DNA from: Caballeronia sp. SEWSISQ10-4 2
GTDB lineage: Bacteria; Pseudomonadota; Gammaproteobacteria; Burkholderiales; Burkholderiaceae
DNA: 64,000 nucleotides
Assembly (NCBI RefSeq): GCF_030464885.1
Contig: NZ_JALPRJ010000018.1
Location: 1-64,000, forward strand
Direction of reading: 5' to 3'
Both the position numbers and the translations under genes were made by a program. The notes beneath the pieces are model-generated. The model was given only the letters and a program-made list of their open reading frames with translations, was not told the DNA's origin and searched no databases. Position 1 is the stretch's first letter. Every line of letters starts with the position of its first letter. Below, piece by piece: positions 1 to 64,000 of the stretch.

Positions 1-184
1 CACGCATAACAGCGTGAAATCAATGGCTTATGTTTGTGATCGAGTCAAAGTTCGGCCTAGCCAAGTCCGGCCAGGCTGATGAGATTACGCGTGTTGAAAG
101 TGTTCTCCGCATAGGTCTACGGATCACTTGACCGGTGCTTGTTATGCCTGAGCAACTTGGGATCTGTTTGTGGCGATGGGTCCG

Positions 185-214
185 GGAATAAAAATGGCAT
201 GCCGGCGGTCTATT
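185..214 (+). promoter_or_regulatory. Putative ECF promoter (GGAATA-N17-GTCTATT)
   Basis: GGAATA at 185-190 and GTCTATT at 208-214 are separated by 17 bases and lie about 40 bases before the sigma-factor start. The same hexamer, spacing and GTCTATT occur at 7523-7552 before a DUF4148-type gene. This suggests autoregulation by the sigma factor encoded just downstream. Inference from repeated motif and spacing; not tested. Confidence 0.5.
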
Positions 215-255
215 AACTGTCGGTCACGGATTGCGGATACTGCAGGAATTTGACA

Positions 256-795
256 ATGGCCGATCCAGTCAACGCGCAGCGCTTTGAGAAGCTCGTGTTA
301 CCTCATATGAATTCGGCCTTCAATGTTGCGCGATGGCTGACGCATAACGATCAGGATGCCCAGGACGTCGTACAGGAGGCGTACCTTCGCGCGTTCAGAT
401 TTTTTGGCGGATTCCGCGGCGAGGATGCCCGCGCCTGGCTATTGAGTATCGTGCGCAACACCTTCTACACGTGGCACCAGCAGAACCGCGGCCACGCGGC
501 GGACACCACGGAGTTCGAGGAAGATATGCATAGCCTTGAGACGAGTACCGCGGAACACGACGACAGCCCTGAGGCGATGCTCATACGCAGCCAGAGCCAG
601 AAGCGGGTGCATAAGGCGCTGCAGAGTTTGCGGCTGGAATACCGGGAGGTGGTCGTGCTGAGGGAGCTTGAAGAATTGTCGTATAAGGAAATCGCCGCCA
701 TCGTGGGCATCCCGATGGGCACGGTGATGTCTCGCCTCGGGCGCGGACGCCAGCAACTCGCGGCGCTGCTGGCACCGACGGATCAGGAGGCGTGA
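256..795 (+). CDS. ECF-type RNA polymerase sigma factor
   Basis: A 179-residue extracytoplasmic-function sigma factor that would direct RNA polymerase to a small regulon when its anti-sigma partner releases it. Region 2 lies at about residues 10-80, with the conserved DAQDVVQEAYLRAFRFF stretch and ARAWLLSIVRNTFYTW. Region 4 lies at about 115-170, with a helix-turn-helix around LSYKEIAAIVGIPMGTVMSR. The ATG at 256 is preferred over a TTG two codons earlier because family members begin near it. The stop overlaps the next start (TGATG), so it is translationally coupled to the anti-sigma gene. A degenerate second copy of this type of gene lies near 10840. Confidence 0.93.
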   Translation: MADPVNAQRFEKLVLPHMNSAFNVARWLTHNDQDAQDVVQEAYLRAFRFFGGFRGEDARAWLLSIVRNTFYTWHQQNRGHAADTTEFEEDMHSLETSTAEHDDSPEAMLIRSQSQKRVHKALQSLRLEYREVVVLRELEELSYKEIAAIVGIPMGTVMSRLGRGRQQLAALLAPTDQEA

Positions 796-1580
796 TGGAC
801 CACGAACAGTCGTTTGAACTACTGCCAGGCTATATCGACCAGGAACTGAGCCTGTCCGAGGCGCTCGAGTTCGAGCGCCATCTTTCCGGCTGCGAAGAGT
901 GTCAGCGGGCCTACGAGGAGCAGCGTCAAGTCAGCGTGCAGCTCAGACAGGCTCATTTGCGCGTAGAGGCGCCGGCGGAGCTGGTGAAACGTATCAAGGC
1001 TGCGTTGCCAGGCCGGCGCTCGCTCTGGCAGCGGCTGGGCGACCGATTTGGTCAATGGAGCGGTGGTGGATCGTTGGGCTGGGCTCCGGTTGGCGCGATG
1101 GTGATGAGTGTGGTCGCCTTGAGCTGGAGCGCGGGGTTGTACTTCTCGGTGCCATCGAGCGAGACGCGCCTGACTCAGGAGCTCGTGGATAACCATATCC
1201 GTTCGCTGCAGTTCAATCACCTCTCCGATGTGATTTCAACCGACAAGCATACTGTCAAGCCCTGGTTCAATGGCAAACTGGACTATACCCCGCCCGTGGT
1301 TGATCTTGCGCAGCAGGGGTATCCGCTGGTCGGCGGTCGGTTGGACTACCTGAATGGGCGGTCAGTAGCTGTGATGGTCTATCGCTACAAGCTGCACCCG
1401 ATCAATCTTTATGTATGGCCGGGTAGCGACGCGGGCGCCACGCCTCACATATACGAGCAGCAGGGCTATCACCTCGCCCACTGGAGTGCTGCAGGGATGA
1501 ACTACTGGGCGATTACCGATGCCGGCGACAACGAGTTGAACAACTTCATCGTGGATCTGCGTGCGCATGCCGCATCCTAG
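795..1580 (+). CDS. Transmembrane anti-sigma factor (zinc-finger HC2 type)
   Basis: 261 residues. The N-terminus carries the zinc-binding anti-sigma signature H-x3-C-x2-C (FERHLSGCEECQ). One hydrophobic segment near residues 95-120 would span the inner membrane, leaving a periplasmic C-terminal domain of about 140 residues. It should bind and silence the sigma factor encoded immediately upstream, with which it shares a one-base stop/start overlap. The ATG at 795 is chosen over the GTG one codon earlier because of this coupling. The inducing signal is not evident from sequence. Confidence 0.88.
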   Translation: MDHEQSFELLPGYIDQELSLSEALEFERHLSGCEECQRAYEEQRQVSVQLRQAHLRVEAPAELVKRIKAALPGRRSLWQRLGDRFGQWSGGGSLGWAPVGAMVMSVVALSWSAGLYFSVPSSETRLTQELVDNHIRSLQFNHLSDVISTDKHTVKPWFNGKLDYTPPVVDLAQQGYPLVGGRLDYLNGRSVAVMVYRYKLHPINLYVWPGSDAGATPHIYEQQGYHLAHWSAAGMNYWAITDAGDNELNNFIVDLRAHAAS

Positions 1581-1780
1581 CCGTCGCAATGCGGTAGGCG
1601 CACGGTTCCCTGCCGCGTTGCATTAGACACAATCAGGGCAAGGAATACCACAAGCTTTACTCACATCCTCAGCTCGTGCTGTCTTGAGATAGCCTGCTGC
1701 TTGCGGCGGACCATCTCGCGTGTGGCGAGCATGCTCACCGGCTTTTCCACGTTGGTGGGCCTGTTACGTAAGATCGCGTG

Positions 1781-2050
1781 ATGAAGAAATCGAAATCGCT
1801 TTATCACGGCCACCGCTTCCCGGCAGCGGTCATCAGTTGCGCCGTGCGCTGGTATTCCACTTTCAGTTGAGCTTGCGCGACATCGAAGAGTTGCTGTTCG
1901 GCCGCGGCGATGTCGTCAGCTACGGCCCCGAAGGAAGTCCCGTAGGGATGAACCAATTCGGCGCTGGTGCGACAAGCTACCAAAAAGGGTGCGAGTCGGG
2001 AATAAGACGGACACTGCTGTGGTTTCCTCAGTGTACGCCGCACGGTTGAC
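1781..2050 (+). pseudogene. IS6-family transposase N-terminal remnant, frameshifted
   Basis: Reading from the ATG at 1781 gives MKKSKSLYHGHRFPAAVISC and then AVRWY. After a one-base shift near 1855 the reading continues FHFQLSLRDIEELLFGRGDVVSY, the classic IS6/IS26-type helix-turn-helix start. Similarity fades after about 2000 and the DDE domain is absent. It is a dead fragment, not a gene. Confidence 0.75.
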
Positions 2051-2114
2051 AAGTTCTGGCATACGGCTAGTGACCAGCCCACCGGCGTGAATAGTGAGGC
2101 CGAAGTGGAAGAAG

Positions 2115-2368
2115 ATGAGCATGAACATCGCCGAGAAGTCCCTGCGTTTCCTGGTAGAAAAATGGCTCGCGCCCACTCCGACGATGCGGATCCGCGTAGT
2201 CCAATCTGGTCGAATGGGCTTACACAAGAGACGCTATGTGCGCATTGAGGCCTCGGCTGCGACCGGTTCGCGTGCAATTTTTTCTTTCGGCACGACGACG
2301 GTTCGTGGTGTGTGTTTTCGCCTGCGATCGCGCGGCCGGCAATGACGGGTTATCGGCTTGCAGCGTAA
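2115..2368 (+). pseudogene. Small conserved hypothetical protein, frameshifted
   Basis: From ATG 2115 the reading is MSMNIAEKSLRFLVEKWLAP and continues in one frame to about SRAIF near 2285. The sensible continuation is in another frame (FFRHDDGSWCVFSPAIARP, then MTGYRLAA and stop at 2366-2368). Adding one T to the run of six at about 2278-2283 restores a protein of about 84 residues. From memory it resembles small hypothetical proteins of Burkholderia; no function is assigned. Either a real one-base loss or a homopolymer sequencing error. Confidence 0.6.
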
Positions 2369-2396
2369 GAGGGCTATAAGGCAGAAGGAGCATCAG

Positions 2397-2842
2397 ATGA
2401 AAACGGAAACGACAGCTTTCCTGAGCCACCAGGAAATCTTTGACCGCGCTGCTATGCACTTGCAGCAGCAGGGTCGGGCGGGTCTGTTACAGCGCGGCGG
2501 TGGCGCCTACTGCGGTTACCTCGGCGGTGCCCTGTGGGTCGCCTGATCCAGCCGCGCGATTACAGCACGACGATGGAGGGGGTGCCCGTTCGATTTCTCG
2601 CGAAGGCGTCGAACGAGATTCCCGCTTATATGGATGCCGGGGTCGCAGCGTTGAAAAAGGCTCTACTGCGCGCGCACATCAATGTGTATGACCCGACAAC
2701 GATCGCTTTGCTGAGTTGCCTGCAGAACGTCCACGACGTGTTTGGCACGAGGGAATGGCAGGAACGTCTGATTTCCATCGCTAGACAGTTCGGCTTGAAT
2801 ACCGAGCGAGTGACTTCGGCGATCTGGCGCATCGCCTCTTGA
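2397..2842 (+). pseudogene. Conserved hypothetical protein, frameshifted
   Basis: A good ribosome site (AAGGAG, 2385-2390) precedes ATG 2397. The first frame reads MKTETTAFLSHQEIFDRAAM and goes on to YCGYLGG. The second frame resumes PVGRLIQPRDYSTTMEGVPV at about 2531 and runs to the stop at 2842. Codon phase shows one base missing at about 2528-2530. The repaired protein would be about 148 residues, soluble and without recognised motifs. It follows the previous frameshifted gene by 28 bases, so the two probably formed one transcription unit. Confidence 0.6.
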
Positions 2843-3710
2843 CCCGAGGAAAGTGTGCGAGCAGGGACTGCCCGTAGCACGATTGCCCCTCGGAGAAAAG
2901 GGTCCGGCGCGACAAGAACAGCAGGTCGAGTGGCGATCATATGATAGGGATAACGTCCCTCATCCAGGAGAGCTAGGCCGCACCCTGATAAGCTCGGCAG
3001 CGCAGCAGCATCTGACGAAATTCGCCAATTCTGTTAGCAGTATTCCTTGGTCATGCTAGCTAAAAGACCCCGAAGACCACCGACAAATAAAGCCGTCAGC
3101 CAACAAACGCAGCATTCTGGCGTATTGCGTTTCAGTGACGGTCGCACGGCCGATTGTTCATTAATTTTGCTAGCGCGTTGTACGTGCCCTTTAATTCCGC
3201 TAATGCTTCGGATGGTCAGCCGCGCTGGTAACTATGACGCACAAATAGCGATGGTGGTCCGAACGGATTGAATGTGGCCTGTTTGGGGCCTGCGCGACAG
3301 GCCGTCGGGAAAAGGCGTTTAACGCGTAGTCGCGTAAAGTGGCGTGTGAAGGCAGCATGCCACCGCGCTAGCAAAATTAACAAACTTCAACATCAGGTCC
3401 GCTGACAGCTTCCCGGTAACCTTGCTACCTTGCTTTCGTAGTAGGCGACGGACTCACTCTGGACATACACCGCCATATGCTCTCGACCAGAAAAATGGTT
3501 GCGAGGCTCATGGACCAGGTCGGGCCGCGCGACGACAAGCGTGGCCGGGTGATATTCAACGACCGACTAGCCGCCTCGGAAACCGCCGCAAGCACGCCGC
3601 GTCGGGGAAGCAGGAAAATGTATTCCACATGCTGGTGCCGGGCCGTCGAATACCCGGCTTGTGCCACTCGACAAATTGCCGATGTCTGATCGAGAGGGGG
3701 AGGGTAGAGC
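2843..3710. other. Non-coding interval with no supported gene
   Basis: No reading frame here has a plausible start, ribosome site and family resemblance. The interval holds the inverted-repeat pair at 3161-3380, and near its right end the GGGGGAGGG ribosome site for the cyclase-fusion gene. Confidence 0.6.
3161..3380. repeat. 220-bp segment bounded by perfect 17-bp inverted repeats
   Basis: TTAATTTTGCTAGCGCG at 3161-3177 is exactly repeated in inverse orientation at 3364-3380. The 186 bases between carry no credible gene. No clear target duplication flanks the pair. It could be a non-autonomous mobile element or a pair of recombinase sites. Confidence 0.6.
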
Positions 3711-5408
3711 ATGTCGCGCTTTCCCAGTTTTCGGAGGTTGCGGCCGGCGGGAGTGCGATCGGTCCGGCTGACCACCGGGTTGGTGCTGTTCACCTACGTA
3801 GGCACGCACCTCCTGAATCACTCGCTGGGGAATATCTCACTCGCCTGGATGGAGCGCGATCTGCTTGTGCAGAAGTTCATCTGGCAGGGATGGCTTGGAA
3901 CGGGCGTGCTGTACTGCGCGCTGGTGACGCATTTCTTCCTGGGTCTGTGGGCTCTGTACGAGCGGCGCTCCGTGCATTGGAATCCGGGTGAGGTGTCGCA
4001 GCTCGTCCTCGGCTTATGCATACCGCCCTTGCTAGCCAACCATCTCGCGAATACGCGGGTCGCGTTTGCCGAGTTCGGCCTGAACAAGGGTTACGCGCAG
4101 TTGCTGTACTCGTTCTGGATCGCTTCGCCGTTCTTTGGCCGTGCGCAGCTGATGCTGTTGGTGGTCGCGTGGCTGCATGGATGTTTCGGCATCTGGTTCT
4201 GGTTGCGGTTGAAACCGTGGTTTGGAGCGTGGCGGAGCGTGCTGCTGAGTGTCGCGGTGCTGCTCCCGGTGCTCGCGCTGCTAGGCTTCTTGCAGGGCGG
4301 ACGGGAAGTGATCGCGCTTGCGCAGGATCCCGTCTGGCGCGCCGCGGCGACTCGGCCGACGATCATCGGGACGGGATTGCAAAATCTCTGGCTCGCCGAT
4401 CTGCGCAACGACTTTTTGCTCTTCGATGGTGGTGCGCTGCTGCTGGTACTCGCAGCGCGGCTGGTGCGCACGGTGCGGGAGCGCCGCGTCGGGCGGCTCT
4501 GCATTGTGTATCCAGACGGGCGAAAGGTATTCGCGCCGCTCGGATTTTCGGTGCTAGAGGCTAGCCGCATGGCCGGCATTGCCCATGCTAGCACGTGCGG
4601 TGGCCGCGCCCGATGCACGTTGTGCCGGGTGCGCGTGCTCAGCAATGTAGCGCTGCCCGCGCCGGCCGAGGCGGAGCGGCGTGTTCTGGAGCGGCTGGGA
4701 GCTGACTCACAGACCGTGCGCCTTGCCTGCCAGTTGCGGCCGATCCATGATCTCTCCGTGTGGCCACTGGTGCCGCCGGGCGCATCCACGGCTTTCTTGC
4801 AACGGCGCCAGCGGGACGTCATGCCGCAAGAGCGATTCGCGGCCTTCATGTTTGTGGATATGCGCAATTCCACACAGCTTGCTGCGGCACAATTACCGTT
4901 CGACAGCATATTCGTGGTCAGTCGCTTCCTGAGTGCGGTCTGCGCCGCAGTGGTCCAGGCGGGTGGCCTGCCAAACCAGTTCCTGGGCGACGCTGTGCTC
5001 GCGATCTTTGGCTTACGCAGCGAGCCGGCCGCCGCTTGTCGCCAGGCGCTCAGCGCGGTGCCGCTGGTGGCAGCCAATATTGACGAACTCAACGCTGCGC
5101 TCGAGCAACAGCTGCAAGCGCCAATCCGGTTTGGCATTGGATTGCATTGCGGCCGGGCCGTAATGGGTGAGATTGGGTTTCGCGAGCATGTGACGTTCAC
5201 GGCGATTGGCGACCCTTTGAACGTGGCCTCGCGACTTGAGCAGTTGACAAGAGAGATCGGTTGCGAGGCTATCATCTCGGAACAGGTGTTCCAGAATGCT
5301 GGCGTTTCGGCCTCAGGCCTGCCGCAGCTTGCTGCACGTCTGCGAGGCCACAATGACCCGGTGTCCGTCCGTGTGCTGTCCAAGGCGGTACAGATGCCTC
5401 GAGCCTGA
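3711..5408 (+). CDS. Membrane protein with 2Fe-2S ferredoxin and class III adenylate/guanylate cyclase domains
   Basis: 565 residues. Residues 1-250 contain about five hydrophobic helices resembling a haem-type membrane anchor. Residues about 255-345 form a plant-type ferredoxin with ligands C296, C302, C305 and C340. Residues about 370-560 form a class III cyclase, with metal-binding D383 (FMFVDMRNST) and D427 (NQFLGDAVLAIFG). It would make a cyclic nucleotide at the inner membrane in response to redox state or electron flow. Start ATG 3711 follows a strong GGGGGAGGG site. No cyclic-nucleotide receptor is nearby. The domain assignment is firm; the redox-sensing role is inferred. Confidence 0.88.
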   Translation: MSRFPSFRRLRPAGVRSVRLTTGLVLFTYVGTHLLNHSLGNISLAWMERDLLVQKFIWQGWLGTGVLYCALVTHFFLGLWALYERRSVHWNPGEVSQLVLGLCIPPLLANHLANTRVAFAEFGLNKGYAQLLYSFWIASPFFGRAQLMLLVVAWLHGCFGIWFWLRLKPWFGAWRSVLLSVAVLLPVLALLGFLQGGREVIALAQDPVWRAAATRPTIIGTGLQNLWLADLRNDFLLFDGGALLLVLAARLVRTVRERRVGRLCIVYPDGRKVFAPLGFSVLEASRMAGIAHASTCGGRARCTLCRVRVLSNVALPAPAEAERRVLERLGADSQTVRLACQLRPIHDLSVWPLVPPGASTAFLQRRQRDVMPQERFAAFMFVDMRNSTQLAAAQLPFDSIFVVSRFLSAVCAAVVQAGGLPNQFLGDAVLAIFGLRSEPAAACRQALSAVPLVAANIDELNAALEQQLQAPIRFGIGLHCGRAVMGEIGFREHVTFTAIGDPLNVASRLEQLTREIGCEAIISEQVFQNAGVSASGLPQLAARLRGHNDPVSVRVLSKAVQMPRA

Positions 5409-5524
5409 CACTTTGAGATATTGCTCGGCACTCAGCGCACGCAGCGAAAAAGGGGGAGTGTCTACCGCGAGTTGGCGCCAAACGGCTGCGCGTTGCTGAC
5501 TCTTGATGCTGAGGATGTCGATCT

Positions 5525-7061
5525 CCTTGGAGGCTGACGTTTACCCACAAGTAGGAGTCATCCGTCTTGTCTGAATACCCGATACATCTGGGTAATTTCA
5601 TGCAGGGCAAGAAAGCCGCGCCACATGACAGTGGGTCCGGGTGGGCGGTCGTGTTTGCGATTCAGATAGCCACCGAGCCTGGCGATCCATAGCACAGCCT
5701 GGGCCAGCGACGGAGGTTGGGCAGGCAGTTTGGTTGTGTTGTGCGTGCGGCAGTACAACGCATGCCACTCGATCGGCTGCAGCAACACGTCACATGGCAA
5801 ATCGCTATCAAGGCGGGCGAGCAACGTCGCGTACATGATGCGCCAGCCGATCACCGCAAACAATGCAGTGGCGCGCACAAAGCGATCGAGGTTGGCGAAT
5901 TGGCGCGCCTCGACGCGACAGCCGCTCTTCAGGACCCGATGCCACGATTCGATCGTCCATCGGCGTGCGTACCACGCCAGGCGTTCAAGCGCTTCTTCAC
6001 ACGTGTGCGTGGGCACCGAGCTCAGCAGCAGCCATTCGAGAGGCTCGACGCCTTCGGTGACATCGGTCTCCAGCGCATGGATCACGAAGACTTCAGCATC
6101 CACAAGCCTGTCGCGGCGACGGTGACCGGGCGCACGCAGCCGCACCGGCGCACAGCGCAGCATCAGCCGGGCGGTACGCGCCGATCTCGCACCAGTGGCA
6201 GGCAACTGAAGTTGCGTCTCGCCCAACACGGGTGCCACCGCAATAGCTTCCCACAGATATTTTTCTGGGTGATCGACACTACGGTTCCACGACGCACGGA
6301 CCAGCCAGTCCACACCAGTTGGCCGCTCGGCTATGAACACGTCGTAGACGTCGCTTTCACGATCACTTACAGCGACGATGTGTGTATCCGGACAGCGCGT
6401 CTTTAGTGCAGCAAGATGTTCGAGGCCCTCGAGCCATTTCACACTCTCCTTCTCGCGGATGGGCTTGTGCCGGCGCTGTCGTCCCTTGCCGTACTCATCA
6501 GGTGGTCGTACCCAGGTCTTCATGCCCAGCACGCCCAGAGGTAAGCCCTCGGGCGCTACCGCAAGCAGACTGTGCATCATGAAACCACGCAGATTGTTAC
6601 CAGTGCCATGGCCCATTCCTTCGGTCGCGCAAAGATGCGACAGATTGAATTCGGTCGTGTCCTGCACGGCCAGTACGACGGGCATCTGTTGCATGCGGCC
6701 AAGCGTTTGACCGATATGCGCAGCGAGCACCCCGTCAGGATCAACCTTCCGGTTGTCGAAGAAGCGGTACGCGGCCTTGAGCCCAGGGCCATCAAGCGAC
6801 TGCGGGAACGAGCACTGCGGGCTCTGCGACAGCTGGCGCGCCAGCGTAACCAGACGCTGCGTCAGACGCGCATCGCCCAGATTAGCCGCGCCAAATTCGT
6901 CGTTTGCCCAGTCGTCCACATCATCCACATCCGTCATCGGTTTCCCACCGCAAAGAGCCACCGATGCGAAAGTTAACATCGCCGTGCGCAGTTCACAAGC
7001 ACGGCAAAGCAACCTCATCTCCATGCAGATCTGAGATGTGGGTAATCGTCAGCCTTGGAGG
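5525..7061 (-). mobile_element. IS4-family, IS50-type insertion sequence with 9-bp target duplication
   Basis: The element spans 5534-7052 (1519 bp) with imperfect 19-bp ends: CTGACGTTTACCCACAAGT on the left, and CTGACGATTACCCACATCT as reverse complement on the right. These resemble the CTGACTCTTATACACAAGT outer end of IS50/Tn5. A perfect direct repeat CCTTGGAGG flanks it (5525-5533 and 7053-7061), the 9-bp duplication typical of this group. It carries one intact transposase gene on the minus strand, so it may be active. Confidence 0.93.
5558..6937 (-). CDS. IS4-family (IS50 group) transposase
   Basis: 459 residues from ATG 6937, which opens MTDVDDVDDWANDEFG like the family; an upstream in-frame ATG at 7024 would add 29 unlikely residues. 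The DNA-binding N-terminus (FGAANLGDARLTQRL) is followed by catalytic aspartates in AVQDTTEFNL and VAVSDRESDVYDVF, and by the YREK-type box YARRWTIESWHRVLKSGCRVE-like segment carrying the catalytic glutamate. It cuts and inserts the surrounding element. Length, termini and target duplication are all intact, so a recent insertion is likely. Confidence 0.93.
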   Translation of the reverse strand: MTDVDDVDDWANDEFGAANLGDARLTQRLVTLARQLSQSPQCSFPQSLDGPGLKAAYRFFDNRKVDPDGVLAAHIGQTLGRMQQMPVVLAVQDTTEFNLSHLCATEGMGHGTGNNLRGFMMHSLLAVAPEGLPLGVLGMKTWVRPPDEYGKGRQRRHKPIREKESVKWLEGLEHLAALKTRCPDTHIVAVSDRESDVYDVFIAERPTGVDWLVRASWNRSVDHPEKYLWEAIAVAPVLGETQLQLPATGARSARTARLMLRCAPVRLRAPGHRRRDRLVDAEVFVIHALETDVTEGVEPLEWLLLSSVPTHTCEEALERLAWYARRWTIESWHRVLKSGCRVEARQFANLDRFVRATALFAVIGWRIMYATLLARLDSDLPCDVLLQPIEWHALYCRTHNTTKLPAQPPSLAQAVLWIARLGGYLNRKHDRPPGPTVMWRGFLALHEITQMYRVFRQDG

Positions 7062-7290
7062 GGAGGGGACGGAACTACGCCAAGAAGGGGCAGCCTGTCG
7101 TGATCGAACTGACCTTGCTCGATGTTCCGACGGGTTTTAACGCCCCAAACTTCCATGCGTGCAGGGGCATCGTTCCCGGTGCCGTATCGCGGGTGAGCTT
7201 CACGCCGAACAGGACAGGCGAGCTACTTTCCTGTGCAACGTCTGCTGCGGCGCGTGACATGAGGACGGGAACGGCACGATCGTGGTGACT
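7062..7290 (+). pseudogene. CuA/cupredoxin domain fragment (cytochrome oxidase subunit II-like)
   Basis: The frame reads KKGQPVVIELTLLDVPTGFN and then IVPGAVSRVSFTPNRTGE, typical of the cupredoxin domain of cytochrome c oxidase subunit II-like proteins. A frameshift follows, then FLCNVCCGA, a stop, and HEDGNGTIVVT, preserving remains of the C-x3-C-x3-H copper ligands. The 5' part is not recognisable and the IS50-type insertion lies directly upstream, so the gene was decaying and interrupted. Family resemblance is from memory; no search was run. Confidence 0.6.
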
Positions 7291-7522
7291 TAGGATCGAC
7301 CGAAACGAAGGCACGCAGCGAATCGAGTTCGAGCACGCGGCGCGGGGAACTGGGTTCGCCACGTCGTGCACCTGGGCAGCACTGATTGCCGACAGGCGCC
7401 ACCCCAAATCACTGCGGTCGTGTCGTGCGTCGCGACGACGTGATCAGAACGTGTGACAGATACCGCCCCGACCCGCTGCCGAGCTGATTTGACGGACGGT
7501 CAATGTTTTTATTGAAGGCGCG

Positions 7523-7552
7523 GGAATATCCTGCGAGGAAACAGCGTCTATT
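7523..7552 (+). promoter_or_regulatory. Putative ECF promoter (GGAATA-N17-GTCTATT)
   Basis: GGAATA (7523-7528) and GTCTATT (7546-7552) share hexamer, 17-base spacing and downstream element with the site before the sigma gene at 185-214. It lies 36 bases before the ATG at 7588. Confidence 0.5.
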
Positions 7553-7587
7553 CATTGCAGATCGCACAACAAGCTCAGGAGTCTGCA

Positions 7588-7831
7588 ATGAAGAAATTTT
7601 CCATGATCGCCATTTCTCTGGCGGTTTTCACGTCGTCGAGCGCATTTGCTCAAGGCAAGACCTTGCGCCGAGGTCGATCAGGAACTGATCGAACCGCAGC
7701 AGAACAGCCTGAACTGCATTACCGGAACCTCGTACCCGGACGCCAACCCGATGTTCACGGCGCAGGTCGCCCGCATGAAGCAGCAGTTGGCGCAACAGGA
7801 TGCAGCCACAGCGAACAGCGCCACCAATTAA
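7588..7831 (+). pseudogene. DUF4148-type small exported protein, frameshifted
   Basis: An AGGAG site precedes ATG 7588. The first frame gives a signal peptide MKKFSMIAISLAVFTSSSAF ending AQGK. The second frame continues AEVDQELIEPQQNSLN and SYPDANPMFTAQVARMKQQ to the stop at 7831, the layout of small secreted DUF4148 proteins of Burkholderiaceae. One extra base around 7660 separates the halves. Repaired length is about 80 residues. The putative ECF promoter lies just upstream. The function of the family is unknown to me. Confidence 0.68.
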
Positions 7832-7909
7832 ACAACAAGCGCATTGTTCCGACTGCCCAGGCGTATCGGATGTTGCGCGAGCTATGAAGCAAGCAGCGAA
7901 CGGAAGTTG

Positions 7910-7939
7910 GGAATAAGGAAACCGGCTCGGCTGTTTTGT
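7910..7939 (+). promoter_or_regulatory. Possible ECF promoter variant (GGAATA-N17-GTTTT)
   Basis: GGAATA at 7910-7915 is followed after exactly 17 bases by GTTTTGTT (7933-7940). It keeps the -35-like half and spacing of the two stronger sites but a weaker -10-like half. It lies about 100 bases before the small exported-protein gene. Confidence 0.3.
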
Positions 7940-8039
7940 TATGCAGAGCGTCGTTCTGACTAACCAAGTCGATAGCAGGCCTCACGCTTTCGATACCTTA
8001 ACGAGCGTTGACATGAAAATATTCTTCGAGAGGGTGAGC

Positions 8040-8357
8040 GTGAAGCAAGCGTCGATGGCATTGAGGGCACTTCTGCTGGCGGTGTTGTGTATCGCCGCGG
8101 GCAGCATCGCGGCGAAAGGTCTCAGTTCTTACGACGATATCAACGCGCCCGAAAATAGCCTGCGGCTGATGCCGCAGGCTGCACGCGGCAGCGAGTATCC
8201 CACCCACGGTAATCGCCAGGCCGGAGAGCTGAACCTGAACCCGATGGATCCGCGGGCGCAACTCGCCAATGGTTTGCCGAACAATACGCAGTCAGGTGGG
8301 TACGGATCGCCGCTCGCCGGTGTAAGGACTTATGTTCGGCCGCAGTCGGCGAATTGA
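8040..8357 (+). CDS. Small exported protein of unknown function
   Basis: From GTG 8040 (site AGAGGG six bases upstream) the product has 105 residues. It begins with a signal peptide, KQASMALRALLLAVLC then IAAGSIAAKG. An ATG at 8013 in frame is an alternative start but would put ten charged residues ahead of the signal. The mature part is short, rich in N, P and G (NLNPMDPRAQLANGLPNNTQ), with no recognised fold. It sits among other small secreted proteins behind a possible ECF promoter, so it may belong to the envelope-stress regulon proposed here. Confidence 0.55.
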   Translation: MKQASMALRALLLAVLCIAAGSIAAKGLSSYDDINAPENSLRLMPQAARGSEYPTHGNRQAGELNLNPMDPRAQLANGLPNNTQSGGYGSPLAGVRTYVRPQSAN

Positions 8358-8457
8358 GCGGCAAGGCGGATGGCGCCAGGGTACATCAGCGCTTCGGCGG
8401 GCATCAAGGAGCCGTTCGCGCGTGTCCGCGGACGTCTTTGATTCAGTAGGAGTACCA

Positions 8458-8538
8458 ATGCACAAATCGGTAGAGCGATCACTCGCCATCCTCAGTCACG
8501 TTCGACGCGATGCCCGGTGTGCCGCCGAGCAGGAATAG
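8458..8538 (+). CDS. Possible 26-residue small protein
   Basis: ATG 8458 follows an AGGAG site at proper distance and encodes MHKSVERSLAILSHVRRDAR then CAAEQE. It is hydrophilic and rich in arginine. No family is recognised. It could instead be a leader for the YceI gene that starts 63 bases after its stop. Confidence 0.3.
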   Translation: MHKSVERSLAILSHVRRDARCAAEQE

Positions 8539-8601
8539 TCACTTATGTCGCGGTCGCGACGCCAGCGCTATCGTGACGCTGGTCGCACAAGGATGAAAGC
8601 C

Positions 8602-9309
8602 ATGAACAAGCATGCCGTCTACGCGGTCCTTGCGCGTGGGTTGTGGATTGTGGTGGTTGCGGTGGTCGTTGCGTGCACGCCGCTCCAGGTGGTCACGCAT
8701 ACCGTCAGCCAGTCTGAAACGCGCGTGCCGCCGGGTCAGTACGAGCTCGATCCGCACCACTGGAGCATCACGTTCGACGTCGATCACTTCAAGTATTCGC
8801 GCTTCACGATGCGGTTCGATCGCACGACAGCACAACTCGACTGGAGTGAAGGCGGACTCAACAGGAGTTCAGTCGCGACGACCATCGATGCCGCCAGCGT
8901 GGATACCAACGTGCCGCTCCTCGACAAGCTGGTCAAAGGTGCTGATATGTTCGACGTGGCGCGCTATCCGCAGATCCGCTTCGTGAGCACGAGTTTCGAA
9001 CGTACCGGAGACGCGCGCGGCACGTTGACCGGCGATCTGACGATCCGCGGCACCACGCAACCGGTGACGCTCGACGTGACGTTCAACGGCTTCGCACCCG
9101 ATCCGCTGACGAAACGGGATACGCTCGGCTTCTCGGCAGAAGGCCATTTCAGCCGCGGGAGCTTTGGACTATCGACGTGGTTCCCAGCCGTAGGCGATGA
9201 CGTGCACGTGCGGATTCAGGCGGAATTTGTCCGGCCACTCGCAGGACCTAAGCGCGCTGCGGGCGTGCCGGACGTGTCGTTCAATAGCGGATCAAACGGT
9301 CCAGTCTAG
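8602..9309 (+). CDS. YceI-family lipoprotein
   Basis: 235 residues from ATG 8602, with AAGG eight bases upstream; ATG 8593 is possible. The N-terminus is a lipoprotein signal with lipobox VVAC, so the protein should be lipid-anchored. From about residue 45 it shows the YceI lipocalin-like fold: YELDPHHWSITFDVDHFKYS, later VDTNVPLLDKLVKGADMFD, YPQIRFVSTSF and GDLTIRGTTQPVTLDV. YceI proteins bind isoprenoid-type lipids and are often linked to stress. A GGAATA-N15-GTC motif at 8532-8555 is a weaker candidate for the local ECF promoter. Confidence 0.88.
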   Translation: MNKHAVYAVLARGLWIVVVAVVVACTPLQVVTHTVSQSETRVPPGQYELDPHHWSITFDVDHFKYSRFTMRFDRTTAQLDWSEGGLNRSSVATTIDAASVDTNVPLLDKLVKGADMFDVARYPQIRFVSTSFERTGDARGTLTGDLTIRGTTQPVTLDVTFNGFAPDPLTKRDTLGFSAEGHFSRGSFGLSTWFPAVGDDVHVRIQAEFVRPLAGPKRAAGVPDVSFNSGSNGPV

Positions 9310-9456
9310 GGTCATCTTGCCGCTTTCACCTGAGAGCATCGTCGCGAACACGCAGATCCAGCCATCATCCGCAGTCTCAAATCATGGGCTTGCAAGAACG
9401 GCCGGGACAGGTGGTAATCGGGGGCGTAGCTGGACTCGACATTGAGGAGGCTTTCG

Positions 9457-10500
9457 ATGGCTGCAAAGAACAGAGAACGGCCGAGCGGGCAGAAGACGAT
9501 CGCACTCGCACTGCAAGGCGGCGGGATGCACGGAGCGTTCGCCTGGGGCGTGCTCGACCGACTGCTGGAGGACGGCCGGCTTGAAATTGAAGGCGTCAGC
9601 GCGACCAGTGCAGGTGCGATGAATGCCGCCGTGCTGGCCTACGGTTTACTAAAGGGTGATTCCGAAAATGCGCGCCAGGCGCTGCACGACTTCTGGCGCG
9701 CCGTTGCACAATCGGCAGAGAGCTACAACCCCTTCGGCAAGATAGCATGGTTGAAAGGAACCCAGACGTTCGGGCTGGACCACTCGCCCATATACTTACT
9801 GGCGGACATCATTCTTCGCATCTTGTCACCGTACCAATTCAATCCCTGCAACATGAACCCGCTGCGCGAGATATTGGAGCAACACGTCGATTTTGCCGCG
9901 CTGCGCAGACATTGCCCCATACATCTATATCTATGCGCAACTAACGTCGAGACCGGCAGAATACGCATCTTTTCTGGCCAGGATATGTGTATAGAGGCGG
10001 TGCTTGCTTCGGCCTGCCTGCCAACACTGTTCCAGGCGGTAGAGCTCAACGGCGAATATTACTGGGACGGAGGCTATGTTGGTAACCCGGCAATTTTCCC
10101 GTTGATCTATAACTGCAGAACACACGATGTGGTGATTGTCCACATCAATCCGATTGTGCGCCCCGGCGTACCGACCAAAGCGGCCGACATCCTCAACCGC
10201 ATCAACGAAGTGAGTTTCAATTCGTCACTGATGCGTGAGATGCGCGCAATCGCCTTCGTCACGACGCTGATCCAGCAAGGCAAGGTTGAGCTCGGCGAGA
10301 TGAAGGAAATGTTGATCCACTCGATTCGGTCCGACCAGACAATGGCCGCACTCGGTGTGTCGAGCAAGTACAACGCCGACTGGGACTTCCTCTGCTCGTT
10401 GCGTGACAAGGGACGGACCGAGGCCAGAGCATGGCTCGATGAAAATTACGACCACATCGGCCAGCGATCGAGCGTTGACGTCAGGCAGCAGTTTCTTTAG
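9457..10500 (+). CDS. Patatin-like phospholipase
   Basis: 347 residues from ATG 9457, placed after GAGGAG. The oxyanion loop LQGGGMHGAFAWGVLDRLLE lies near residue 20. The nucleophile elbow is SATSAG rather than the usual G-x-S-x-G. The dyad aspartate lies in YYWDGGYVGNP. These mark a Ser-Asp acyl hydrolase acting on membrane lipids or storage polymer. No signal peptide is seen, so it is probably cytoplasmic or secreted by another route. It stands alone, 147 bases after the YceI gene and without a visible ECF motif. Confidence 0.88.
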   Translation: MAAKNRERPSGQKTIALALQGGGMHGAFAWGVLDRLLEDGRLEIEGVSATSAGAMNAAVLAYGLLKGDSENARQALHDFWRAVAQSAESYNPFGKIAWLKGTQTFGLDHSPIYLLADIILRILSPYQFNPCNMNPLREILEQHVDFAALRRHCPIHLYLCATNVETGRIRIFSGQDMCIEAVLASACLPTLFQAVELNGEYYWDGGYVGNPAIFPLIYNCRTHDVVIVHINPIVRPGVPTKAADILNRINEVSFNSSLMREMRAIAFVTTLIQQGKVELGEMKEMLIHSIRSDQTMAALGVSSKYNADWDFLCSLRDKGRTEARAWLDENYDHIGQRSSVDVRQQFL

Positions 10501-10839
10501 GCAAAAGACCGTGATTGAAGGAGTGCGAATGTGCCGTTTTCCATGCGCTTGCCACGCTTGTACATGCGCCGCGCGGAGGCGAAGCCTTGCTCGATGCGCA
10601 AATCGCTATGGAGACCGCTGCGTGCACTTCAACTCGCGTGAGATCCAACCTTAGAACCATCGTCAGGGCAGCGTTATTCCATCCATTTTTTCGGTTCGAA
10701 GCTGGAATAAAATGCGAGCGACTTCGGTAAAGGCCAAGAGAGCATGCCAGCGATCAAGCAGATGGTCCACCTGCAAATTCGCGGTGCATGAACGAAATGC
10801 GCCAACCCGGCGCGAGCCTGAAGACGGGAGAGCACCGCG
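10501..10839. other. Intergenic stretch with a possible ECF promoter variant
   Basis: No gene is supported. GGAATA at 10704-10709 followed after 17 bases by GTAAA (10727-10731) matches the local motif in its first half and spacing. It lies ahead of the decayed sigma-factor copy. Confidence 0.35.
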
Positions 10840-11100
10840 ATGCTCGAGAGCAAGTCCACCAGCAAAGAGAACTCACCCCAGCCGCATATCGAGGCAGCAT
10901 CCGACCTCGCGCACCGGTGGACGCAGGGCGTTAGGGATGCCAAAAATCTGGTCCAGGACACCTTTCTCCGCGAGTCCGTTTCTTCGACGGTTTCCATGGC
11001 GACAATGCGCTCGGATGGATGCTCGCGATTGGGGCGCAACACCTCGTTCACCGAATGGCAACGACGGCGCCAGATGGCCCAGCGCCCCGTAGTTAGACGG
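10840..11100 (+). pseudogene. Decayed ECF sigma-factor copy (region 2 only)
   Basis: The frame from 10840 gives DAKNLVQDTFLRES, matching sigma region 2. After a shift another frame gives RFFDGFHGDNALGWMLAIGA and a third gives FTEWQRRR. The order matches the intact sigma at 256 (VVQEAYLRAFRFFGGF and ARAWLLSIVRNTFYTW). At least two frameshifts are present and region 4 is not found. It is a relic of a second sigma gene. Confidence 0.62.
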
Positions 11101-11236
11101 GTTCCGTCAAGCCGATCACAGAGTTCTGGCGCGAACCACGTCGGATTCGTCGCAACATGTAAGTCATTCGAAACCCAAGTTGTTCGTCGCGCCGATGCGC
11201 TCCCTGTCCAGTACTCGTGTATGCCTGAGGTCGATG

Positions 11237-11446
11237 ATGAAATCGCTGCTGAGTCACCATGAGATCGCCATTCTGTTTCTACTGCTCGATGCGCCCAACC
11301 AGGTCGCGCCTGGTGATCCAGATGCGATCGCTCTTCAAGAAGCGAGCCTCGTCGAAATCGTGTCTACGGCTTTCGACGATGGCAGATTTCGGCTGACGCC
11401 GGCAGGGGCGGAACTACTGCGTCGTCTTGGCATGACAGCGGGTTGA
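11237..11446 (+). CDS. Small hypothetical protein
   Basis: 69 residues from ATG 11237: MKSLLSHHEIAILFLLLDAP, then QVAPGDPDAIALQEASLVEI and a C-terminal DDGRFRLTPAGAELLRRLG. The end resembles the wing of small winged-helix proteins (LTPAGAELL), hinting at a DNA-binding fold, but the protein is short. No clear ribosome site and no conserved neighbour. Coding potential is plausible but unproven. Confidence 0.42.
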   Translation: MKSLLSHHEIAILFLLLDAPNQVAPGDPDAIALQEASLVEIVSTAFDDGRFRLTPAGAELLRRLGMTAG

Positions 11447-11642
11447 AGTACAAATTGGTTCGCGCCGCAAATGGCGGTCGCACGGGTTGTATGCGCCGAT
11501 CGTCGTCGGTCAGAGAGTGAGCTTCTGATGGGTGCACCGCTATCCAGATGGTCATGTTTGGCCGCTCTTACGGGTGCTAGCTCACGTTGCCCTCGACGGC
11601 GCGCTCATCTGCGGGGCTGAGCTAAGAAAAGCGTAAATCCGG

Positions 11643-11674
11643 GGAATATACCGCTGCTCGCGAGAGTTATGTCT
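11643..11674 (+). promoter_or_regulatory. Possible ECF promoter variant (GGAATA-N17-GTTAT)
   Basis: GGAATA (11643-11648), 17 bases, then GTTATGTCT. It lies about 110 bases before the small lipoprotein gene. The -10-like half deviates from GTCTATT. Confidence 0.3.
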
Positions 11675-11784
11675 GTATGGCAGTGCTGAATGTGCGGCGC
11701 TTGCCATATCGACCTTAACCTTCGGGGTGAGCCTTGCGACGGAAGGTGCCGTGCATCCGAACCCCATTCCAGCAGGAGTCTAGA

Positions 11785-11916
11785 ATGAATAAGTCCCGCA
11801 TCCTTTGCGCTCTGTGCGTCGTCTTAACGCTTGCATTTTCGTCGCTGGTAACGGCCTGTTCATCGGAGAGTGGCATGGGTGCGTCCGGCACCAGCAGCAG
11901 TGCAGGCGGCTACTGA
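11785..11916 (+). CDS. Very small lipoprotein
   Basis: 43 residues: MNKSRILCALCVVLTLAFSS followed by LVTACSS, a clear lipobox, then a serine/glycine-rich tail ending GGY. An AGGAG site stands nine bases before ATG 11785. After processing only about 18 residues would remain attached to lipid, as in entericidin-like stress lipoproteins, although no specific family can be assigned. It sits behind a possible ECF promoter variant. Confidence 0.6.
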   Translation: MNKSRILCALCVVLTLAFSSLVTACSSESGMGASGTSSSAGGY

Positions 11917-12460
11917 GCGCCACAGCCAGATTGACTTCCTGGTCCGGCCTGCCGCTCGTCCAATTTTTAAGTGATTCGAGTACTCCGCAGCGTACCTTAT
12001 GGGGGCACCGCGGGATGGCGTACGCGCCAACGTGGGTCGGACCTGCGCAATTTTGGTATCGAGAGTATCGAGCGTGCTCGAGCGGTGAGCTTTTACAGGC
12101 GCGGTCGCTGAATTCCTGCCATGACGCCGACTAGTCTTGACAAAGCGGTCGCCAGCGGCACCCGTTGCGCTGCGATTGCCGCACACCAATGCCGGCGTCA
12201 CCCTGCCGCGCCGTGTACTCTGGACGCCACCGCCGACGGTCGCAGCGTGCTGTTCGAAGCGGATGCGCGCACGCCCGAGAAAAAGCTGGTTGCATGCTCA
12301 CGGTTAGAGGTGCGGACGCTCGGCCGCCACAGCTCATATGGGCGTTGTTGCATAAATCCGTCTGCAGAGAGTCGGGCTGACGTTTACGCGCAACAGTCAG
12401 GACGGTACCGCTGTTAACTTCGTGTCGGACTGCGTAGATTCTCGCCTTTTGGGCGCGAAG

Positions 12461-13954
12461 ATGCGCAAGGACGAACGCAAGACGAGCGAGCCGAAGGGCG
12501 TGTACCGCGTCAGGAATTGGCCGGCATACAACGCGGGCCCGATTGCACGAGGGGATGTGACGATGTGGATCGACGAGGGCGTATTGACGAACACGGCTGC
12601 ATCCGGGGCGCGCAAGCGTGGCCGGCCATGCTTCTATGCAGACGCCGCAATCCAGATGCTGCTTGGGCTCAAGCAGGTTTTCCGCCTGCCGTTGCGAGCG
12701 CTTCAGGGTTTCGCGCAAAGCCAGCGTGACCTCGCTTTCTCCGGTTTGCCGGTGCCCAATTACACAACGATGAACCGCCGCGCGCAGAAGCTGGAGGTGG
12801 TCCTGCCCGCTCTGCGCAACGGTGAGCCCCTGCATCTGGTCGTCGACAGCACCGGCCTCAAGCGGTACGGCGTATGCGCAAGTGAAGAGCCATTTCCTGA
12901 TACTCGCAGGCTGTGTTAAAGCGGACACCCCTACAAACACAGCAGAGGATCTGCTCAATGACAGCAAGACGAACGACCATCCGGCAACTGCCGCTGACCG
13001 AGGTCGTTGATCGCCACACACCCGGCGCGACGCCGGTCAGCATCACCACGCACGAGGGCGGCACTATCTATCACACAGTCCCGCTCGCAGACCCCGATAC
13101 CGGCAGGCGGCGTAGTGACGCATCAAATTCGATCGTGGTTCTGTGACACCACTGAACGGGTCAAGGGCGGGCGAAGCCCGGCGAAGTGAACCCTTGACGC
13201 GCGATGGGTTGACACGCTCTAGCATGGTCGGACGCTCGGCTTTATCGGGCTTCCGACCATGCGAAACCTGTGGCGAAAGATGGACACTCCGACGGTCGTT
13301 CTGTCCACTTTTTGGGCTGATCTGATGGACACTCCGCAGACTGCTGATACCAGCATTTTCAAGGCTCCGGCTGATGTCCATTGTTTTTTTCTTGCGCGTA
13401 ACGGCGAAGGTGAATGGAAGGTGCGCAAGCATGGGTACTCGAAGCGCCGTACCTGGCGCAAGGTGCATCTGGCAATGGATGCGAAGACCGGTCAGATATG
13501 CGCGGCGTTGATGACACATCAGGATGTCGACGACGCCAGCGTGTTGCCCGAACTGCTCGACCAGATTCCGGCTGACGTCCCGCTCGAAATCGTCGGCGGC
13601 GATGGCGCGTACGACACGAAGCAGGCCCATGCGGTGATCGCTGCGCGCGGTGCTCAACCCTCGATTCCGCCGCGCGAAGGCGCGATGCCCTGGCTGGAGA
13701 ACACGCCTGGCGCAGGCTGGCGCGACGAGGCCATCGACGCGATCTCGAAATCCGGTCGCCCGGAATGGAAGAAATACAGTGGCTACCACCGCCGCTCGCT
13801 CGTCGAAAACCTGATGTACCGGCTCAAGACGCTAACGGGAAATCGCCTGTGGGCGCGACGCATCGGCTCGCAGACAACCGAAGTCGCGATCCGCGTGGGC
13901 GTGCTCAACCGCATGATGGCTCTCGCTCGTCCGCACTCCGTTCGCATTGCCTGA
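12461..13954 (+). pseudogene. IS903-type transposase, interrupted
   Basis: The first part, from ATG 12461, reads MRKDERKTSEPKGVYRVRNW and runs to LHLVVDSTGLKRYG. The second part resumes EGEWKVRKHGYSKRRTWRKV at 13406 and continues through DGAYDTKQ to the stop at 13954. Removing the 528-bp insertion and one copy of its 6-bp duplication (ACGGCG) rejoins the frame exactly, giving a 319-residue transposase with DSTGLK and the later DDE residues. So the enzyme was intact before the insertion. Confidence 0.85.
12873..13400. mobile_element. 528-bp nested element without transposase, IS21-like ends
   Basis: Ends TATGCGCAAG (12873-12882) and CTTGCGCGTA (13391-13400) are inverted with one mismatch, and the 6-bp target ACGGCG is duplicated (12867-12872, 13401-13406). 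Inside each end are repeated GGACA boxes in both orientations (for example AAAGCGGACACC near 12916 and ATGGACACTCC near 13324), as in multi-site IS21-type ends. No transposase or helper is encoded. The inner reading frame from 12958 (MTARRTTIRQLPLTEVVDRH) is of unknown meaning. Confidence 0.7.
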
Positions 13955-14017
13955 ATTCAGCATCAAAGGACCACCTTTGCCCTCAAATTCAATTTATGCA
14001 ACAACGCCGCTCATATG

Positions 14018-15344
14018 CTCAAGCGCTCGAACTCCAGGTCGGCTTTTGTCACTGGCCAACCGATCTCGCCTTACCGTATAGGGTGGTTGATCTAGGATCG
14101 ACAGCCATCAATTCAGCCTCTGCGACTGCGCAGCAACCAATACGTTTTGTCACTCAAGGCTGTGGGACAGCGGCCATCACCAGAGCCCGTCATGCTGTAC
14201 ACTGCCATTTCGCATTACTTGACATAAAAGGAATTGCCAATTTTTCGTCTGTAGGAGCAAAGTTGAAATGTCGTACTACGACATTTCAATCTGGCCTCGA
14301 CATCGTCTTTGATCTGGTACGAATCGTAGTCTCCTACGACCTCTCATTAGGTCACGATTCGGTGGGCGTTAGCCGAGGAGGGCGGAGCCCCAGTTTGACC
14401 AATCGCGACATTCGGCCGACAACTTGCTCACGCCGATCTAGTTTCCCCCTCGATCCGGTGGCGTCAACATGGCGTCTTCACGGTAAGCCAAAACCGTATG
14501 CGATGCGCTCACCGCGGCATGGTGCCCAAAACCGGCGGTAGCCTATCCTGCAATACCTCGATTTCAGTGCGCTTTACAACCCCGTCAGTTAAATCCCGTG
14601 AGCAAAAATGTGTTTGCAGAAAAATTGAGCGAGCAGTCCAGTGAAACCGGTGTGTGAACCGAGTGCGAACGCGGTGCAAAGGCGACAGAAAACGTGAAAG
14701 CGCTCGGCGTCTCCTAGTCGCCGGAGGTGCGGATCGTGTCCGTTACCTGTGCGTCGTCCAGCGAGTAGAAAAAGCGTAGCGCGTGAACAAAGGATGCGCT
14801 TCGCGGATAAATAAAATACGTATCTCGGACGAATAGAAAAACAAACACCGAAGCATCGCGGCAGTGTCAGATGTGGACAGGGTGAGGCCACCGGCTACGC
14901 ACCTTGCGCGATATCGTGAAGATGGAAGAATAAACTGGCCGCGTCGCGCGCCAAGAAAATCGACGCGGGGAGGCGTATCGGAATGCGAGGAAGTGACACA
15001 GGGCGCTTTCGGATGCGTCGTGGTCACCCGTCCCGGGAGAGATAACAAAACGAAACAGACCACTTCCCGGACAAGTCGTGGTGCGGGCTGTCCTCGGACT
15101 TGCGCCGCAACAGTTGCTGGGCAGTGTCGTATTCCATACGCAATCCCGGCCGATAGAAATGCGTAAGGGAAAGCCGTTGCATCGCTACGACAGGGCACAA
15201 AAAGTGTGTCGTTCCGATAATGTCCAGTGCGTTCCGTGGTGTTCCGGGAAGCTATTCGCGGCTAAAAAAAGATGGTTGACGCGCGATAAGCGGATTAGCA
15301 AGATGGCTTAAATGCGATGCATTAGCTCGATACCTGAGATTGTG
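14018..15344. other. Long non-coding or relic interval
   Basis: Over 1.3 kb without a supported gene. Frames present lack ribosome sites and family resemblance. The notable feature is the 27-bp palindrome at 14263-14289. The stretch 14580-15340 is less G+C-rich in feel than the flanking genes and may be foreign or eroded IS material. Confidence 0.5.
14263..14289. repeat. Perfect 27-bp palindrome
   Basis: TTGAAATGTCGTA at 14263-14275 and its exact reverse complement at 14277-14289 flank a single C. No adjacent gene explains it as an operator. It may be a leftover operator or part of a lost IS end. Confidence 0.6.
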
Positions 15345-15369
15345 ACGGCCGCGTTTCGGAAGCGTTTGA

Positions 15370-15840
15370 ATGTACCGATCACCGGTTCTGATCCGGGCGG
15401 TAGATCGGGCCGGCCAGACGGTGGATTTCATGCTAAGAGCAAAGCGAGACGTGGCTGCGGCTAAAGCCTTTTTCACCAAGGCCATCAAGCATCAAGACCA
15501 GCCGCCTGAGACGATCACACTGGATGGGTATGCTGCCACGCACCGGGCGGCGGGTGAGATGAAGGCCGATGGCCTGCTGCCTGAGGACACGAAGGTCCGG
15601 ACCTCGAAGTACCTCAACAACCTGATCGAACAGGACCATCGAAACATCAAGTCCAGAACAAACATGATGCTCGGCTTCAAACGGTTCAGGAGTGCCGCGA
15701 CCACGATTTCAGGCATCGAGTTGATGCATCGCATTCGCAAGGGGCAGTTCGACCTCTGCGTTCTCGGACTCAAGGACACCGTAGCGCCCTCCGTTTGGAA
15801 TGCTATCCTCATTCAATCAATAGGGTATCCATATTTATAA
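15370..15840 (+). pseudogene. IS6-family transposase C-terminal fragment
   Basis: About 155 residues matching the IS6/IS26-type catalytic core: [32 protein letters not shown] (second aspartate), [20 protein letters not shown] (catalytic glutamate region) and [20 protein letters not shown]. The N-terminal third with the helix-turn-helix and first aspartate is missing, so it cannot transpose. Confidence 0.8.
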
Positions 15841-15972
15841 GAAGCATCTCAGCCGAACCGGCTATTTGCACCAGAGCGACTAAAGTCGCCTGGGCTCAGC
15901 AAACCGACAGACGACGCTCCGAGCACCCGGCATGGAGCGTTCGTCCGACTTATCCTGTTCAGCGGATGATCG

Positions 15973-16945
15973 TCAGAACTTGTGTCGAATCCCGACGTCG
16001 ACCAGCATCTGGTTCCGGCCTGACGAACCGGACAGATTGATGAAGTTCGCATGCGCGTTGTTTCCCGCCGCGTGCTGGACCATGTACTGCGTGTACACGT
16101 CAGTGCGCTTGGAGAAGGCGTAGTCGAGCGTCGTGCTGATTTGATGCAGCTTGATGTCGCCGATCTGGGTCAGAGCGTAAGCGGCGCCGGCGCTGATGTC
16201 AGGACGGATAAAGTACGTGAACCCAAGATGGCCGTTCCGGAACAGCCCATTCGCGACGTCCGTACCTCGCACGCCCGCATAGAGCGCCTGCGTGTACATG
16301 GCGTAGATGAGTCCTCGGGAGTACGCGTAGCTGGCGCCGACGCCCATCGAACGCAGATAGCTCCCGCCAATCACCACCGTCGCCGTGGGCCGGCCGGTCA
16401 GGCTCGAAATGTCCAGCGTGGTGCCGGCCACCTCCACATAAGCTGCGCCGACGCTCCACGGTCCGCGCGTGTAGTTCACCCCGGCGCTGTACGAGCGGCC
16501 CGTGCCGTTGATATTCCCCGCGAGATTTGAGAACGCGTAAGCGGCGCCGAAGTGCAGCCCATTCCAGTCGGGCGACTGGTATTTCACCGCATTGGCGACG
16601 CGCAAGCTGTTGGCGCGATCGTTCCCGAACGGATGGTCGGCGTAGTTCCCAAGCAGGTAGGTGGAGGTTTCGTATTGGGACAGCGTCGTGCCTAACATGT
16701 CGTACTGCAGGCCCGCGGTCAGCGTGCCCAGCTTCTTGTCGCTCAGGCCCACGAACGCCTGACGGCCGAACAGCGCGCCGCCTTGACCGGCCGCGCCGGT
16801 CTGCGTCGAAAAGCCATTTTCGAGGACGAACACCGCCGACGTGCCGCCACCGAGATCTTCAGTACCTCTGAAGCCCAGCCGGTTGTTCTGGATCGTGCCG
16901 GTCAGCGCCGAGAACTGCGTCTTTCCGCCGGCGTTGCTCAGATAT
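15973..16945 (-). pseudogene. Gram-negative porin, 5'-truncated
   Basis: Homology starts at SNAGGKTQFSALTGTIQNNR and proceeds through LGFRGTEDLGGGTSAVFVLE to the C-terminal VDVGIRHKF, ending in the usual terminal phenylalanine of outer-membrane beta-barrels. The signal peptide and first strand (normally SSVTLYGVLD-like) are missing. Upstream of about 16940 the minus frame is antisense to an aspartoacylase-family fragment. The open frame continues to 16998 only by chance, so export is not expected. Confidence 0.8.
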
Positions 16946-17131
16946 CCGTATCCACTCGGCACGGATGTGCAGGCGGGCGATGTCATCGCTGAAATCATCG
17001 ATCCTGCGACGGCGCGAACGCAGATTCGCGCGCTGCGTCCTGAACGGCTTTACGCCGCTGTGTCGAATCGGCTGGTGCGGCCGAACGACATCGTGATCAA
17101 GATCGCGGCGAATGATTTTGTACGCATTTGA
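16946..17131 (+). pseudogene. C-terminal fragment of succinylglutamate desuccinylase/aspartoacylase-family protein
   Basis: The plus frame reads YPYPLGTDVQAGDVIAEIID then LYAAVSNRLVRPNDIVIKIA to the stop at 17129-17131. This is the biotinyl-like beta-domain that closes zinc-dependent succinylglutamate desuccinylase/aspartoacylase proteins. The catalytic part is absent: its place is taken by the 3' body of a porin gene on the other strand. A deletion or rearrangement joined the two near 16945. Confidence 0.6.
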
Positions 17132-17142
17132 TTGCGGATAGG

Positions 17143-17660
17143 CTCTGTCAAGTTGATGGGCGTACACTGCCTGTGTGGCTCAAGCGTAGTTATCCTTATT
17201 AGATTACTTTCTCGGCTGCGGCAATGACAGTCCAACCATGTCATGCGGCGAAGCGTTCCCGGAGTACCGCACGATAATATGCCGCGTTCATCTGATGTCT
17301 GGGCAACGCGAAGTGCTGTCGGATCGGGCCGAAGCATGATAGAAACGCCTGCGTGCGACGCGCGTCACGAAAGCCGCACATCTGGCGTTCGCGCCTGCGG
17401 GTCGGCTGGTGGCTGTTCTCGGCACGGTTGTTCACGCGTGCAGCCGCTTTGACAAATACGTGCTTCACATGAGCGAGCTCGGGAATGTCAGCCTCCGCCG
17501 CCGGATAGCTGCGCAGCTGGTCAGTAACGATCTTGCGTGGCCCCGGGTTTGAACGCAGCACCCTTCGGAAGAAGCGCTTTGCCGCAGCCTTGTCGCGCCG
17601 CTTTTGCACCAGCACGTCGAGTTCAGCACCATGTTCATCGACATCGACACACACGCTCCT
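17143..17660 (-). pseudogene. IS6-family transposase fragment
   Basis: The minus frame 17654-17241 reads VDEHGAELDVLVQKRRDKAA, then IVTDQLRSYPAAEADIPELA and NNRAENSHQPTRRRERQMCG, the catalytic half of an IS6-family transposase with second aspartate and glutamate. The N-terminal domain is lost near 17660. GGCTCTGTCAAGTTGATGG at 17150-17168 resembles an IS6-type terminal repeat and would mark the surviving end. Confidence 0.75.
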
Positions 17661-17738
17661 GTCTCGGCGACACTCCCTAATCCCGATTGTAGGGAATCGA
17701 TGAAAAAAGCGTCGGAATGCTGATCGGGCGAAAGACGC

Positions 17739-18449
17739 TTAATTAACGACTAAGTAACCTAGAACGACGTCCAGAACGTGGTGTAGTCGTTCGACCTTGG
17801 CTTTGGCGCTGGTCAGATCGCGGGAAAAGATATGGCCGAGCGTGTGTTTGTTCGATAAATAGAAATAGCTAAGCGAGGCAATGGAAATATAGAGCTGGAC
17901 CGGGTCCACGCCGCTTCGAAAGATCTTCTCCTTTTGCCCCTGGCGAATCACTTCGCCCAGCGTTTCAATCAGCGGCATGTTCAGTGATTGGAATTGGACC
18001 GAGTTTTTTACATGAACGCCATGATGTGCGTTTTCAGTGTTTAATAGTCCGATGAACTCCGGGTGCTCCAGGTAGTAGTTCCAAGTGAAGGACACGAGCG
18101 TTCGGATAGCGTCGACCGGTGATTGGCTTTCCAGATGCAACTCCCTCTCGGCACTGCGAATGGACGCATACGTATTTTCCATCACGGCAACAAACAAATC
18201 GTCCTTACTATTGAAATAGTAATAGACCATTCTTTTGTTTGTGCCGGCGCGCTCGGCGATCCTCTCGATACGTGCTCCTGCGATTCCAAGCTCAGCGAAC
18301 TCTTGGGTCGCTGCATCCAGAATCTGGGCGCGCGTTCGGTCTGCGTTGCGCGTGGCCTTCTCCGCCTTTAGCCCCTCTGGGGCATCGCTTGCTAGCATTG
18401 GTTCGCCTGTAGCTGGGACAGATCTCTGTCCACGAGTATTTAACGACAT
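17739..18449 (-). CDS. TetR-family transcriptional regulator
   Basis: 236 residues. The N-terminal helix-turn-helix lies at about residues 35-85: RAQILDAATQEFAELGIAGA then RIERIAERAGTNKRMVYYYF. The remainder is a helical ligand-binding domain typical of TetR repressors (RutR/AcrR-like, with a C-terminal TetR_C domain). It lies downstream of and on the same strand as the amidohydrolase gene, and so could sense that enzyme's substrate and control the divergent catabolic operons. No operator was identified with confidence. Confidence 0.9.
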   Translation of the reverse strand: MSLNTRGQRSVPATGEPMLASDAPEGLKAEKATRNADRTRAQILDAATQEFAELGIAGARIERIAERAGTNKRMVYYYFNSKDDLFVAVMENTYASIRSAERELHLESQSPVDAIRTLVSFTWNYYLEHPEFIGLLNTENAHHGVHVKNSVQFQSLNMPLIETLGEVIRQGQKEKIFRSGVDPVQLYISIASLSYFYLSNKHTLGHIFSRDLTSAKAKVERLHHVLDVVLGYLVVN

Positions 18450-18614
18450 AGCTTAATTACTGTCCGGCGGGTTCGTACGGGGTTGAGCCGAAAAGCGGGA
18501 TGCTGGCAGCGCTAGGCCGCATCGTCCGCAGGCCATTTTGATCATACCTTGCAATGCTCGGGCCCGCTGACGCTTCAGATCCGCATCGTGAGCGCATTCA
18601 GCATCTCTTGTGCG

Positions 18615-19640
18615 TTAGAGTTCGAGCCCAAACAATTCGACAGCGTTGGTGCGACCAATTCGGAGGCGCTCTTCGTCCGAAATCTGAGCCCTGTCGAACC
18701 AGTCTCCCCCATCAAGCATGCTCATCCATGGGTGGTCCGACGAGAAGCACACGCGATCAACGCCTACAGTTTCGGCTACGTTCATCATTGCCCGAGTGTC
18801 GAAAAACCCTGAAGTAGTAAAGACGAAATTCGACTTCAGATACCCATAGATATCCTTCTTCAAGGTGCTTTGCGGGACCTTTTGCGAGTACGTCTTCGAG
18901 ATGCGCCACTGGTAGGCCGGCAACGCTTCACCAAGGTGACCAAGGCAGATGATCAAGCCAGGGTAACGATCGAACACGCCGCTTGTGATCATACGTAGTG
19001 CGTGAGTTGAACATTCAACGAGGAATGCCCACGTTGCTGCGAGCAGCTCTGGATGCCCGGCGAACATTACCTGTTGGCTCGCCAACGGATTGCGCGGATG
19101 CAGGTAAATCGGCGCACGAAGTGCCTGGGCTCTCTCCCATAGAACGTCGTAGCTCGGATCGTCGAGGTACTTGACCGTTTCACTGTCGCCAATGTTGGAG
19201 AAACTGTTGATCAGCGCGCCGTGAAATCCCAGCGTCTCGACGGCCCTCTCAAGTTCATCGGCGCTCGCATAGGGATCTTGTGTCGGAAGCGCAGCGAACC
19301 CTCCAAGCCGCTTTGGATGTGCATCGACAATTTGCTTTAGCTCGTTGTTCGACCGTATGGCTTTATCGGCGCTGATGGGTCCGCTCGCTTCGGCCTGGAG
19401 ACCGGGGGAGTTCAAAGAGAGAATCGCATATTCGATCTTCGCCTGATCCATCAAATCAATGCGCCCTGAGCCGACTTCGAGCAGACCCTGGTAGACCTTC
19501 GGCGCACTGATCGCGGTGATGCCAGAAGGAAGATCGCAGAAGCTGGGGGTGAGGAAATGTTCTTCAAAGGCGACCTTCCATGGCTTGGAAAAATCCAGTT
19601 CGGGCTTTTGCTGGACGGTTTGTCCTGGGTTCGAATTCAT
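18615..19640 (-). CDS. Amidohydrolase-family decarboxylase/hydrolase (ACMSD / dihydroxybenzoate decarboxylase-like)
   Basis: 341 residues from ATG 19640, with AGGAGGGACA directly upstream; 26 more codons in frame lack a site. Metal-binding features of the ACMSD/gamma-resorcylate decarboxylase branch are visible: E-x-H-like start FEEHFLTPSF, a histidine in IYLHPRNPLA, a histidine in CLGHLGEALPAYQWRI and the aspartate in CFSSDHPWMSM. These enzymes use a divalent metal to decarboxylate aromatic acids such as dihydroxybenzoates; some hydrolyse instead. It is divergent from the Gfo/Idh operon. The exact substrate is unknown. Confidence 0.82.
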   Translation of the reverse strand: MNSNPGQTVQQKPELDFSKPWKVAFEEHFLTPSFCDLPSGITAISAPKVYQGLLEVGSGRIDLMDQAKIEYAILSLNSPGLQAEASGPISADKAIRSNNELKQIVDAHPKRLGGFAALPTQDPYASADELERAVETLGFHGALINSFSNIGDSETVKYLDDPSYDVLWERAQALRAPIYLHPRNPLASQQVMFAGHPELLAATWAFLVECSTHALRMITSGVFDRYPGLIICLGHLGEALPAYQWRISKTYSQKVPQSTLKKDIYGYLKSNFVFTTSGFFDTRAMMNVAETVGVDRVCFSSDHPWMSMLDGGDWFDRAQISDEERLRIGRTNAVELFGLEL

Positions 19641-20127
19641 TGTCCCTCCTGTCTTTAGTTGATATCCAAATCCTGTTGACCGTGCTCGCATCGCAATGTC
19701 GTGCCACGTGCGCCGCAAGGGAAGAGAGGCGGTGAATCCGGCGCGACGCAGCTCGGCGGCTTGAAGCCTCGCCTCGTCGCTCCACGAATCTCTTACGCGC
19801 TACTGGGAAATCGCCGTTTGATTTCAATAACTACCGAATGAGTAACATTAAACCACAATCACAGGCCTAAGGTGTTGGGAAAGTGCGTACGTAGGGTTCA
19901 AAAATGAGCGTCGTTTGCTGCTGATTCCGCAAAGCGTACCGATTTCAGCGGCGAAAACACGTTGATCGGGTTTTTAGGTGTTAACCATAACGTGAATTAA
20001 ATTGATGATTGTGGAATGATCGCATCAGCGGTGGGGCTTCTGTTGACCCCCCTTGGATCGATGGCATGTCGGCGACGGCAAGCCACGCGATCGCTCATTC
20101 CATTTTCATTTGCAAGGAGCATCAAAT
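19641..20127. other. Divergent regulatory region between two catabolic units
   Basis: About 490 bases between the leftward amidohydrolase and the rightward Gfo/Idh operon. It is A+T-rich at 19830-20010, with the imperfect dyad GTTAACCATAAC near 19979. It must hold both promoters and probably the TetR operator, but no site is certain. An AAGGAG ribosome site stands at 20114. Confidence 0.5.
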
Positions 20128-21279
20128 ATGGCAACGCACCGCATCGGAATCGTCATGCATGGCGTCACGGGTCGCATGGGCATGAATCAGCATCTGATTC
20201 GCTCGATCGTCGCGATTCGCAAGCAGGGGGGCGTGGCGCTAGCCAACGGCGATCGCCTGATGCCTGATCCGATCCTGGTGGGACGTAACGAAGAGAAGAT
20301 CGCGGCCTTGGCGAAGGCGCACGGAATCGAGCGCTGGACGACCGACCTCGACATTGCGCTGGCCAATCCGGATGACACGATTTTCTTCGACGCAGCCACG
20401 ACTCAGGCGCGGCCCGGCCTGCTCAAGCGTGCGGTCGCGGCCGGCAAGCACATCTATTGCGAAAAGCCGGTTGCAACCAACCTTCACGAGGCACTGGATC
20501 TCTGTCGGGCTGCGAAGGCAGCGGGCGTGAAACATGGCGTGGTACAGGACAAACTCTGGCTCCCAGGTCTTAAAAAGCTTCAGCTCCTCAATGACGCCGG
20601 CTTCTTTGGCAAGGTGCTCTCGGTCAGGGGTGAGTTCGGCTATTGGGTGTTTGAGGGTGACTTGCAGACGGCGCAACGGCCGTCCTGGAACTACCGTGAC
20701 GAAGACGGCGGCGGGATCATTCTCGACATGCTCTGCCACTGGCGTTACGTGATCGACAACGTGTTCGGCAAGGTCAAGAGCGTGTCATGCCTGGGCGCGA
20801 CCCACATACCAAGTCGATGGGACGAGCAAGGCAAGGCGTATCGGGCAACGGCGGACGATGCCGCGTACGCGACGTTCGAGCTCGAGAATGGTGTCATCGT
20901 GCAGATGAACAGTTCGTGGTGCGTTCGCGTTCGCCGCGACGACCTAGTGACCTTCCAGGTGGACGGCACGAATGGCTCGGCCGTTGCGGGCCTCACCGAT
21001 TGCTACACGCAATCACGGGTTAATACACCGAAGCCGGTGTGGAACCCCGACTTGCGCAACACGCATGACTTCATGGCCGACTGGAGTGTCGTTCCCGAAA
21101 CCAGTACAAATGACAATGCGTTCAAGGTGCAGTGGGAGCTGTTCCTGAAGCACGTATGGGGCGAAGGTGAGTTCCGTTGGAATCTGCTGGAAGGTGCAAA
21201 GGGCGTCCAGTTGGTGGAGCTTGGACTACAGAGCTGGCGTGAGCGCCGTTGGGTGGACATCACTCCGCTGGAGGCCTGA
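20128..21279 (+). CDS. Gfo/Idh/MocA-family NAD(P)-dependent oxidoreductase
   Basis: 383 residues from ATG 20128 (AAGGAG upstream). The N-terminal Rossmann domain begins HRIGIVMHGVTGRMGMNQ, and the family hallmark EKP occurs in IYCEKPVATNLHEAL. The C-terminal half is the substrate-binding sheet domain. Such enzymes oxidise or reduce a sugar or cyclitol hydroxyl group with NAD(P). It is the first gene of a tight operon with the DUF993 protein (one base between stop and start) and the TIM-barrel isomerase-like protein, so it likely catalyses the first step of a sugar-type catabolic route. Confidence 0.9.
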   Translation: MATHRIGIVMHGVTGRMGMNQHLIRSIVAIRKQGGVALANGDRLMPDPILVGRNEEKIAALAKAHGIERWTTDLDIALANPDDTIFFDAATTQARPGLLKRAVAAGKHIYCEKPVATNLHEALDLCRAAKAAGVKHGVVQDKLWLPGLKKLQLLNDAGFFGKVLSVRGEFGYWVFEGDLQTAQRPSWNYRDEDGGGIILDMLCHWRYVIDNVFGKVKSVSCLGATHIPSRWDEQGKAYRATADDAAYATFELENGVIVQMNSSWCVRVRRDDLVTFQVDGTNGSAVAGLTDCYTQSRVNTPKPVWNPDLRNTHDFMADWSVVPETSTNDNAFKVQWELFLKHVWGEGEFRWNLLEGAKGVQLVELGLQSWRERRWVDITPLEA

Positions 21280-21280
21280 A

Positions 21281-22444
21281 ATGACTCGTCTGAATCTCTT
21301 GACGAAGTCGGGACAGCCGGAACGCTACACGCTTGAGGGCGTGCGGACCTGGAAGGCTCCCGAAAAGGCCGCGTTCAATCGAGTCGTGTATTCAGCGGCG
21401 CATGTGGTGGCCGATCCTCGTCAGTCTCACGACCCGTGGGAGAGTCCTGCTATCGACTGGGACGCTACCTTGAGGTATCGGGAGCGGCTCTTCGGCCTGG
21501 GGCTCGGAGTCGCCGAGGCCATGGACACGGCTCAACGCGGCATGGGCCTGGACTGGCCCACTTCCCTTGAGCTCATCCGACGCAGTGTCGCCATGTCCAG
21601 CGATTACCCGGGTGCTTTGGTGGCTTCCGGTGCCGGCACTGATCAACTGAGCCTGTTGCAGCCGCTGACGCTCGAAGCGGTGAGTGCCGCTTATGAAGAA
21701 CAGGTGGCCGCGATTGAAGCTGCTGGCGGTCGTCTCATTTTAATGGCGAGCCGCGCGCTCGCGGCGGTGGCACGTTCATCCGACGACTACGAGCTTGTGT
21801 ACGGAAAAATCCTTCAGCAAACTCGGGAACCCGTCATTCTCCATTGGCTCGGCGAGATGTTTGACCCCGCGCTCGCGGGTTACTGGGGTACGAACTCCGT
21901 CGATGAAGCGATGAATATCTGCTTGCGAGTGATCGAGCAAAATGTAGGGAAAGTGGACGGGATCAAGATCTCGCTGCTGGACAAAGAGAAAGAAGTCGCC
22001 ATGCGACGCCGGCTTCCTGCCTCGGTGAAGATGTACACCGGCGACGACTTCAATTATCCGGAACTCATTGAAGGTGACCGTCTCGGGTACTCGCATGCCC
22101 TGCTGGGAATTTTCGATGCCATCGCGCCCGCCGCATCGAGCGCGCTCCAGGCGCTGGCGGCAGGAGACAACGCGAGGTTCAACGCCATTCTCGCGCCAAC
22201 GTTACCCTTGTCCCGTCACATCTTTTCGGCGCCGACCCGGTTCTACAAGTCGGGTGTGGTGTTCCTCGCATGGCTGAACAACCACCAGAATCACTTCACG
22301 ATGGTTGGCGGCCAGCAAAGCGCGCGCGACGCCATTCACTACAGTGAGCTTTTCCGTCTGGCTGACAAGGCCGCTTTGTTCGACGACCCGGCCCTTGCTG
22401 CGTCGCGCATGCATCAATTCATGGCAGTCCAGGGAGTCGAGTAA
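21281..22444 (+). CDS. DUF993 / dihydrodipicolinate synthase-like protein
   Basis: 387 residues, start ATG 21281. Opening MTRLNLLTKSGQPERYTLEG and inner AHVVADPRQSHDPWESPAID, plus KVDGIKISLLDKEKEVAMRR with a possible Schiff-base lysine, fit the DUF993 branch of the DapA/N-acetylneuraminate-lyase aldolase superfamily. It would cleave or form a carbon-carbon bond in a 2-keto sugar acid. No member that I know has a settled activity. It lies between the Gfo/Idh dehydrogenase and the isomerase-like gene and overlaps the latter by one base, so the three act in one pathway. Confidence 0.8.
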   Translation: MTRLNLLTKSGQPERYTLEGVRTWKAPEKAAFNRVVYSAAHVVADPRQSHDPWESPAIDWDATLRYRERLFGLGLGVAEAMDTAQRGMGLDWPTSLELIRRSVAMSSDYPGALVASGAGTDQLSLLQPLTLEAVSAAYEEQVAAIEAAGGRLILMASRALAAVARSSDDYELVYGKILQQTREPVILHWLGEMFDPALAGYWGTNSVDEAMNICLRVIEQNVGKVDGIKISLLDKEKEVAMRRRLPASVKMYTGDDFNYPELIEGDRLGYSHALLGIFDAIAPAASSALQALAAGDNARFNAILAPTLPLSRHIFSAPTRFYKSGVVFLAWLNNHQNHFTMVGGQQSARDAIHYSELFRLADKAALFDDPALAASRMHQFMAVQGVE

Positions 22445-23286
22445 TGACAAGTCTTAACCGTCCTGCAGACCCCGGGCTCCTCTCGATCAACACGGCGACG
22501 GTACGCCAGCGGTGGGGACTAGCCGAAATCATTGACGGGTGCGCGCGTCACGAAATCCGGGGTATTTCTCCTTGGCGGGACCAAGTCAAGGCGCTCGGTT
22601 TGAAGGAGGCAGCTCAAGCGATTCGCGCCAACGAACTCGTCGTCACCGGTTACTGTCGTGGTGGGATGTTTCCGGTGTCCTCTGAGGCGGACGCCCCGGC
22701 CGTGCGCGACGACAACCGGCGTGCGGTCGACGAAGCCTGTGAACTGGGCGCGCAATGCCTCGTCTTGGTCGTGGGCGGGTTGCCGGGCGGGTCGAAGAAC
22801 CTGGATGACGCCCGCAGGCAAGTTCGCGACGGCATTGCCGAACTGCTCGACTACGCCGGCAGCCAGAAAATGCCGCTCGCCATCGAACCGCTCCATCCGA
22901 TGTATGCCGCAGACCGGGCATGCGTCAACACGATGGCGCACGCGAACGACCTGTGCGATGAGCTTGGATCTGGCCTTGGAATCGCGCTTGACCTTTATCA
23001 CACGTGGTGGGATCCCGACCTGATGGAGCAAATCGAGCGGGCTGGCAAGGAAAGGCTGTTGGCTTTCCATATTTGTGACTGGCTCGTGCCGACGCGAGAT
23101 CTGCTGCTGGACCGCGGAATGATGGGCGACGGTGTCATCGATATTCGCAAATGGCGTCACGCGGTCGAGCGGGTCGGATACGTAGGGTTCCATGAAGTGG
23201 AGATATTCTCCTCGGAAACCTGGTGGAAAAAAGATCCTAACGAAGTCTTGGCTACATGTAAGGCTCGACACATTGAGTGCTGCTAA
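22444..23286 (+). CDS. Sugar phosphate isomerase/epimerase-like TIM-barrel protein
   Basis: 280 residues of the xylose-isomerase-like/AP-endonuclease-2 fold. Metal-ligand features typical of the family appear: AIEPLHPMYAADRACVNTM, GIALDLYHTWWDPDLMEQIE, LLAFHICDWLVPTRDLLLDR and a late glutamate in GFHEVEIFSSE. The start overlaps the preceding stop (TAATG). Together with a Gfo/Idh dehydrogenase and an aldolase-like protein it forms a plausible route for a keto- or deoxy-sugar. The actual sugar cannot be read from the sequence. Confidence 0.86.
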   Translation: MTSLNRPADPGLLSINTATVRQRWGLAEIIDGCARHEIRGISPWRDQVKALGLKEAAQAIRANELVVTGYCRGGMFPVSSEADAPAVRDDNRRAVDEACELGAQCLVLVVGGLPGGSKNLDDARRQVRDGIAELLDYAGSQKMPLAIEPLHPMYAADRACVNTMAHANDLCDELGSGLGIALDLYHTWWDPDLMEQIERAGKERLLAFHICDWLVPTRDLLLDRGMMGDGVIDIRKWRHAVERVGYVGFHEVEIFSSETWWKKDPNEVLATCKARHIECC

Positions 23287-23443
23287 GAACGGATCATTGC
23301 CTCAATAGCATTTATGTGGACCGGAGCTCAAGGTAGCGCAGGTACTTGTTAGCGTTTCGCTTATTGGCGGCTGCGAAGCAAACCCTAAGTAAAACAAATG
23401 CCACGAGCGGCTAGTTAACGCCAGGAAACATGTAGGAGACGGG

Positions 23444-24895
23444 ATGAAAGGCGAAATGATAGTTGGGGGGCTTTCGGCGTCGGCGGCCGACGTGACGGCT
23501 GATGCAGCCCGTATGGGCCCCGATCCAACGTCGAAAGAAGCGGAACTGCTCGGACGTCTGGAGCGGCTACCGTTCACACGGTGGCACGCGAAGGCCCGGG
23601 TGGTTATGGGCACTGCGACCTTTTTTGACGCATTTGCGGCGCTATCGCTTGCCTATGCCCTGCCGGTCTTGATCGGCCTGTGGCACTTGAAGGCGTCGCA
23701 AGTCGGCTTGCTTATTGCGGCTGGCTACGTCGGACAGCTAATCGGTGCAATCAGTTTCGGAGCCATTGCGGAGCGAAAGGGGCGAGTACGAAGCGCGACT
23801 GGCGCGATCGCGCTGATGGCGGTCATGGGTGTTGGATGCGTCTTCGCCAACAGCTTCTGGGTGTTGCTTGCCTTTCGTTTTTTCCAGGGCATTGGGGTAG
23901 GGGGCGAAGTTCCGGTTGCGGCCGCCTACATCAATGAACTGTCGCAAGCGCAGCGCCGTGGGAAGTTCTTCATGCTCTACGAGATGATCTTCCCGATCGG
24001 CCTGATGCTCACCGGTCAGATTGCGGTATGGCTTGTTCCGGCTCTCGGCTGGCACGCTCTGTTTATGTTTGGGGCACTTCCGACGCTGGTCATCGCGTTC
24101 TTCGTGGTGAGGTTGCCGGAATCGCCGCGCTGGCTGATCAATAAAGGGCGGCTCGCAGAGGCGGAAAGAATCGTCGAGCAGGCAGAGGCTAGCGCTAAGC
24201 GTGCCGGCAAGGTTTTGGAGGTCGTTCCCGCCAGTACACAGCCAACCCGGGGCGGTCCGGTTACGCTTCGTGCAAACCAAAAGACCCGCGCGGCAGAGGT
24301 TCTTTCGCGGACCTTTCGAAACAGAACGCTGATTGTCTGGTCGCTGTGGGCAACGTCTTACTTCGTCGCTAACGGCCTCAACAACTGGTTGCCGTCACTG
24401 TATCGGACCGTCTTTCATATGCCCTTGGTCGACGCGCTCCGGACTGCCTCGCTGACCAACGTGTTGCAGGTCATTGCAACCCTCGTGTGTGCGTTTGCGG
24501 TCGACAGGATCGGGCGAAAATCTTGGACGATTGGATCTTTCCTAGTAGCTGGTGCTGCGCTCGCGGCGCTCTGGTTCACTGGTTCCACTAGCGTTTGGGT
24601 GGTCGTGGTCATGGGGTCGGCGGCGTATGGTGTCATTGGTTCGACCAATACGCTCTTGTATCTGTACACGCCGGAAATCTACCCGACTCGCATGCGGGCG
24701 ATCGCCACAGCGCTTGCGACCTCCTGGTTACGCGCCGCTTCAGCGGCGGGTCCCGCACTCCTCGGCATTATCGTCGAGTCGGGCGGCCTAAACACCGTTT
24801 TCATTGTCTTTGCCTTCGTCTGCGCGGTTGGCGCGGTAGCGGGCTTGGGCATGATCGAGACCCGCGGCAAGAGGCTCGAACAGATAGCGTCATAG
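23444..24895 (+). CDS. MFS transporter (sugar/aromatic-acid proton symporter type)
   Basis: 483 residues with about twelve hydrophobic segments. Family motif A-like loop GAIAERKGRVRSATGAIALM follows the second helix, RFFQGIGVGGEVPVAAAYIN marks helix 4, and RLPESPRWLINKGRLAEAER closes the first half. The long N-terminal cytoplasmic tail of about 45 residues is typical of the AAHS and sugar-porter branches. A GGAG site precedes ATG 23444. It lies 157 bases after the catabolic operon and 79 before a porin gene, so it probably imports that pathway's substrate across the inner membrane. Confidence 0.88.
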   Translation: MKGEMIVGGLSASAADVTADAARMGPDPTSKEAELLGRLERLPFTRWHAKARVVMGTATFFDAFAALSLAYALPVLIGLWHLKASQVGLLIAAGYVGQLIGAISFGAIAERKGRVRSATGAIALMAVMGVGCVFANSFWVLLAFRFFQGIGVGGEVPVAAAYINELSQAQRRGKFFMLYEMIFPIGLMLTGQIAVWLVPALGWHALFMFGALPTLVIAFFVVRLPESPRWLINKGRLAEAERIVEQAEASAKRAGKVLEVVPASTQPTRGGPVTLRANQKTRAAEVLSRTFRNRTLIVWSLWATSYFVANGLNNWLPSLYRTVFHMPLVDALRTASLTNVLQVIATLVCAFAVDRIGRKSWTIGSFLVAGAALAALWFTGSTSVWVVVVMGSAAYGVIGSTNTLLYLYTPEIYPTRMRAIATALATSWLRAASAAGPALLGIIVESGGLNTVFIVFAFVCAVGAVAGLGMIETRGKRLEQIAS

Positions 24896-24974
24896 ACCGA
24901 TGCGTAGCTGAGTGGCAAGTTAGTTCAGTATTTATCAAAATTTATATCATAAGAACTACTAAGGATATTATTTA

Positions 24975-25997
24975 ATGTCAACGAAAACCTGTTTGGGCCG
25001 TATCTCGTTTGCTTGCCTGATGATCGTAACAGCACATCAAGCCTATGCTCAGTCCTCGGTTCAGCTCTACGGAGTTGTCGGGGCATACATCGACAGTGCG
25101 AAACGCAGCGGAGGGCCCAATGCGGTATTGCAGGAAGGGAGTGGGGGGCTAACCACGTCCTACTTTGGCCTACGAGGCAGGGAAGACCTTGGGGATGGCT
25201 ATGCCGCAATCTTCGGGCTTGAGAGCTTTTTTCAACCGGCAACTGGCGCGCAAGGTCGAAACGCGACAGACCCGTTCTTTTCCCGTAACGCATGGCTTGG
25301 TGTTGACAGCAAATACGGCAGGCTGATGTTTGGACGGCAAACGAACCCAACTTACAGCAATATGGCGGCGTTGAATCCGTTTGGTTCCTCGGTGGTGTTT
25401 TCCCCTTTGGTCCTCCAGACTTTCGTAGCGAATTACGGTAGCACAATCATCGGCGATACCGTGTGGAACAACGCGATTCAATATGCGTCGCCCTCGGTGT
25501 ATGGATTCACGACACAAGCAGTCTACGGTGTGGGTGGTGTCGCCGGGCAGAACGGGATTGCCAACATCGGTCTGCATGCGCAATATTCAAATGGCGGATT
25601 GAGTGCGGCCTTGTCCGCACAACGAGTGCGTACACCTGTTACCGCTCCGCTGAGCGAGCAGTACGCTTATCTGGGGGGAGTCTCATATGATCTTGGATTT
25701 GTGAAGCTGTTCGCTGCGGGCGTAGCAACGAACAGCCACGGAACGAATGTGAACGCGCATACCTATGAGCTCGGCGCTACGGTTCCGCTGTCTCCGTTTG
25801 CTGCGATTCTGATCGAAGGTGCACGCACGAGGTCGAATGCGCCACGCGGCGTGTCGACGATTCGCAATACCGCCTCGGTCGCATACGACTACTTCTTGTC
25901 AAAGGGTACGGACATTTATGCTGTCTATTCGTATGACAAGATCAACGGTCGAGGGTCTGCCAGCACTGAAGGTTTTGGGATGCGCCACAGTTTCTGA
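24975..25997 (+). CDS. Gram-negative porin (OmpC/Omp32-like)
   Basis: 340 residues. Signal peptide ends at AYAQ, followed by the typical first strand SSVQLYGVVGAYIDSAK. The eyelet-region start FGLRGREDLGDGYAAIFGLE and the C-terminal FGMRHSF complete the 16-strand trimeric-porin layout. It would form a diffusion pore for small solutes. It directly follows the MFS transporter gene on the same strand and is likely co-expressed with it, supplying the outer-membrane step of the same uptake route. Confidence 0.92.
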   Translation: MSTKTCLGRISFACLMIVTAHQAYAQSSVQLYGVVGAYIDSAKRSGGPNAVLQEGSGGLTTSYFGLRGREDLGDGYAAIFGLESFFQPATGAQGRNATDPFFSRNAWLGVDSKYGRLMFGRQTNPTYSNMAALNPFGSSVVFSPLVLQTFVANYGSTIIGDTVWNNAIQYASPSVYGFTTQAVYGVGGVAGQNGIANIGLHAQYSNGGLSAALSAQRVRTPVTAPLSEQYAYLGGVSYDLGFVKLFAAGVATNSHGTNVNAHTYELGATVPLSPFAAILIEGARTRSNAPRGVSTIRNTASVAYDYFLSKGTDIYAVYSYDKINGRGSASTEGFGMRHSF

Positions 25998-26394
25998 TAA
26001 CGCGTGACTGACGCGACGGGGATGCGGCGTCTGGACACTATTTCTTGTGACGGGCCGCGTCGCGCACGGCTGATGCTCAATGTCATCGTGACGTGAAATA
26101 CGATACACGTCGAAGCTGCCTTTCACCTTGCACCCGTTATCGACGGAAGGTTGCGGGATAAAAGAGGCAGACGTGGCGCGACTGTCGTCGCTATTCACGA
26201 GCACATCAACATGCTGGGGCGGTGTTTTTTCTCGCTTCTAGAGGCGGTGGCCACGGGCGAGCTAGTACAAAGACCATCGGCACCCACAAGTTGCGCGTCA
26301 TGCAAAAGTTCAGCCTCGGCAATACCGTGGAGCCGAGGCGAGATCGCGATCAACCTTTCCCGCACTACTTAGGGTAATCAATCAAGGAAGCAAC
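25998..26394. other. Intergenic region before the chemoreceptor gene
   Basis: About 400 bases with no supported gene. It contains short G+C-rich dyads but no convincing terminator. AAGGAAG at 26384 is the ribosome site for the GTG start at 26395. Confidence 0.5.
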
Positions 26395-28035
26395 GTGAAA
26401 AGCTTTGTACAAACAATCAAATTCAAGATCGTTTTCGCGTTGTCCTTATGCGTGACGTTAATAGGTGTAATTGGACTGTTCGGGACGCTCGGTCTTTCCA
26501 GATTGGACTCGAACATGATCGATTCCTATTCAGGAAATACAGTTCCGATTGGTGATCTATCTAACGTTCGCGCAGCGCAGCTTAAGATCGTCCTTCAGTT
26601 GAGGAGGATTCAGGTACTTCGGGATCCGGGAAAAACGGCAGAATCCGCCGAAGCCATCCGCGCCGCTTTTGAACGTCTTTACAAGGCATGGAACCACTAT
26701 TACCCGGACAACGTGTCCAGCGACCAGCAACAGCAGATCTCGGAGCAGATCAAGAACACGCTGCCCCGGTTTGCAACAGTAACAAGCGAAGCTATCGCTG
26801 CCGCTAGCGCTGGCAATTTCGACTCGGCTTCTTCAGCAATCGAAAAGGTGATTCCGGTGGGCACAGCGATCAGCGCCGCGCTGGACCAGATCACCGCGCT
26901 CAAGCTGATTCAGGCCAAACAATTTTCCGACGACAGCGAATCGATGTTCAAAACTGTTCGATGGATCACCATCACGCTTGTCGGCGTTGGTATCGTGGTT
27001 GCAATCGGCGCGTCGATCTACCTGCTCCGCACAATCTCAAACCCCCTCGATAAGGCGGTTTCCGTAGCAAACCATATCGCCTCGGGCGATCTGGACAATA
27101 AGGTTACCGTGGATTCACAAGGCGAGTTCGGCGAACTCCTCGAGGCGCTGAAGAAGATGGATCAGCAACTCAGCGATACGGTGCGCGGAATCAAGACGAC
27201 CACTGACTCAGTTTCCATAGCGGCACGGGAAATTGCTAGCGGCAATACAGCCCTGTCTGTACGCACAGAGGAGCAGGCAGCGTCGATTGAGGAAACGGCG
27301 GCCAGCATGACGCAACTGTCTGAAACCGTGAAGCAGAATGCCGATAGTTCACGTCAGGCGAATACTCTCGCGACGAACGCCACGGACATGGCCGACGCAG
27401 GCAATGAGGCCGTTCAAGATATGGTGAGAACGATCGAAAAGATCAGTGGCAGTTCGATGAAGATCTCGGAGATCACGGGTGTGATTGAAGGTATTGCCTT
27501 TCAGACGAATATCCTTGCACTGAATGCCGCTGTCGAAGCTGCTCGTGCGGGCGAACAGGGGCGAGGTTTCGCTGTTGTTGCCAGTGAGGTTCGCAGCCTG
27601 GCTCAACGCTCTGCCACTGCCGCGAAGGAAATCAAGGAACTGATCGGCTCGTCCGTGGCGATGATTCAGGACGGGTCGAGACAGGCAGCAGAAGTTGGCG
27701 CGACTATGGGGCAAGTGAAGTACGCAATCAAACATGTGTCCGATATTGTCGGGGAAATCGCAGCAGCGTCCGAAGAACAGAGTCGTGGCATTGAGCAGGT
27801 CAATCAGGCCGTCAATCAAATGGACGAAATGACTCAGCAGAACGCGGCTCTCGTCGAGGAAGCGGCAGCAGCCGCCCAGTCGCTTGAAGAGCAGGCCATG
27901 AGGTTGAAAGACGCGGTCTCGGTGTTCAAAGTCGCGGATACAGGAATCTCCGCGTCACAAGGGGATCTTCCGAAGGACGAACCGTGCCCCATCCGCTTCC
28001 CGGACACCGACTACTGGTCGCGCGACACCGTCTAA
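26395..28035 (+). CDS. Methyl-accepting chemotaxis protein
   Basis: 546 residues from GTG 26395. First membrane helix about 12-35, periplasmic four-helix-bundle sensor about 40-185, second helix about 190-212, HAMP about 213-265, and a long cytoplasmic signalling coiled coil with the invariant hairpin tip [20 protein letters not shown] then [15 protein letters not shown]. Glutamine/glutamate methylation sites are present. The tail ends in [10 protein letters not shown] rather than the CheR-tethering pentapeptide NWETF. Located after a catabolic operon, transporter and porin, it may give chemotaxis toward the same substrate. Confidence 0.93.
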
Positions 28036-28089
28036 ACCGAAAGTAGCGGCTCGATCGCTCAACGCCACGACCAGAGCTGCATGACCGTC

Positions 28090-28400
28090 TCGGCTAACTC
28101 GGGGCAAGCGAACTCGTCGGCGCAAGGCTCGGGGGCATTCAGACCGACGCTCAGGGCGATCACTGGCTGCACCTGATCGACAAGGGCAGCAAGGCGGGCA
28201 AGGTCGCGCTTCCGCCAATGGCATGGACAGCGCTGGATCGCTATCTGATGGAACGTGGCCTGTCGGTTTCTCCAGCGCGATGGGACCCGAAAACACCGCT
28301 CATCGGCAGCCTTGGAAACGACAGTGCGGCAAGCATCAGCGGTGTACGTCTATGGGAGATCATGCGGCGATTCTTCGTGCAGGCGGCCGAGATTAATCGC
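28090..28400 (+). pseudogene. Tyrosine-recombinase (phage integrase) fragment
   Basis: Reading frame pieces ASELVGARLGGIQTDAQGDH and WLHLIDKGSKAGKVALPPMA, then DPKTPLIGSLGNDSAASISG, match the start of a tyrosine-recombinase catalytic domain with its first arginine region worn away. The HxxR and Tyr parts are missing after about 28400, where short GGTCAC repeats (28420-28470) like IS ends begin. No start codon is preserved. Confidence 0.6.
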
Positions 28401-28592
28401 GTAGCACCATCTCATGCGCAACGGTCACGTTCAGCCGGAATGAGCGGTCACGATCGCCGGAATACGCACGTGCAAGTCGAAGCGCACACGAAAGCAAACG
28501 TGGATCGGATCAGAGACATAACGGGTGCATGTTCAGGACCGACGGCATCGTCCTCGATTCGCGTATTGCGTCCGAGATGGACCCCGGAAGTG

Positions 28593-29252
28593 TCACGCCT
28601 GCGAGGGCGAACTGTCTGGACTCGCAAGATAAAGGCGGGTCATGAGTTTCCACTCGCGCAGCAACTCATCGTTCAGGAGATCGTCTCCGTAAAGAATGGC
28701 CCTATGTAAAAGGGCTTCTCCGGATGACTCAATGACAAAGGCCGCGAGGCGCAGGTCCGGCCTGGGTACCGGCTCCCCGCATTTGCGAAGCGCGCTTTCG
28801 AGAAGGTCAACAATAGCGAGAGAAACGCGTCTCAGGTGCTGCGTCTTGCTCACCTTGCCCATCTGATCGAGGAGAACGCGATGCAGGGCAAGATCTTTTG
28901 CATACGCGTCCACACTTGTATCGATCCACGCGTCGACCAATGACGCTATCCCCTTGCCCTCCACCTCCTTGAAAGCTCCGGCGTACGTGTCAAGCAGGTT
29001 GTCACAATGGCGTTTGATCAGCTTCGCGACAAGGGCTTCCTTGCTGGTGAAGTATTCATAAAGTGAACCAACACTGACACCGGCTGCTTCGGCAATGCGA
29101 GTCGTGCTCGTGGCTTCAAATCCATCTCTTATCAAAAGCTGTTGAGCCGCCTCGAGAATGGCGTCAACGGTCATCAGGGACCGTCCTTGCCTCGGCCTGC
29201 GGCGCACGGCAATCTGTGCGTTCAGGCCAAATTTCCGACCTTTGACAGGCAC
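28593..29252 (-). CDS. TetR-family transcriptional regulator
   Basis: 219 residues if begun at GTG 29252, which follows the strong site GAGGAGGAAGAG; an ATG at 29384 is in frame but has no site. The helix-turn-helix at about residues 30-75 reads AILEAAQQLLIRDGFEATST then EAAGVSVGSLYEYFTSKEAL. The C-terminal domain is a TetR_C-type helical ligand pocket. It is divergent from the acyl-CoA ligase operon, with 320 bases between, and is its probable repressor. Confidence 0.88.
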   Translation of the reverse strand: MPVKGRKFGLNAQIAVRRRPRQGRSLMTVDAILEAAQQLLIRDGFEATSTTRIAEAAGVSVGSLYEYFTSKEALVAKLIKRHCDNLLDTYAGAFKEVEGKGIASLVDAWIDTSVDAYAKDLALHRVLLDQMGKVSKTQHLRRVSLAIVDLLESALRKCGEPVPRPDLRLAAFVIESSGEALLHRAILYGDDLLNDELLREWKLMTRLYLASPDSSPSQA

Positions 29253-29572
29253 CTCTTCCTCCTCGGCAACAATGTTTTCGACGGCCACCACCAGGCGCGA
29301 CCTACGCCCTATCGATTTTAGCCTTATGCGCGTGCCCTGAAACTTCGGGACATGGAATATCCGAGTAGGCGCCCAGCAAGTCACGCGGGCACCCTAGAAG
29401 AAGGCGTCGTGGCGGACCGAAATCAGGGCGCCGAAATCCGAATAGAAGCACGAAAGTGCGCCGCTTATGATAGCGACGTAATCAAGTTGCGACCTCGCGG
29501 GCGATATGCTGCACCGCGGAACATTACATTTATATTACGTCTGGTGCATAGATGGACGGAGACATAAGTCAC

Positions 29573-31204
29573 ATGGAACATGCCGCTTCACAGAACCTGG
29601 CGTACTGGCCCGCAGACCAAACCGAGCCGTTCCTGGAGATCAGCATTGGGGACGCGCTCACGAATGCAGCAGAGCGTTGGAAAAACGAAGTCGCGCTGGT
29701 TGAGGGTGTAAGCGGAACCGACAGGCGTCGCTGGACCTATGGCGAGCTGCTGACGCAATCACGTAAAGTGGCGGGCGCACTTCTGAGTTGTTTTCGCCCG
29801 GGCGAGCACGTCGCGGTGTGGGCATCGAACCGCCCGGAGTGGCTGCAAATCGAACTGGGTGCAGCACTCGCGGGTATTACGCTTGTCACTGTGAACCCGG
29901 CGTATCTCGCTTCGGAGCTTAAGTATGTCCTCAAGCAGTCACGGGCCTGCGGAATTATCGTAGAACCTGAGTATCGCGGAAGGAAACTCGCAGCGATCGT
30001 GGAGGAAGTCAAACCTGAACTGCCACTCTTGCGGGAAATCATTTCGCTGAAGAGTTGGGGAGATTTTGTTGAGGGTTCGTCAGAGGTCGCCACGTTGCCA
30101 CGTGTTGAACCTGGCGATATAGCCCAAATTCAATACACATCTGGCACCACAGGCTTTCCCAAAGGCGCGCTTCTAACCCATCGGGGGTTGGCAAACAATG
30201 GGCGAATCTATGCGCAAGTTATCGGTGCGCGTAAAGGCGACGTATGGGTCAATCCCATGCCCCTGTTTCATACTGCCGGGTGCGGTCTCGTGACTTTGGG
30301 AGCATTGCAGACGGGAGGAACTCAGGTGCTTCCGCCGACGTTCGATCCGTCGTTGATGTTGAATCTGATTGAATCGGAGCGCGGTACATTGATGTCCGCA
30401 GTTCCAACTATGCTAGTTCGTATTCTCGAGTACCCAGAGTTGACCGCCTTCGACTTGAGTTCCTGGAGACTCGCAACGCTCGGCGGCGCGCCTGTCCCGC
30501 CGGAGCTTGTACGGAGGATCGAGAATACCCTTCGCATTAAGGTGGGCATTGGATTCGGGCAAACGGAAGCCTCGCCATATATCACTCATACGCGCGAGAA
30601 CGAGTCTCGATCGGGTTGGGCGTTGACTGTGGGGCGGCCCATGCCACAAATCGAAGTCAAAGTGGCCAATCCGCAAAGCGGCGAAACTGTGCCGATCGGC
30701 GCATTGGGTGAAATTTGGACTCGGGGAAGTTGCGTAACCAAGGGCTACTTCGATAATGCGGAAGCAACGCGACAGGCGCTAACCGACGACGGATGGCTTC
30801 GGACGGGCGATTTGGGTTCGATGGCAAACGACGGCTATCTCACCATTCAGGGAAGAATGAAGGAGATGATCGTTCGCGGTGGCGAAAACGTATATCCGCG
30901 CGAAATCGAGGAGGTTTTGCTTAGCCATCCTGCCGTTTCAGGCGCTTGCGTGGTCGGGTTGCCCGACGCCGAATGGGGTGAAATCATCGCTGCCTTCGTC
31001 CAGCTCAGAGCCGGACATGCCGAAGGAGAGAGCGAACTCACGAGCTTTTGTCGAACGCGTCTCGCAACATACAAGACGCCACTGGTCTGGCGTTTCGTGG
31101 ATGAGTTCCCTCAGACTGCATCCGGAAAAGTCCAGAAATATGTTCTACGTGAGCAGCTCCTTAAAGAAGTTCGTGCGGACAAGTCACTGAACGGCGCCCC
31201 GTAA
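29573..31204 (+). CDS. Acyl-CoA synthetase / AMP-dependent ligase
   Basis: 543 residues from ATG 29573 (GGAG upstream); ATG 29552 is an alternative. All core motifs of acyl/aryl-CoA ligases are present: P-loop YTSGTTGFPKGALLTH, GIGFGQTEASPYI, DGWLRTGDLGS, hinge GRMKEMIVRGGENVYPREIE and the C-terminal catalytic lysine in QTASGKVQKY. It activates a fatty or aromatic acid to its CoA thioester through an acyl-AMP. It heads a unit with a kappa-GST-like isomerase and a nitronate monooxygenase. The acid is not identifiable by eye. Confidence 0.92.
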   Translation: MEHAASQNLAYWPADQTEPFLEISIGDALTNAAERWKNEVALVEGVSGTDRRRWTYGELLTQSRKVAGALLSCFRPGEHVAVWASNRPEWLQIELGAALAGITLVTVNPAYLASELKYVLKQSRACGIIVEPEYRGRKLAAIVEEVKPELPLLREIISLKSWGDFVEGSSEVATLPRVEPGDIAQIQYTSGTTGFPKGALLTHRGLANNGRIYAQVIGARKGDVWVNPMPLFHTAGCGLVTLGALQTGGTQVLPPTFDPSLMLNLIESERGTLMSAVPTMLVRILEYPELTAFDLSSWRLATLGGAPVPPELVRRIENTLRIKVGIGFGQTEASPYITHTRENESRSGWALTVGRPMPQIEVKVANPQSGETVPIGALGEIWTRGSCVTKGYFDNAEATRQALTDDGWLRTGDLGSMANDGYLTIQGRMKEMIVRGGENVYPREIEEVLLSHPAVSGACVVGLPDAEWGEIIAAFVQLRAGHAEGESELTSFCRTRLATYKTPLVWRFVDEFPQTASGKVQKYVLREQLLKEVRADKSLNGAP

Positions 31205-31309
31205 TTTGTCAGTTACGCCCTGATGAGGGCAACCTCTTGGGGCGGACTATTTCAAACTCCGCCGGGGTCACAGGATACGGGCAAGACGCTCAATTTTCCC
31301 AATGAAACT

Positions 31310-31978
31310 ATGGATTCGATCGCATTCTATTTTGATTTCGTCTCGCCCTACGCGTACCTCGCATCGAATGAGATTGAGGCCTTGGCAGAGCGTCACGGTA
31401 AAAAACTTCATTGGCTACCCTTCCGGCTTGGCGTTGCGGTGGTGAAGGTAATGGGGCTGAAGCCGCTGCTTGATACGCCGCTCAAAGGTCCCTATGCCCG
31501 TCATGACGCATCACGAATGGCAAAAGTATTAGGACTGCCGCTTACCGATGATTTCTCCATGTTTGACCCTGTACCTGCTCATCAGTTGATGTACACGCAG
31601 CCGCTTGAAAAGCGACCGGCGCTGGCGAAGGCGTTATTGAGTGCACGTTGGGGTGAGGGGCGGAACCTCGGGGACAGGGATATCTTGTTCGATGTTGCTC
31701 AGAAGGCGGTGGGTATCGACAAGCAATGCTTTCGAGAAACCATTGAATCGAAAGAATCACGTAACGCTGTCAACGAGGCGACTCAAGCTGCAGTCTCCCG
31801 GGGGGTGTTTGGCTCCCCAACATTCGCAGCAGGAAACGAACTTTTTTGGGGCGGGGACCGCATTTGGCTACTCGATCAGTATCTTGCCGCTGGGGCGCGA
31901 TATGTGCCGGCTACGGTCACCCCTCTCACCCCCGGATTAACGGTAGAGAAACTCGAAGGATATGAGGAGCCAGCATGA
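31310..31978 (+). CDS. 2-hydroxychromene-2-carboxylate isomerase / DsbA-like (kappa-GST fold) protein
   Basis: 222 residues from ATG 31310. The thioredoxin-like start FYFDFVSPYAYLASNEIEAL has serine where DsbA has the CxxC pair. This is typical of glutathione-dependent HCCA isomerases and kappa-class glutathione transferases. A later GVFGSPTFAAGNELFWGGDR gives the cis-proline loop. HCCA isomerases act in naphthalene-type ring degradation, but related proteins occur in other detoxification operons. Its stop overlaps the next start by four bases (ATGA), showing coupling to the nitronate monooxygenase. The ribosome site is weak. Confidence 0.86.
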   Translation: MDSIAFYFDFVSPYAYLASNEIEALAERHGKKLHWLPFRLGVAVVKVMGLKPLLDTPLKGPYARHDASRMAKVLGLPLTDDFSMFDPVPAHQLMYTQPLEKRPALAKALLSARWGEGRNLGDRDILFDVAQKAVGIDKQCFRETIESKESRNAVNEATQAAVSRGVFGSPTFAAGNELFWGGDRIWLLDQYLAAGARYVPATVTPLTPGLTVEKLEGYEEPA

Positions 31979-33000
31979 AGACACGTATAACCGAACTTTT
32001 CCAAATTAAATATCCCATCATACAGGGAGGGATGCATTACGTCGGCCTCGCAGAACTTGCCTCTGCGGTTTCCAACGCAGGCGGCTTGGGCATTATCACT
32101 GCCCTGACACAAAAGACGCCTGAACTACTTGCAAAGGAAATTGCACGGTGCAGGGTAATGACCGATCAACCGTTTGGCGTGAATCTCACGTTCCTTCCAA
32201 CGTTCTCGGCCCCTCCCTATCCCGAGTACATTGATGCTATCAAACAGGGTGGCGTGCGCATCGTCGAGACGGCGGGTCGCAATCCAGAGCCCTACATGGG
32301 TAGTCTCAAAGACGCGGGCATCAAGGTTTTTCACAAGTGCACGTCAATACGGCACGCCCTTAAAGCACAGCAGATAGGATGCGATGCTGTCACTGTGGAT
32401 GGCTTTGAATGCGGTGGCCATCCAGGAGAGGACGACATTCCGAATATGATCTTGCTGCCACGTGCGGCTGACGAGCTAGCTATTCCAACTATTGCTTCGG
32501 GTGGCATGGCTAACGGGCGCAGTCTGGTGGCGGCGCTCGCGCTGGGCTCTGAAGGCATCAGCATGGGCACTCGGTTCGTTGCTACGCAAGAAGCACCGGT
32601 TCATGAGAATGTAAAAAGGGCGATTGTTAACTCAACCGAGTTGGACACGCGGCTGATCATGCGCGGCCTGAGAAATACTGAGCGCGTGCTCAACAATGCA
32701 GGTGTGGAACGTCTTCTGGAGATCGAGCGCGAGAAGGGAAATAATCTTCGTATCGAAGACATCATTGACCAGGTGGCCGGTGTTTATCCTAAAGTCATGC
32801 GCGACGGTTTGCTGGATTCCGGCGCCTGGAGCTGCGGCATGGTTGCCGGCTTGATTCATGATGTTCCGACTGTGAAGGCACTTATCGACGATATTATCGA
32901 CGAGGCCAAGACACTGATCGGGGCAAGGCTCCGATCAATGCTCGATGCCACGAGCGTTGACAAGCCGAACCAGAGCTGTGTTGAGGATGTATTGCGATAG
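31975..33000 (+). CDS. Nitronate monooxygenase (2-nitropropane dioxygenase family)
   Basis: 341 residues. The FMN-binding TIM barrel begins KYPIIQGGMHYVGLAELASA and SNAGGLGIITALT. The catalytic-histidine region GFECGGHPGEDDIPNM and phosphate loop ASGGMANGRSLVAALALGSE follow. Such flavoproteins oxidise alkyl nitronates and related toxic compounds such as propionate-3-nitronate; some act as enoyl reductases instead. The ATG overlaps the preceding stop. In an operon with a CoA ligase and an HCCA-isomerase-like enzyme it may help degrade a nitro- or unsaturated acid. Confidence 0.9.
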   Translation: MKTRITELFQIKYPIIQGGMHYVGLAELASAVSNAGGLGIITALTQKTPELLAKEIARCRVMTDQPFGVNLTFLPTFSAPPYPEYIDAIKQGGVRIVETAGRNPEPYMGSLKDAGIKVFHKCTSIRHALKAQQIGCDAVTVDGFECGGHPGEDDIPNMILLPRAADELAIPTIASGGMANGRSLVAALALGSEGISMGTRFVATQEAPVHENVKRAIVNSTELDTRLIMRGLRNTERVLNNAGVERLLEIEREKGNNLRIEDIIDQVAGVYPKVMRDGLLDSGAWSCGMVAGLIHDVPTVKALIDDIIDEAKTLIGARLRSMLDATSVDKPNQSCVEDVLR

Positions 33001-33006
33001 TACGGT

Positions 33007-33890
33007 GAGGCGTTGTTGCGTAAATCAGGCGTAGAGACAAAGTGACCTCTGTGTTTCCGATCTCAAGCGATACGGATGGACTGAGGGAGAGCGAGGGCTG
33101 CCATGCGCTTTAGCAGCTCCGGCTCCCACCACCCACGCTGTCGTTGCACAAAATCTTCAACTGCATCCTGCAACTGCTGTACATGGGCTGTCAATGGAAG
33201 ATGTTGCCGATCGAAAGGAATGCCAAAGGTCTCCCAGAAATCCACTACACGCGTATCTATCGGGCGATGCGGCGCTGGCAGGCCAACGGCTTTATCGACA
33301 AGATATTTGCACCGCTCGGTGCGCAAGCTTCATCAGGACCAGCTGCTCGACCTCACGGTCATTCACGGCGACGGCACGACCACGGCAGCGAAGAAGGGAG
33401 GCGACAATCTGGGGTGCAGCGGCCATAAGCACCTGAAAGGCGACAAGGTCGTTGCCTTCTGCAATCGCCATTGCAACGTGATTGTGCCATTTGTTTCCGC
33501 CCCGGGTAACCGCAACGAATCGCCGCTGCTGCGTGACGCGCTGCCCAAACTGAGCCAGATGGCCAACGCGATTGGCTTGGAGCTGCATGGCGCAACCATC
33601 AGTCTGGAGGGGGTCTACGACTGCCGGGCCAACCGCAAGGCGATCTTCAATCGGGGCATGATTCCCAATATTCCCGCGAACCATCGCGGACGTAAAACGC
33701 CGAAGCGGGGCCGCAAGCAACGCTTCAATTCGGCCATCTTCGAGGAGCGCTTTCGGACCATCGAGCGTGTCTTTGCCTGGGAGGACAGTTCCGCCGCCTG
33801 CTGCTTCGCTTCGAGCACCTGAGTCAGGTCTACTACGCGCTCAAAACTCTCGCCTACACGATGATCAATCTGCGGCACTACTGCTAAGCA
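33007..33890 (+). pseudogene. IS5-family transposase with two frameshifts, right IS end missing
   Basis: A left end GAGGCGTTGTTGCGTAAAT starts at 33007. The transposase is spread over three frames: LHKIFNCILQLLYMGCQWKM (33144 onward), SVRKLHQDQLLDLTVIHGDG (from about 33313) and LRFEHLSQVYYALKTLAYTM to a stop at 33887. Single-base changes at about 33311 (extra base) and 33786 (lost base) explain it. No matching inverted end ACGCAACAACGCC follows, so the right end was lost. Confidence 0.82.
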
Positions 33891-34079
33891 TCAGCGTTGG
33901 TACGAGCAACAGGGTAATGGCGCTGCGCGCCAGGCAGATGCTCGCCAATTTAATAGGTCATACTGAAAAACAATAATCACACGTCACAAAACAGGTAGTT
34001 CTATTCACAACCAAAAATGCCCCTCGGCCGTCCGCGCATTTCATCGCACCGCCTCCGGCTTGCGCTGCACCGAAACTAG

Positions 34080-34322
34080 TAACCAGTTGAAGAAAAATAC
34101 CGCACAACTGACAACGCTGTTCGCGCTGTCCAATCTTTGGATGGCACGTCGCAAGCTGCTGAAAATGTGAATGGTAGACGCCGCAAGAGCTGCGATCCAC
34201 AAACATCAAGCTCAATTTCTGGTCCGATTTCATTCGGTTCGCAACGCTAAAACGACTTCCGAGATCCACCAATTTCGGATCCGATGAACAGTCACGCTGA
34301 AAATGAGTTGTTCAGATCTTCC
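34080..34322 (+). repeat. Solo 3' end of an IS5-family element
   Basis: About 240 bases closely matching 37965-38203, the 3' end of another IS5 copy in the same orientation. It encodes only the last 26 residues, ending LWMARRKLLKM, and the terminal repeat (GGAAGATCTGAACAACTC as reverse complement). It is followed by TTAG. The rest of that copy is gone. Confidence 0.85.
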
Positions 34323-34482
34323 TTAGGTTTCGATTCTGGAAAGTATTTAACAATCCGTAATAAACGGTATTTTTCGTAGTGGTTTTTACTTGGTCGCTTT
34401 CGGTTATCGTGACAAAACCCTACAAGGCTCTGTCACGCTAAATATAGCGTAGAGAATCCGTCAAAAACCAAGGCAGCATGTA

Positions 34483-35508
34483 ATGAACAACAAGTTCATC
34501 GTCGACGCGCGTTTTTATGCTCGGAGCGGTCCATACAATCTCGCTGAAGTCGCTGTAGCGGCCAACGGAACCGCGGACGCGTCAGACCGCGTGCTGACTG
34601 GGGTTGCGCCGCTTCAGCATGCAGGGCCGGCCGAAGTCAGCTTCCTGGACAACAGCCGATACGCCTCGTTGCTGGAGAAGACAGGTGCGGGTGCTGTAAT
34701 CGTACATCCTGACATGGTGGACCGCGTGCCGTCTTCGGCGATTCCGATCGTCACGGCGGCGACCTACGAGGGCTGGGCGCGCGTTGCCGCGCTGTTCCAT
34801 CCAGTGGCTCCGCCTAACCCTGGGATCCACCCGACGGCGTTCGTGGCGCCTGGTGTTGTTGTCGATCCGACGGCGGAGATCGGGGCCTTTGCCTGTATTG
34901 AGGGCGGGGTGCAGATTGGACCGAGATGCAGGATCGGGTCGTATGTGAGCATCGGCAGCGGGGTTGTGATCGGCGAGGATTGCCGAATCGGCGCCCACGT
35001 CAGCATCAGCCACGCGTCGCTCGGCGCGCGTGTCTCTCTGCTTCCGGGGGCCCGCATCGGACAGGAGGGTTTCGGTTTCGCCAGAACCAGGGCTGGTTTC
35101 CTGACTATCCCGCACCTTGGACGGGTCGTCATCGAGAACGACGTCGAGATTGGCGCCAATTCCACGATTGACCGGGGTTCGATCCAGGACACCGTGATTG
35201 GGGCCGGGTCGCGGATCGACAATCTTGTCCAGATTGGCCACAACGTACGTCTTGGCCGCTGCTGCGTCATTGTCGCGCAGGTCGGCATCTCCGGGTCAAC
35301 GGTGCTGGAGGACTTTGTCCAGGTGGGCGGCCAGGCGGCTATGGCCGGTCATCTGCGCATCGGATGTGGCGCACAGATCGGTGCTCAGTCCGGGGTCATC
35401 TCGGATGTGCCCGCAGCGGCCATCCTGCTCGGAAGCCCAGCCCAATCGCGGTACGAGTTTTTTCGGCAAGTGGTTGCACTTAAGCGCATGGTCCGTCGAC
35501 CAAGGTGA
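34483..35508 (+). CDS. lpxD: LpxD-family UDP-3-O-acylglucosamine N-acyltransferase, stand-alone
   Basis: 341 residues. The N-terminal LpxD uridine-binding domain (residues 1-100, with VSFLDNSRYASLLEKTGAGA) is followed by about ten left-handed beta-helix hexapeptide turns and the catalytic histidine in NLVQIGHNVRLGRC. It transfers a 3-hydroxyacyl chain from acyl carrier protein onto the lipid A precursor. Normal lpxD lies in the bamA-skp-lpxD-fabZ-lpxA cluster; here it is alone on an IS-flanked segment next to a porin, so it is probably a second copy that could alter lipid A acylation. The symbol reflects family, not proof of the same chain specificity. Confidence 0.87.
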   Translation: MNNKFIVDARFYARSGPYNLAEVAVAANGTADASDRVLTGVAPLQHAGPAEVSFLDNSRYASLLEKTGAGAVIVHPDMVDRVPSSAIPIVTAATYEGWARVAALFHPVAPPNPGIHPTAFVAPGVVVDPTAEIGAFACIEGGVQIGPRCRIGSYVSIGSGVVIGEDCRIGAHVSISHASLGARVSLLPGARIGQEGFGFARTRAGFLTIPHLGRVVIENDVEIGANSTIDRGSIQDTVIGAGSRIDNLVQIGHNVRLGRCCVIVAQVGISGSTVLEDFVQVGGQAAMAGHLRIGCGAQIGAQSGVISDVPAAAILLGSPAQSRYEFFRQVVALKRMVRRPR

Positions 35509-35757
35509 GTGTCGGCCTCGTCATTGGAGAGGCCGAGGGTGTCAATGACATCACCGGGTTTGAGGTGTTGTAAAGGGTCGATCTGAGCTATTGATAGGAT
35601 TCCGAAATTATTTTGTGTAGCGTTTTGCGATTATGTGATGGAGGCTAACGATTGGTGCCTTAACGCGTTCCTGTTGTGTCCGTTGTCGACTGATTCAATA
35701 TAAACGGAAAGCAAAGCCTTTCCGAAACTGTCCCTAATGAAGATTTTGGAGATCCCA

Positions 35758-36915
35758 ATGAAAAAATTGCTTCTCGCTTTAGCGGCATTTGGCACATTCA
35801 CGAGCGTAGCTCAGGCACAAAGCACCGTTACGCTATACGGGATTATCGATGCTGGCTTCGTTTATAACAATAACTCGGGCGGCCAAAAGCTGTACGCAAC
35901 GAGCGCCGGTAACCTGCAAGGCGATCGTTGGGGCCTGCGTGGTAAGGAAGATCTGGGCGGTGGCCTGACGGCACTGTTCGTGTTGGAAAACGGCTTTAAC
36001 GTGTTCACCGGCAAGCTGAATCAAGGCGGCGACGAATTCGGCCGTCAAGCTTACGTCGGTCTGTCGAGCCAGTACGGTACGGTCACCCTCGGTCGTCAAT
36101 ACGACTCCGTGGTCGACTACACCGGTGCACTCGAAGCCGGTAGCCAGTGGGCGTCATACTACGGTGCGCACCCGGGTGACCTCGACAACATGAACAACTC
36201 GAACCGCACGAACAACTCGATCAAGTACGCGAGCGCCAACTACAGCGGCATTACGTTCGGCGGCTTGTACAGCCTGGGGGGCGTGGCAGGTCAGTTCAAC
36301 CGCAATCAGATTTTCTCGGGCGGTGTTGGCTATGCACAAGGTCCGTTGACCTTGGCTGCGGCTTACTTGAACGTCAAGAACCCGAACTACTCGTTCTTCG
36401 GCAACAACTCATCCTCGTCGACGACGGGTTCGAATATGACCGGCTCGACCGTGTACTCGGGATATGCAACTGCGAACACGCAGCAAGTCATTTCGGCTGG
36501 CGGCGCTTACGCGTTCGGCCCGGCAACTGTCGGCGCGACGTATAGCAACACGCAGTTTAAAGATCTTGGACAGACCGCTGTTGCTGGTGCAGCGAACCAG
36601 ACCACGGCTGGCAGTGCCAAGTTCCACAACGCCGAACTGAACTTCAAGTATCAACTGACCCCGGCCCTGTTGCTGGGCGCTGCTTACGACTACACGAAGG
36701 GCTACGGCGTGAACAACGCGAAGTACCACCAAGGCGTGATCGGCGCGGACTACTTCCTGTCGAAGCGTACCGACTTCTACATCGACGCCATTTATCAACA
36801 TGCGTCGGGTACGGATTCGACCGGCAAGGCCGCTGTCGCGAACATCAACGGCCTTTCGGCGTCGTCGACGGCGAACCAGGTTGCTGCTGTCATTGGCATC
36901 CGTCACAAGTTCTAG
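35758..36915 (+). CDS. Gram-negative porin
   Basis: 385 residues from ATG 35758, with GGAG upstream; a short extension to ATG 35737 is unlikely. Signal peptide MKKLLLALAAFGTFTSVAQA, then STVTLYGIIDAGFVYNNNSG and WGLRGKEDLGGGLTALFVLE, ending AAVIGIRHKF. Loops are rich in asparagine, serine and threonine. Codon use is strongly biased and regular, suggesting high expression. It lies 250 bases after the lpxD paralogue within the IS5-bounded segment, an envelope-related pair. Confidence 0.93.
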   Translation: MKKLLLALAAFGTFTSVAQAQSTVTLYGIIDAGFVYNNNSGGQKLYATSAGNLQGDRWGLRGKEDLGGGLTALFVLENGFNVFTGKLNQGGDEFGRQAYVGLSSQYGTVTLGRQYDSVVDYTGALEAGSQWASYYGAHPGDLDNMNNSNRTNNSIKYASANYSGITFGGLYSLGGVAGQFNRNQIFSGGVGYAQGPLTLAAAYLNVKNPNYSFFGNNSSSSTTGSNMTGSTVYSGYATANTQQVISAGGAYAFGPATVGATYSNTQFKDLGQTAVAGAANQTTAGSAKFHNAELNFKYQLTPALLLGAAYDYTKGYGVNNAKYHQGVIGADYFLSKRTDFYIDAIYQHASGTDSTGKAAVANINGLSASSTANQVAAVIGIRHKF

Positions 36916-37072
36916 TGAAAATTAGAAAATGCCGTGGCTGAAGGCGCCTCGACGCTTTTTTGGGTTCTGGCGGGGGATGTAAGACCTAACCGAAAATATC
37001 TGGTGAACTGCATATTCTGGGGTTCCGACGGTACTGTCACGTTGTTGAAGGTAGTGCGATTGAAATCGTTAG

Positions 37073-38203
37073 GGAAGGCCTGCATAAATCGTGCACGATT
37101 GAGTTTCCAAATAGGCCGACGACTGCGACGATTTGGGCATGAGAGAAGCTAATCTGGGATTGGATTTGACGACCAAACGAACGCGTAAGCGGGAGTTCCT
37201 CGACCAGATGAACCGTGTGGTTCCGTGGGGCGAACTGGTGGCGCTGGTATTGCCGCCTGCACCCGAAGGTAAGCGAGGGCGGCGGCCGTTTCCCGTAGAG
37301 ACGATGTTGCGCATCCACTTCATGCAGCAGTGGTTCACCTTGAGCGATCCTGCAATGGGCGAGGCGTTTCATGACGTGCCGCTGTTTCGGGACTTTGCCG
37401 CACTGGACAACTGGAACATGCGTCTGCCTGACGAGAGCACAATCTTGCGATTCAGCCATCTGCTTGAGAAGCACGAGCTTGCAGCCCAGATGCTCGCCAC
37501 GGTCAATGCGGTGCTTAGCAGAAAAGGGCTGCTGCTCAAAGCGGGTAGGGCCGTTGATGCTACGCTGATCGCAGCGCCCAGCTTGACCAAGAAAGGCAAT
37601 CAGTGGTACTTCGGTATGACAGCGCATATTGGCGTAGACGCCGAATTCCGGCTGGTACACGCAGTTCAGGGAACGGCTGCGAACGTGCACGACATAGTCA
37701 AAGCGGAAGCGTTGCTACACGGCAAGGAAACTGTTGTGTACGGTGATGCGGGGCTATCGTGGGATACAAAAACGTACGAACGCAAAGGCAGTGCAATGGA
37801 TGGTCGCGATGTGCCCTGGCGAGCGCGCGGCGCTGGACAAGAACGACGCGCTTGATCGCATCGTCAATGAAATCGAATGCCTTAAAGCAAGCGTGCGAGC
37901 CAAGGTAGAGCATCCGTTTCGGGTGATTAAACTACAGTTTGGCGTCGCGAAAGCGCGCTACCGTGGTCTGAAGAAAAACACCGCACAACTGACAACGCTG
38001 TTCGCGCTGTCCAATCTTTGGATGGCACGTCGCAAGCTGCTGAAAATGTGAATGGTAGGCGCCACAAGAGCTGTGATCCACAAACATCAAGCTCAATTTC
38101 TGTTCCGTATTCATTCGGTTCGCAACGCTAAAACGACTTCTGAGATCCACCAATTTCGAATCCGGTGAACAGTCACGCTGGAAATGAGTTGTTCAGACCT
38201 TCC
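37073..38203 (+). mobile_element. IS5-family element, inactive
   Basis: 1131 bp with imperfect ends GGAAGGCCTGCATAAATC and, as reverse complement at the right, GGAAGGTCTGAACAACTC. Flanks are TTAG on the left and TTGG on the right, an imperfect 4-bp target. Its 3' end is duplicated at 34080-34322. It abuts a short IS6-type end (GGTACTGTCACGTTGTTG, 37030-37047). Confidence 0.8.
37139..38051 (+). pseudogene. IS5-family transposase, frameshifted and internally deleted
   Basis: The first frame runs from ATG 37139 (MREANLGLDLTTKRTRKREF) to VVYGDAG. The second continues YRGIQKRTNAKAVQWMVAM to LWMARRKLLKM at 38051; one base is missing near 37754. In addition AAPSLTKKGNQWYFGM lacks about 16 residues that IS5 transposases have between the two halves of this motif. 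Both defects should abolish activity. Confidence 0.82.
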
Positions 38204-38329
38204 TTGGATAATCGAGCAACCCGGCGCCGAACACAGCACCACCAGAAACAGAAACTGAACACTCGCGCTTAACTCGACACCGTTCCACTCGGCAACACAC
38301 ATTGCCGCGCCCAAACCGAATCAAAGAAA

Positions 38330-38482
38330 ATGCTCACCGAAACGTATGCACCAGTACACATAATTGCGTTAATCGCGCTAACAGCAATCTTTGGCTTCAT
38401 CGCCCTCTTCACCGGCTGGACACGAATTGGCCTGATCTTGATCGCCGCCGCTATCAGCATCGCTATCTACATGCATACCTAA
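38330..38482 (+). CDS. Possible 50-residue two-helix membrane protein
   Basis: ATG 38330 to TAA 38482 encodes a very hydrophobic product: MLTETYAPVHIIALIALTAI, a first membrane helix to FTGWTR, then IGLILIAAAISIAIYMHT as a second. The ribosome site is weak (AAAGA). The base composition is less G+C-rich than neighbours. It lies between IS remnants. Type I toxins and small envelope proteins look like this, but no antitoxin RNA or family can be named. Confidence 0.42.
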   Translation: MLTETYAPVHIIALIALTAIFGFIALFTGWTRIGLILIAAAISIAIYMHT

Positions 38483-38581
38483 CCAACAACGGAAACGCGA
38501 AACCGATCAACCGGCGTGCCCACTTCAACCGGCACCAGCGTAAGGAAATTGGGTCGACGGCCTCGCCTGCACAACTCGGCA

Positions 38582-38820
38582 CGGTACTGTCACGTTGTTG
38601 GCATGTTGCCGGAAATGCAGCGACAATTGTGGGTATGACACGAACCGCCCTTCAGCAAAGCGCACCTGCCACCGACGCTATCTCCTATGCCGGGCATCGA
38701 TTCCCGCCCGACGTGATCAGCTATTCGGTGCGGTTGTACTACCGTTTTCCGCTGAGTCTGCGCATGATCGAGGAGTTGCTTGCTGAAACGCGCAGGAGAA
38801 ACGGCAGGCACGTAAGCAGG
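38582..38820 (+). pseudogene. IS6-family left end and transposase N-terminal fragment
   Basis: GGTACTGTCACGTTGTTG at 38583-38600 also occurs at 37030-37047 and looks like an IS6-type terminal repeat. It is followed by ISYAGHRFPPDVISYSVRLY and RFPLSLRMIEELLAETR, the IS6 transposase helix-turn-helix start. The frame then ends; no DDE domain follows. Only an end fragment remains. Confidence 0.68.
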
Positions 38821-39286
38821 CCCTCGAGGCTTGGGAAACCGTGACCGGAAATCCAATGCTAGATCGTCTTGCTGTATAATTTAGGAGCACATATTTAACG
38901 ATTTCGATAACACGACCTTCAACAACGTGGCAGTACCGCCCGTTGTGTGAAATGCCAACCGAGTGCATCGAAAAGACATCTTTACCTATACGAAACACTT
39001 CGACCAGACCGCCTATTTGTACCCGTGCTGTAGCAATCCGAAAATCAGTGTTACAAAGATGATTCGTTCGTCATCCATCAATTGTTTGTGGAACGCATGT
39101 CAGTGGACCAATCGTCGGCAAAGAGCCATCGCGCGGACGCGAATAGCTAAAATCCGCTTCACAGTGCAGCGCCCCACTGTCGATCATGAGATGGTTGTCG
39201 CGCTGTAGATCGTCAATGAAGGTGAGACCGTCGTAGCCAACGATCGTGTCCTTACCGTTTTCCACACTTTGTCACGAGGGACCAAT

Positions 39287-39649
39287 ATGAAACTGATTGC
39301 CGCCCGCATGGAGCGTATCAAACCGTCGCCGAGTTTAATGGCCACAGCACGCGTGCAGGAACTGCGCGCGGCAGGCCGGGACATCGTCGGCCTGACGTCC
39401 GGCGAGCCGGACTTCGACACGCCGCCGCATATAGTCGAAGCCGCCTATGCTGCGATGAAGGCAGGTAAGACTCGCTACACGGTGGTGGATGGTACGCCGG
39501 AACTCAAGCGCGCCATATGCGATAAATTCGAGCGCGAGAACGGGCTGATTTTTGCCCCAGATGAAATCACGGCTGGGAACGGCGGCAAACAGGGGGTAGT
39601 CAAGTCACTGACTGCGGGTATCTGCGTAGCCATGTCTCAAAACACGTGA
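39287..39649 (+). pseudogene. Aspartate aminotransferase-like N-terminal fragment
   Basis: From ATG 39287 the product reads MKLIAARMERIKPSPSLMAT, GLTSGEPDFDTPPHIVEAAY and FAPDEITAGNGGKQ, the N-terminal arm and small domain of class I aminotransferases. After about residue 105 the sequence departs from the family (VVKSLTAGICVAMSQNT) and stops, without the PLP-lysine domain. The full protein should be about 400 residues. The 3' part was lost by rearrangement. Confidence 0.8.
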
Positions 39650-39845
39650 TATTTGCGGCGATGGTATATCGCTTCACCTTCGTCGGTGCCACTGCCCAAT
39701 AGGCGTGAAACACTCGTAGCCACCTGCCAGCTTCGCGACACCATCATCCTGACGGTTGACGCCCCGTATGGGCGCGTCTGGACTCGACCTGCACGTAACA
39801 TGGTCGGCAGCGCGGCGAGAACATCAGCGTCGCCGCCGCCCAGAC

Positions 39846-41045
39846 TCAGAAGTGGTGCACAACACCCACGCCGACGGCGATCTGACTGCGCGACGACGAC
39901 GGAGTGCTACTGAAGCCATCGCCGAGCGATGGCGTCGCGATGATAACCTTGTCGTTGCTCGACAAGGTGTTGCCGCTCGCGCGTTGACCCGATTCGACCG
40001 CGTAGAGTCCGGTACGCTTCGAGAGACTGTAGTACTGCGACAGCGTGAATTGGTGATACTGCGCGGCATTCGAAATGCCATTCGCGAGCGTCGCGCGCGT
40101 ATAACTGTAGCCGCTTGCAAAGTCCCACGATGTCGATGGTCGGAAGTGCAGCACCGCACCAGCCGAGTTAAAGATGGCCGTGTCGCGAAACGCTGAACCG
40201 GTGCCCGGGATGTACTGTACGTTCGAGTACGAAGCTGACAAGTCCCAGACATCCGAGAAGCGGTAGCCGCCGGTCACGGCGAAACGCTGCTGCGCCTGCG
40301 CGGTCTGGTAGCCGTTGTTGATCGCCGAGACGGCCGGTTCCGCACCGCCGTTAGAGGTTGTCGAGGACGCGCCCCAGGCGCCGCCCCCCGGCGTCGAGTT
40401 GTTGACGCGCTCGAACGCGGCTCCGATCCCGAACGGCCCGTTTGCGTATTGCAGGCCCGCGGTCCAGGTCGAACCGGCATTGACGCTGCCCGGCACGCCC
40501 CCTAACGCGTAGGACGCGCCGAACGTGAGGCCGCCGATCGTCGGCGACTGGTAGACGAGCGAGTTGTTGGCGCGATAGATGTTGTCGAGGGAATCAATGT
40601 CGCCCGGATGCGCGCCAAAATAGCCGGTCAACCAGGTGGTCGGACTCCATGGCGCGAGGGTCGTGTAATAGGCTGTGTACTGGCGGCCTGCAGTCAGCGT
40701 ACCGAAGCGGGCGTCGGTCAGGCCGACCCACGACTGGCGCGTGAACAACCCGCCCGTGAACTGCGAGGTGCCGTTCGCGCTGTTTATGCCGGCCTCGAGC
40801 GTGAAGATCGCCTTGATGCCGCTGCCGAGATCCTCGCTGCCCTTCAGGCCGAAGCGGCTGCCGGCCCACACGCCCGAGGTCATCTTGACGAGGGACTGGC
40901 CGCCTGTGGTCGAGCCGAGCGAGGTGGCGCTGTTTTGCCACGAGAGGCCGTTATCGACGACCCCGTATAGCGTTACGCTGCTCTGCGCCTGCGCGCCCAC
41001 ACACGCGCCACCAAGGAGGCACGACGCGATGATTGTCTTTTTCAT
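39846..41045 (-). CDS. Gram-negative porin
   Basis: 399 residues. Signal peptide MKKTIIASCLLGGACVGAQA is followed by SSVTLYGVVDNGLSWQNSAT, then FGLKGSEDLGSGIKAIFTLE and LGTLTAGRQ-type strands, ending VGVGVVHHF. The length, loop pattern and terminal phenylalanine are complete. It is monocistronic, with a 700-base upstream region. It is the third complete porin gene of the window and differs clearly from the others in its loops. Confidence 0.93.
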   Translation of the reverse strand: MKKTIIASCLLGGACVGAQAQSSVTLYGVVDNGLSWQNSATSLGSTTGGQSLVKMTSGVWAGSRFGLKGSEDLGSGIKAIFTLEAGINSANGTSQFTGGLFTRQSWVGLTDARFGTLTAGRQYTAYYTTLAPWSPTTWLTGYFGAHPGDIDSLDNIYRANNSLVYQSPTIGGLTFGASYALGGVPGSVNAGSTWTAGLQYANGPFGIGAAFERVNNSTPGGGAWGASSTTSNGGAEPAVSAINNGYQTAQAQQRFAVTGGYRFSDVWDLSASYSNVQYIPGTGSAFRDTAIFNSAGAVLHFRPSTSWDFASGYSYTRATLANGISNAAQYHQFTLSQYYSLSKRTGLYAVESGQRASGNTLSSNDKVIIATPSLGDGFSSTPSSSRSQIAVGVGVVHHF

Positions 41046-41747
41046 GATTTGTAATCCTACTCAATTGACGAAAATTAATGGCGCTGCTTCGACACCGCGT
41101 CCCTGTGTCAGGCCAGCATGGTCAGCCAGCGCGCCTCGCGAACGAGCAACGTATACGGGGTGACACGCGGCCGCTGCTATAGCCGAAGCCTGCGCCGACA
41201 ATGCCGTGCTACGTGACACTCCTCTGCGCGAAAGCGGCAGGTAAGATGGTGTTTAGAGCGGGGAATGCAGCTGCTATTTTTTTCAACATGATAAGGATAC
41301 CTATTAATTAAATGGACCCCGAAAACCTGATTCGGGTAGTTGTTCTGCCGAATCGCTGGTAGTGCACGCCTGGAGTTCTGCGATGCGTGAACTACGACTC
41401 CTGCGCTGATTCCCATTTGACCAAGAACGTGCTTGGGCACGGTCAGAGATACATCCTTCGTCGATTGGTGGTTATCGTTGAGTCGGCACAGTCGATGTCA
41501 AGCAAGCCACCGATGAGAGCGGATGTCCTCTCGTTCCGATCACCGGTACCCAAGCGATTTGCAATGATTGCCTCGATTCGCGCGAAAGAACGGCTGCAAA
41601 ATGCTTACAAAGGCCGATGGCATAGCCGATTGGCTCCGTATCCTCGATGGCTGGTGAAAGCTGGTCCTGTAACCGCGATGCAGGTCATGCTGACCTGGAG
41701 CTTGTCAAGCGCATCGGCTTGCGCGGAACCAAGGCGAGGGACGAAAG
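41046..41747. other. Intergenic region upstream of a porin
   Basis: About 700 bases without a supported gene. It must include the promoter of the leftward porin. A short dyad CCCGAA-N7-TTCGGG lies at 41318-41336. The frames present resemble no family I know. Confidence 0.5.
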
Positions 41748-42314
41748 CTAAGCCCGCTCCTGCATTTTGGAAATCAGGCATTCCAGCACCCATTCAATGA
41801 GTTGATCCGTGTCTTTTGCGGCGCGAGCCCCGGGCAACTGTGTGTCTTCGTACAAAGTGAAGACGGGCTTCAACCATTTCAGTCCCAAAGCCATCTCTGA
41901 AACGGTGCCCATGCCCCCGCCGATCGCCACCAGGCAGATGCCGCTGCGGGCGATCAGCGCGTTTCGCATCTCGCCGATACCCGTGGGAATGGCAACCGTC
42001 AGGTACTGGTTCGCGCCCGATAGATCATCCTCAGGCAAAATCCCCACAGCAATACCTCCAAAGTCTGATGCACCGCGGGCGGCTGCCTCCATTACCCCGC
42101 CGCGGCCTCCGCACACAATGGGCACTCCTGCGGTGGCCAAGATGCTAGCAACCTCGTATGCCGCCTCGCACTCCCGGGTACCGCCGTCACCCGGACCAAT
42201 GATCCCGACCGGCAGCGGACATCTGCCCGCTCCGAATTGAATCCCAGTCAGCAGCTCCAAAGCTTTAATGCCCGCGTTCGAGAGCTGCTTGCTCGCGCCG
42301 ACTTGTGATGACAT
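41748..42314 (-). CDS. SLOG-superfamily (TIGR00725/LOG-like) nucleotide-binding protein
   Basis: 188 residues. The Rossmann-like SLOG fold is shown by VGIIGPGDGGTRECE, IVCGGRGGVMEAAARGASDF and the family box AIGGGMGTVSEMALGLKWL, which corresponds to the PGGxGTxxE signature of LOG enzymes. Relatives bind or cleave nucleotide-derived ligands; LOG itself releases cytokinin bases. The start overlaps the end of the ABC permease gene by 50 bases in another frame, so it is the last gene of the import operon. Its task there is unknown. Confidence 0.8.
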   Translation of the reverse strand: MSSQVGASKQLSNAGIKALELLTGIQFGAGRCPLPVGIIGPGDGGTRECEAAYEVASILATAGVPIVCGGRGGVMEAAARGASDFGGIAVGILPEDDLSGANQYLTVAIPTGIGEMRNALIARSGICLVAIGGGMGTVSEMALGLKWLKPVFTLYEDTQLPGARAAKDTDQLIEWVLECLISKMQERA

Positions 42315-43086
42315 CGCCTACCCCTAAAACAAGGATACAAATACCAAGCAGCACCAGGGACATCGCGGCCGCTTCCGGAAAGTCACCACCCGAGTCAGAC
42401 ACCTTAGCCAATAGCAATAGCGGCACGATGTTGAGTTGAGTACCGACCAAAGCCAATGCCGTCCCGTAGGTGCCCATCGCTAATGCAGCGACCAGGCACG
42501 CGCTGGAAAGAACTGATGGCATTACCTCAGGAACGACCGTGTCCCAAAAGGCTCTTGCGCGAGATGCACCCAAGGTACGAGCGGCCAACAATGGACGGTC
42601 ATCCAGATTCGCAAAGACCGGGTACAGCGACAGCGCCACCCTGGGGATGAGATAGTACGCATAGGCAAATCCCAGTCCGGCGACCGAGTAAATCCAACTC
42701 CCTACGCGCGCCGGATCGGCTCCAAGCTCCGCAAGCAATTGCGTCACGAGACCCGCACGGCCGAACGCCAGAATGAACCCGTACGCAATCACAAGGCCAG
42801 AGAAGGCCAGAGGCAGTCCCAGTAGCGTCATCATCCATTGCCGTCTGCCTTCGGGCTGCCGGGCGAGCTCGATGGCAATTGCGGCACCTACCAATGCCGA
42901 CAGCGCGCCTGCGATGAGCCCTAGCAGGACCGTATTGCGCACCGCACCCAGGAAAAGCGCATCTCTGAAAATTCGGCCGAATGCAGAACCACCATCGCTG
43001 AATGCCTCGGGCGCAAGCGCAAAGAGCGGCAGCCCGAAGAAAATAAGCATGAATATCCAGGCCGGTAGGCCCCCGAAGCGGTTCAT
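42265..43086 (-). CDS. ABC transporter permease (first of two)
   Basis: 273 residues with six or so membrane helices. The ABC-binding EAA loop is visible as AARTLGASRARAFWDTVVPE, followed by VMPSVLSSACLVAALAMGTY. This is the BinPDT type of ferric, polyamine and phosphonate importers. The start lies two bases after the stop of the binding-protein gene, and its 3' end overlaps the SLOG gene. With the second permease (45218) it would form a heterodimeric channel. Confidence 0.9.
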   Translation of the reverse strand: MNRFGGLPAWIFMLIFFGLPLFALAPEAFSDGGSAFGRIFRDALFLGAVRNTVLLGLIAGALSALVGAAIAIELARQPEGRRQWMMTLLGLPLAFSGLVIAYGFILAFGRAGLVTQLLAELGADPARVGSWIYSVAGLGFAYAYYLIPRVALSLYPVFANLDDRPLLAARTLGASRARAFWDTVVPEVMPSVLSSACLVAALAMGTYGTALALVGTQLNIVPLLLLAKVSDSGGDFPEAAAMSLVLLGICILVLGVGDVITSRREQAALERGH

Positions 43087-43088
43087 GG

Positions 43089-44162
43089 TTACTTCCCCAG
43101 CACAGCTTGAGCCCAGAGGCTACTAACCTCTGAACTACGCTCAGATGCCTTGACGACGTCGAGCGGCAGAAGTTGGGGGGCCGGAGGCATCTTCGATCGC
43201 ACATCCGGTGGCAAGCGGAGGCCTGGGACTGCCGGGCGGACAAAGCCCTGCGCAAAGAGGCTTTGGCCGGCTTCGCTCATGGTGAAGTTCAACCACAGCT
43301 TGGCGGCGTTAGGATTGGGCGCATTCTTCACCAAGCTGATTGCGTACGGCGCAGCAATGCTAGCTTCCTTGGGGATAACTACCTCAGCCGCGTCGCCCAT
43401 TCCGTCGACATATTTGGCCTTGAGGCCATCGTTCTCATAGCCGATCCAGATGGGGACCTCGCCTTTGAGGAACTTGGCGTACGGCGTTGTACCTTCGACG
43501 CGCATGACGTTGCCGGCGCCTTGGAGCCGGCCGAGATAGTCGGTACCTGGCTTGATGTTGTCTATTGATCCGCCGTTTGCGTATGCGGCCGCAAAGACAA
43601 CGACCTGGCCAACGCCGGTGGAACGGGGGTCGAGGTACACGATGCTGTTGCGGTATTCGGGCTTGACCAGGTCGGCCCAGCTCGTGGGGACGTTTCGAAC
43701 AAGCTTCTTGTTGACCAAAAATGCGACGTTCAGCGTGTGGATGGTGAACCACTTCCCGCTCGCCTCACGGAACACCGTCGGAAGCTTCTCGAAGTTGATG
43801 GGCTGGAAAGGAGCAACCACGTCCTTCTTGACGGCGTCCACGGCCGAAGCCGCAAAGTAGTAAGCAGTATCGGCTTGCGGCCTGCGACGGCTCTTTTCGA
43901 GGGCGAAGACGGTAGCAGCCGATCCCAGATCATTGTAGGTGATGTCGACTTCGGGGTAGCGCTTCTTGAAGTCCCGGAAGAGCCCCTTCCAGTTGACCCA
44001 CTCGGGGCCCGTATCAAAAGAGACCACGACGCCTTCTTTCTTCGCAGCCTCGTAGATCGGCTTTTCACCGGGATAAAGCTCGGCCCCCTCAAATGAGAAT
44101 GCAGGCATGGCCACTGCCAGTGGTGCGGCTCCGAGCGCGGCAAGAAGTTGGCGACGTTTCAT
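43089..44162 (-). CDS. ABC transporter periplasmic substrate-binding protein
   Basis: 357 residues. A signal peptide (KRRQLLAALGAAPLAVAMPA) directs export. The body matches extracellular binding proteins of the ferric iron/2-aminoethylphosphonate/polyamine class: EAAKKEGVVVSFDTGPEWVN, RYPEVDITYNDLGSAATVFA, FTIHTLNVAFLVNKKLV and WIGYENDGLKAKYVDGMGD. Tyrosine pairs used by ferric-binding proteins are not obvious, so the ligand is left open. It is in the middle of a five-gene leftward operon. Confidence 0.9.
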   Translation of the reverse strand: MKRRQLLAALGAAPLAVAMPAFSFEGAELYPGEKPIYEAAKKEGVVVSFDTGPEWVNWKGLFRDFKKRYPEVDITYNDLGSAATVFALEKSRRRPQADTAYYFAASAVDAVKKDVVAPFQPINFEKLPTVFREASGKWFTIHTLNVAFLVNKKLVRNVPTSWADLVKPEYRNSIVYLDPRSTGVGQVVVFAAAYANGGSIDNIKPGTDYLGRLQGAGNVMRVEGTTPYAKFLKGEVPIWIGYENDGLKAKYVDGMGDAAEVVIPKEASIAAPYAISLVKNAPNPNAAKLWLNFTMSEAGQSLFAQGFVRPAVPGLRLPPDVRSKMPPAPQLLPLDVVKASERSSEVSSLWAQAVLGK

Positions 44163-44192
44163 GGTTGTCTACTTGAAAAAATGAGTGAGCGC

Positions 44193-45221
44193 TTAGTGAT
44201 CAAGCAACCTGATGTGCTCGGGCGGGAACGAAATCGAGTTCGCGGCAACCGTATGGGCTTCTGCCAGTACGGCTTTTGAAGCGCCCTCGATTAGAAAATC
44301 GTATCGAACGACCGAGCCTAGATAGCGCTGCGTTCCCACCTTTCCATGGAACGTGTTGGGTGCACCGGTCGCTGGATCACCGACGACATGCTCCGGACGG
44401 ATCATCATGAAGACCGAGTCGCCAGTCGTCCGGCCCTCCGTTGGCGTATTGACCTTCGCAAACCCCAGATCGACGGTCTGCTTGTCCACTACGGTGCCTG
44501 CAAATATGGTTGAAAGGCCTACAAATTCCGCCACCGCGCTGGTCGCGGGCCTTTGATAAATCTCGTGGGGAGTGGCCAGTTGCAACAGCCGGCCGTCCTT
44601 CATCACTGCAACGCGATCGGCCATCGTCAACGCTTCCTCCTGGTCATGAGTCACCATAAGCGTGGTCGCATTGAATCGCTTTTGCAGTGTTCGAATCTGA
44701 TCCCGAAGGAACCCTCGAATTCCGGCGTCGAGAGCCGCCAGCGGCTCATCGAGCAGCAGCGCTTTAGGGTTGATCGCAAGGGCTCGGGCTAGAGCCACTC
44801 GTTGCTGTTGGCCACCAGATAGCTTCGATACCGATTTTGTTGAAAATTCCCCCAGACTAACGAGCTCCAGCAGTTCTTGCGCTCTCTGCATCCGCTCGTC
44901 TTTAGAGACCTTCCTCAGCTTTAACCCATACGCCACGTTCTCCGCAACGTTCAGGTGCGGAAAGAGCGAGTAGCTTTGGAACACCATGCCAACATTCCGC
45001 AGGTGAACTGGCTTTTTGGATAGGTCGTCGCCATCAAGCAGGATGGAGCCTTCGTTCCCGCTTTCCAGACCGGAGACGAGTTTTAGGAGGGTCGACTTAC
45101 CCGATCCGCTCGGACCAATCACTGCGACCAGTTCGCCCGTCCGGATGTCGATGGTGACATTAGAAAGTCCCTGATTTGTTCCGGGGTAGCGATAGCTGAC
45201 GTTGTTTAGTACAAGACTCAT
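44193..45221 (-). CDS. ABC transporter ATP-binding protein
   Basis: 342 residues. Walker A GPSGSGKSTLLKLVSGLESG, Q-loop in VGMVFQSYSLFPHLNV, signature KLSGGQQQRVALARALAI, Walker B ALLLDEPLAALD and switch histidine in MVTHDQEEALTMADRVAV are all intact. The C-terminal TOBE domain (from about residue 240) is as in PotA/FbpC-type importers. It overlaps the upstream permease gene by four bases, confirming a single transcript. It powers the import system described around it. Confidence 0.95.
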   Translation of the reverse strand: MSLVLNNVSYRYPGTNQGLSNVTIDIRTGELVAVIGPSGSGKSTLLKLVSGLESGNEGSILLDGDDLSKKPVHLRNVGMVFQSYSLFPHLNVAENVAYGLKLRKVSKDERMQRAQELLELVSLGEFSTKSVSKLSGGQQQRVALARALAINPKALLLDEPLAALDAGIRGFLRDQIRTLQKRFNATTLMVTHDQEEALTMADRVAVMKDGRLLQLATPHEIYQRPATSAVAEFVGLSTIFAGTVVDKQTVDLGFAKVNTPTEGRTTGDSVFMMIRPEHVVGDPATGAPNTFHGKVGTQRYLGSVVRYDFLIEGASKAVLAEAHTVAANSISFPPEHIRLLDH

Positions 45222-45982
45222 GCTCTTCTCATGATGGTGGAAGACACCAGGGCGGATGCGCTGGCCAGCAGAAGCAAGATCACGGTTGCTGCACAGGCAA
45301 ATCCCGTCGCGCCATAGAACGCTTGTAGCAAGACAACGGGATAGGTGCGGTTCTGGAAGCTGGTAAGGAGGTTGGAGAGTCCGAATTCGCCGACGGAGAT
45401 CGCCGCGACCATGACCAATCCACTCATTAGACTCTGCCGCAGGTTTGGCACGACGACGCCGAAGAAGGATTGGGTAGGCCGCGCCCCCAGGGTGGCTGCT
45501 GCACGTTCAAAACGCCCGAGATCAAGGTGCCGCAGGTCCGCGAGAAGCGTGTTGGTCAGGTAAGGAAGCGTGTGGACTGCATGCGCGGCGATGAGCAGCC
45601 AAAGTGTGCCAAGCCATGGCATGGCATCGGTGTTGAAAACAATGATGTAGCCAAAGCCCAACGTGATCGTGGGCACAGCTACAGGCATCGCGCTTACGAT
45701 CTTCGCGGCCAAGCTTCCTCGGCGACCAGCGCCGCTATACAGACTGTATGCGAGGGGGACCGCCAAAATCGTATTGATGAGGCATGTCGATAAGGCAACA
45801 ATCAAGCTTGTCGTGAATGCCTTGCGGAAAGACGAGTCTTGCCAAAGGTCTGCGTACCAATGCCCGGTGAGTCCGGTTGGAAGAATAGTGTTGGTCCACG
45901 AGGATCCCCCGCTACCAACGACGAGCAGCAGGATCGGTAGGACAAGATAGATACCGTACGCCACGGTAATGCCACGAATCAC
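45218..45982 (-). CDS. ABC transporter permease (second)
   Basis: 254 residues from GTG 45982, the first gene of the operon. About six membrane helices; the EAA loop appears as RAAATLGARPTQSFFGVVVP, followed by NLRQSLMSGLVMVAAISVGE. It shares the BinPDT fold with the other permease and overlaps the ATPase gene by ATGA. A divergent LysR gene begins 155 bases upstream and probably regulates the operon. Confidence 0.9.
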   Translation of the reverse strand: MIRGITVAYGIYLVLPILLLVVGSGGSSWTNTILPTGLTGHWYADLWQDSSFRKAFTTSLIVALSTCLINTILAVPLAYSLYSGAGRRGSLAAKIVSAMPVAVPTITLGFGYIIVFNTDAMPWLGTLWLLIAAHAVHTLPYLTNTLLADLRHLDLGRFERAAATLGARPTQSFFGVVVPNLRQSLMSGLVMVAAISVGEFGLSNLLTSFQNRTYPVVLLQAFYGATGFACAATVILLLLASASALVSSTIMRRA

Positions 45983-46137
45983 GGTGTTGTCTCCATCGGG
46001 CTGAGCCCTTTGTACAGCAGCTCCGCGGCCGCTGAATCATATTTTCATCAAATGTAAGGCCCGCAGTGCAACGTGACTAGTGAATAATGGGATGGAACAC
46101 TTGAGAAAATGGAAACAATCTAGACGGATACGATGGC

Positions 46138-47043
46138 ATGAAGCGAACCTGTCCCACCATCCAAGAACTTCTTGCGTTCGACGCTGTGGCACGCCACGAG
46201 AGCCTCACACGAGCTGCCATGTCACTGTGCATTTCCGTGAGCGCAGTGAGTAAACAAATTTCTGCATTGGAGAGCTATCTGGGTCGGCCATTGCTGCAAA
46301 AGTACGGACGGGGAGTTCAGCTGACTACTGCGGGACTTGAGTATTTGGCAAGGGTTTCCCCTAGTCTACGTACGTTGGAGGCGGCCACTTTCGAGTTTCG
46401 CGCAGGTCGTACCGGGGCTGGACTCATATCCTTAGCGTGTGTCCCAACCTTCCTTACCAAATGGCTCATTCCAAGGCTTATTGATTTCCGGCGGCTTCAC
46501 GCTGGTGTCACGTTCAGCTTCAGCCAACATCTCGCAGAGACAGATTCGCCTTCAGCAGATATGGACGCGGCGATCCGATACGGAGCTGGCGATTGGCCCA
46601 GGGTCAGGTCTGACTACATTGCCGGAAAAGAATTTGTCTGCGTGTACTCGCCCTTGATCGCCCCCAAAGGACGATTGTTGCGAAGCGCTGCCGATGTAGC
46701 CGGAGAAACATTGCTGCACCACGACCAAGCACCTCTTGCATGGCGCCATTGGGCGCAGGATCATTCGATCGACGAAGCACTGACCCTAGCCGGACCTCGA
46801 TTCGTCCAGTACTCAGCCATCATCCAAGCGGCGATCAGCGGTCTGGGCTTGGCGTTAGTCCCGAAAATTCTTGTTGAGGAAGAGCTGACCCAGCGCGTTC
46901 TCTTGACGCTGGGACAACCGTTAGAACTTGAACACGGGCACTACCTGTGCTTCGACAACGCACGTTTGGATCGTCCAGCTTTCGCAGCGTTCCGGTCCTG
47001 GATTCTTGCTCAGGGGCAGATGCAGAGCAGAGGTCCTCTGTGA
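46138..47043 (+). CDS. LysR-family transcriptional regulator (GcvA-like)
   Basis: 301 residues. N-terminal winged helix-turn-helix: ELLAFDAVARHESLTRAAMS then CISVSAVSKQISALESYLGR. The effector domain (PBP2 fold, from about residue 95) contains MDAAIRYGAGDWP and ALVPKILVEEEL as in the GcvA/AmpR subgroup. It is transcribed away from the ABC importer; such divergent LysR genes usually activate the neighbour in response to its substrate and repress themselves. The shared 155-base spacer would contain the binding sites. Confidence 0.92.
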   Translation: MKRTCPTIQELLAFDAVARHESLTRAAMSLCISVSAVSKQISALESYLGRPLLQKYGRGVQLTTAGLEYLARVSPSLRTLEAATFEFRAGRTGAGLISLACVPTFLTKWLIPRLIDFRRLHAGVTFSFSQHLAETDSPSADMDAAIRYGAGDWPRVRSDYIAGKEFVCVYSPLIAPKGRLLRSAADVAGETLLHHDQAPLAWRHWAQDHSIDEALTLAGPRFVQYSAIIQAAISGLGLALVPKILVEEELTQRVLLTLGQPLELEHGHYLCFDNARLDRPAFAAFRSWILAQGQMQSRGPL

Positions 47044-47183
47044 GCTATTGCCGGTCAGCAGTTCAGAGGACTCACGGGAGCTAGGCTACAGGATAGTTTC
47101 ATGAGTCCCCGTTTCAAATTCTGTGCTGGCACGGGCGGCCACGGGGCAGATTGCCGCGCCAATCCTCGTCTAGGTAGCCGCAG

Positions 47184-47790
47184 TCAATTGCGAATCCTGC
47201 GATGCTGGCACAAGTGCCATGTCACCGACTGGCCGTGCATGACGGCCGACACGTGCTGCCCCAGACTGTGCTCGACCACCGGCGCCGAGGCACGAGGCTG
47301 AAAAGCCCATGCCGTCATCGAGCATGGCGAAGGGGCCGCTGGTGAGCTGGATGCTGCGGCCGTAAACGCCGCTGGCCTCGTACCCGTCCTGCGCGGGGCG
47401 GTAGGTTTGCCCGGTCTGGTTCTGAAGGGCTTTGCCGGCCGCCGCCAGATCTTTATCGCGCAGGGTGGCCAGCAGGTTGCGGGCAAGGACCATGCGCTGG
47501 CCGCGCCGCTCGGCGAGGGAGTCCACGCGGCTGGGCATGTCGTCACTCACCTTGGCGCCGAAGCCTTGGGCTGCCAAGCCGCCGCCATCGCCCACCAGCT
47601 GTTGGTCCAGCCAGGTGACGCCGATGGCGCGCACCTGCTGCTCGATGGGCAACTGCGAGCGCAGCTCAATCACCAAGCTGGTAGCCTTCAGCGCATCGTG
47701 GTTTTGTACCTTCTGCAGCAGGTCAGGCGGCACCTTCCAGACGCCATCAGCGATGCATTCTTCGATACCGGCGCAGCGCTTCGAGTCGGC
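47184..47790 (-). pseudogene. Relaxase C-terminal remnant (DUF3363, VirD2/TraI type)
   Basis: The minus frame reads IADGVWKVPPDLLQKVQNHD, IELRSQLPIEQQVRAIGVTW, LAERRGQRMVLARNLLATLR and GPFAMLDDGMGFS, the C-terminal DUF3363 region of plasmid relaxases. A frameshift near 47305 moves the ending (VEHSLGQHVSAVMHG, SVTWHLCQHR) to another frame. The nicking domain with catalytic tyrosine and histidines is absent. It is a scrap of a former mobilisation gene. Confidence 0.72.
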
Positions 47791-47829
47791 GCACGTGGAC
47801 AGCGACGGTGGACTGCGGGTCGCGGGCAT

Positions 47830-47950
47830 TGGCCAGCTTCAGTTGGAGAAGGCAGCACGGGAATTCCGCACCTATACCGGGGCCAACCAAGCGTTCATTC
47901 CGAACTACGGCGACCGCTACCGGCACGACGAGACGATCTCCACAGGTGAG
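47830..47950 (+). pseudogene. Transposase scrap (ISKra4-like)
   Basis: The plus frame reads QLEKAAREFRTYTGANQAFI, then PNYGDRYRHDETIST, resembling the C-terminal part of ISKra4-type transposases from memory. It is cut on both sides by a relaxase fragment and an integrase fragment on the other strand. Confidence 0.45.
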
Positions 47951-48569
47951 GGTGGTGCTTGACCGCCGGCCCCGCTGCTGCAATGGCGCGCAGCTCCGAC
48001 GCAGGATTGTTTTCGCATAATCCCCGCGCGATGGCCTGGCTGAAGATTTGTTTCAGCCAGCCCCGGGTCTTTTTCGCGACGTTGTGCGCATCGCGTTTTT
48101 CGATGCGTTCCTGCAGCCTGGCGCAGTCCGCATGCGTGATGTGCTGTAACGGCTTGTCACCCAGCTCAGGAAGAATGTCCTTGTCCAGATAGGTGCGAAT
48201 CTTGGCGAGCGTTGCGGCAGCGCGCCCCGCCTCAGCCTTATGCTTGTACCAGTATTCGGCGGCGGCCTTGAACGTGTTGATTTGGACCAGTGCGTCGCGA
48301 TGTTTCTCGTCTCGCCGCTTTTTGCGGGGATCGATGCCATTTGCGACCAAGGCTCGGCATTCTGCCGCTCGCTCCCGAGCTTGCTGTAGCGAAACGGCGG
48401 GATAAGTGCCGAGCGAGATGCGCGGTTGTTTCCCGCCCATTCTGTAACGGAAGTGCCAATACCTATGATCGTCTGGAGCGATCCACAGGGTCAGGCCACC
48501 GCCGTCGGGAATCCCGTAGGCCTTCGGGCGAGGTTTGGCTGCTTGGGCTTGGCGCGCAGTGAGGAACAT
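47951..48569 (-). pseudogene. P4-type tyrosine integrase lacking its catalytic domain
   Basis: From ATG 48569 the product has the arm-binding N-terminus (KAYGIPDGGGLTLWIAPDDH, YRMGGKQPRISLGTYPAVSL) and the core-binding domain (TFKAAAEYWYKHKAEAG to NNPASELRAIAAAGPAVKHH). At about 47951 the frame enters foreign sequence (WRSSRRAGSGRRSSE). The RHRY catalytic domain of about 200 residues is missing, so the enzyme is dead. It marks an old genomic-island end. Confidence 0.85.
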
Positions 48570-48654
48570 GATGAGTACATTTTCCTAACTCGAACTTTCA
48601 ATGTACTCATTTGTAATCGGATCAACAGGGAACGTATCGGACGCTAAAAGACAA

Positions 48655-48688
48655 AAAACCCAGCAGGCTAAAAGCTTTGCTGGGTTTT
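48655..48688. terminator. Intrinsic terminator-like hairpin
   Basis: AAAACCCAGCA (48655-48665) pairs perfectly with TGCTGGGTTTT (48678-48688). Runs of A on the left and T on the right allow termination on both strands. It lies upstream of the truncated integrase. Confidence 0.75.
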
Positions 48689-48878
48689 CCGGACTTCTTT
48701 GGATCTACTGAGACTACTGTTTGGTGCCAAGAGAAGACCCGAAATACTTTATTAACGCGTTGAATATAAAATAAAAAATGATATGACGAACTTTTAGTAT
48801 ACGTAATGGTATACGCAAGATGAGCGGACGGCGGAGGACGTTGTCGGACGGCGAGGAAGCTGTTCGAACTAGGCCGAT

Positions 48879-49112
48879 CTAGCCATGGTTCACTTCCGTG
48901 AAGTACTTTGCTTCGGCTTGGGCGCGCTCGCCGTAGGTGCGAGTGAGTTCGGTTCCGATCTCGGCCAATGAGTGGGCTCGGAACTCATTAACGTTCCCTG
49001 ACGTGATCGCGTACTGAATTAATCCGAAGAGCAAATTTGCTCGAAGCAGACCTTGATGCGCGGATGTCAGATCGCTAGCCGCGCGAGCAGCAAGATTCGT
49101 GGACTCAGCCAT
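48879..49112 (-). CDS. Small hypothetical protein
   Basis: 77 residues from ATG 49112: MAESTNLAARAASDLTSAHQ, then LLRANLLFGLIQYAITSGNV and a charged helical tail AEIGTELTRTYGERAQAEAK. It is predicted mostly helical by eye, without signal peptide, and resembles small accessory proteins of unknown role. No partner gene is adjacent. Coding is supported by codon pattern only. Confidence 0.42.
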   Translation of the reverse strand: MAESTNLAARAASDLTSAHQGLLRANLLFGLIQYAITSGNVNEFRAHSLAEIGTELTRTYGERAQAEAKYFTEVNHG

Positions 49113-50029
49113 GACTCATCTCCGCGCGGGGTTACAGTGTGTGGGCGATGTGGACGGCGAAGATGTGACGAACAGTTCGCTGCGGGAATTGGTGTCATCA
49201 GGATTCCCGAGACCGGCGATCGGATTCCTGCGGAGACCGGGAGAACCAATAACGCTTAGTGGCGTATGTCCTGGCCACGGGAATGCCGCGATGGAGTTAG
49301 TCTGCGCACACAGAGGCAATCGTTGCTTTGGGGATAGATGTTGCTCATGACTGGCAAGAGACGGGTGGCTCATGATGCGACTCCTACGTTAGGTTAGGAG
49401 CTCGCCGGCCGCTGTCAAACGGGGTGGGCGAGCACGAGACAGGGTTGACAGACCGGAACGTAGGCACCGGCAGACCCGAAGGTCTCCCTGCCAAGGCCCG
49501 CCCATTGAAGATGGGCGTGCGAAGGCTACGGACGTAAAAAAACCGCTCGATGGCGGCTGTCCGCCCACGTTTCCAGGCTGTCAAACCCGGGTCGCTGTTG
49601 TTTCAGCGACAGATAAAGGTTAGTTGGACGGTTTGGGCCCGTCAAGGATAATTTCGCCTCGCCCATGTGGGTTGGCGACCATTGTTCGGTGATCGAGGAT
49701 GCACTTTGAATAAATCGCACGCGCCGTGTCGGATATCGCGACCGGGAGAATCCGCGCATTCATCGCTCCGTGAAGACTTCGTTGCACGAAGTGCGAACGC
49801 GAGCGGCTGACATTCGAACTCAAGACTGCATCTATCTCGCTTACTGACACGCCCATCGTGACACTGTGTTTTGCGGATTTCCTATCGGTTATCGCAAAGT
49901 AATTATTTTTTTGCTCAACAGATTTTCTACGCCGGTGAAGGTGCCCCAAATTAATTTGTTGCGTATCGAGGAGTTGCCGTTTAACCCATGCGTCGCGAGC
50001 CGATGTATGGCTTGCACCAAAAAGGTTTA
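49113..50029. other. Long interval without a supported gene
   Basis: A minus-strand frame at 49620-49949 (109 codons) is open but lacks a ribosome site or recognised family. Near the right end the A+T-rich stretch at 49895-49960 may contain the promoter of the peptide/LuxR operon. No repeats of note. Confidence 0.5.
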
Positions 50030-50061
50030 GTCGGGCATGCGTAAATTACAGCATGCCCGAC
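50030..50061 (+). promoter_or_regulatory. Large dyad just upstream of the 25-codon ORF
   Basis: TCGGGCATGC and GCATGCCCGA are perfect inverted arms of at least 10 bases (11 with flanking G/C) around a short centre that itself contains GTAA-A-TTAC. It ends about 22 bases before ATG 50084. There is no T-run, so an operator or a leader hairpin is more likely than a simple terminator. It does not match a standard 20-bp lux box. Confidence 0.55.
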
Positions 50062-50083
50062 CGACGAATTTGGGGAGCGACTC

Positions 50084-50161
50084 ATGAATCGACATGGATT
50101 GGTTAACCTGCCGATCACCTTCGAGCAGACCGACGAGTACGATGCTAATCTAATCATCTAA
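50084..50161 (+). CDS. 25-residue peptide ORF, possible signal or modified-peptide precursor
   Basis: ATG 50084 follows GGGGAG at ideal distance and encodes MNRHGLVNLPITFEQTDEYD then ANLII, stop at 50159-50161. It lies between the dyad and the zinc-ribbon gene (46 bases apart) and is the first frame of the operon. It has no cysteine and no signal sequence; the end is acidic then hydrophobic. It could be a regulatory leader, a precursor peptide or a microprotein. No family is recognised. Confidence 0.5.
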   Translation: MNRHGLVNLPITFEQTDEYDANLII

Positions 50162-50206
50162 CGTTTATCGTCGTAAAGCGATTGTCTTTCAGGAGGCTAT
50201 CGAATC

Positions 50207-50485
50207 ATGACAAACGTAATTTCCGAACTGGGGCTTGTTTGCCCCAAATGCAGCGTCCCCTTGGACGATGGTTGGGAAGTGCTTGGTGCGGGAGAAACTC
50301 ACCGGCTCACTTGTCAGTACTGCCACACACAGTTTAATGGTTTGATTGTCGAATGTGACGCTTGCGGATCCGAAGACTTCATCACTAGTGTCTCGCAAAT
50401 CGATCCGGAGACGGTCGCCTGCTCCTCATGTGGTCATCGCAACTATCGAAGGGGAGTCGGCGATGACGAAGAGTCTTATTTTTGA
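50207..50485 (+). CDS. Double zinc-ribbon protein of unknown function
   Basis: 92 residues from ATG 50207, directly after an AGGAGG site. Four CxxC pairs (C12/C15, C36/C39, C50/C53, C72/C75) indicate two zinc ribbons. The acidic tail ends DDEESYF. Such small proteins can bind nucleic acid, or act as rubredoxin-like or scaffold partners of metal enzymes. Its end overlaps the next gene by 23 bases. Being in an operon with a LuxR regulator and a di-iron membrane oxidase, it might serve as electron carrier or regulator; this is inference. Confidence 0.72.
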   Translation: MTNVISELGLVCPKCSVPLDDGWEVLGAGETHRLTCQYCHTQFNGLIVECDACGSEDFITSVSQIDPETVACSSCGHRNYRRGVGDDEESYF

Positions 50486-50723
50486 GCGCGGCCTTAATGT
50501 TGGCAGAGAGCATGTTGTGTTAAGACTTTTCCGAACGACGCATGGCTTCTCTCTTGAACGACGGGTTATTGAAAGGGATCAAGCGGCATTTGTTCAGGTC
50601 CTTCCGATAACTGCTTTGGGCGACTTGCATCGATTCGCGATTGCTGACCCCTATTCGAAAGAGCTCGCGGCACTGTATTACGAAGTACGGCGTCACCTTT
50701 TGGAAAATCACGTGGGGGAATAG
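50463..50723 (+). CDS. Small protein of unknown function
   Basis: 86 residues from ATG 50463 (GGGGAG upstream). It begins MTKSLIFERGLNVGREHVVL and contains an alternating sheet-like middle (LERRVIERDQAAFVQVLP), then a helical end with ELAALYYEVRRHLLENHVGE. No motif or family is recognised. The reading overlaps the zinc-ribbon gene and is followed after 28 bases by the LuxR gene, so expression is coupled. Confidence 0.65.
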   Translation: MTKSLIFERGLNVGREHVVLRLFRTTHGFSLERRVIERDQAAFVQVLPITALGDLHRFAIADPYSKELAALYYEVRRHLLENHVGE

Positions 50724-50751
50724 CTGGGCGAGCGCATTGGAGGGTGGACAA

Positions 50752-51492
50752 ATGACTACTCAACAAACGTATCCGGAAGTAAGCGGCCTTTTCGAAAAGC
50801 TGATGGCCGCCGAGGACGACTCTGAATTGGCAGAATGCGTTAGGTCACTTGTTATCGCACTCGGTGGAGAGTCGTATGTGTTTGTTTCGCTCCATCCCGG
50901 CGATACGACCGCCAACCGTGCCACCCATCGTTTTCTTATCGGGTGCCGCCCTGAATGGTGCCAGATGTATAACGCGAATAAGTGGTACATGACTGATCCA
51001 TTCTTGGAATATGCGCGAAGTAACACTGAACCGATCACAGGATCGGGGATCGTCACCAAAACGCAAGGCCAGCGCGATATGCTCACGGCGGCCTGTAATA
51101 ATGGCTTCAGAAGCGGGATCGTCGTGCCGGTCCATACCAGCGATACAGAACGCATGGGAGTTCTATACATCGGATCCGACGATAGCGAAGCGGTGGGGGA
51201 AAAAAGGCTCACGGCGCAGCGATTATATTTCAGGGCGCTTGCGCAGGAATTGCTGGATTGGTCTACCAGAATGACCAAGCGCGAAGTGCTTGCGGCGCAC
51301 GCCATTACCGAAAAGGATCTTCGCGTGGTGGGCTACGTTAAAGATGGATTTACTGCGGAAGACATTGCTCGTGAGATGGACGTCTCGGTCCAGACGGTCT
51401 ATGGGAATTACAAGAGAATCAAGGATAAGCTCGGCGTTTCGCACATTTCGGAAGCGGTTAAGTTCGCGGAAGTGAATGACCTTCTGGCGTAA
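50752..51492 (+). CDS. LuxR-type regulator with autoinducer-binding domain, solo
   Basis: 246 residues from ATG 50752 (GGAGGG upstream). Residues about 15-170 form the autoinducer-binding domain, with W69, Y73, D82, P83 and a later GFRSGIVVPVH matching conserved positions of acyl-homoserine-lactone receptors. The position of the second conserved Trp is Gly97 (ITGSG for xTWSG). Residues about 180-240 form the LuxR helix-turn-helix (DGFTAEDIAREMDVSVQTVY). No luxI synthase is in the window. It probably senses a non-standard ligand and controls this operon. Confidence 0.88.
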   Translation: MTTQQTYPEVSGLFEKLMAAEDDSELAECVRSLVIALGGESYVFVSLHPGDTTANRATHRFLIGCRPEWCQMYNANKWYMTDPFLEYARSNTEPITGSGIVTKTQGQRDMLTAACNNGFRSGIVVPVHTSDTERMGVLYIGSDDSEAVGEKRLTAQRLYFRALAQELLDWSTRMTKREVLAAHAITEKDLRVVGYVKDGFTAEDIAREMDVSVQTVYGNYKRIKDKLGVSHISEAVKFAEVNDLLA

Positions 51493-52507
51493 CTCGGGCA
51501 GAGCGTTCTGGCTGTCGCTTGCTTTGCCGACGGGCGCATGCGTCTCGTTCTTTGTTGGACACCCTTGGGTATTCGTGGCCGTAGTCCTGTTTGTTGTCCC
51601 GGTGTTCGATGCGGCGATAGGGCGGGGCGCTCCGGTGTCGGGGCAAGCCATCGAGAAAACGGCTGAAGATCAGGTTCCCTGCTGGTTTGCTCTTGCGTGG
51701 GCCTGTGCAGTCGCAATCGGTGTCTGCCGCGCCGCAAACGCGTCGTGGTCGTTGTTGATTGGACTTGCTGTCGGGTGCGGCGTGTTGAGCGCTACCGCGA
51801 TGGCGCACCTGCATGAATTAACGCACCGACCGGGCAGAAAATGGCAGTTGTTCAGTGACCTTGCATTCGTCGTTGCCGGCTATCCACATTATCGGATCGC
51901 GCACCGATTGCACCATCAAAACCTCGGGAATCCGCAGTTCGGCTCCACAGCATCATTGGGAACGTCGGTTTGGCGCCATATCGGGCACTCGTATGCAGTG
52001 GCGATTAAATCGTCGTTTACGCGGCGCTGTCACCCTGATGACAGGGTTCCGTTTAGTCTTTTTCTGAACACGCTTGTCGGGATATTGCTATTGGGTCTCG
52101 CCGCGTCGCTCCGATGGAGGGTTGCACTTTTCTACGTCGGGTACGCTGTTGTCAGCGTGTCTATTGTCGAAGCCGTTGGCTATATGCAGCACTACGGGTT
52201 CGTCTCAGACGTTTCTCGTACCGCCATTACATCCTGGGACGTCGACTTCTGGTTGTCGAACTGCCTTCTGGTGAACAACGGATTCCACAGCGCTCATCAT
52301 CAAGACGGGCTGATGCCATATCAGGGTCTTGCCGCGAAGCGAGCCATCTTGCCCGGAGGCTATTTTCAAATGCTATGGTTGACGCTTTTGCCACCCCTTT
52401 GGTTTTCAACGATGGACCGGAGGGCAAACGTCTTACTCAAGCGACAGCGGCGGCACTGCTCCGCTGTCAGAAATCAGGCATCCAGCGATGTTGGCGAGAT
52501 AGGCTGA
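51476..52507 (+). CDS. Integral-membrane di-iron desaturase/hydroxylase (AlkB/fatty-acid-desaturase family)
   Basis: 343 residues with several membrane helices and the histidine boxes of this superfamily: HLHELTHR, HYRIAHRLHHQN, YMQHYGF and NNGFHSAHHQ. The last two resemble the NYxEHYG and LQRHxxHH boxes of alkane hydroxylases. It would hydroxylate or desaturate a hydrophobic chain using two irons, oxygen and an electron donor. The start overlaps the LuxR stop by 17 bases, so translation is coupled; a quorum-type signal may be its product or trigger. Confidence 0.86.
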   Translation: MTFWRNSGRAFWLSLALPTGACVSFFVGHPWVFVAVVLFVVPVFDAAIGRGAPVSGQAIEKTAEDQVPCWFALAWACAVAIGVCRAANASWSLLIGLAVGCGVLSATAMAHLHELTHRPGRKWQLFSDLAFVVAGYPHYRIAHRLHHQNLGNPQFGSTASLGTSVWRHIGHSYAVAIKSSFTRRCHPDDRVPFSLFLNTLVGILLLGLAASLRWRVALFYVGYAVVSVSIVEAVGYMQHYGFVSDVSRTAITSWDVDFWLSNCLLVNNGFHSAHHQDGLMPYQGLAAKRAILPGGYFQMLWLTLLPPLWFSTMDRRANVLLKRQRRHCSAVRNQASSDVGEIG

Positions 52508-53491
52508 GTCAAGCGTTTTCAGCTCGATCGGGATGGCATGCCCGGTATGCGAATAATTTTTCTTCGTCGAGCGAACGTACGCTGGGTCGTAGTAGTCAAC
52601 CATGATGCTCTCGAAGAGCGCGTCAATCTCGCGGCGCTCGGCCAGCGACGCCCACTTTTGCAGCGTCACTCCGCCTACGAGTGCTCTTAGATAGCCGAGC
52701 TGCGCGACCAGACCTGCAGGGTCTCTCTCGAAGTGAGGATACTCGCGGTGCCACATCGCAACTCTTTCGGGCATCGGGGTATCGACGGCGTAGAGGCGTC
52801 CGCCATGCATTCTGCCGAACAGCGCGGTCGGCAACTGGACGCGACCGATTCGCTTACTCTCACTTTCAATCCACACCTGCTTTGACAGATCGAGAAGACT
52901 TATCTCAGCAAGCAGCAGGCTGTCGAATAATTTTTGACTAGGTTGTGCCCGTCCCGGGATCGCTCCAATGATTGAGCCGCGGTGTGACGCAAGCGCCTCC
53001 AGGTCAAGCACCTGCGCCCCTGCCTCACGCAACGCGAGCAGCAGTCGAGTTTTTCCGCAACCGGTTGGACCTGACAGCACATTGAGCTGCAATTGCGTGG
53101 GGATTTCATCAAGGGTTTGGCGCACCCAGGTGCGATAGCCCTTCCAGCCAGTCGGTAGTCTCTGGACCTTGTAGCCGATTGTTTCCAGGGCGTCCGTCCA
53201 AAGCTTGCTTCGCTTTCCGCCACGGGCGCAATAAACCAGAATCGAGGCTCGCCGGCTCGTCCGGAAAAACGGAAGCTCAAGGTGCCGTGCGATATTCCTC
53301 AGCGAGTAAGCAACCCCGATCTGATACGCCCGCATGGGATCGGTGCGGTGCGTAGTCCCGACCTCCGCATACTCGTCGTCAAAGACGACCGGAAGGTTAA
53401 TGGCCCCCGGCAAATGATCGTCAGCGAATTCACGCGGGCTTCGCGCGTCAATGATCAGGTCAAATTTGTTTAGGGTATCCAAATCGTACAT
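52433..53491 (-). CDS. mnmH: tRNA 2-selenouridine synthase-like protein (rhodanese plus P-loop)
   Basis: 352 residues. The N-terminal rhodanese domain shows DLIIDARSPREFADDHLPGA and the active-site cysteine in ILVYCARGGKRSK. The P-loop SGPTGCGKTRLLLALRE stands near residue 145, followed by LDLEALASHRGSIIGA. This is the domain order of MnmH (SelU/YbbB), which replaces sulfur with selenium in wobble 2-thiouridine through a geranylated intermediate. It converges on the desaturase gene and overlaps it by 75 bases. No selenophosphate synthase is visible here. Confidence 0.87.
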   Translation of the reverse strand: MYDLDTLNKFDLIIDARSPREFADDHLPGAINLPVVFDDEYAEVGTTHRTDPMRAYQIGVAYSLRNIARHLELPFFRTSRRASILVYCARGGKRSKLWTDALETIGYKVQRLPTGWKGYRTWVRQTLDEIPTQLQLNVLSGPTGCGKTRLLLALREAGAQVLDLEALASHRGSIIGAIPGRAQPSQKLFDSLLLAEISLLDLSKQVWIESESKRIGRVQLPTALFGRMHGGRLYAVDTPMPERVAMWHREYPHFERDPAGLVAQLGYLRALVGGVTLQKWASLAERREIDALFESIMVDYYDPAYVRSTKKNYSHTGHAIPIELKTLDSAYLANIAGCLISDSGAVPPLSLE

Positions 53492-53923
53492 GAGCTATTC
53501 CTCGTACCATAACTTACCTACAAAGTCCATATCAAATGGAGTCATCCCGTTACTAAGGGGCATGGGACTAAACTTCGTCGATCGACTATGGTCCGTAACT
53601 GTCGGCTCGAGGTGAGCACAAGTTTTGTGCAAACGGAGCGAACATCACGATCGGCGCTCGATTGGCTTCAGGTAAAGGTTTTGTGGCAATTGCGAATGCG
53701 AGCGATGGAGATTTTCAATAATAGTATTCGACGCGGCCGCGACCTTAGCCTGGGCCAGGATCTTGAAGCTACAAGACGAAGTTTAAACGCTGGGCGCGTT
53801 ATTACACGATGAGATGGGCCGGGGAACCCGTCAGTTAGGGCGGCGGCCGATGGAATCATATCTGCGATATTGCGGAGGGCAGCCGGGACAGGGGGTAACG
53901 CTGCACGTAATGAGAGAAGTATC
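53492..53923. other. Intergenic region, no supported gene
   Basis: About 430 bases between the mnmH-like start and the first plasmid-type gene. Reading frames present overlap each other in all phases and none has a convincing start. Likely promoters for both sides. Confidence 0.45.
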
Positions 53924-54484
53924 GTGGATCACTCAAGCAATGAACGGCAATTGCCGGGCGCTGGTGAGGGCGTCACGCCGCCCGGCGCACTATACGCGTG
54001 GCAGCGTCGCGCGCAACAGGCGGAAGACGATGTCCGCCGGTTGACGGAGCGGCTAAGAGAGAAGGAGCGACAGGTGGCCGATATGGGAAAAGTACTCATC
54101 CGCACGGCTGCTCTGCATCACGCGATCGAAGAGCGGCAGGAGCAAGAGCTTGAGTCCTTGCGCGCGACGGCTCCAACTTGGAAGTCCTGCCGGTGTGCGA
54201 GCGACGGGCAGTCGGAAGGTCCCGACAGGGTGACGGTTCACCTGCCTTACGTCACTGAGATTCTTTCTGTGATGTTCGACGCCATGGATACTTTCTGGTC
54301 CGGATATGACGAGAACAACCCGCCCAAATCGTCGGCGGTCGCACATGCGATCGATGAGCGGCTGAACCTCAAAGCTCAACCCAATGGCGAAGCGTCCCGC
54401 AGCGGGCAAACATACGCCTCAGCAATCCGGCCAGACTGGATCAAGGAAACCGACAACCGGCATCATGCGCGTCCTCGGCCCTGA
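53924..54484 (+). CDS. Hypothetical plasmid-associated coiled-coil protein
   Basis: 186 residues from GTG 53924, after GAGAGAAG. Residues about 25-75 form a strongly charged helix (RRAQQAEDDVRRLTERLREK, then ERQVADMGKVLIRTAALHHA), a likely coiled coil. The centre has MFDAMDTFWSGYDENNPPKS. The C-terminus is basic. No family is named. The gene lies ahead of an AlpA-type regulator and the conjugation operon, so it may be part of plasmid maintenance. Confidence 0.55.
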   Translation: MDHSSNERQLPGAGEGVTPPGALYAWQRRAQQAEDDVRRLTERLREKERQVADMGKVLIRTAALHHAIEERQEQELESLRATAPTWKSCRCASDGQSEGPDRVTVHLPYVTEILSVMFDAMDTFWSGYDENNPPKSSAVAHAIDERLNLKAQPNGEASRSGQTYASAIRPDWIKETDNRHHARPRP

Positions 54485-54587
54485 CGGGACATCCTGACGG
54501 TAAGACGGGTTTGCCCGCCCGTTGATCCGACTGCTTCAATGACCCCTGTAGGCCGGCAGTCCGCCGGCAACGACGACAGGGTGTGTC

Positions 54588-54839
54588 ATGGCCGAGATAT
54601 CACGTCACGCGCTCGCGATCCTGCGGTGCAAACAAGTCGCACGCGAAGTGGGGCTATCCCGTTCGACGATTTATCAGCGCATCAAGGACGGAACGTTTCC
54701 CGCACCTATCCGGCTGGGCGAGCGGGCGGTTGGATGGCGCACGGGGGACATCGATCGCTTTCTGCTCGATCCTAGGAGCTACCGCGCGTCTGTCCAGACT
54801 AAAAGCGACGAACCGGAGCCGGGTCATGATCGAGGCTGA
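54588..54839 (+). CDS. AlpA-family helix-turn-helix regulator
   Basis: 83 residues. A MerR-like winged-helix start CKQVAREVGLSRSTIYQRIK is followed by DGTFPAPIRLGERAVGWRTG and DIDRFL, the AlpA/Phage_AlpA signature. These proteins control excision or other phage- and plasmid-borne genes. It overlaps the next gene by 14 bases. In this setting it may control the small plasmid genes or the transfer operon. Start ATG 54588, with AGGGTG before it. Confidence 0.85.
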   Translation: MAEISRHALAILRCKQVAREVGLSRSTIYQRIKDGTFPAPIRLGERAVGWRTGDIDRFLLDPRSYRASVQTKSDEPEPGHDRG

Positions 54840-55113
54840 TGGCATGCTAAGGCTCGACGAACGGCTACGCAACTGGGCCAGTGCGGATCGGGCGTGGAGT
54901 GATGCAGCCGACGCTGCTCGTATCGAGAAAGCCTGGGGAAGCCTTGAGCCACATCACCGGGAACTGCTGCGCATGGTGTACGTGTGGCGCTCCAATCGTG
55001 GCGTCATTTGTCGACGTATGAAGATCCCCGGGTGGCCGCGGCAAAAATATGAGTTGGAGGTCGCTGCCGCGAAGTCTGCACTTGCCCGATTGTTGCTGGA
55101 GAGGTCCACGTAA
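54826..55113 (+). CDS. Small hypothetical protein with sigma/antiterminator-like helices
   Basis: 95 residues from ATG 54826 (GGAG upstream): MIEADGMLRLDERLRNWASA, then WGSLEPHHRELLRMVYVWRS and KYELEVAAAKSALARLLLER. The middle is reminiscent of sigma-70 region 4 or phage Q-type antitermination proteins, but motifs are too weak for a firm call. It is translationally coupled to the AlpA gene and followed by two terminators before the ParA gene. Confidence 0.6.
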   Translation: MIEADGMLRLDERLRNWASADRAWSDAADAARIEKAWGSLEPHHRELLRMVYVWRSNRGVICRRMKIPGWPRQKYELEVAAAKSALARLLLERST

Positions 55114-55320
55114 ATTTTTTTCGGACTACGTTGGATCGGGCTGGAACAACCTGGACATCGGGTTGCATTTTTTCAGATCATACGGTCTTGCTGAGCAGAA
55201 AAATTCGTCCTACAGTGAGTTCAACAATCTGTTCCGGTCAACGTGCGAAGCACGACCGAGTACGCGTTAGCGGCCCCGAAGTACCGAAGTTACTGCGACG
55301 TGGTGTGCCGGAACGCAATA

Positions 55321-55344
55321 AAAAGCCTGCATCCGCAGGCTTTT
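55321..55344 (+). terminator. Intrinsic terminator-like hairpin
   Basis: AAAAGCCTGC (55321-55330), loop ATCC, then GCAGGCTTTT (55335-55344): a perfect 10-bp stem ending in T residues. It separates the AlpA unit from the conjugation operon. Confidence 0.85.
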
Positions 55345-55375
55345 GCATTTTCTGGCGCTGGAATGATCCCCCATT

Positions 55376-55416
55376 GAACCTGCGGTCAGCCTCCTCGGCG
55401 CCGCAGGTTCTTTTTT
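55376..55416 (+). terminator. Second intrinsic terminator
   Basis: GAACCTGCGG (55376-55385) pairs with CCGCAGGTTC (55401-55410), followed by six T residues. Together with the hairpin 30 bases upstream it forms a tandem terminator just before the ParA gene. Confidence 0.85.
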
Positions 55417-55474
55417 CACGTCTCAGTTTTCGTGTCGGTACCTCGGTGCGCAAACCAAGATGGAGCAATCGACT

Positions 55475-56329
55475 ATGAAGACGCTTCTGATCGCCGCCGA
55501 AAAAGGGGGCACCGGCAGGACTGCATTGTTGTGTCAGCTCGCCCATTACTTTTGTCTGGTGCGAAGACTGAGAGTGTTGGTGATTGATCTCGCGGATCCC
55601 GCGTGCAGCACAGTGTCACTCGCGCGTGCATCTAAGGCGGTCGTGCTGGACGGCGAGCGGGCAGTCGTGCTCGCAGGGGAGTCACATGCCAATACTCCGA
55701 AAGGACGCATCCAGGTGCTGCCGGCGCGCGCCATCCATGGATTGACGTTAGAGGGAGCTGACGCCGGTGCGCGCTATCACGCAAACATGCGGCATCTGTT
55801 GCGAGTCGTGGAGCCGTTCGCCGACGTCTGCCTGATCGACTGTCCGCCACTTCCGGATATACGCACCGTCTGCATTGAAGCGACAGTGGATGCAATGCTT
55901 AGTCCGATCCTGCTGTCACAGGAGGCATTCGATAGCGCGGCTGACCTTATTAACGGGGCCCACGGTGTACGCAACGTACGCGCCAAACTGAACCCGTCGC
56001 TGCGCTTTATCGGCCTGTTGCCGAATATGGTGGAACGGACACTGTTGCAGCAGATACAGGCCCGTGTGCTCCAGGCGCGACTGAGCGTCTGGTTGATTCC
56101 GGACCCGAAGAATCCGAATGGATATCTCCACATGCCGCGCCTGGAGGAGATCGCAAAGGCGCAGGCCGTTGGCGTATCGGTATTGGACCTTACGCGTACC
56201 GATCACGCGGCGCGCATGGCCTGGCTCGCAATGCGCGCCTGCTTCGACGTCATCGCGCGTCAACTCGACTCGGTTGAGCCGCGCCTTGCAGATGGGCAAG
56301 CCTTCAACGGGGAGGCGTTCCATGCGTGA
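55475..56329 (+). CDS. ParA/VirC1-like ATPase with altered Walker A
   Basis: 284 residues from ATG 55475. It opens MKTLLIAAEKGGTGRTALLC: the deviant Walker A of ParA proteins normally reads KGGxGKT, but here Arg15 replaces the catalytic lysine, while the signature Lys10 is kept. Switch-type motifs DLADPACSTVSLA and VCLIDCPPLPDIRTV follow. Such proteins segregate plasmids or position relaxosomes at the transfer pore. No parB is seen beside it; it overlaps the start of the TrbM gene by eight bases, which favours a role in transfer. Confidence 0.83.
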   Translation: MKTLLIAAEKGGTGRTALLCQLAHYFCLVRRLRVLVIDLADPACSTVSLARASKAVVLDGERAVVLAGESHANTPKGRIQVLPARAIHGLTLEGADAGARYHANMRHLLRVVEPFADVCLIDCPPLPDIRTVCIEATVDAMLSPILLSQEAFDSAADLINGAHGVRNVRAKLNPSLRFIGLLPNMVERTLLQQIQARVLQARLSVWLIPDPKNPNGYLHMPRLEEIAKAQAVGVSVLDLTRTDHAARMAWLAMRACFDVIARQLDSVEPRLADGQAFNGEAFHA

Positions 56330-56894
56330 TCGACTCATTCGTTCGAAGGCATGGTGCTCGCTGGGCAGGTGGCCCGTCGCTCTTGTCATCAACCTCGCGG
56401 CTTCGGTGTTTGCGTCGGGACTTGCGCATGCCGACGACTGGGGCTGCCAAGTGATCTTGTGCCTGTCCAACCCGAGTGGACCCGAGCAGTACGGCGAATG
56501 CGTGCCGCCGATCGAAAAGCTTTGGAATGCACTGCGCCACGGTGATCCGTTTCCGACCTGTGATTTCGGTGGGGGCAGCTCGCAAGGCACGTCGGCGTCG
56601 AACATCTACGCGAGCGCTGCGTATTGCCGCGAGGACCTGATCTACTGGGGTGGTCCCGAGCAGAGCGAGTTGCTCTGCAGTGCCAGAGGTGCCATCAACG
56701 TCGACATCAACGGCCAACTCTATACCCGGGTGTGGTGGGACGCCAACGCGAAGGACCGCACGATCACCGAGTTCTTTGGCGCGGGCAGTACCCAAGGCAG
56801 CACCCAGGCGCCGTATGACCCGACGCAGGCCGGGCGTGAGTTTATCGAACGCGTGGATCGAGAAGAGAGTGGCGATGGCGGGGGAGGCGGCTGA
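56322..56894 (+). CDS. TrbM/KikA/MpfK-family conjugation protein
   Basis: 190 residues from ATG 56322. A signal peptide ends near AHADDWG. The cysteine-rich core CQVILCLSNPSGPEQYGECV then PPIEKLWNALRHGDPFPTCD is the TrbM/KikA/MpfK domain signature. These periplasmic proteins accompany mating-pair formation genes. The C-terminus is glycine-rich. The start overlaps the ParA gene, and the stop overlaps the VirB1 start by one base. Confidence 0.82.
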   Translation: MRDRLIRSKAWCSLGRWPVALVINLAASVFASGLAHADDWGCQVILCLSNPSGPEQYGECVPPIEKLWNALRHGDPFPTCDFGGGSSQGTSASNIYASAAYCREDLIYWGGPEQSELLCSARGAINVDINGQLYTRVWWDANAKDRTITEFFGAGSTQGSTQAPYDPTQAGREFIERVDREESGDGGGGG

Positions 56895-57535
56895 TGATAG
56901 CGATCGACTTCATAACGCTCGCGCAGCAGTGTGCCCCGCAGGTCGCATCCTCAACATTTGCTGCGATCGTACGTACCGAGTCCGAATTCAACCCGTATGC
57001 GATTGGCGTGGTGGGAGGCCGACTGTTACGCCAGCCAACCAGTCTCGACGAGGCGATCGCTACGGTTCGTGCGCTGGACGTCAACGGCTGGAACTACAGC
57101 GTGGGACTTGCGCAGGTGAACCGGTCGAACTGGCCGCAACTCGGACTGAACCGGCAGAACGCATTCGACCCCTGCCGCAATCTGGCGGCCGGAGCCGCGA
57201 TCCTGCAGGAATGCTTCCGGCTGGCACGTGCTTCGCACGCCGACGTCCAGCAGGCGTTGAGAAAAAGCCTGTCTTGCTACGCGAGTGGAGATTTCTCGAC
57301 GGGCTACCGCACAGGGTATGTGCAGCGGGTCGTTGACAACGCCGCTGCACGTCTTCTTCCTACGGTCCCGGCGATCGTACCGACCGTCTCGCCCGTCCCA
57401 GTCGTACCGCGAGACTCGAATGGCATTCAGAGCCAGCAGCGACGGCGGACAGTCGAGCAATCCGGGACAAACCGGATCGATCCGCAGCAGGGCAGGCACG
57501 AGGAGAAGCCAGATAGCAGCGCAGTAGTGTTCTAG
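56894..57535 (+). CDS. virB1: VirB1-like lytic transglycosylase
   Basis: 213 residues. The catalytic glutamate lies in AAIVRTESEFNPYAIGVVGG, followed by SVGLAQVNRSNWPQLGLN and DPCRNLAAGAAILQECF, the SLT fold of VirB1 proteins. The C-terminal third is a proline/valine-rich tail. It locally opens peptidoglycan for assembly of the type IV secretion channel. No cleavable signal is obvious at the N-terminus, as in several plasmid VirB1 homologues. Confidence 0.9.
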   Translation: MIAIDFITLAQQCAPQVASSTFAAIVRTESEFNPYAIGVVGGRLLRQPTSLDEAIATVRALDVNGWNYSVGLAQVNRSNWPQLGLNRQNAFDPCRNLAAGAAILQECFRLARASHADVQQALRKSLSCYASGDFSTGYRTGYVQRVVDNAAARLLPTVPAIVPTVSPVPVVPRDSNGIQSQQRRRTVEQSGTNRIDPQQGRHEEKPDSSAVVF

Positions 57536-57584
57536 AGACAGATTGATTCGATGGGATTGGTCAATGGACGTACAGGAGTTATTC

Positions 57585-57917
57585 ATGAAATCAGTATTAC
57601 TAATGTTTTTAAAAAAACGTGCCACGCGATGGAGGCGGTGTTTTTCTGCTGCTAGATCGATGGTCGGCATCACCCCGTTGCTGCTCCTGGCTTCGCCGGC
57701 GTATGCACAGCTCTCCCAAGTCAACACGCTGCTCACGACTATCCAGACAACGTTGCTTGGCATCGGAGGCGTCGTGTGCTCGATCTCGATCATCTGGGCT
57801 GGTTTCAAGATGATGTTTCAGCACGCACGGTTTGGCGATATCGCGAACGTGTTCATCGGTGGGCTTTTCGTTGGCTGCGCGACGGTCATCGCCGCGATGC
57901 TGATTCCGACAACGTAA
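57585..57917 (+). CDS. virB2: VirB2-like major pilin
   Basis: 110 residues from ATG 57585, with AGGAG before it. A long signal peptide is cleaved near ASPAYAQ, leaving a two-helix pilin: LLTTIQTTLLGIGGVVCSIS and FGDIANVFIGGLFVGCATVI. Size and hydrophobic pattern match VirB2/TrbC pilins, which polymerise into the conjugative pilus. VirB1 lies upstream and VirB3 follows after 23 bases. The N-terminal basic stretch KKRATRWRR is long but usual for this family. Confidence 0.86.
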   Translation: MKSVLLMFLKKRATRWRRCFSAARSMVGITPLLLLASPAYAQLSQVNTLLTTIQTTLLGIGGVVCSISIIWAGFKMMFQHARFGDIANVFIGGLFVGCATVIAAMLIPTT

Positions 57918-57940
57918 TCCAGGCGAGACGGAAGCGAATC

Positions 57941-58261
57941 ATGAACCCGTTAAAAGATCCCGTGTTCAAGGGCTGTACCAGGCCCGCGATGTTGTGGGGC
58001 GTGCCGCTCGTACCTTTCCTGATGATCGGCGGCGGCATGCTGATCCCGGCCATCTGGGCGCTCCTGGCGAGCCCTCCGGTCGGTGTCGCCCTGCTCTTTC
58101 TGATCATCCCGGTATTCATCACGATGCGCGCGATGACGCGTCACGACGATCAGCGCCTCGCGCAATGCGCGTTGCGTGTGCGGATGAAGTTCCGGCAGCG
58201 CAACTGCGGGTTCTGGGGCGCACACGCTTACGTGCCGGTCCGCCTGAAGAGGAGGGCCTGA
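57941..58261 (+). CDS. virB3: VirB3-like inner-membrane protein
   Basis: 106 residues from ATG 57941: MNPLKDPVFKGCTRPAMLWG followed by two membrane helices (VPLVPFLMIGGGMLIPAIWA and GVALLFLIIPVFITMRAM). The motif DPVFKGCTRPAM is typical of VirB3. It works with VirB4 in pilus biogenesis. It stops one base before the VirB4 start. Confidence 0.9.
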   Translation: MNPLKDPVFKGCTRPAMLWGVPLVPFLMIGGGMLIPAIWALLASPPVGVALLFLIIPVFITMRAMTRHDDQRLAQCALRVRMKFRQRNCGFWGAHAYVPVRLKRRA

Positions 58262-58262
58262 G

Positions 58263-60755
58263 ATGCGCGCCGAACCGAAACTTGCAGCGGTGGCGTACCG
58301 GGAAGTGCCGCTTGCAGACTTCATTCCCTATTCGACGCATTTGACCGATCACGTGATCAAGACGCGCGAAGGCGATTATCTGCGCATCTGGCGGATCGCG
58401 GGCATCGCGTTCGAGGCGGCGGACCCCGCAGATATCCTGGTGCGGCACGAGGGATTCAACCAGCTCGTCCGGGGATTGACCGGCGGTCACGTGGCGCTGT
58501 GGTCGCACCGCTTGCGCCGGCGCGTGTCGGATCACTTCGCTACACCCTACGGCGACCGATTCTGCCAGGAACTCGCGACGCGGTATTACGCGAGCTTCGC
58601 GGGCTACCGGATGATGGCCAACGAGCTGTACCTGACGCTCGTCTACCGCCCCAACCGAACAAGGCTAGGAAGGATCTTCAGTCAGGTGGCGCGTCGCACG
58701 CTCGACGATATCCGCCGGGATCAGCATCATGCCCTGAAGGCGATGGCAGAACTCGCCGCTCAGGTCGAATCGAGCTTGAGGCCCTACGATCCTGTGGCGC
58801 TCGGTGTCTATACGAAGCAGATCCAGTACACGCGGCGCCCGTGTAGATTTTCGTCGTCGCTCGAATTCCTCGGTTACCTCGTCAACGCCGTATGGGAGCC
58901 GGTGCCGGTGCCCGCGGGGCGGATCCGTGAGGCGTTGCCGACTTCACGTCTTTTTTTCGGCGCGGAGAAGGTCGAGATCCGGATGCCGGCGGCCACTCGT
59001 TACGCCGCACTGATCGATCTGAAGGACTACCCGGAGGAGACGGAGCCGGGGATGCTCAACGGACTGCTCTACGGTGACTTCGAGTACATCGAGACGCAGA
59101 GCTTCGCCATTCTCGATCGACCGAGCGCCAAGGAAGCGCTCGAGCGGCAGCGCAACCAACTGATTGCCGGCGAGGACGTAGCGGTGTCGCAGGTCGCGTC
59201 GATGGATCAGGCCCTCAACGACCTGATCAACGGCGACTTCGTTCTCGGCGAATACCACTATTCGCTCGCGGTGCTAGGCGACGCGGGCGAGGAGGTGGCA
59301 AAGCACGTTGCGAAGGCACGTACGCAACTGGCCGATGTTGGATTTCAGACCGCGCTGATCGACCTTGTGTCCGATGCGGCGTGGTTCGCGCAGCTGCCTG
59401 GCAACTGGGGCTACCGGCCACGTGAGGCGAAGCTGACCTCGCGCAATTTCTGCGGACTTGGGAGCCTGCATAACTTCGCGACCGGAAAGCGCGACGGTAA
59501 CCCGTGGGGCGAGGCGATCACGATCGTCAAGACGCCGAGTGGCCAGCCGCTCTATTTGAACTTCCACGCGACGCCCGAGAAAAAGGACTCCGCTGACGAG
59601 AAGGCTCTCGCCAACACGCAGATCATCGGCCAGGCGGGTGCGGGCAAAACGGTGCTCGAACTGTTTCTGCTCGCGATGGCGATGAAGTACGGCGTCACTG
59701 CCGTGCTCTATGACAAGGACCGCGGCACCGAGATCGCGATCCGCGCGATGGGTGGCGTTTATACGGTGTTCCGTCGTGGTGAACCGACGGGGCTAAATCC
59801 GTTCCAGATCGAGCCGAGCGAAACCGTACTCGACTTCTGGGAGCGACTGGTCCGCAAGCTGGTCGACAGCAGTTCGCCTCTGTCTTCCAAGGACGAGATG
59901 GATGTCTCGCGCGCAGTGCGGGAAGTGGCCCGGATGGCGAGGCCCCTACGGCGCTTGTCGATGGTGCGCCAGTTGCTTCCGAACGTGGGTGAGAACAGCC
60001 TGTACGCGCGGCTTGCCAAGTGGTGCGCTGGCGGCCGACTGGGATGGGTACTCGATAATCCCACCGACCGGCTCGATTTCACCCGGGCGCGTCTCTTTGG
60101 ATTCGACGATACCGAGCTTCTGGACGATGCGGAAGTGTCGACGCCGGTCACGATGTACTTGCTGCATCTGACTGAAAGCCTCATTGACGGGCGGCGCTTC
60201 GTCTATGTGATGACGGAATTCTGGAAGCGGCTCGGGGATCCCGTCTTCACGGATTTCGCGAACAACAAGCAGAAGACGATTCGCAAGCAGAACGGACTTG
60301 GCATCTTCGATACGCAGTCGCCAGCCGATGTGCTCAGAAGCGGTATCGCACGCGCGCTTATCGAGCAGACCGCAACCTTCTTCTTTCTGCCGAACCCGCG
60401 CGCGGACTACGACGATTACGTGCATGGCTTCAAGCTGACCGAGGCCGAATTCAACATTGTGCGCACTCTCGGCGAGAACAGCCGGCTCTTTCTCGTCAAG
60501 CAGGGGCACCGCTCGGCGATCGGCCGGCTGGACCTGGCAGGTCTCGGTGACGTGCTCGACGTGCTGTCGGGAACGACGGACAACGTTGAGCTGCTCGACA
60601 GGATTCGCGCACGGGTGGGTGACGCCCCCGAAGACTGGTTGCCCGTCTTCCACGAGGAGCTTGCGAAACGCCGGGTGAAGGAAGCAGGCACGCGCGCGGC
60701 TCAGCAGGTGATGGCGCAGCAGGCGACGGTGCAGGTGAGGGGAGGTGCGCAATGA
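58263..60755 (+). CDS. virB4: VirB4-family T4SS ATPase
   Basis: 830 residues, normal for the family. The N-terminal CagE/TrbE/VirB domain is followed by the Walker A GQAGAGKTVLELFLLAMAM (K462). Walker B-like RRFVYVMTEFWKRLGDPVF follows after about 190 residues, then a C-terminal domain. VirB4 energises pilus assembly and substrate transfer at the inner membrane. The 3' end overlaps VirB6 by four bases. The reading frame is intact throughout. Confidence 0.95.
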   Translation: MRAEPKLAAVAYREVPLADFIPYSTHLTDHVIKTREGDYLRIWRIAGIAFEAADPADILVRHEGFNQLVRGLTGGHVALWSHRLRRRVSDHFATPYGDRFCQELATRYYASFAGYRMMANELYLTLVYRPNRTRLGRIFSQVARRTLDDIRRDQHHALKAMAELAAQVESSLRPYDPVALGVYTKQIQYTRRPCRFSSSLEFLGYLVNAVWEPVPVPAGRIREALPTSRLFFGAEKVEIRMPAATRYAALIDLKDYPEETEPGMLNGLLYGDFEYIETQSFAILDRPSAKEALERQRNQLIAGEDVAVSQVASMDQALNDLINGDFVLGEYHYSLAVLGDAGEEVAKHVAKARTQLADVGFQTALIDLVSDAAWFAQLPGNWGYRPREAKLTSRNFCGLGSLHNFATGKRDGNPWGEAITIVKTPSGQPLYLNFHATPEKKDSADEKALANTQIIGQAGAGKTVLELFLLAMAMKYGVTAVLYDKDRGTEIAIRAMGGVYTVFRRGEPTGLNPFQIEPSETVLDFWERLVRKLVDSSSPLSSKDEMDVSRAVREVARMARPLRRLSMVRQLLPNVGENSLYARLAKWCAGGRLGWVLDNPTDRLDFTRARLFGFDDTELLDDAEVSTPVTMYLLHLTESLIDGRRFVYVMTEFWKRLGDPVFTDFANNKQKTIRKQNGLGIFDTQSPADVLRSGIARALIEQTATFFFLPNPRADYDDYVHGFKLTEAEFNIVRTLGENSRLFLVKQGHRSAIGRLDLAGLGDVLDVLSGTTDNVELLDRIRARVGDAPEDWLPVFHEELAKRRVKEAGTRAAQQVMAQQATVQVRGGAQ

Positions 60756-61909
60756 GCGGCCTCTTCACGGCAATCGGCGGGACCCTGGAAAATGGCACGG
60801 CTACCTACGTGACGAACGTGTCGGCGGCGCTCTCCAGCGCACTGACGCCGGTCGTGACCACCGCCGTCACGATCTGGATCGTTACCTACGGACTTGCAGT
60901 GGTGCGTGGCGAGGCGCATGAATCCGTGCCCGCTTTTACGTGGCGCGCACTGAAGATCGCCATCACGCTCGCGTTTGCGCTCAGTACCGGCTTGTACCAA
61001 GGGCAGGTGGTCACGGCGATCAACGGCGCGACGGCGGGGCTCGCCCAGACGATCCAGAACGCGGCCGCCGTGACTGGCGCCGGCAATCCGGGGTGTGGCT
61101 CGGTCAACGGCAGCAGCGTGATCGGCGCGAGCGCCACCAGCATCTACCAAACGCTCGACTGTTACGACCAGCAGATCGATCTCGTGATGGACGCCTATTT
61201 CGACAAGGCCGCGCACGAAGGACTCGGTTTCAGCATGGTAGCGGCAGCTATTGCCGATTTCGCGTGTGGACTGATCGCGGCGATGGGCGGGGTGATCTTC
61301 CTAATCGTGCTCGCGTTCGAGGTGGTGATGGCGAGGATGCTGCTCGATCTCGTCCTCGGGCTTGGCCCGATTTTCATCGCATGCGCCGCATTCGGGCCGA
61401 CGGCGCGGTTCTTCGAGGCGTGGACTGCAAAGGTCGCCAATTACGCGCTACTGCAGGTGCTGGTCGCTGCCTTTCTCGGCATGGCGCTGACCGCTTTTTC
61501 CGCCTATCTCGCGCCACTGCATGTTACCGGCGCCTCCCCCACATCGAATGCTGCGTCGCTGATGTCGGGCGTGACCAATGCGCTGGAGGGATCAGCGGCT
61601 GACGTGGCGGCGATCGGCCTCTTCGTTACCGGCGTGTTTTTGGCGATGATCGCCTGGCAGTTGCCGGCCGTCGCGTCCGGGCTTGCCGGAGGCGCAACCC
61701 TGTCCGGTTTCGGCGCGTTCGTCGCCGGCGTGACATCCCGACGGCTCGCCAGCGCGCTCGGCCGCGCACTTGCCGGCGGGGGCGGCGGGCCGCGGCCCGG
61801 CGGAACGATCCATAACCAGGCGGGTTCCGGCGGGAGCCCGTCCGGGGACCGGTCGATGCCGGCCTATCAGCGGGCTGCCCGGGAACACCTCGGGCAGCAG
61901 GACGAGTGA
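60752..61909 (+). CDS. virB6: VirB6-like polytopic membrane protein
   Basis: 385 residues with about six membrane helices (for example VVTTAVTIWIVTYGLAVV, ALKIAITLAFALSTGLY, FACGLIAAMGGVIFLIVLAF). The TrbL/VirB6 domain has ARMLLDLVLGLGPIFIACAA then FFEAWTAKVANYALLQVLVA. The C-terminal 70 residues are glycine/proline-rich and cytoplasmic. It forms the inner-membrane pore of the T4SS. It precedes rather than follows the VirB5-like gene. Confidence 0.9.
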   Translation: MSGLFTAIGGTLENGTATYVTNVSAALSSALTPVVTTAVTIWIVTYGLAVVRGEAHESVPAFTWRALKIAITLAFALSTGLYQGQVVTAINGATAGLAQTIQNAAAVTGAGNPGCGSVNGSSVIGASATSIYQTLDCYDQQIDLVMDAYFDKAAHEGLGFSMVAAAIADFACGLIAAMGGVIFLIVLAFEVVMARMLLDLVLGLGPIFIACAAFGPTARFFEAWTAKVANYALLQVLVAAFLGMALTAFSAYLAPLHVTGASPTSNAASLMSGVTNALEGSAADVAAIGLFVTGVFLAMIAWQLPAVASGLAGGATLSGFGAFVAGVTSRRLASALGRALAGGGGGPRPGGTIHNQAGSGGSPSGDRSMPAYQRAAREHLGQQDE

Positions 61910-61925
61910 ATCACAGGTGATCGCC

Positions 61926-62633
61926 ATGACGAGACCCTTCAGACTCTCCGGCTTTGCGGCGCTGCTCGTGGCAATGGGCGCGGTCGTTGTGCCATCTGTC
62001 CACGCGCAGGGCATTCCGGTGTTCGACGCGCAGAACGTCGCACAGGCGATCGCCACGGTGGCGCGACTCGAGCAGCAGGTGCAGCAGGAAATCCAGCTTT
62101 ACCAGTCGATGAACGGCACCCGAGGGTTCGGTCAACTGCTCGGCGCCCCGGTTCTTGCCAACTCGCTGCCGTCGAACTGGATGAGCGTCTACACCTCGGT
62201 CCAGAACGGCGGCTACTCAGGACTGACGGGCAACGCACAGGCGTTGCGCTCGGCAAGCGAGATCTACAACTGCCAGGACCAGAGTGGCGTCGACGAGCAG
62301 GTCTGCCAGCGTGCGCTCAACAAGCCGTTTCAGGACAAGGCGTTCGGGATGCAGGCGTATCAGACGGAGTTGCAGGAACTGAACCAGATTCAGAGCCTGA
62401 TGCAGCAGATCGATGTGACGCAGGACCCGAAGGGCGTCGCGGAATTACAGGCACGCATTCAATCCGAGAGCACGACGGTCGGCAACGAGATGACGAAGCT
62501 GCAGCTTTTCAAAATGCTCGCCGACACCGAAGACAAGCTGATCGCCGAACAGCAGAGCGAACTGGTGTTGAGCCGGGCAGGTAACACGACGCGGCTGCAG
62601 GACCAGATGGTCCCCGCCACATTCGGGAACTGA
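61926..62633 (+). CDS. virB5: VirB5-like minor pilus component
   Basis: 235 residues from ATG 61926. A signal peptide ends near SVHAQG. The helical body shows VFDAQNVAQAIATVARLEQQ then MNGTRGFGQLLGAPV, and an amphipathic C-terminus (AELQARIQSESTTVGNEMTK). This is the type IV secretion VirB5/TraC layout, a pilus-tip adhesin. The gene lies between VirB6 and a small lipoprotein gene. Confidence 0.86.
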   Translation: MTRPFRLSGFAALLVAMGAVVVPSVHAQGIPVFDAQNVAQAIATVARLEQQVQQEIQLYQSMNGTRGFGQLLGAPVLANSLPSNWMSVYTSVQNGGYSGLTGNAQALRSASEIYNCQDQSGVDEQVCQRALNKPFQDKAFGMQAYQTELQELNQIQSLMQQIDVTQDPKGVAELQARIQSESTTVGNEMTKLQLFKMLADTEDKLIAEQQSELVLSRAGNTTRLQDQMVPATFGN

Positions 62634-62645
62634 CGGAGCACAACC

Positions 62646-62834
62646 GTGAAAGACATTTCCTTGATCATACTGATTTTTGAATTAGTAATACTAATTACAT
62701 CATGCAGCGGTAATCCACCAAAACCGGTTCTACCGGACGGGTCACACCGCGTTCCGGTGAACCGTGTTCTCCCTCCATCTGGGGCATCGCATGCATCACC
62801 GGCGGCATCATCGACTGATGGAGCCGGACCATGA
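62646..62834 (+). CDS. Small lipoprotein (VirB7-like or entry-exclusion)
   Basis: 62 residues from GTG 62646 (GGAG upstream). The N-terminus KDISLIILIFELVILITSCS has a lipobox ending ITSC, then a proline/serine-rich mature part. Position between the VirB5 and VirB8 genes is that of VirB7 or Eex lipoproteins, which stabilise VirB9 or block redundant mating. The first 20 codons are unusually A+T-rich compared with neighbours. The two roles cannot be separated by eye. Confidence 0.68.
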   Translation: MKDISLIILIFELVILITSCSGNPPKPVLPDGSHRVPVNRVLPPSGASHASPAASSTDGAGP

Positions 62835-63544
62835 AAACTGGCCACGATTATCGGCGGGTGCTCGACATCGAGGCGTCCCTGTCCGACATGCAGGAGCGTT
62901 CGGAGCGACGTGCGTGGCACATCGCGTACGCGGCCGTGGGCCTTGCCTTGCTTTGTTCGACTGCGCTCGCCGTGATGGTTCCCTTCTACCGGGTGGTGCC
63001 GTTGCCCATCGAGGTGGACCGGCTCACAGGAGAGGCTCAGATGATCGACGTGCTCGACGCGAAGCACGTTCACCCAAAGGAAATCCAGGACAAGCACTGG
63101 GTCGAGGTTTACGTACGCTCGCGCGAGCGCTACGACTGGGGGCTGCTGCAGATGGACTACGACCGCGTGCTCAACATGAGCGACGACACAGTCGCGCGGG
63201 ATTACCGCCAGATCTATGGCGGTCCCGATGCGCTTGACAGGCAGCTCGGTCCCGGCACCGAGAAGGGTATCCGCATTCTTTCGACGACGTTGCCGCCGGA
63301 TGAACCCGGGCGCGCGGTGGTGCATATCGAGCGGACGACGCGCAAGAACGGGGTCGACAACGCCGAACCACCGCAGCGCTTCGTCGTAACGCTGGCCTTC
63401 ATGTACCGGCCGCCTGTGTTCACGCGGGAGAACGTGGCTGTCGAAAACCCGTTCGGCTTCAAGGTGACCGCCTACAGTCGCGATTCTGAGTACACACCAC
63501 CCGCGCCGCCTGCGTCATCGCCCGTTGTAGGAGGCGTGCGATGA
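62831..63544 (+). CDS. virB8: VirB8-like T4SS assembly factor
   Basis: 237 residues. A cytoplasmic N-terminus of about 35 residues precedes one membrane helix (AYAAVGLALLCSTALAVMVP). The periplasmic NTF2-like VirB8 domain has KHWVEVYVRSRERYDWGLLQ and YRQIYGGPDALDRQLG. It nucleates the core channel with VirB9 and VirB10. Its start overlaps the lipoprotein stop by four bases (ATGA) and its stop overlaps VirB9. Confidence 0.92.
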   Translation: MKTGHDYRRVLDIEASLSDMQERSERRAWHIAYAAVGLALLCSTALAVMVPFYRVVPLPIEVDRLTGEAQMIDVLDAKHVHPKEIQDKHWVEVYVRSRERYDWGLLQMDYDRVLNMSDDTVARDYRQIYGGPDALDRQLGPGTEKGIRILSTTLPPDEPGRAVVHIERTTRKNGVDNAEPPQRFVVTLAFMYRPPVFTRENVAVENPFGFKVTAYSRDSEYTPPAPPASSPVVGGVR

Positions 63545-64000
63545 AACCGACTCTCCTTGTAGCAGTGATGCTCGTGCTGGGTTCCGGGGCTGCGAACGCC
63601 TATGACCTGCCAGACTGGTCGAGTGACCCGCGCGTGCGGCACGTGTCGTACCGGCCTGACGAAGTCGTGCGCATTGATGCACAGCGTGGGTTCGCCACAC
63701 ACATTGCGCTCGACCCGCACGAACAAATTCTCGTGGTAGCACCTGGCGATAGGGACGGCTGGCAGGTTGTGGCGAGCAAGGGTGATCACGACGTCTATCT
63801 GAAGCCGCAGCTCGCGGCGCATGACTCGAACCTCGAGATTCGTACCGACCGGCGCAGTTACAGCTTCGATTTGGTCGTGCTGCCGCTGAGGGTGAGATTT
63901 GGCAATGACGAGGAGATGTACCGCGTCACATTCACGTATCCCGACGAGATGCGGACTAAAACCCAAGTCGATGCGGAGCAGGCGTTGGTACAGGCGCGCC
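63541..64000 (+). CDS. virB9: VirB9-like outer-membrane core component, partial at window edge
   Basis: The start ATG 63541 overlaps the VirB8 stop. At least 153 residues are visible: signal peptide ending GAANAYDLPDW, then RHVSYRPDEVVRIDAQRGFA, THIALDPHEQILVVAPGDRD and FDLVVLPLRVRFG, the N-terminal VirB9/CagX domain. The frame is open to the last base, so the C-terminal part lies beyond the window. VirB9 forms the outer-membrane ring with VirB7 and VirB10. Confidence 0.92.
   Translation, partial: MKPTLLVAVMLVLGSGAANAYDLPDWSSDPRVRHVSYRPDEVVRIDAQRGFATHIALDPHEQILVVAPGDRDGWQVVASKGDHDVYLKPQLAAHDSNLEIRTDRRSYSFDLVVLPLRVRFGNDEEMYRVTFTYPDEMRTKTQVDAEQALVQAR

Follow-up and report, generated by a model that had tools for sequence, protein, structure and literature searches.

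The DNA stretch analysed here (the window) runs from base 1 to base 64000 of contig C99 (130,771 bases); the genome measures 9.44 Mb and, judging by the best matches, has Paraburkholderia and Caballeronia as near relatives. Four tightly packed genes lie within it, encoding a double zinc-ribbon protein (ZR), an 86-residue protein (P86), a LuxR-type regulator and an AlkB-like membrane di-iron oxidase (Table 1). Consecutive genes share 23 nt (ZR and P86), lie 28 nt apart (P86 and luxR) and share 17 nt (luxR and the oxidase gene). In the 23 loci used for overlap measurement (all but L033 and L036), the ZR/P86 overlap was 20 or 23 nt and the luxR/oxidase overlap 17 or 23 nt in every case; P86 and luxR ranged between overlapping by 17 nt and lying 38 nt apart. 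The dN/dS values of 0.04-0.31 per gene (seven pairs; six for the oxidase) indicated that the four frames are genes under selection and not chance frames. The initial annotation was right about the tight packing of these four frames and about the overlap of a LuxR-type gene with a hydrophobic-chain oxidase gene, which is kept in relatives.

Table 1. Position of the four genes, of the elements preceding them and of neighbouring genes in the window.
Feature	Position	Strand	Remarks
Perfect inverted repeat, 11-bp arms, 10-bp spacer (32 bp)	50030..50061	.	specific to the window
25-codon ORF	50084..50161	+	not supported as a member of the system
ZR, 92-aa double zinc-ribbon protein	50207..50485	+	weak zinc-ribbon matches under cut-off; four CxxC
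P86, 86-aa protein, predicted PUR-repeat-like fold	50463..50723	+	23-nt overlap with ZR
LuxR-type regulator, 246 aa, autoinducer-binding domain and GerE HTH	50752..51492	+	PF03472 E 3.8e-14, PF00196 E 1.1e-7
AlkB-like membrane di-iron oxidase, 343 aa	51476..52507	+	PF00487 E 2.2e-16
mnmH paralogue (tRNA 2-selenouridine/geranyl synthase), convergent	52433..53491	-	NCBIfam equivalog NF008752, 391 bits (cut-off 266)
VirB3 of T4SS	57776..58261	+	PF05101 E 1.7e-19
VirB4 ATPase of T4SS	58263..60755	+	PF03135 E 8.8e-44
VirB6 of T4SS	60752..61909	+	PF04610 E 5.5e-31

The 25-codon ORF, initially counted as an operon member, fared differently in the six closest relatives and in a short-peptide search. 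Frames of 23 and 16 codons, which stop near the same place and whose ends are loosely similar to it, were found in L021 and L029, and nothing resembling it lies at that place in L022-L025; the search, covering the 400 nt 5′ of ZR in 23 loci, returned the window itself and one chance-level match only. With no consistent counterpart in relatives, a role of the peptide as signal precursor is unsupported; a fast-changing leader ORF would still be conceivable. The large dyad said to head the unit is real, having perfect arms, occurring in 0 of 100 shuffles and having no second exact match of its arms in the 9.4-Mb genome. In the 27 other loci, however, its best look-alikes carry 4-7 mismatches per 22 arm bases, so that it is not a conserved operator and was rejected as such. 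A scan of the 160 nt 5′ of ZR in 17 representatives found isolated dyads in five, none of them shared.

The genes for ZR, P86, LuxR and oxidase (the module) stand in one order in 25/25 loci, comprising the window, four plasmids and 20 contig loci. The plasmids or plasmid records, on which tblastn found oxidase and ZR together, are those of Caballeronia sp. SBC2, Paraburkholderia fungorum, P. caffeinilytica and Pandoraea faecigallinarum. For the contig loci, genome contigs were scanned with the LuxR alignment by way of two peptide patterns; 48 stretches matched and 20 encoded a relative, all 20 carrying the four genes in the same order. L013 and L014 are repeats of L027 and L026. The 25 loci were chosen for closeness to the window proteins and are not all independent, L011 and L033 having identical profile scores and L010 and L036 almost identical ones. 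The oxidase of L034 is split between two frames. Conserved synteny thus holds strongly for four of the five genes initially grouped together, but not for the 25-codon ORF.

Searching plasmids with mnmH gave 38 records and led to three outgroup plasmids, from Massilia putida, Collimonas arenae and Polaromonas sp. JS666, which carry ZR, LuxR, an AlkB-like oxidase and a convergent mnmH, ZR being present without a listed gene in two of them. Their relaxase types differ (MOBP, MOBF and MOBH). P86 was not recognised by its profile in these three modules, and the small proteins 5′ of ZR in Massilia and Collimonas were not shown to be P86 homologues (profile E above 1). Look-alike small proteins of about 89-109 aa are encoded in the Collimonas and Massilia plasmids at L044:9411-9680 (-) and 5461-5790 (-) and at L043:9345-9623 (-) and 5461-5766 (-); one precedes ZR and one precedes the virB genes.

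At the level of the order, 399 genomes were searched with the LuxR profile and for the mnmH type of the module, only the first few candidates per genome being scored. Six genomes matched the LuxR profile at E up to 1e-40. Of these, two have the module, two have P86 alone and G135 has a P86 at a distance of 7 kb; the sixth is G192. The latter has six LuxR genes of the module type (one partial) on five contigs (L070-L074), with no P86, ZR or oxidase found near them, which indicates that the receptor family also works outside the module. Close to two tandem LuxR genes of this genome, repetitive frames with the look of a CRISPR array (recurring SLPHRQLRK / VHCRTGSLE) were observed at L073:5600-7592.

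The surroundings of the module contain genes of conjugation. In the window the VirB genes start 5.3 kb downstream of the module, with mnmH lying between, and VirB10-, VirB11- and VirD4-type genes (PF03743, PF00437, PF02534) are found beyond it on the same contig (L015). VirB genes lie within the stretch in 19/23 loci measured (21/25 counting L033 and L036), and no VirB gene was found in the stretch covered for L009, L024, L025 and L029 (4/25). T4SS genes are also annotated near the module in Massilia and Collimonas, as are traD and mobH in Polaromonas. This nearness could reflect hitch-hiking on the plasmid backbone.

The LuxR protein has both domains of the family, PF03472 and PF00196. No luxI lies beside luxR; the two luxI matches of the genome sit on other contigs (C196 and C78) and none was found on the module contig. 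The AHL-contact positions were set by alignment to an RhlR variant and are given in TraR numbering. Among 26 proteins, Y61, D70 and P71 are kept in 26/26 and W57 in 23/26, being replaced by Leu in the three outgroup proteins; position 85 is never Trp (0/26), position 113 is Gly in 16/26, and the full conserved set of AHL-contact residues does not occur in the LuxR proteins of the module.

P86 has no Pfam, NCBIfam or PHROGs match. Its AF2 model (pLDDT 91.4, pTM 0.81) gave PURA/Pur-alpha as top rows in Foldseek and VIA, and a PUR-repeat-like fold is therefore predicted. P86 stands immediately before LuxR in genomes G076 and G428 and is fused to LuxR in five plasmids (L078-L082, from P. fungorum, Caballeronia SBC2, Paraburkholderia FT54, Robbsia and P. 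largidicola), four of which have annotated T4SS genes at most 5 kb away; no oxidase is annotated at the fused loci beside T4SS genes. Among bacteria, Bpur of Borrelia is a PUR-domain regulator (PMC3764826). P86 differs from such PUR-domain proteins, including human PURA, in that it has no sequence-family match and adjoins LuxR or is fused with it. A TraM-like antiactivator role for P86 was considered, with no evidence for it.

Several relatives of the oxidase are annotated as fatty acid desaturases. In 25 aligned oxidases (L033, L034 and L036 were left out) nine histidines are invariant (H113, H117, H143, H146, H147, H239, H271, H274 and H275), as is one glutamate. The only sequence relatives found in the PDB are two alkane monooxygenases, 8sbb and 8f6t, the family profile aligning with 8sbb over the length of the oxidase (E 4e-40). 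Nine histidines and overall profile are thus shared with the AlkB alkane monooxygenases, but in the tree the module oxidases appear to form a separate branch (16 module oxidases apart from 10 AlkB/XylM-type rows, support 89/87, not starred), and no rubredoxin gene is annotated beside them in seven plasmid regions. AlkB needs a rubredoxin-type electron donor, and for this reason ZR was considered for that role. Its eight cysteines (four CxxC) are invariant in 26/26 homologues, including those of Massilia, Collimonas and Polaromonas; no rubredoxin appeared among the 25 of 29 Pfam rows listed, nor in NCBIfam, and the fold search was uninformative. Neither families nor fold supported ZR as a rubredoxin-like donor, although with so weak a structure model (pLDDT 70.7) the role is still conceivable. 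Separately, plasmid pPNAP01 of Polaromonas naphthalenivorans carries a 2,259-bp CDS annotated as fatty acid desaturase (L046:4195-6453), part of which is covered by the AlkB-like match.

The initial annotation knew of no described system with this content, and in the open-licence PMC literature we found no description of the ZR-P86-LuxR-oxidase gene set. The pairing of a LuxR solo with a desaturase gene is, however, in print: in excerpts from PMC4338825 and PMC10134790, QscR has as neighbour a so-called desaturase gene encoded on the opposite strand, and in excerpts from PMC7683790 a desaturase-containing operon lies downstream of PcsR2. Such pairing alone is therefore not new. This comparison is one of gene neighbourhood and the name desaturase implies no kinship to the module oxidase; there the desaturase is merely a neighbour, whereas the module oxidase gene overlaps luxR in the same direction and is accompanied by ZR and P86.

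One explanation of the oxidase is a catabolic or detoxifying operon, in which LuxR would sense an environmental hydrophobic compound (alkane, terpenoid or plant lipid) and induce the AlkB-like enzyme, the T4SS being plasmid backbone. The two alkane monooxygenases as sole PDB relatives agree with it, as do the OmpW-family outer-membrane genes adjoining the module in the Massilia and Polaromonas plasmids. So does a finding in three of six plasmid alkB stretches (L084, L086 and L090), all three clusters of alkB, rubredoxin and aldehyde dehydrogenase, where a large LuxR-C-terminal regulator is encoded divergently. However, the annotation of seven module-bearing plasmid regions contains neither rubredoxin nor alcohol/aldehyde dehydrogenase, whereas rubredoxin and aldehyde dehydrogenase are both present in 5/6 of the alkB stretches. 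The fused PUR-LuxR relatives, moreover, adjoin T4SS genes with no oxidase annotated, and the mnmH paralogue does not fit catabolism. We consider this explanation unlikely, though worth keeping in mind.

The mnmH paralogue, whose 3′ end overlaps that of the oxidase gene by 75 nt in the window, adjoins the module in 22/23 loci measured (24/25 with L033 and with L036, where it is only a 65-codon piece) and in 3/3 outgroup plasmids. In a set of 23 loci compared for its orientation, it is convergent downstream of the module in 10 and co-directional upstream in 13. In the 19 of 21 genomes searched for mnmH and selD copies (L022 and L031 were left out), mnmH is one of two or more copies and selD is above cut-off in all 19. 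A replacement of a missing chromosomal copy was accordingly rejected. The window protein scores as MnmH/SelU above the equivalog cut-off and keeps the rhodanese cysteine (C-x-x-G, C-A-R-G) and the Walker A motif (GPTGCGKT), whose roles in MnmH are treated in excerpts from PMC4830565; it differs as an extra copy, 40-46% identical to the other copy of the same genomes.

On this conserved neighbourhood, extra copy and intact motifs a geranyl-signal loop could be built. MnmH uses geranyl pyrophosphate and would free thiogeraniol, which excerpts from PMC9105526 describe as displaced from tRNA upon selenation; the AlkB-like enzyme would oxidise the C10 group and the predicted PUR-like/LuxR pair would read the product. 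Among the 399 genomes, however, the module-type mnmH (E up to 1e-90) occurs in five, three of which have no module gene within the surrounding 15-19 kb, and the Pandoraea cassette (L012) has no mnmH nearby; a strict tie of mnmH to the module was therefore rejected. Geranylated tRNA is moreover not enriched at membranes according to excerpts from PMC4830565, which speaks against its being the substrate of a membrane oxidase, and MnmH and the oxidase are not known to be linked biochemically. The loop appears improbable, and its fullest form still more so, namely a new signalling principle in which a geranyl-derived C10 compound (e.g. thiogeraniol), supplied by MnmH, converted by the oxidase and then read by the PUR-LuxR regulator, licenses conjugation; if true, it would tie plasmid transfer to the sulfur/selenium status of tRNA. 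Remodelling of membrane lipids for mating or surface exclusion, with the AlkB-like enzyme modifying envelope lipids of plasmid carriers and LuxR sensing lipid state, would suit a membrane enzyme with a desaturase-family match near T4SS genes, but is hardly likely, the solved relatives found being hydroxylases and not desaturases and no lipid gene being recognised among the subset of conserved neighbour clusters annotated.

We favour, with a rough probability of 0.45, a plasmid-borne chemical-sensing module for conjugation. P86, predicted to be PUR-like, and LuxR would act jointly as a PUR-LuxR regulator split over two proteins, responding to a ligand that would be hydrophobic and is unlikely to be a standard AHL. 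The AlkB-like enzyme, which may be produced in step with LuxR through the gene overlap, would oxidise the ligand or its precursor and so set or reset the signal. The zinc ribbon may be an accessory part binding nucleic acid or protein, the mnmH paralogue may serve the same regulon, and the neighbouring VirB/VirD4 transfer operon would be the output. Against this reading speak the missing common dyad 5′ of ZR in the 17 representatives, the T4SS genes lying near the operon but outside it, the four loci with no VirB gene in the stretch covered, the LuxR genes of G192 and the absence of mnmH near the Pandoraea cassette. Relative to the signal system of LuxR, oxidase and peptide proposed initially, the LuxR/oxidase overlap stands, the peptide and the dyad do not, and quorum-type control, with luxI on other contigs and part of the AHL-contact set missing, is no more than conceivable; the main context, namely mnmH, the transfer genes and the split PUR-LuxR arrangement, had been missed.

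LuxR-type control of plasmid transfer is already known from rhizobia and Agrobacterium. Excerpts from PMC10134790 and PMC4338825 place BisR beside trbI and have it act on traR and plasmid transfer, and in excerpts from PMC13055273 an AHL-deaf TraR is essential for transfer of pLPU83a; the RcgA/RcgR system of the same paper is another plasmid-transfer system, which nothing in these excerpts links to our gene set. With TraR/TraM and BisR the module shares a plasmid LuxR-type regulator near transfer genes and a small partner protein. It differs in having no luxI found on its contig, a changed AHL pocket, a small protein that is predicted to be PUR-like and is fused to LuxR in relatives, and a linked AlkB-like oxidase, zinc ribbon and mnmH. 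The strongest reading is that the module works like TraR or BisR, with a putative PUR-like partner and an oxidase of its own. The gene set has the appearance of a chemical switch for plasmid transfer, not described so far, in Burkholderia-related soil bacteria. It would be a Burkholderiales counterpart whose receptor has a PUR-like partner and which comes with its own hydrophobic-chain oxidase and a linked enzyme of tRNA modification; signals other than AHLs are thereby indicated, and the transfer decision of large soil plasmids gains a concrete genetic handle.

The fused PUR-LuxR loci may represent a sister plasmid switch. The gene preceding the fused one bears the annotation diguanylate cyclase or EAL protein in all five, and in L079, L081 and L082 the fused gene is followed by a TRAP substrate-binding protein gene and pxpA (5-oxoprolinase). 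In the window itself, a phage-integrase-type frame with only arm-binding and central domains lies upstream of the module (47895-48569, minus strand).
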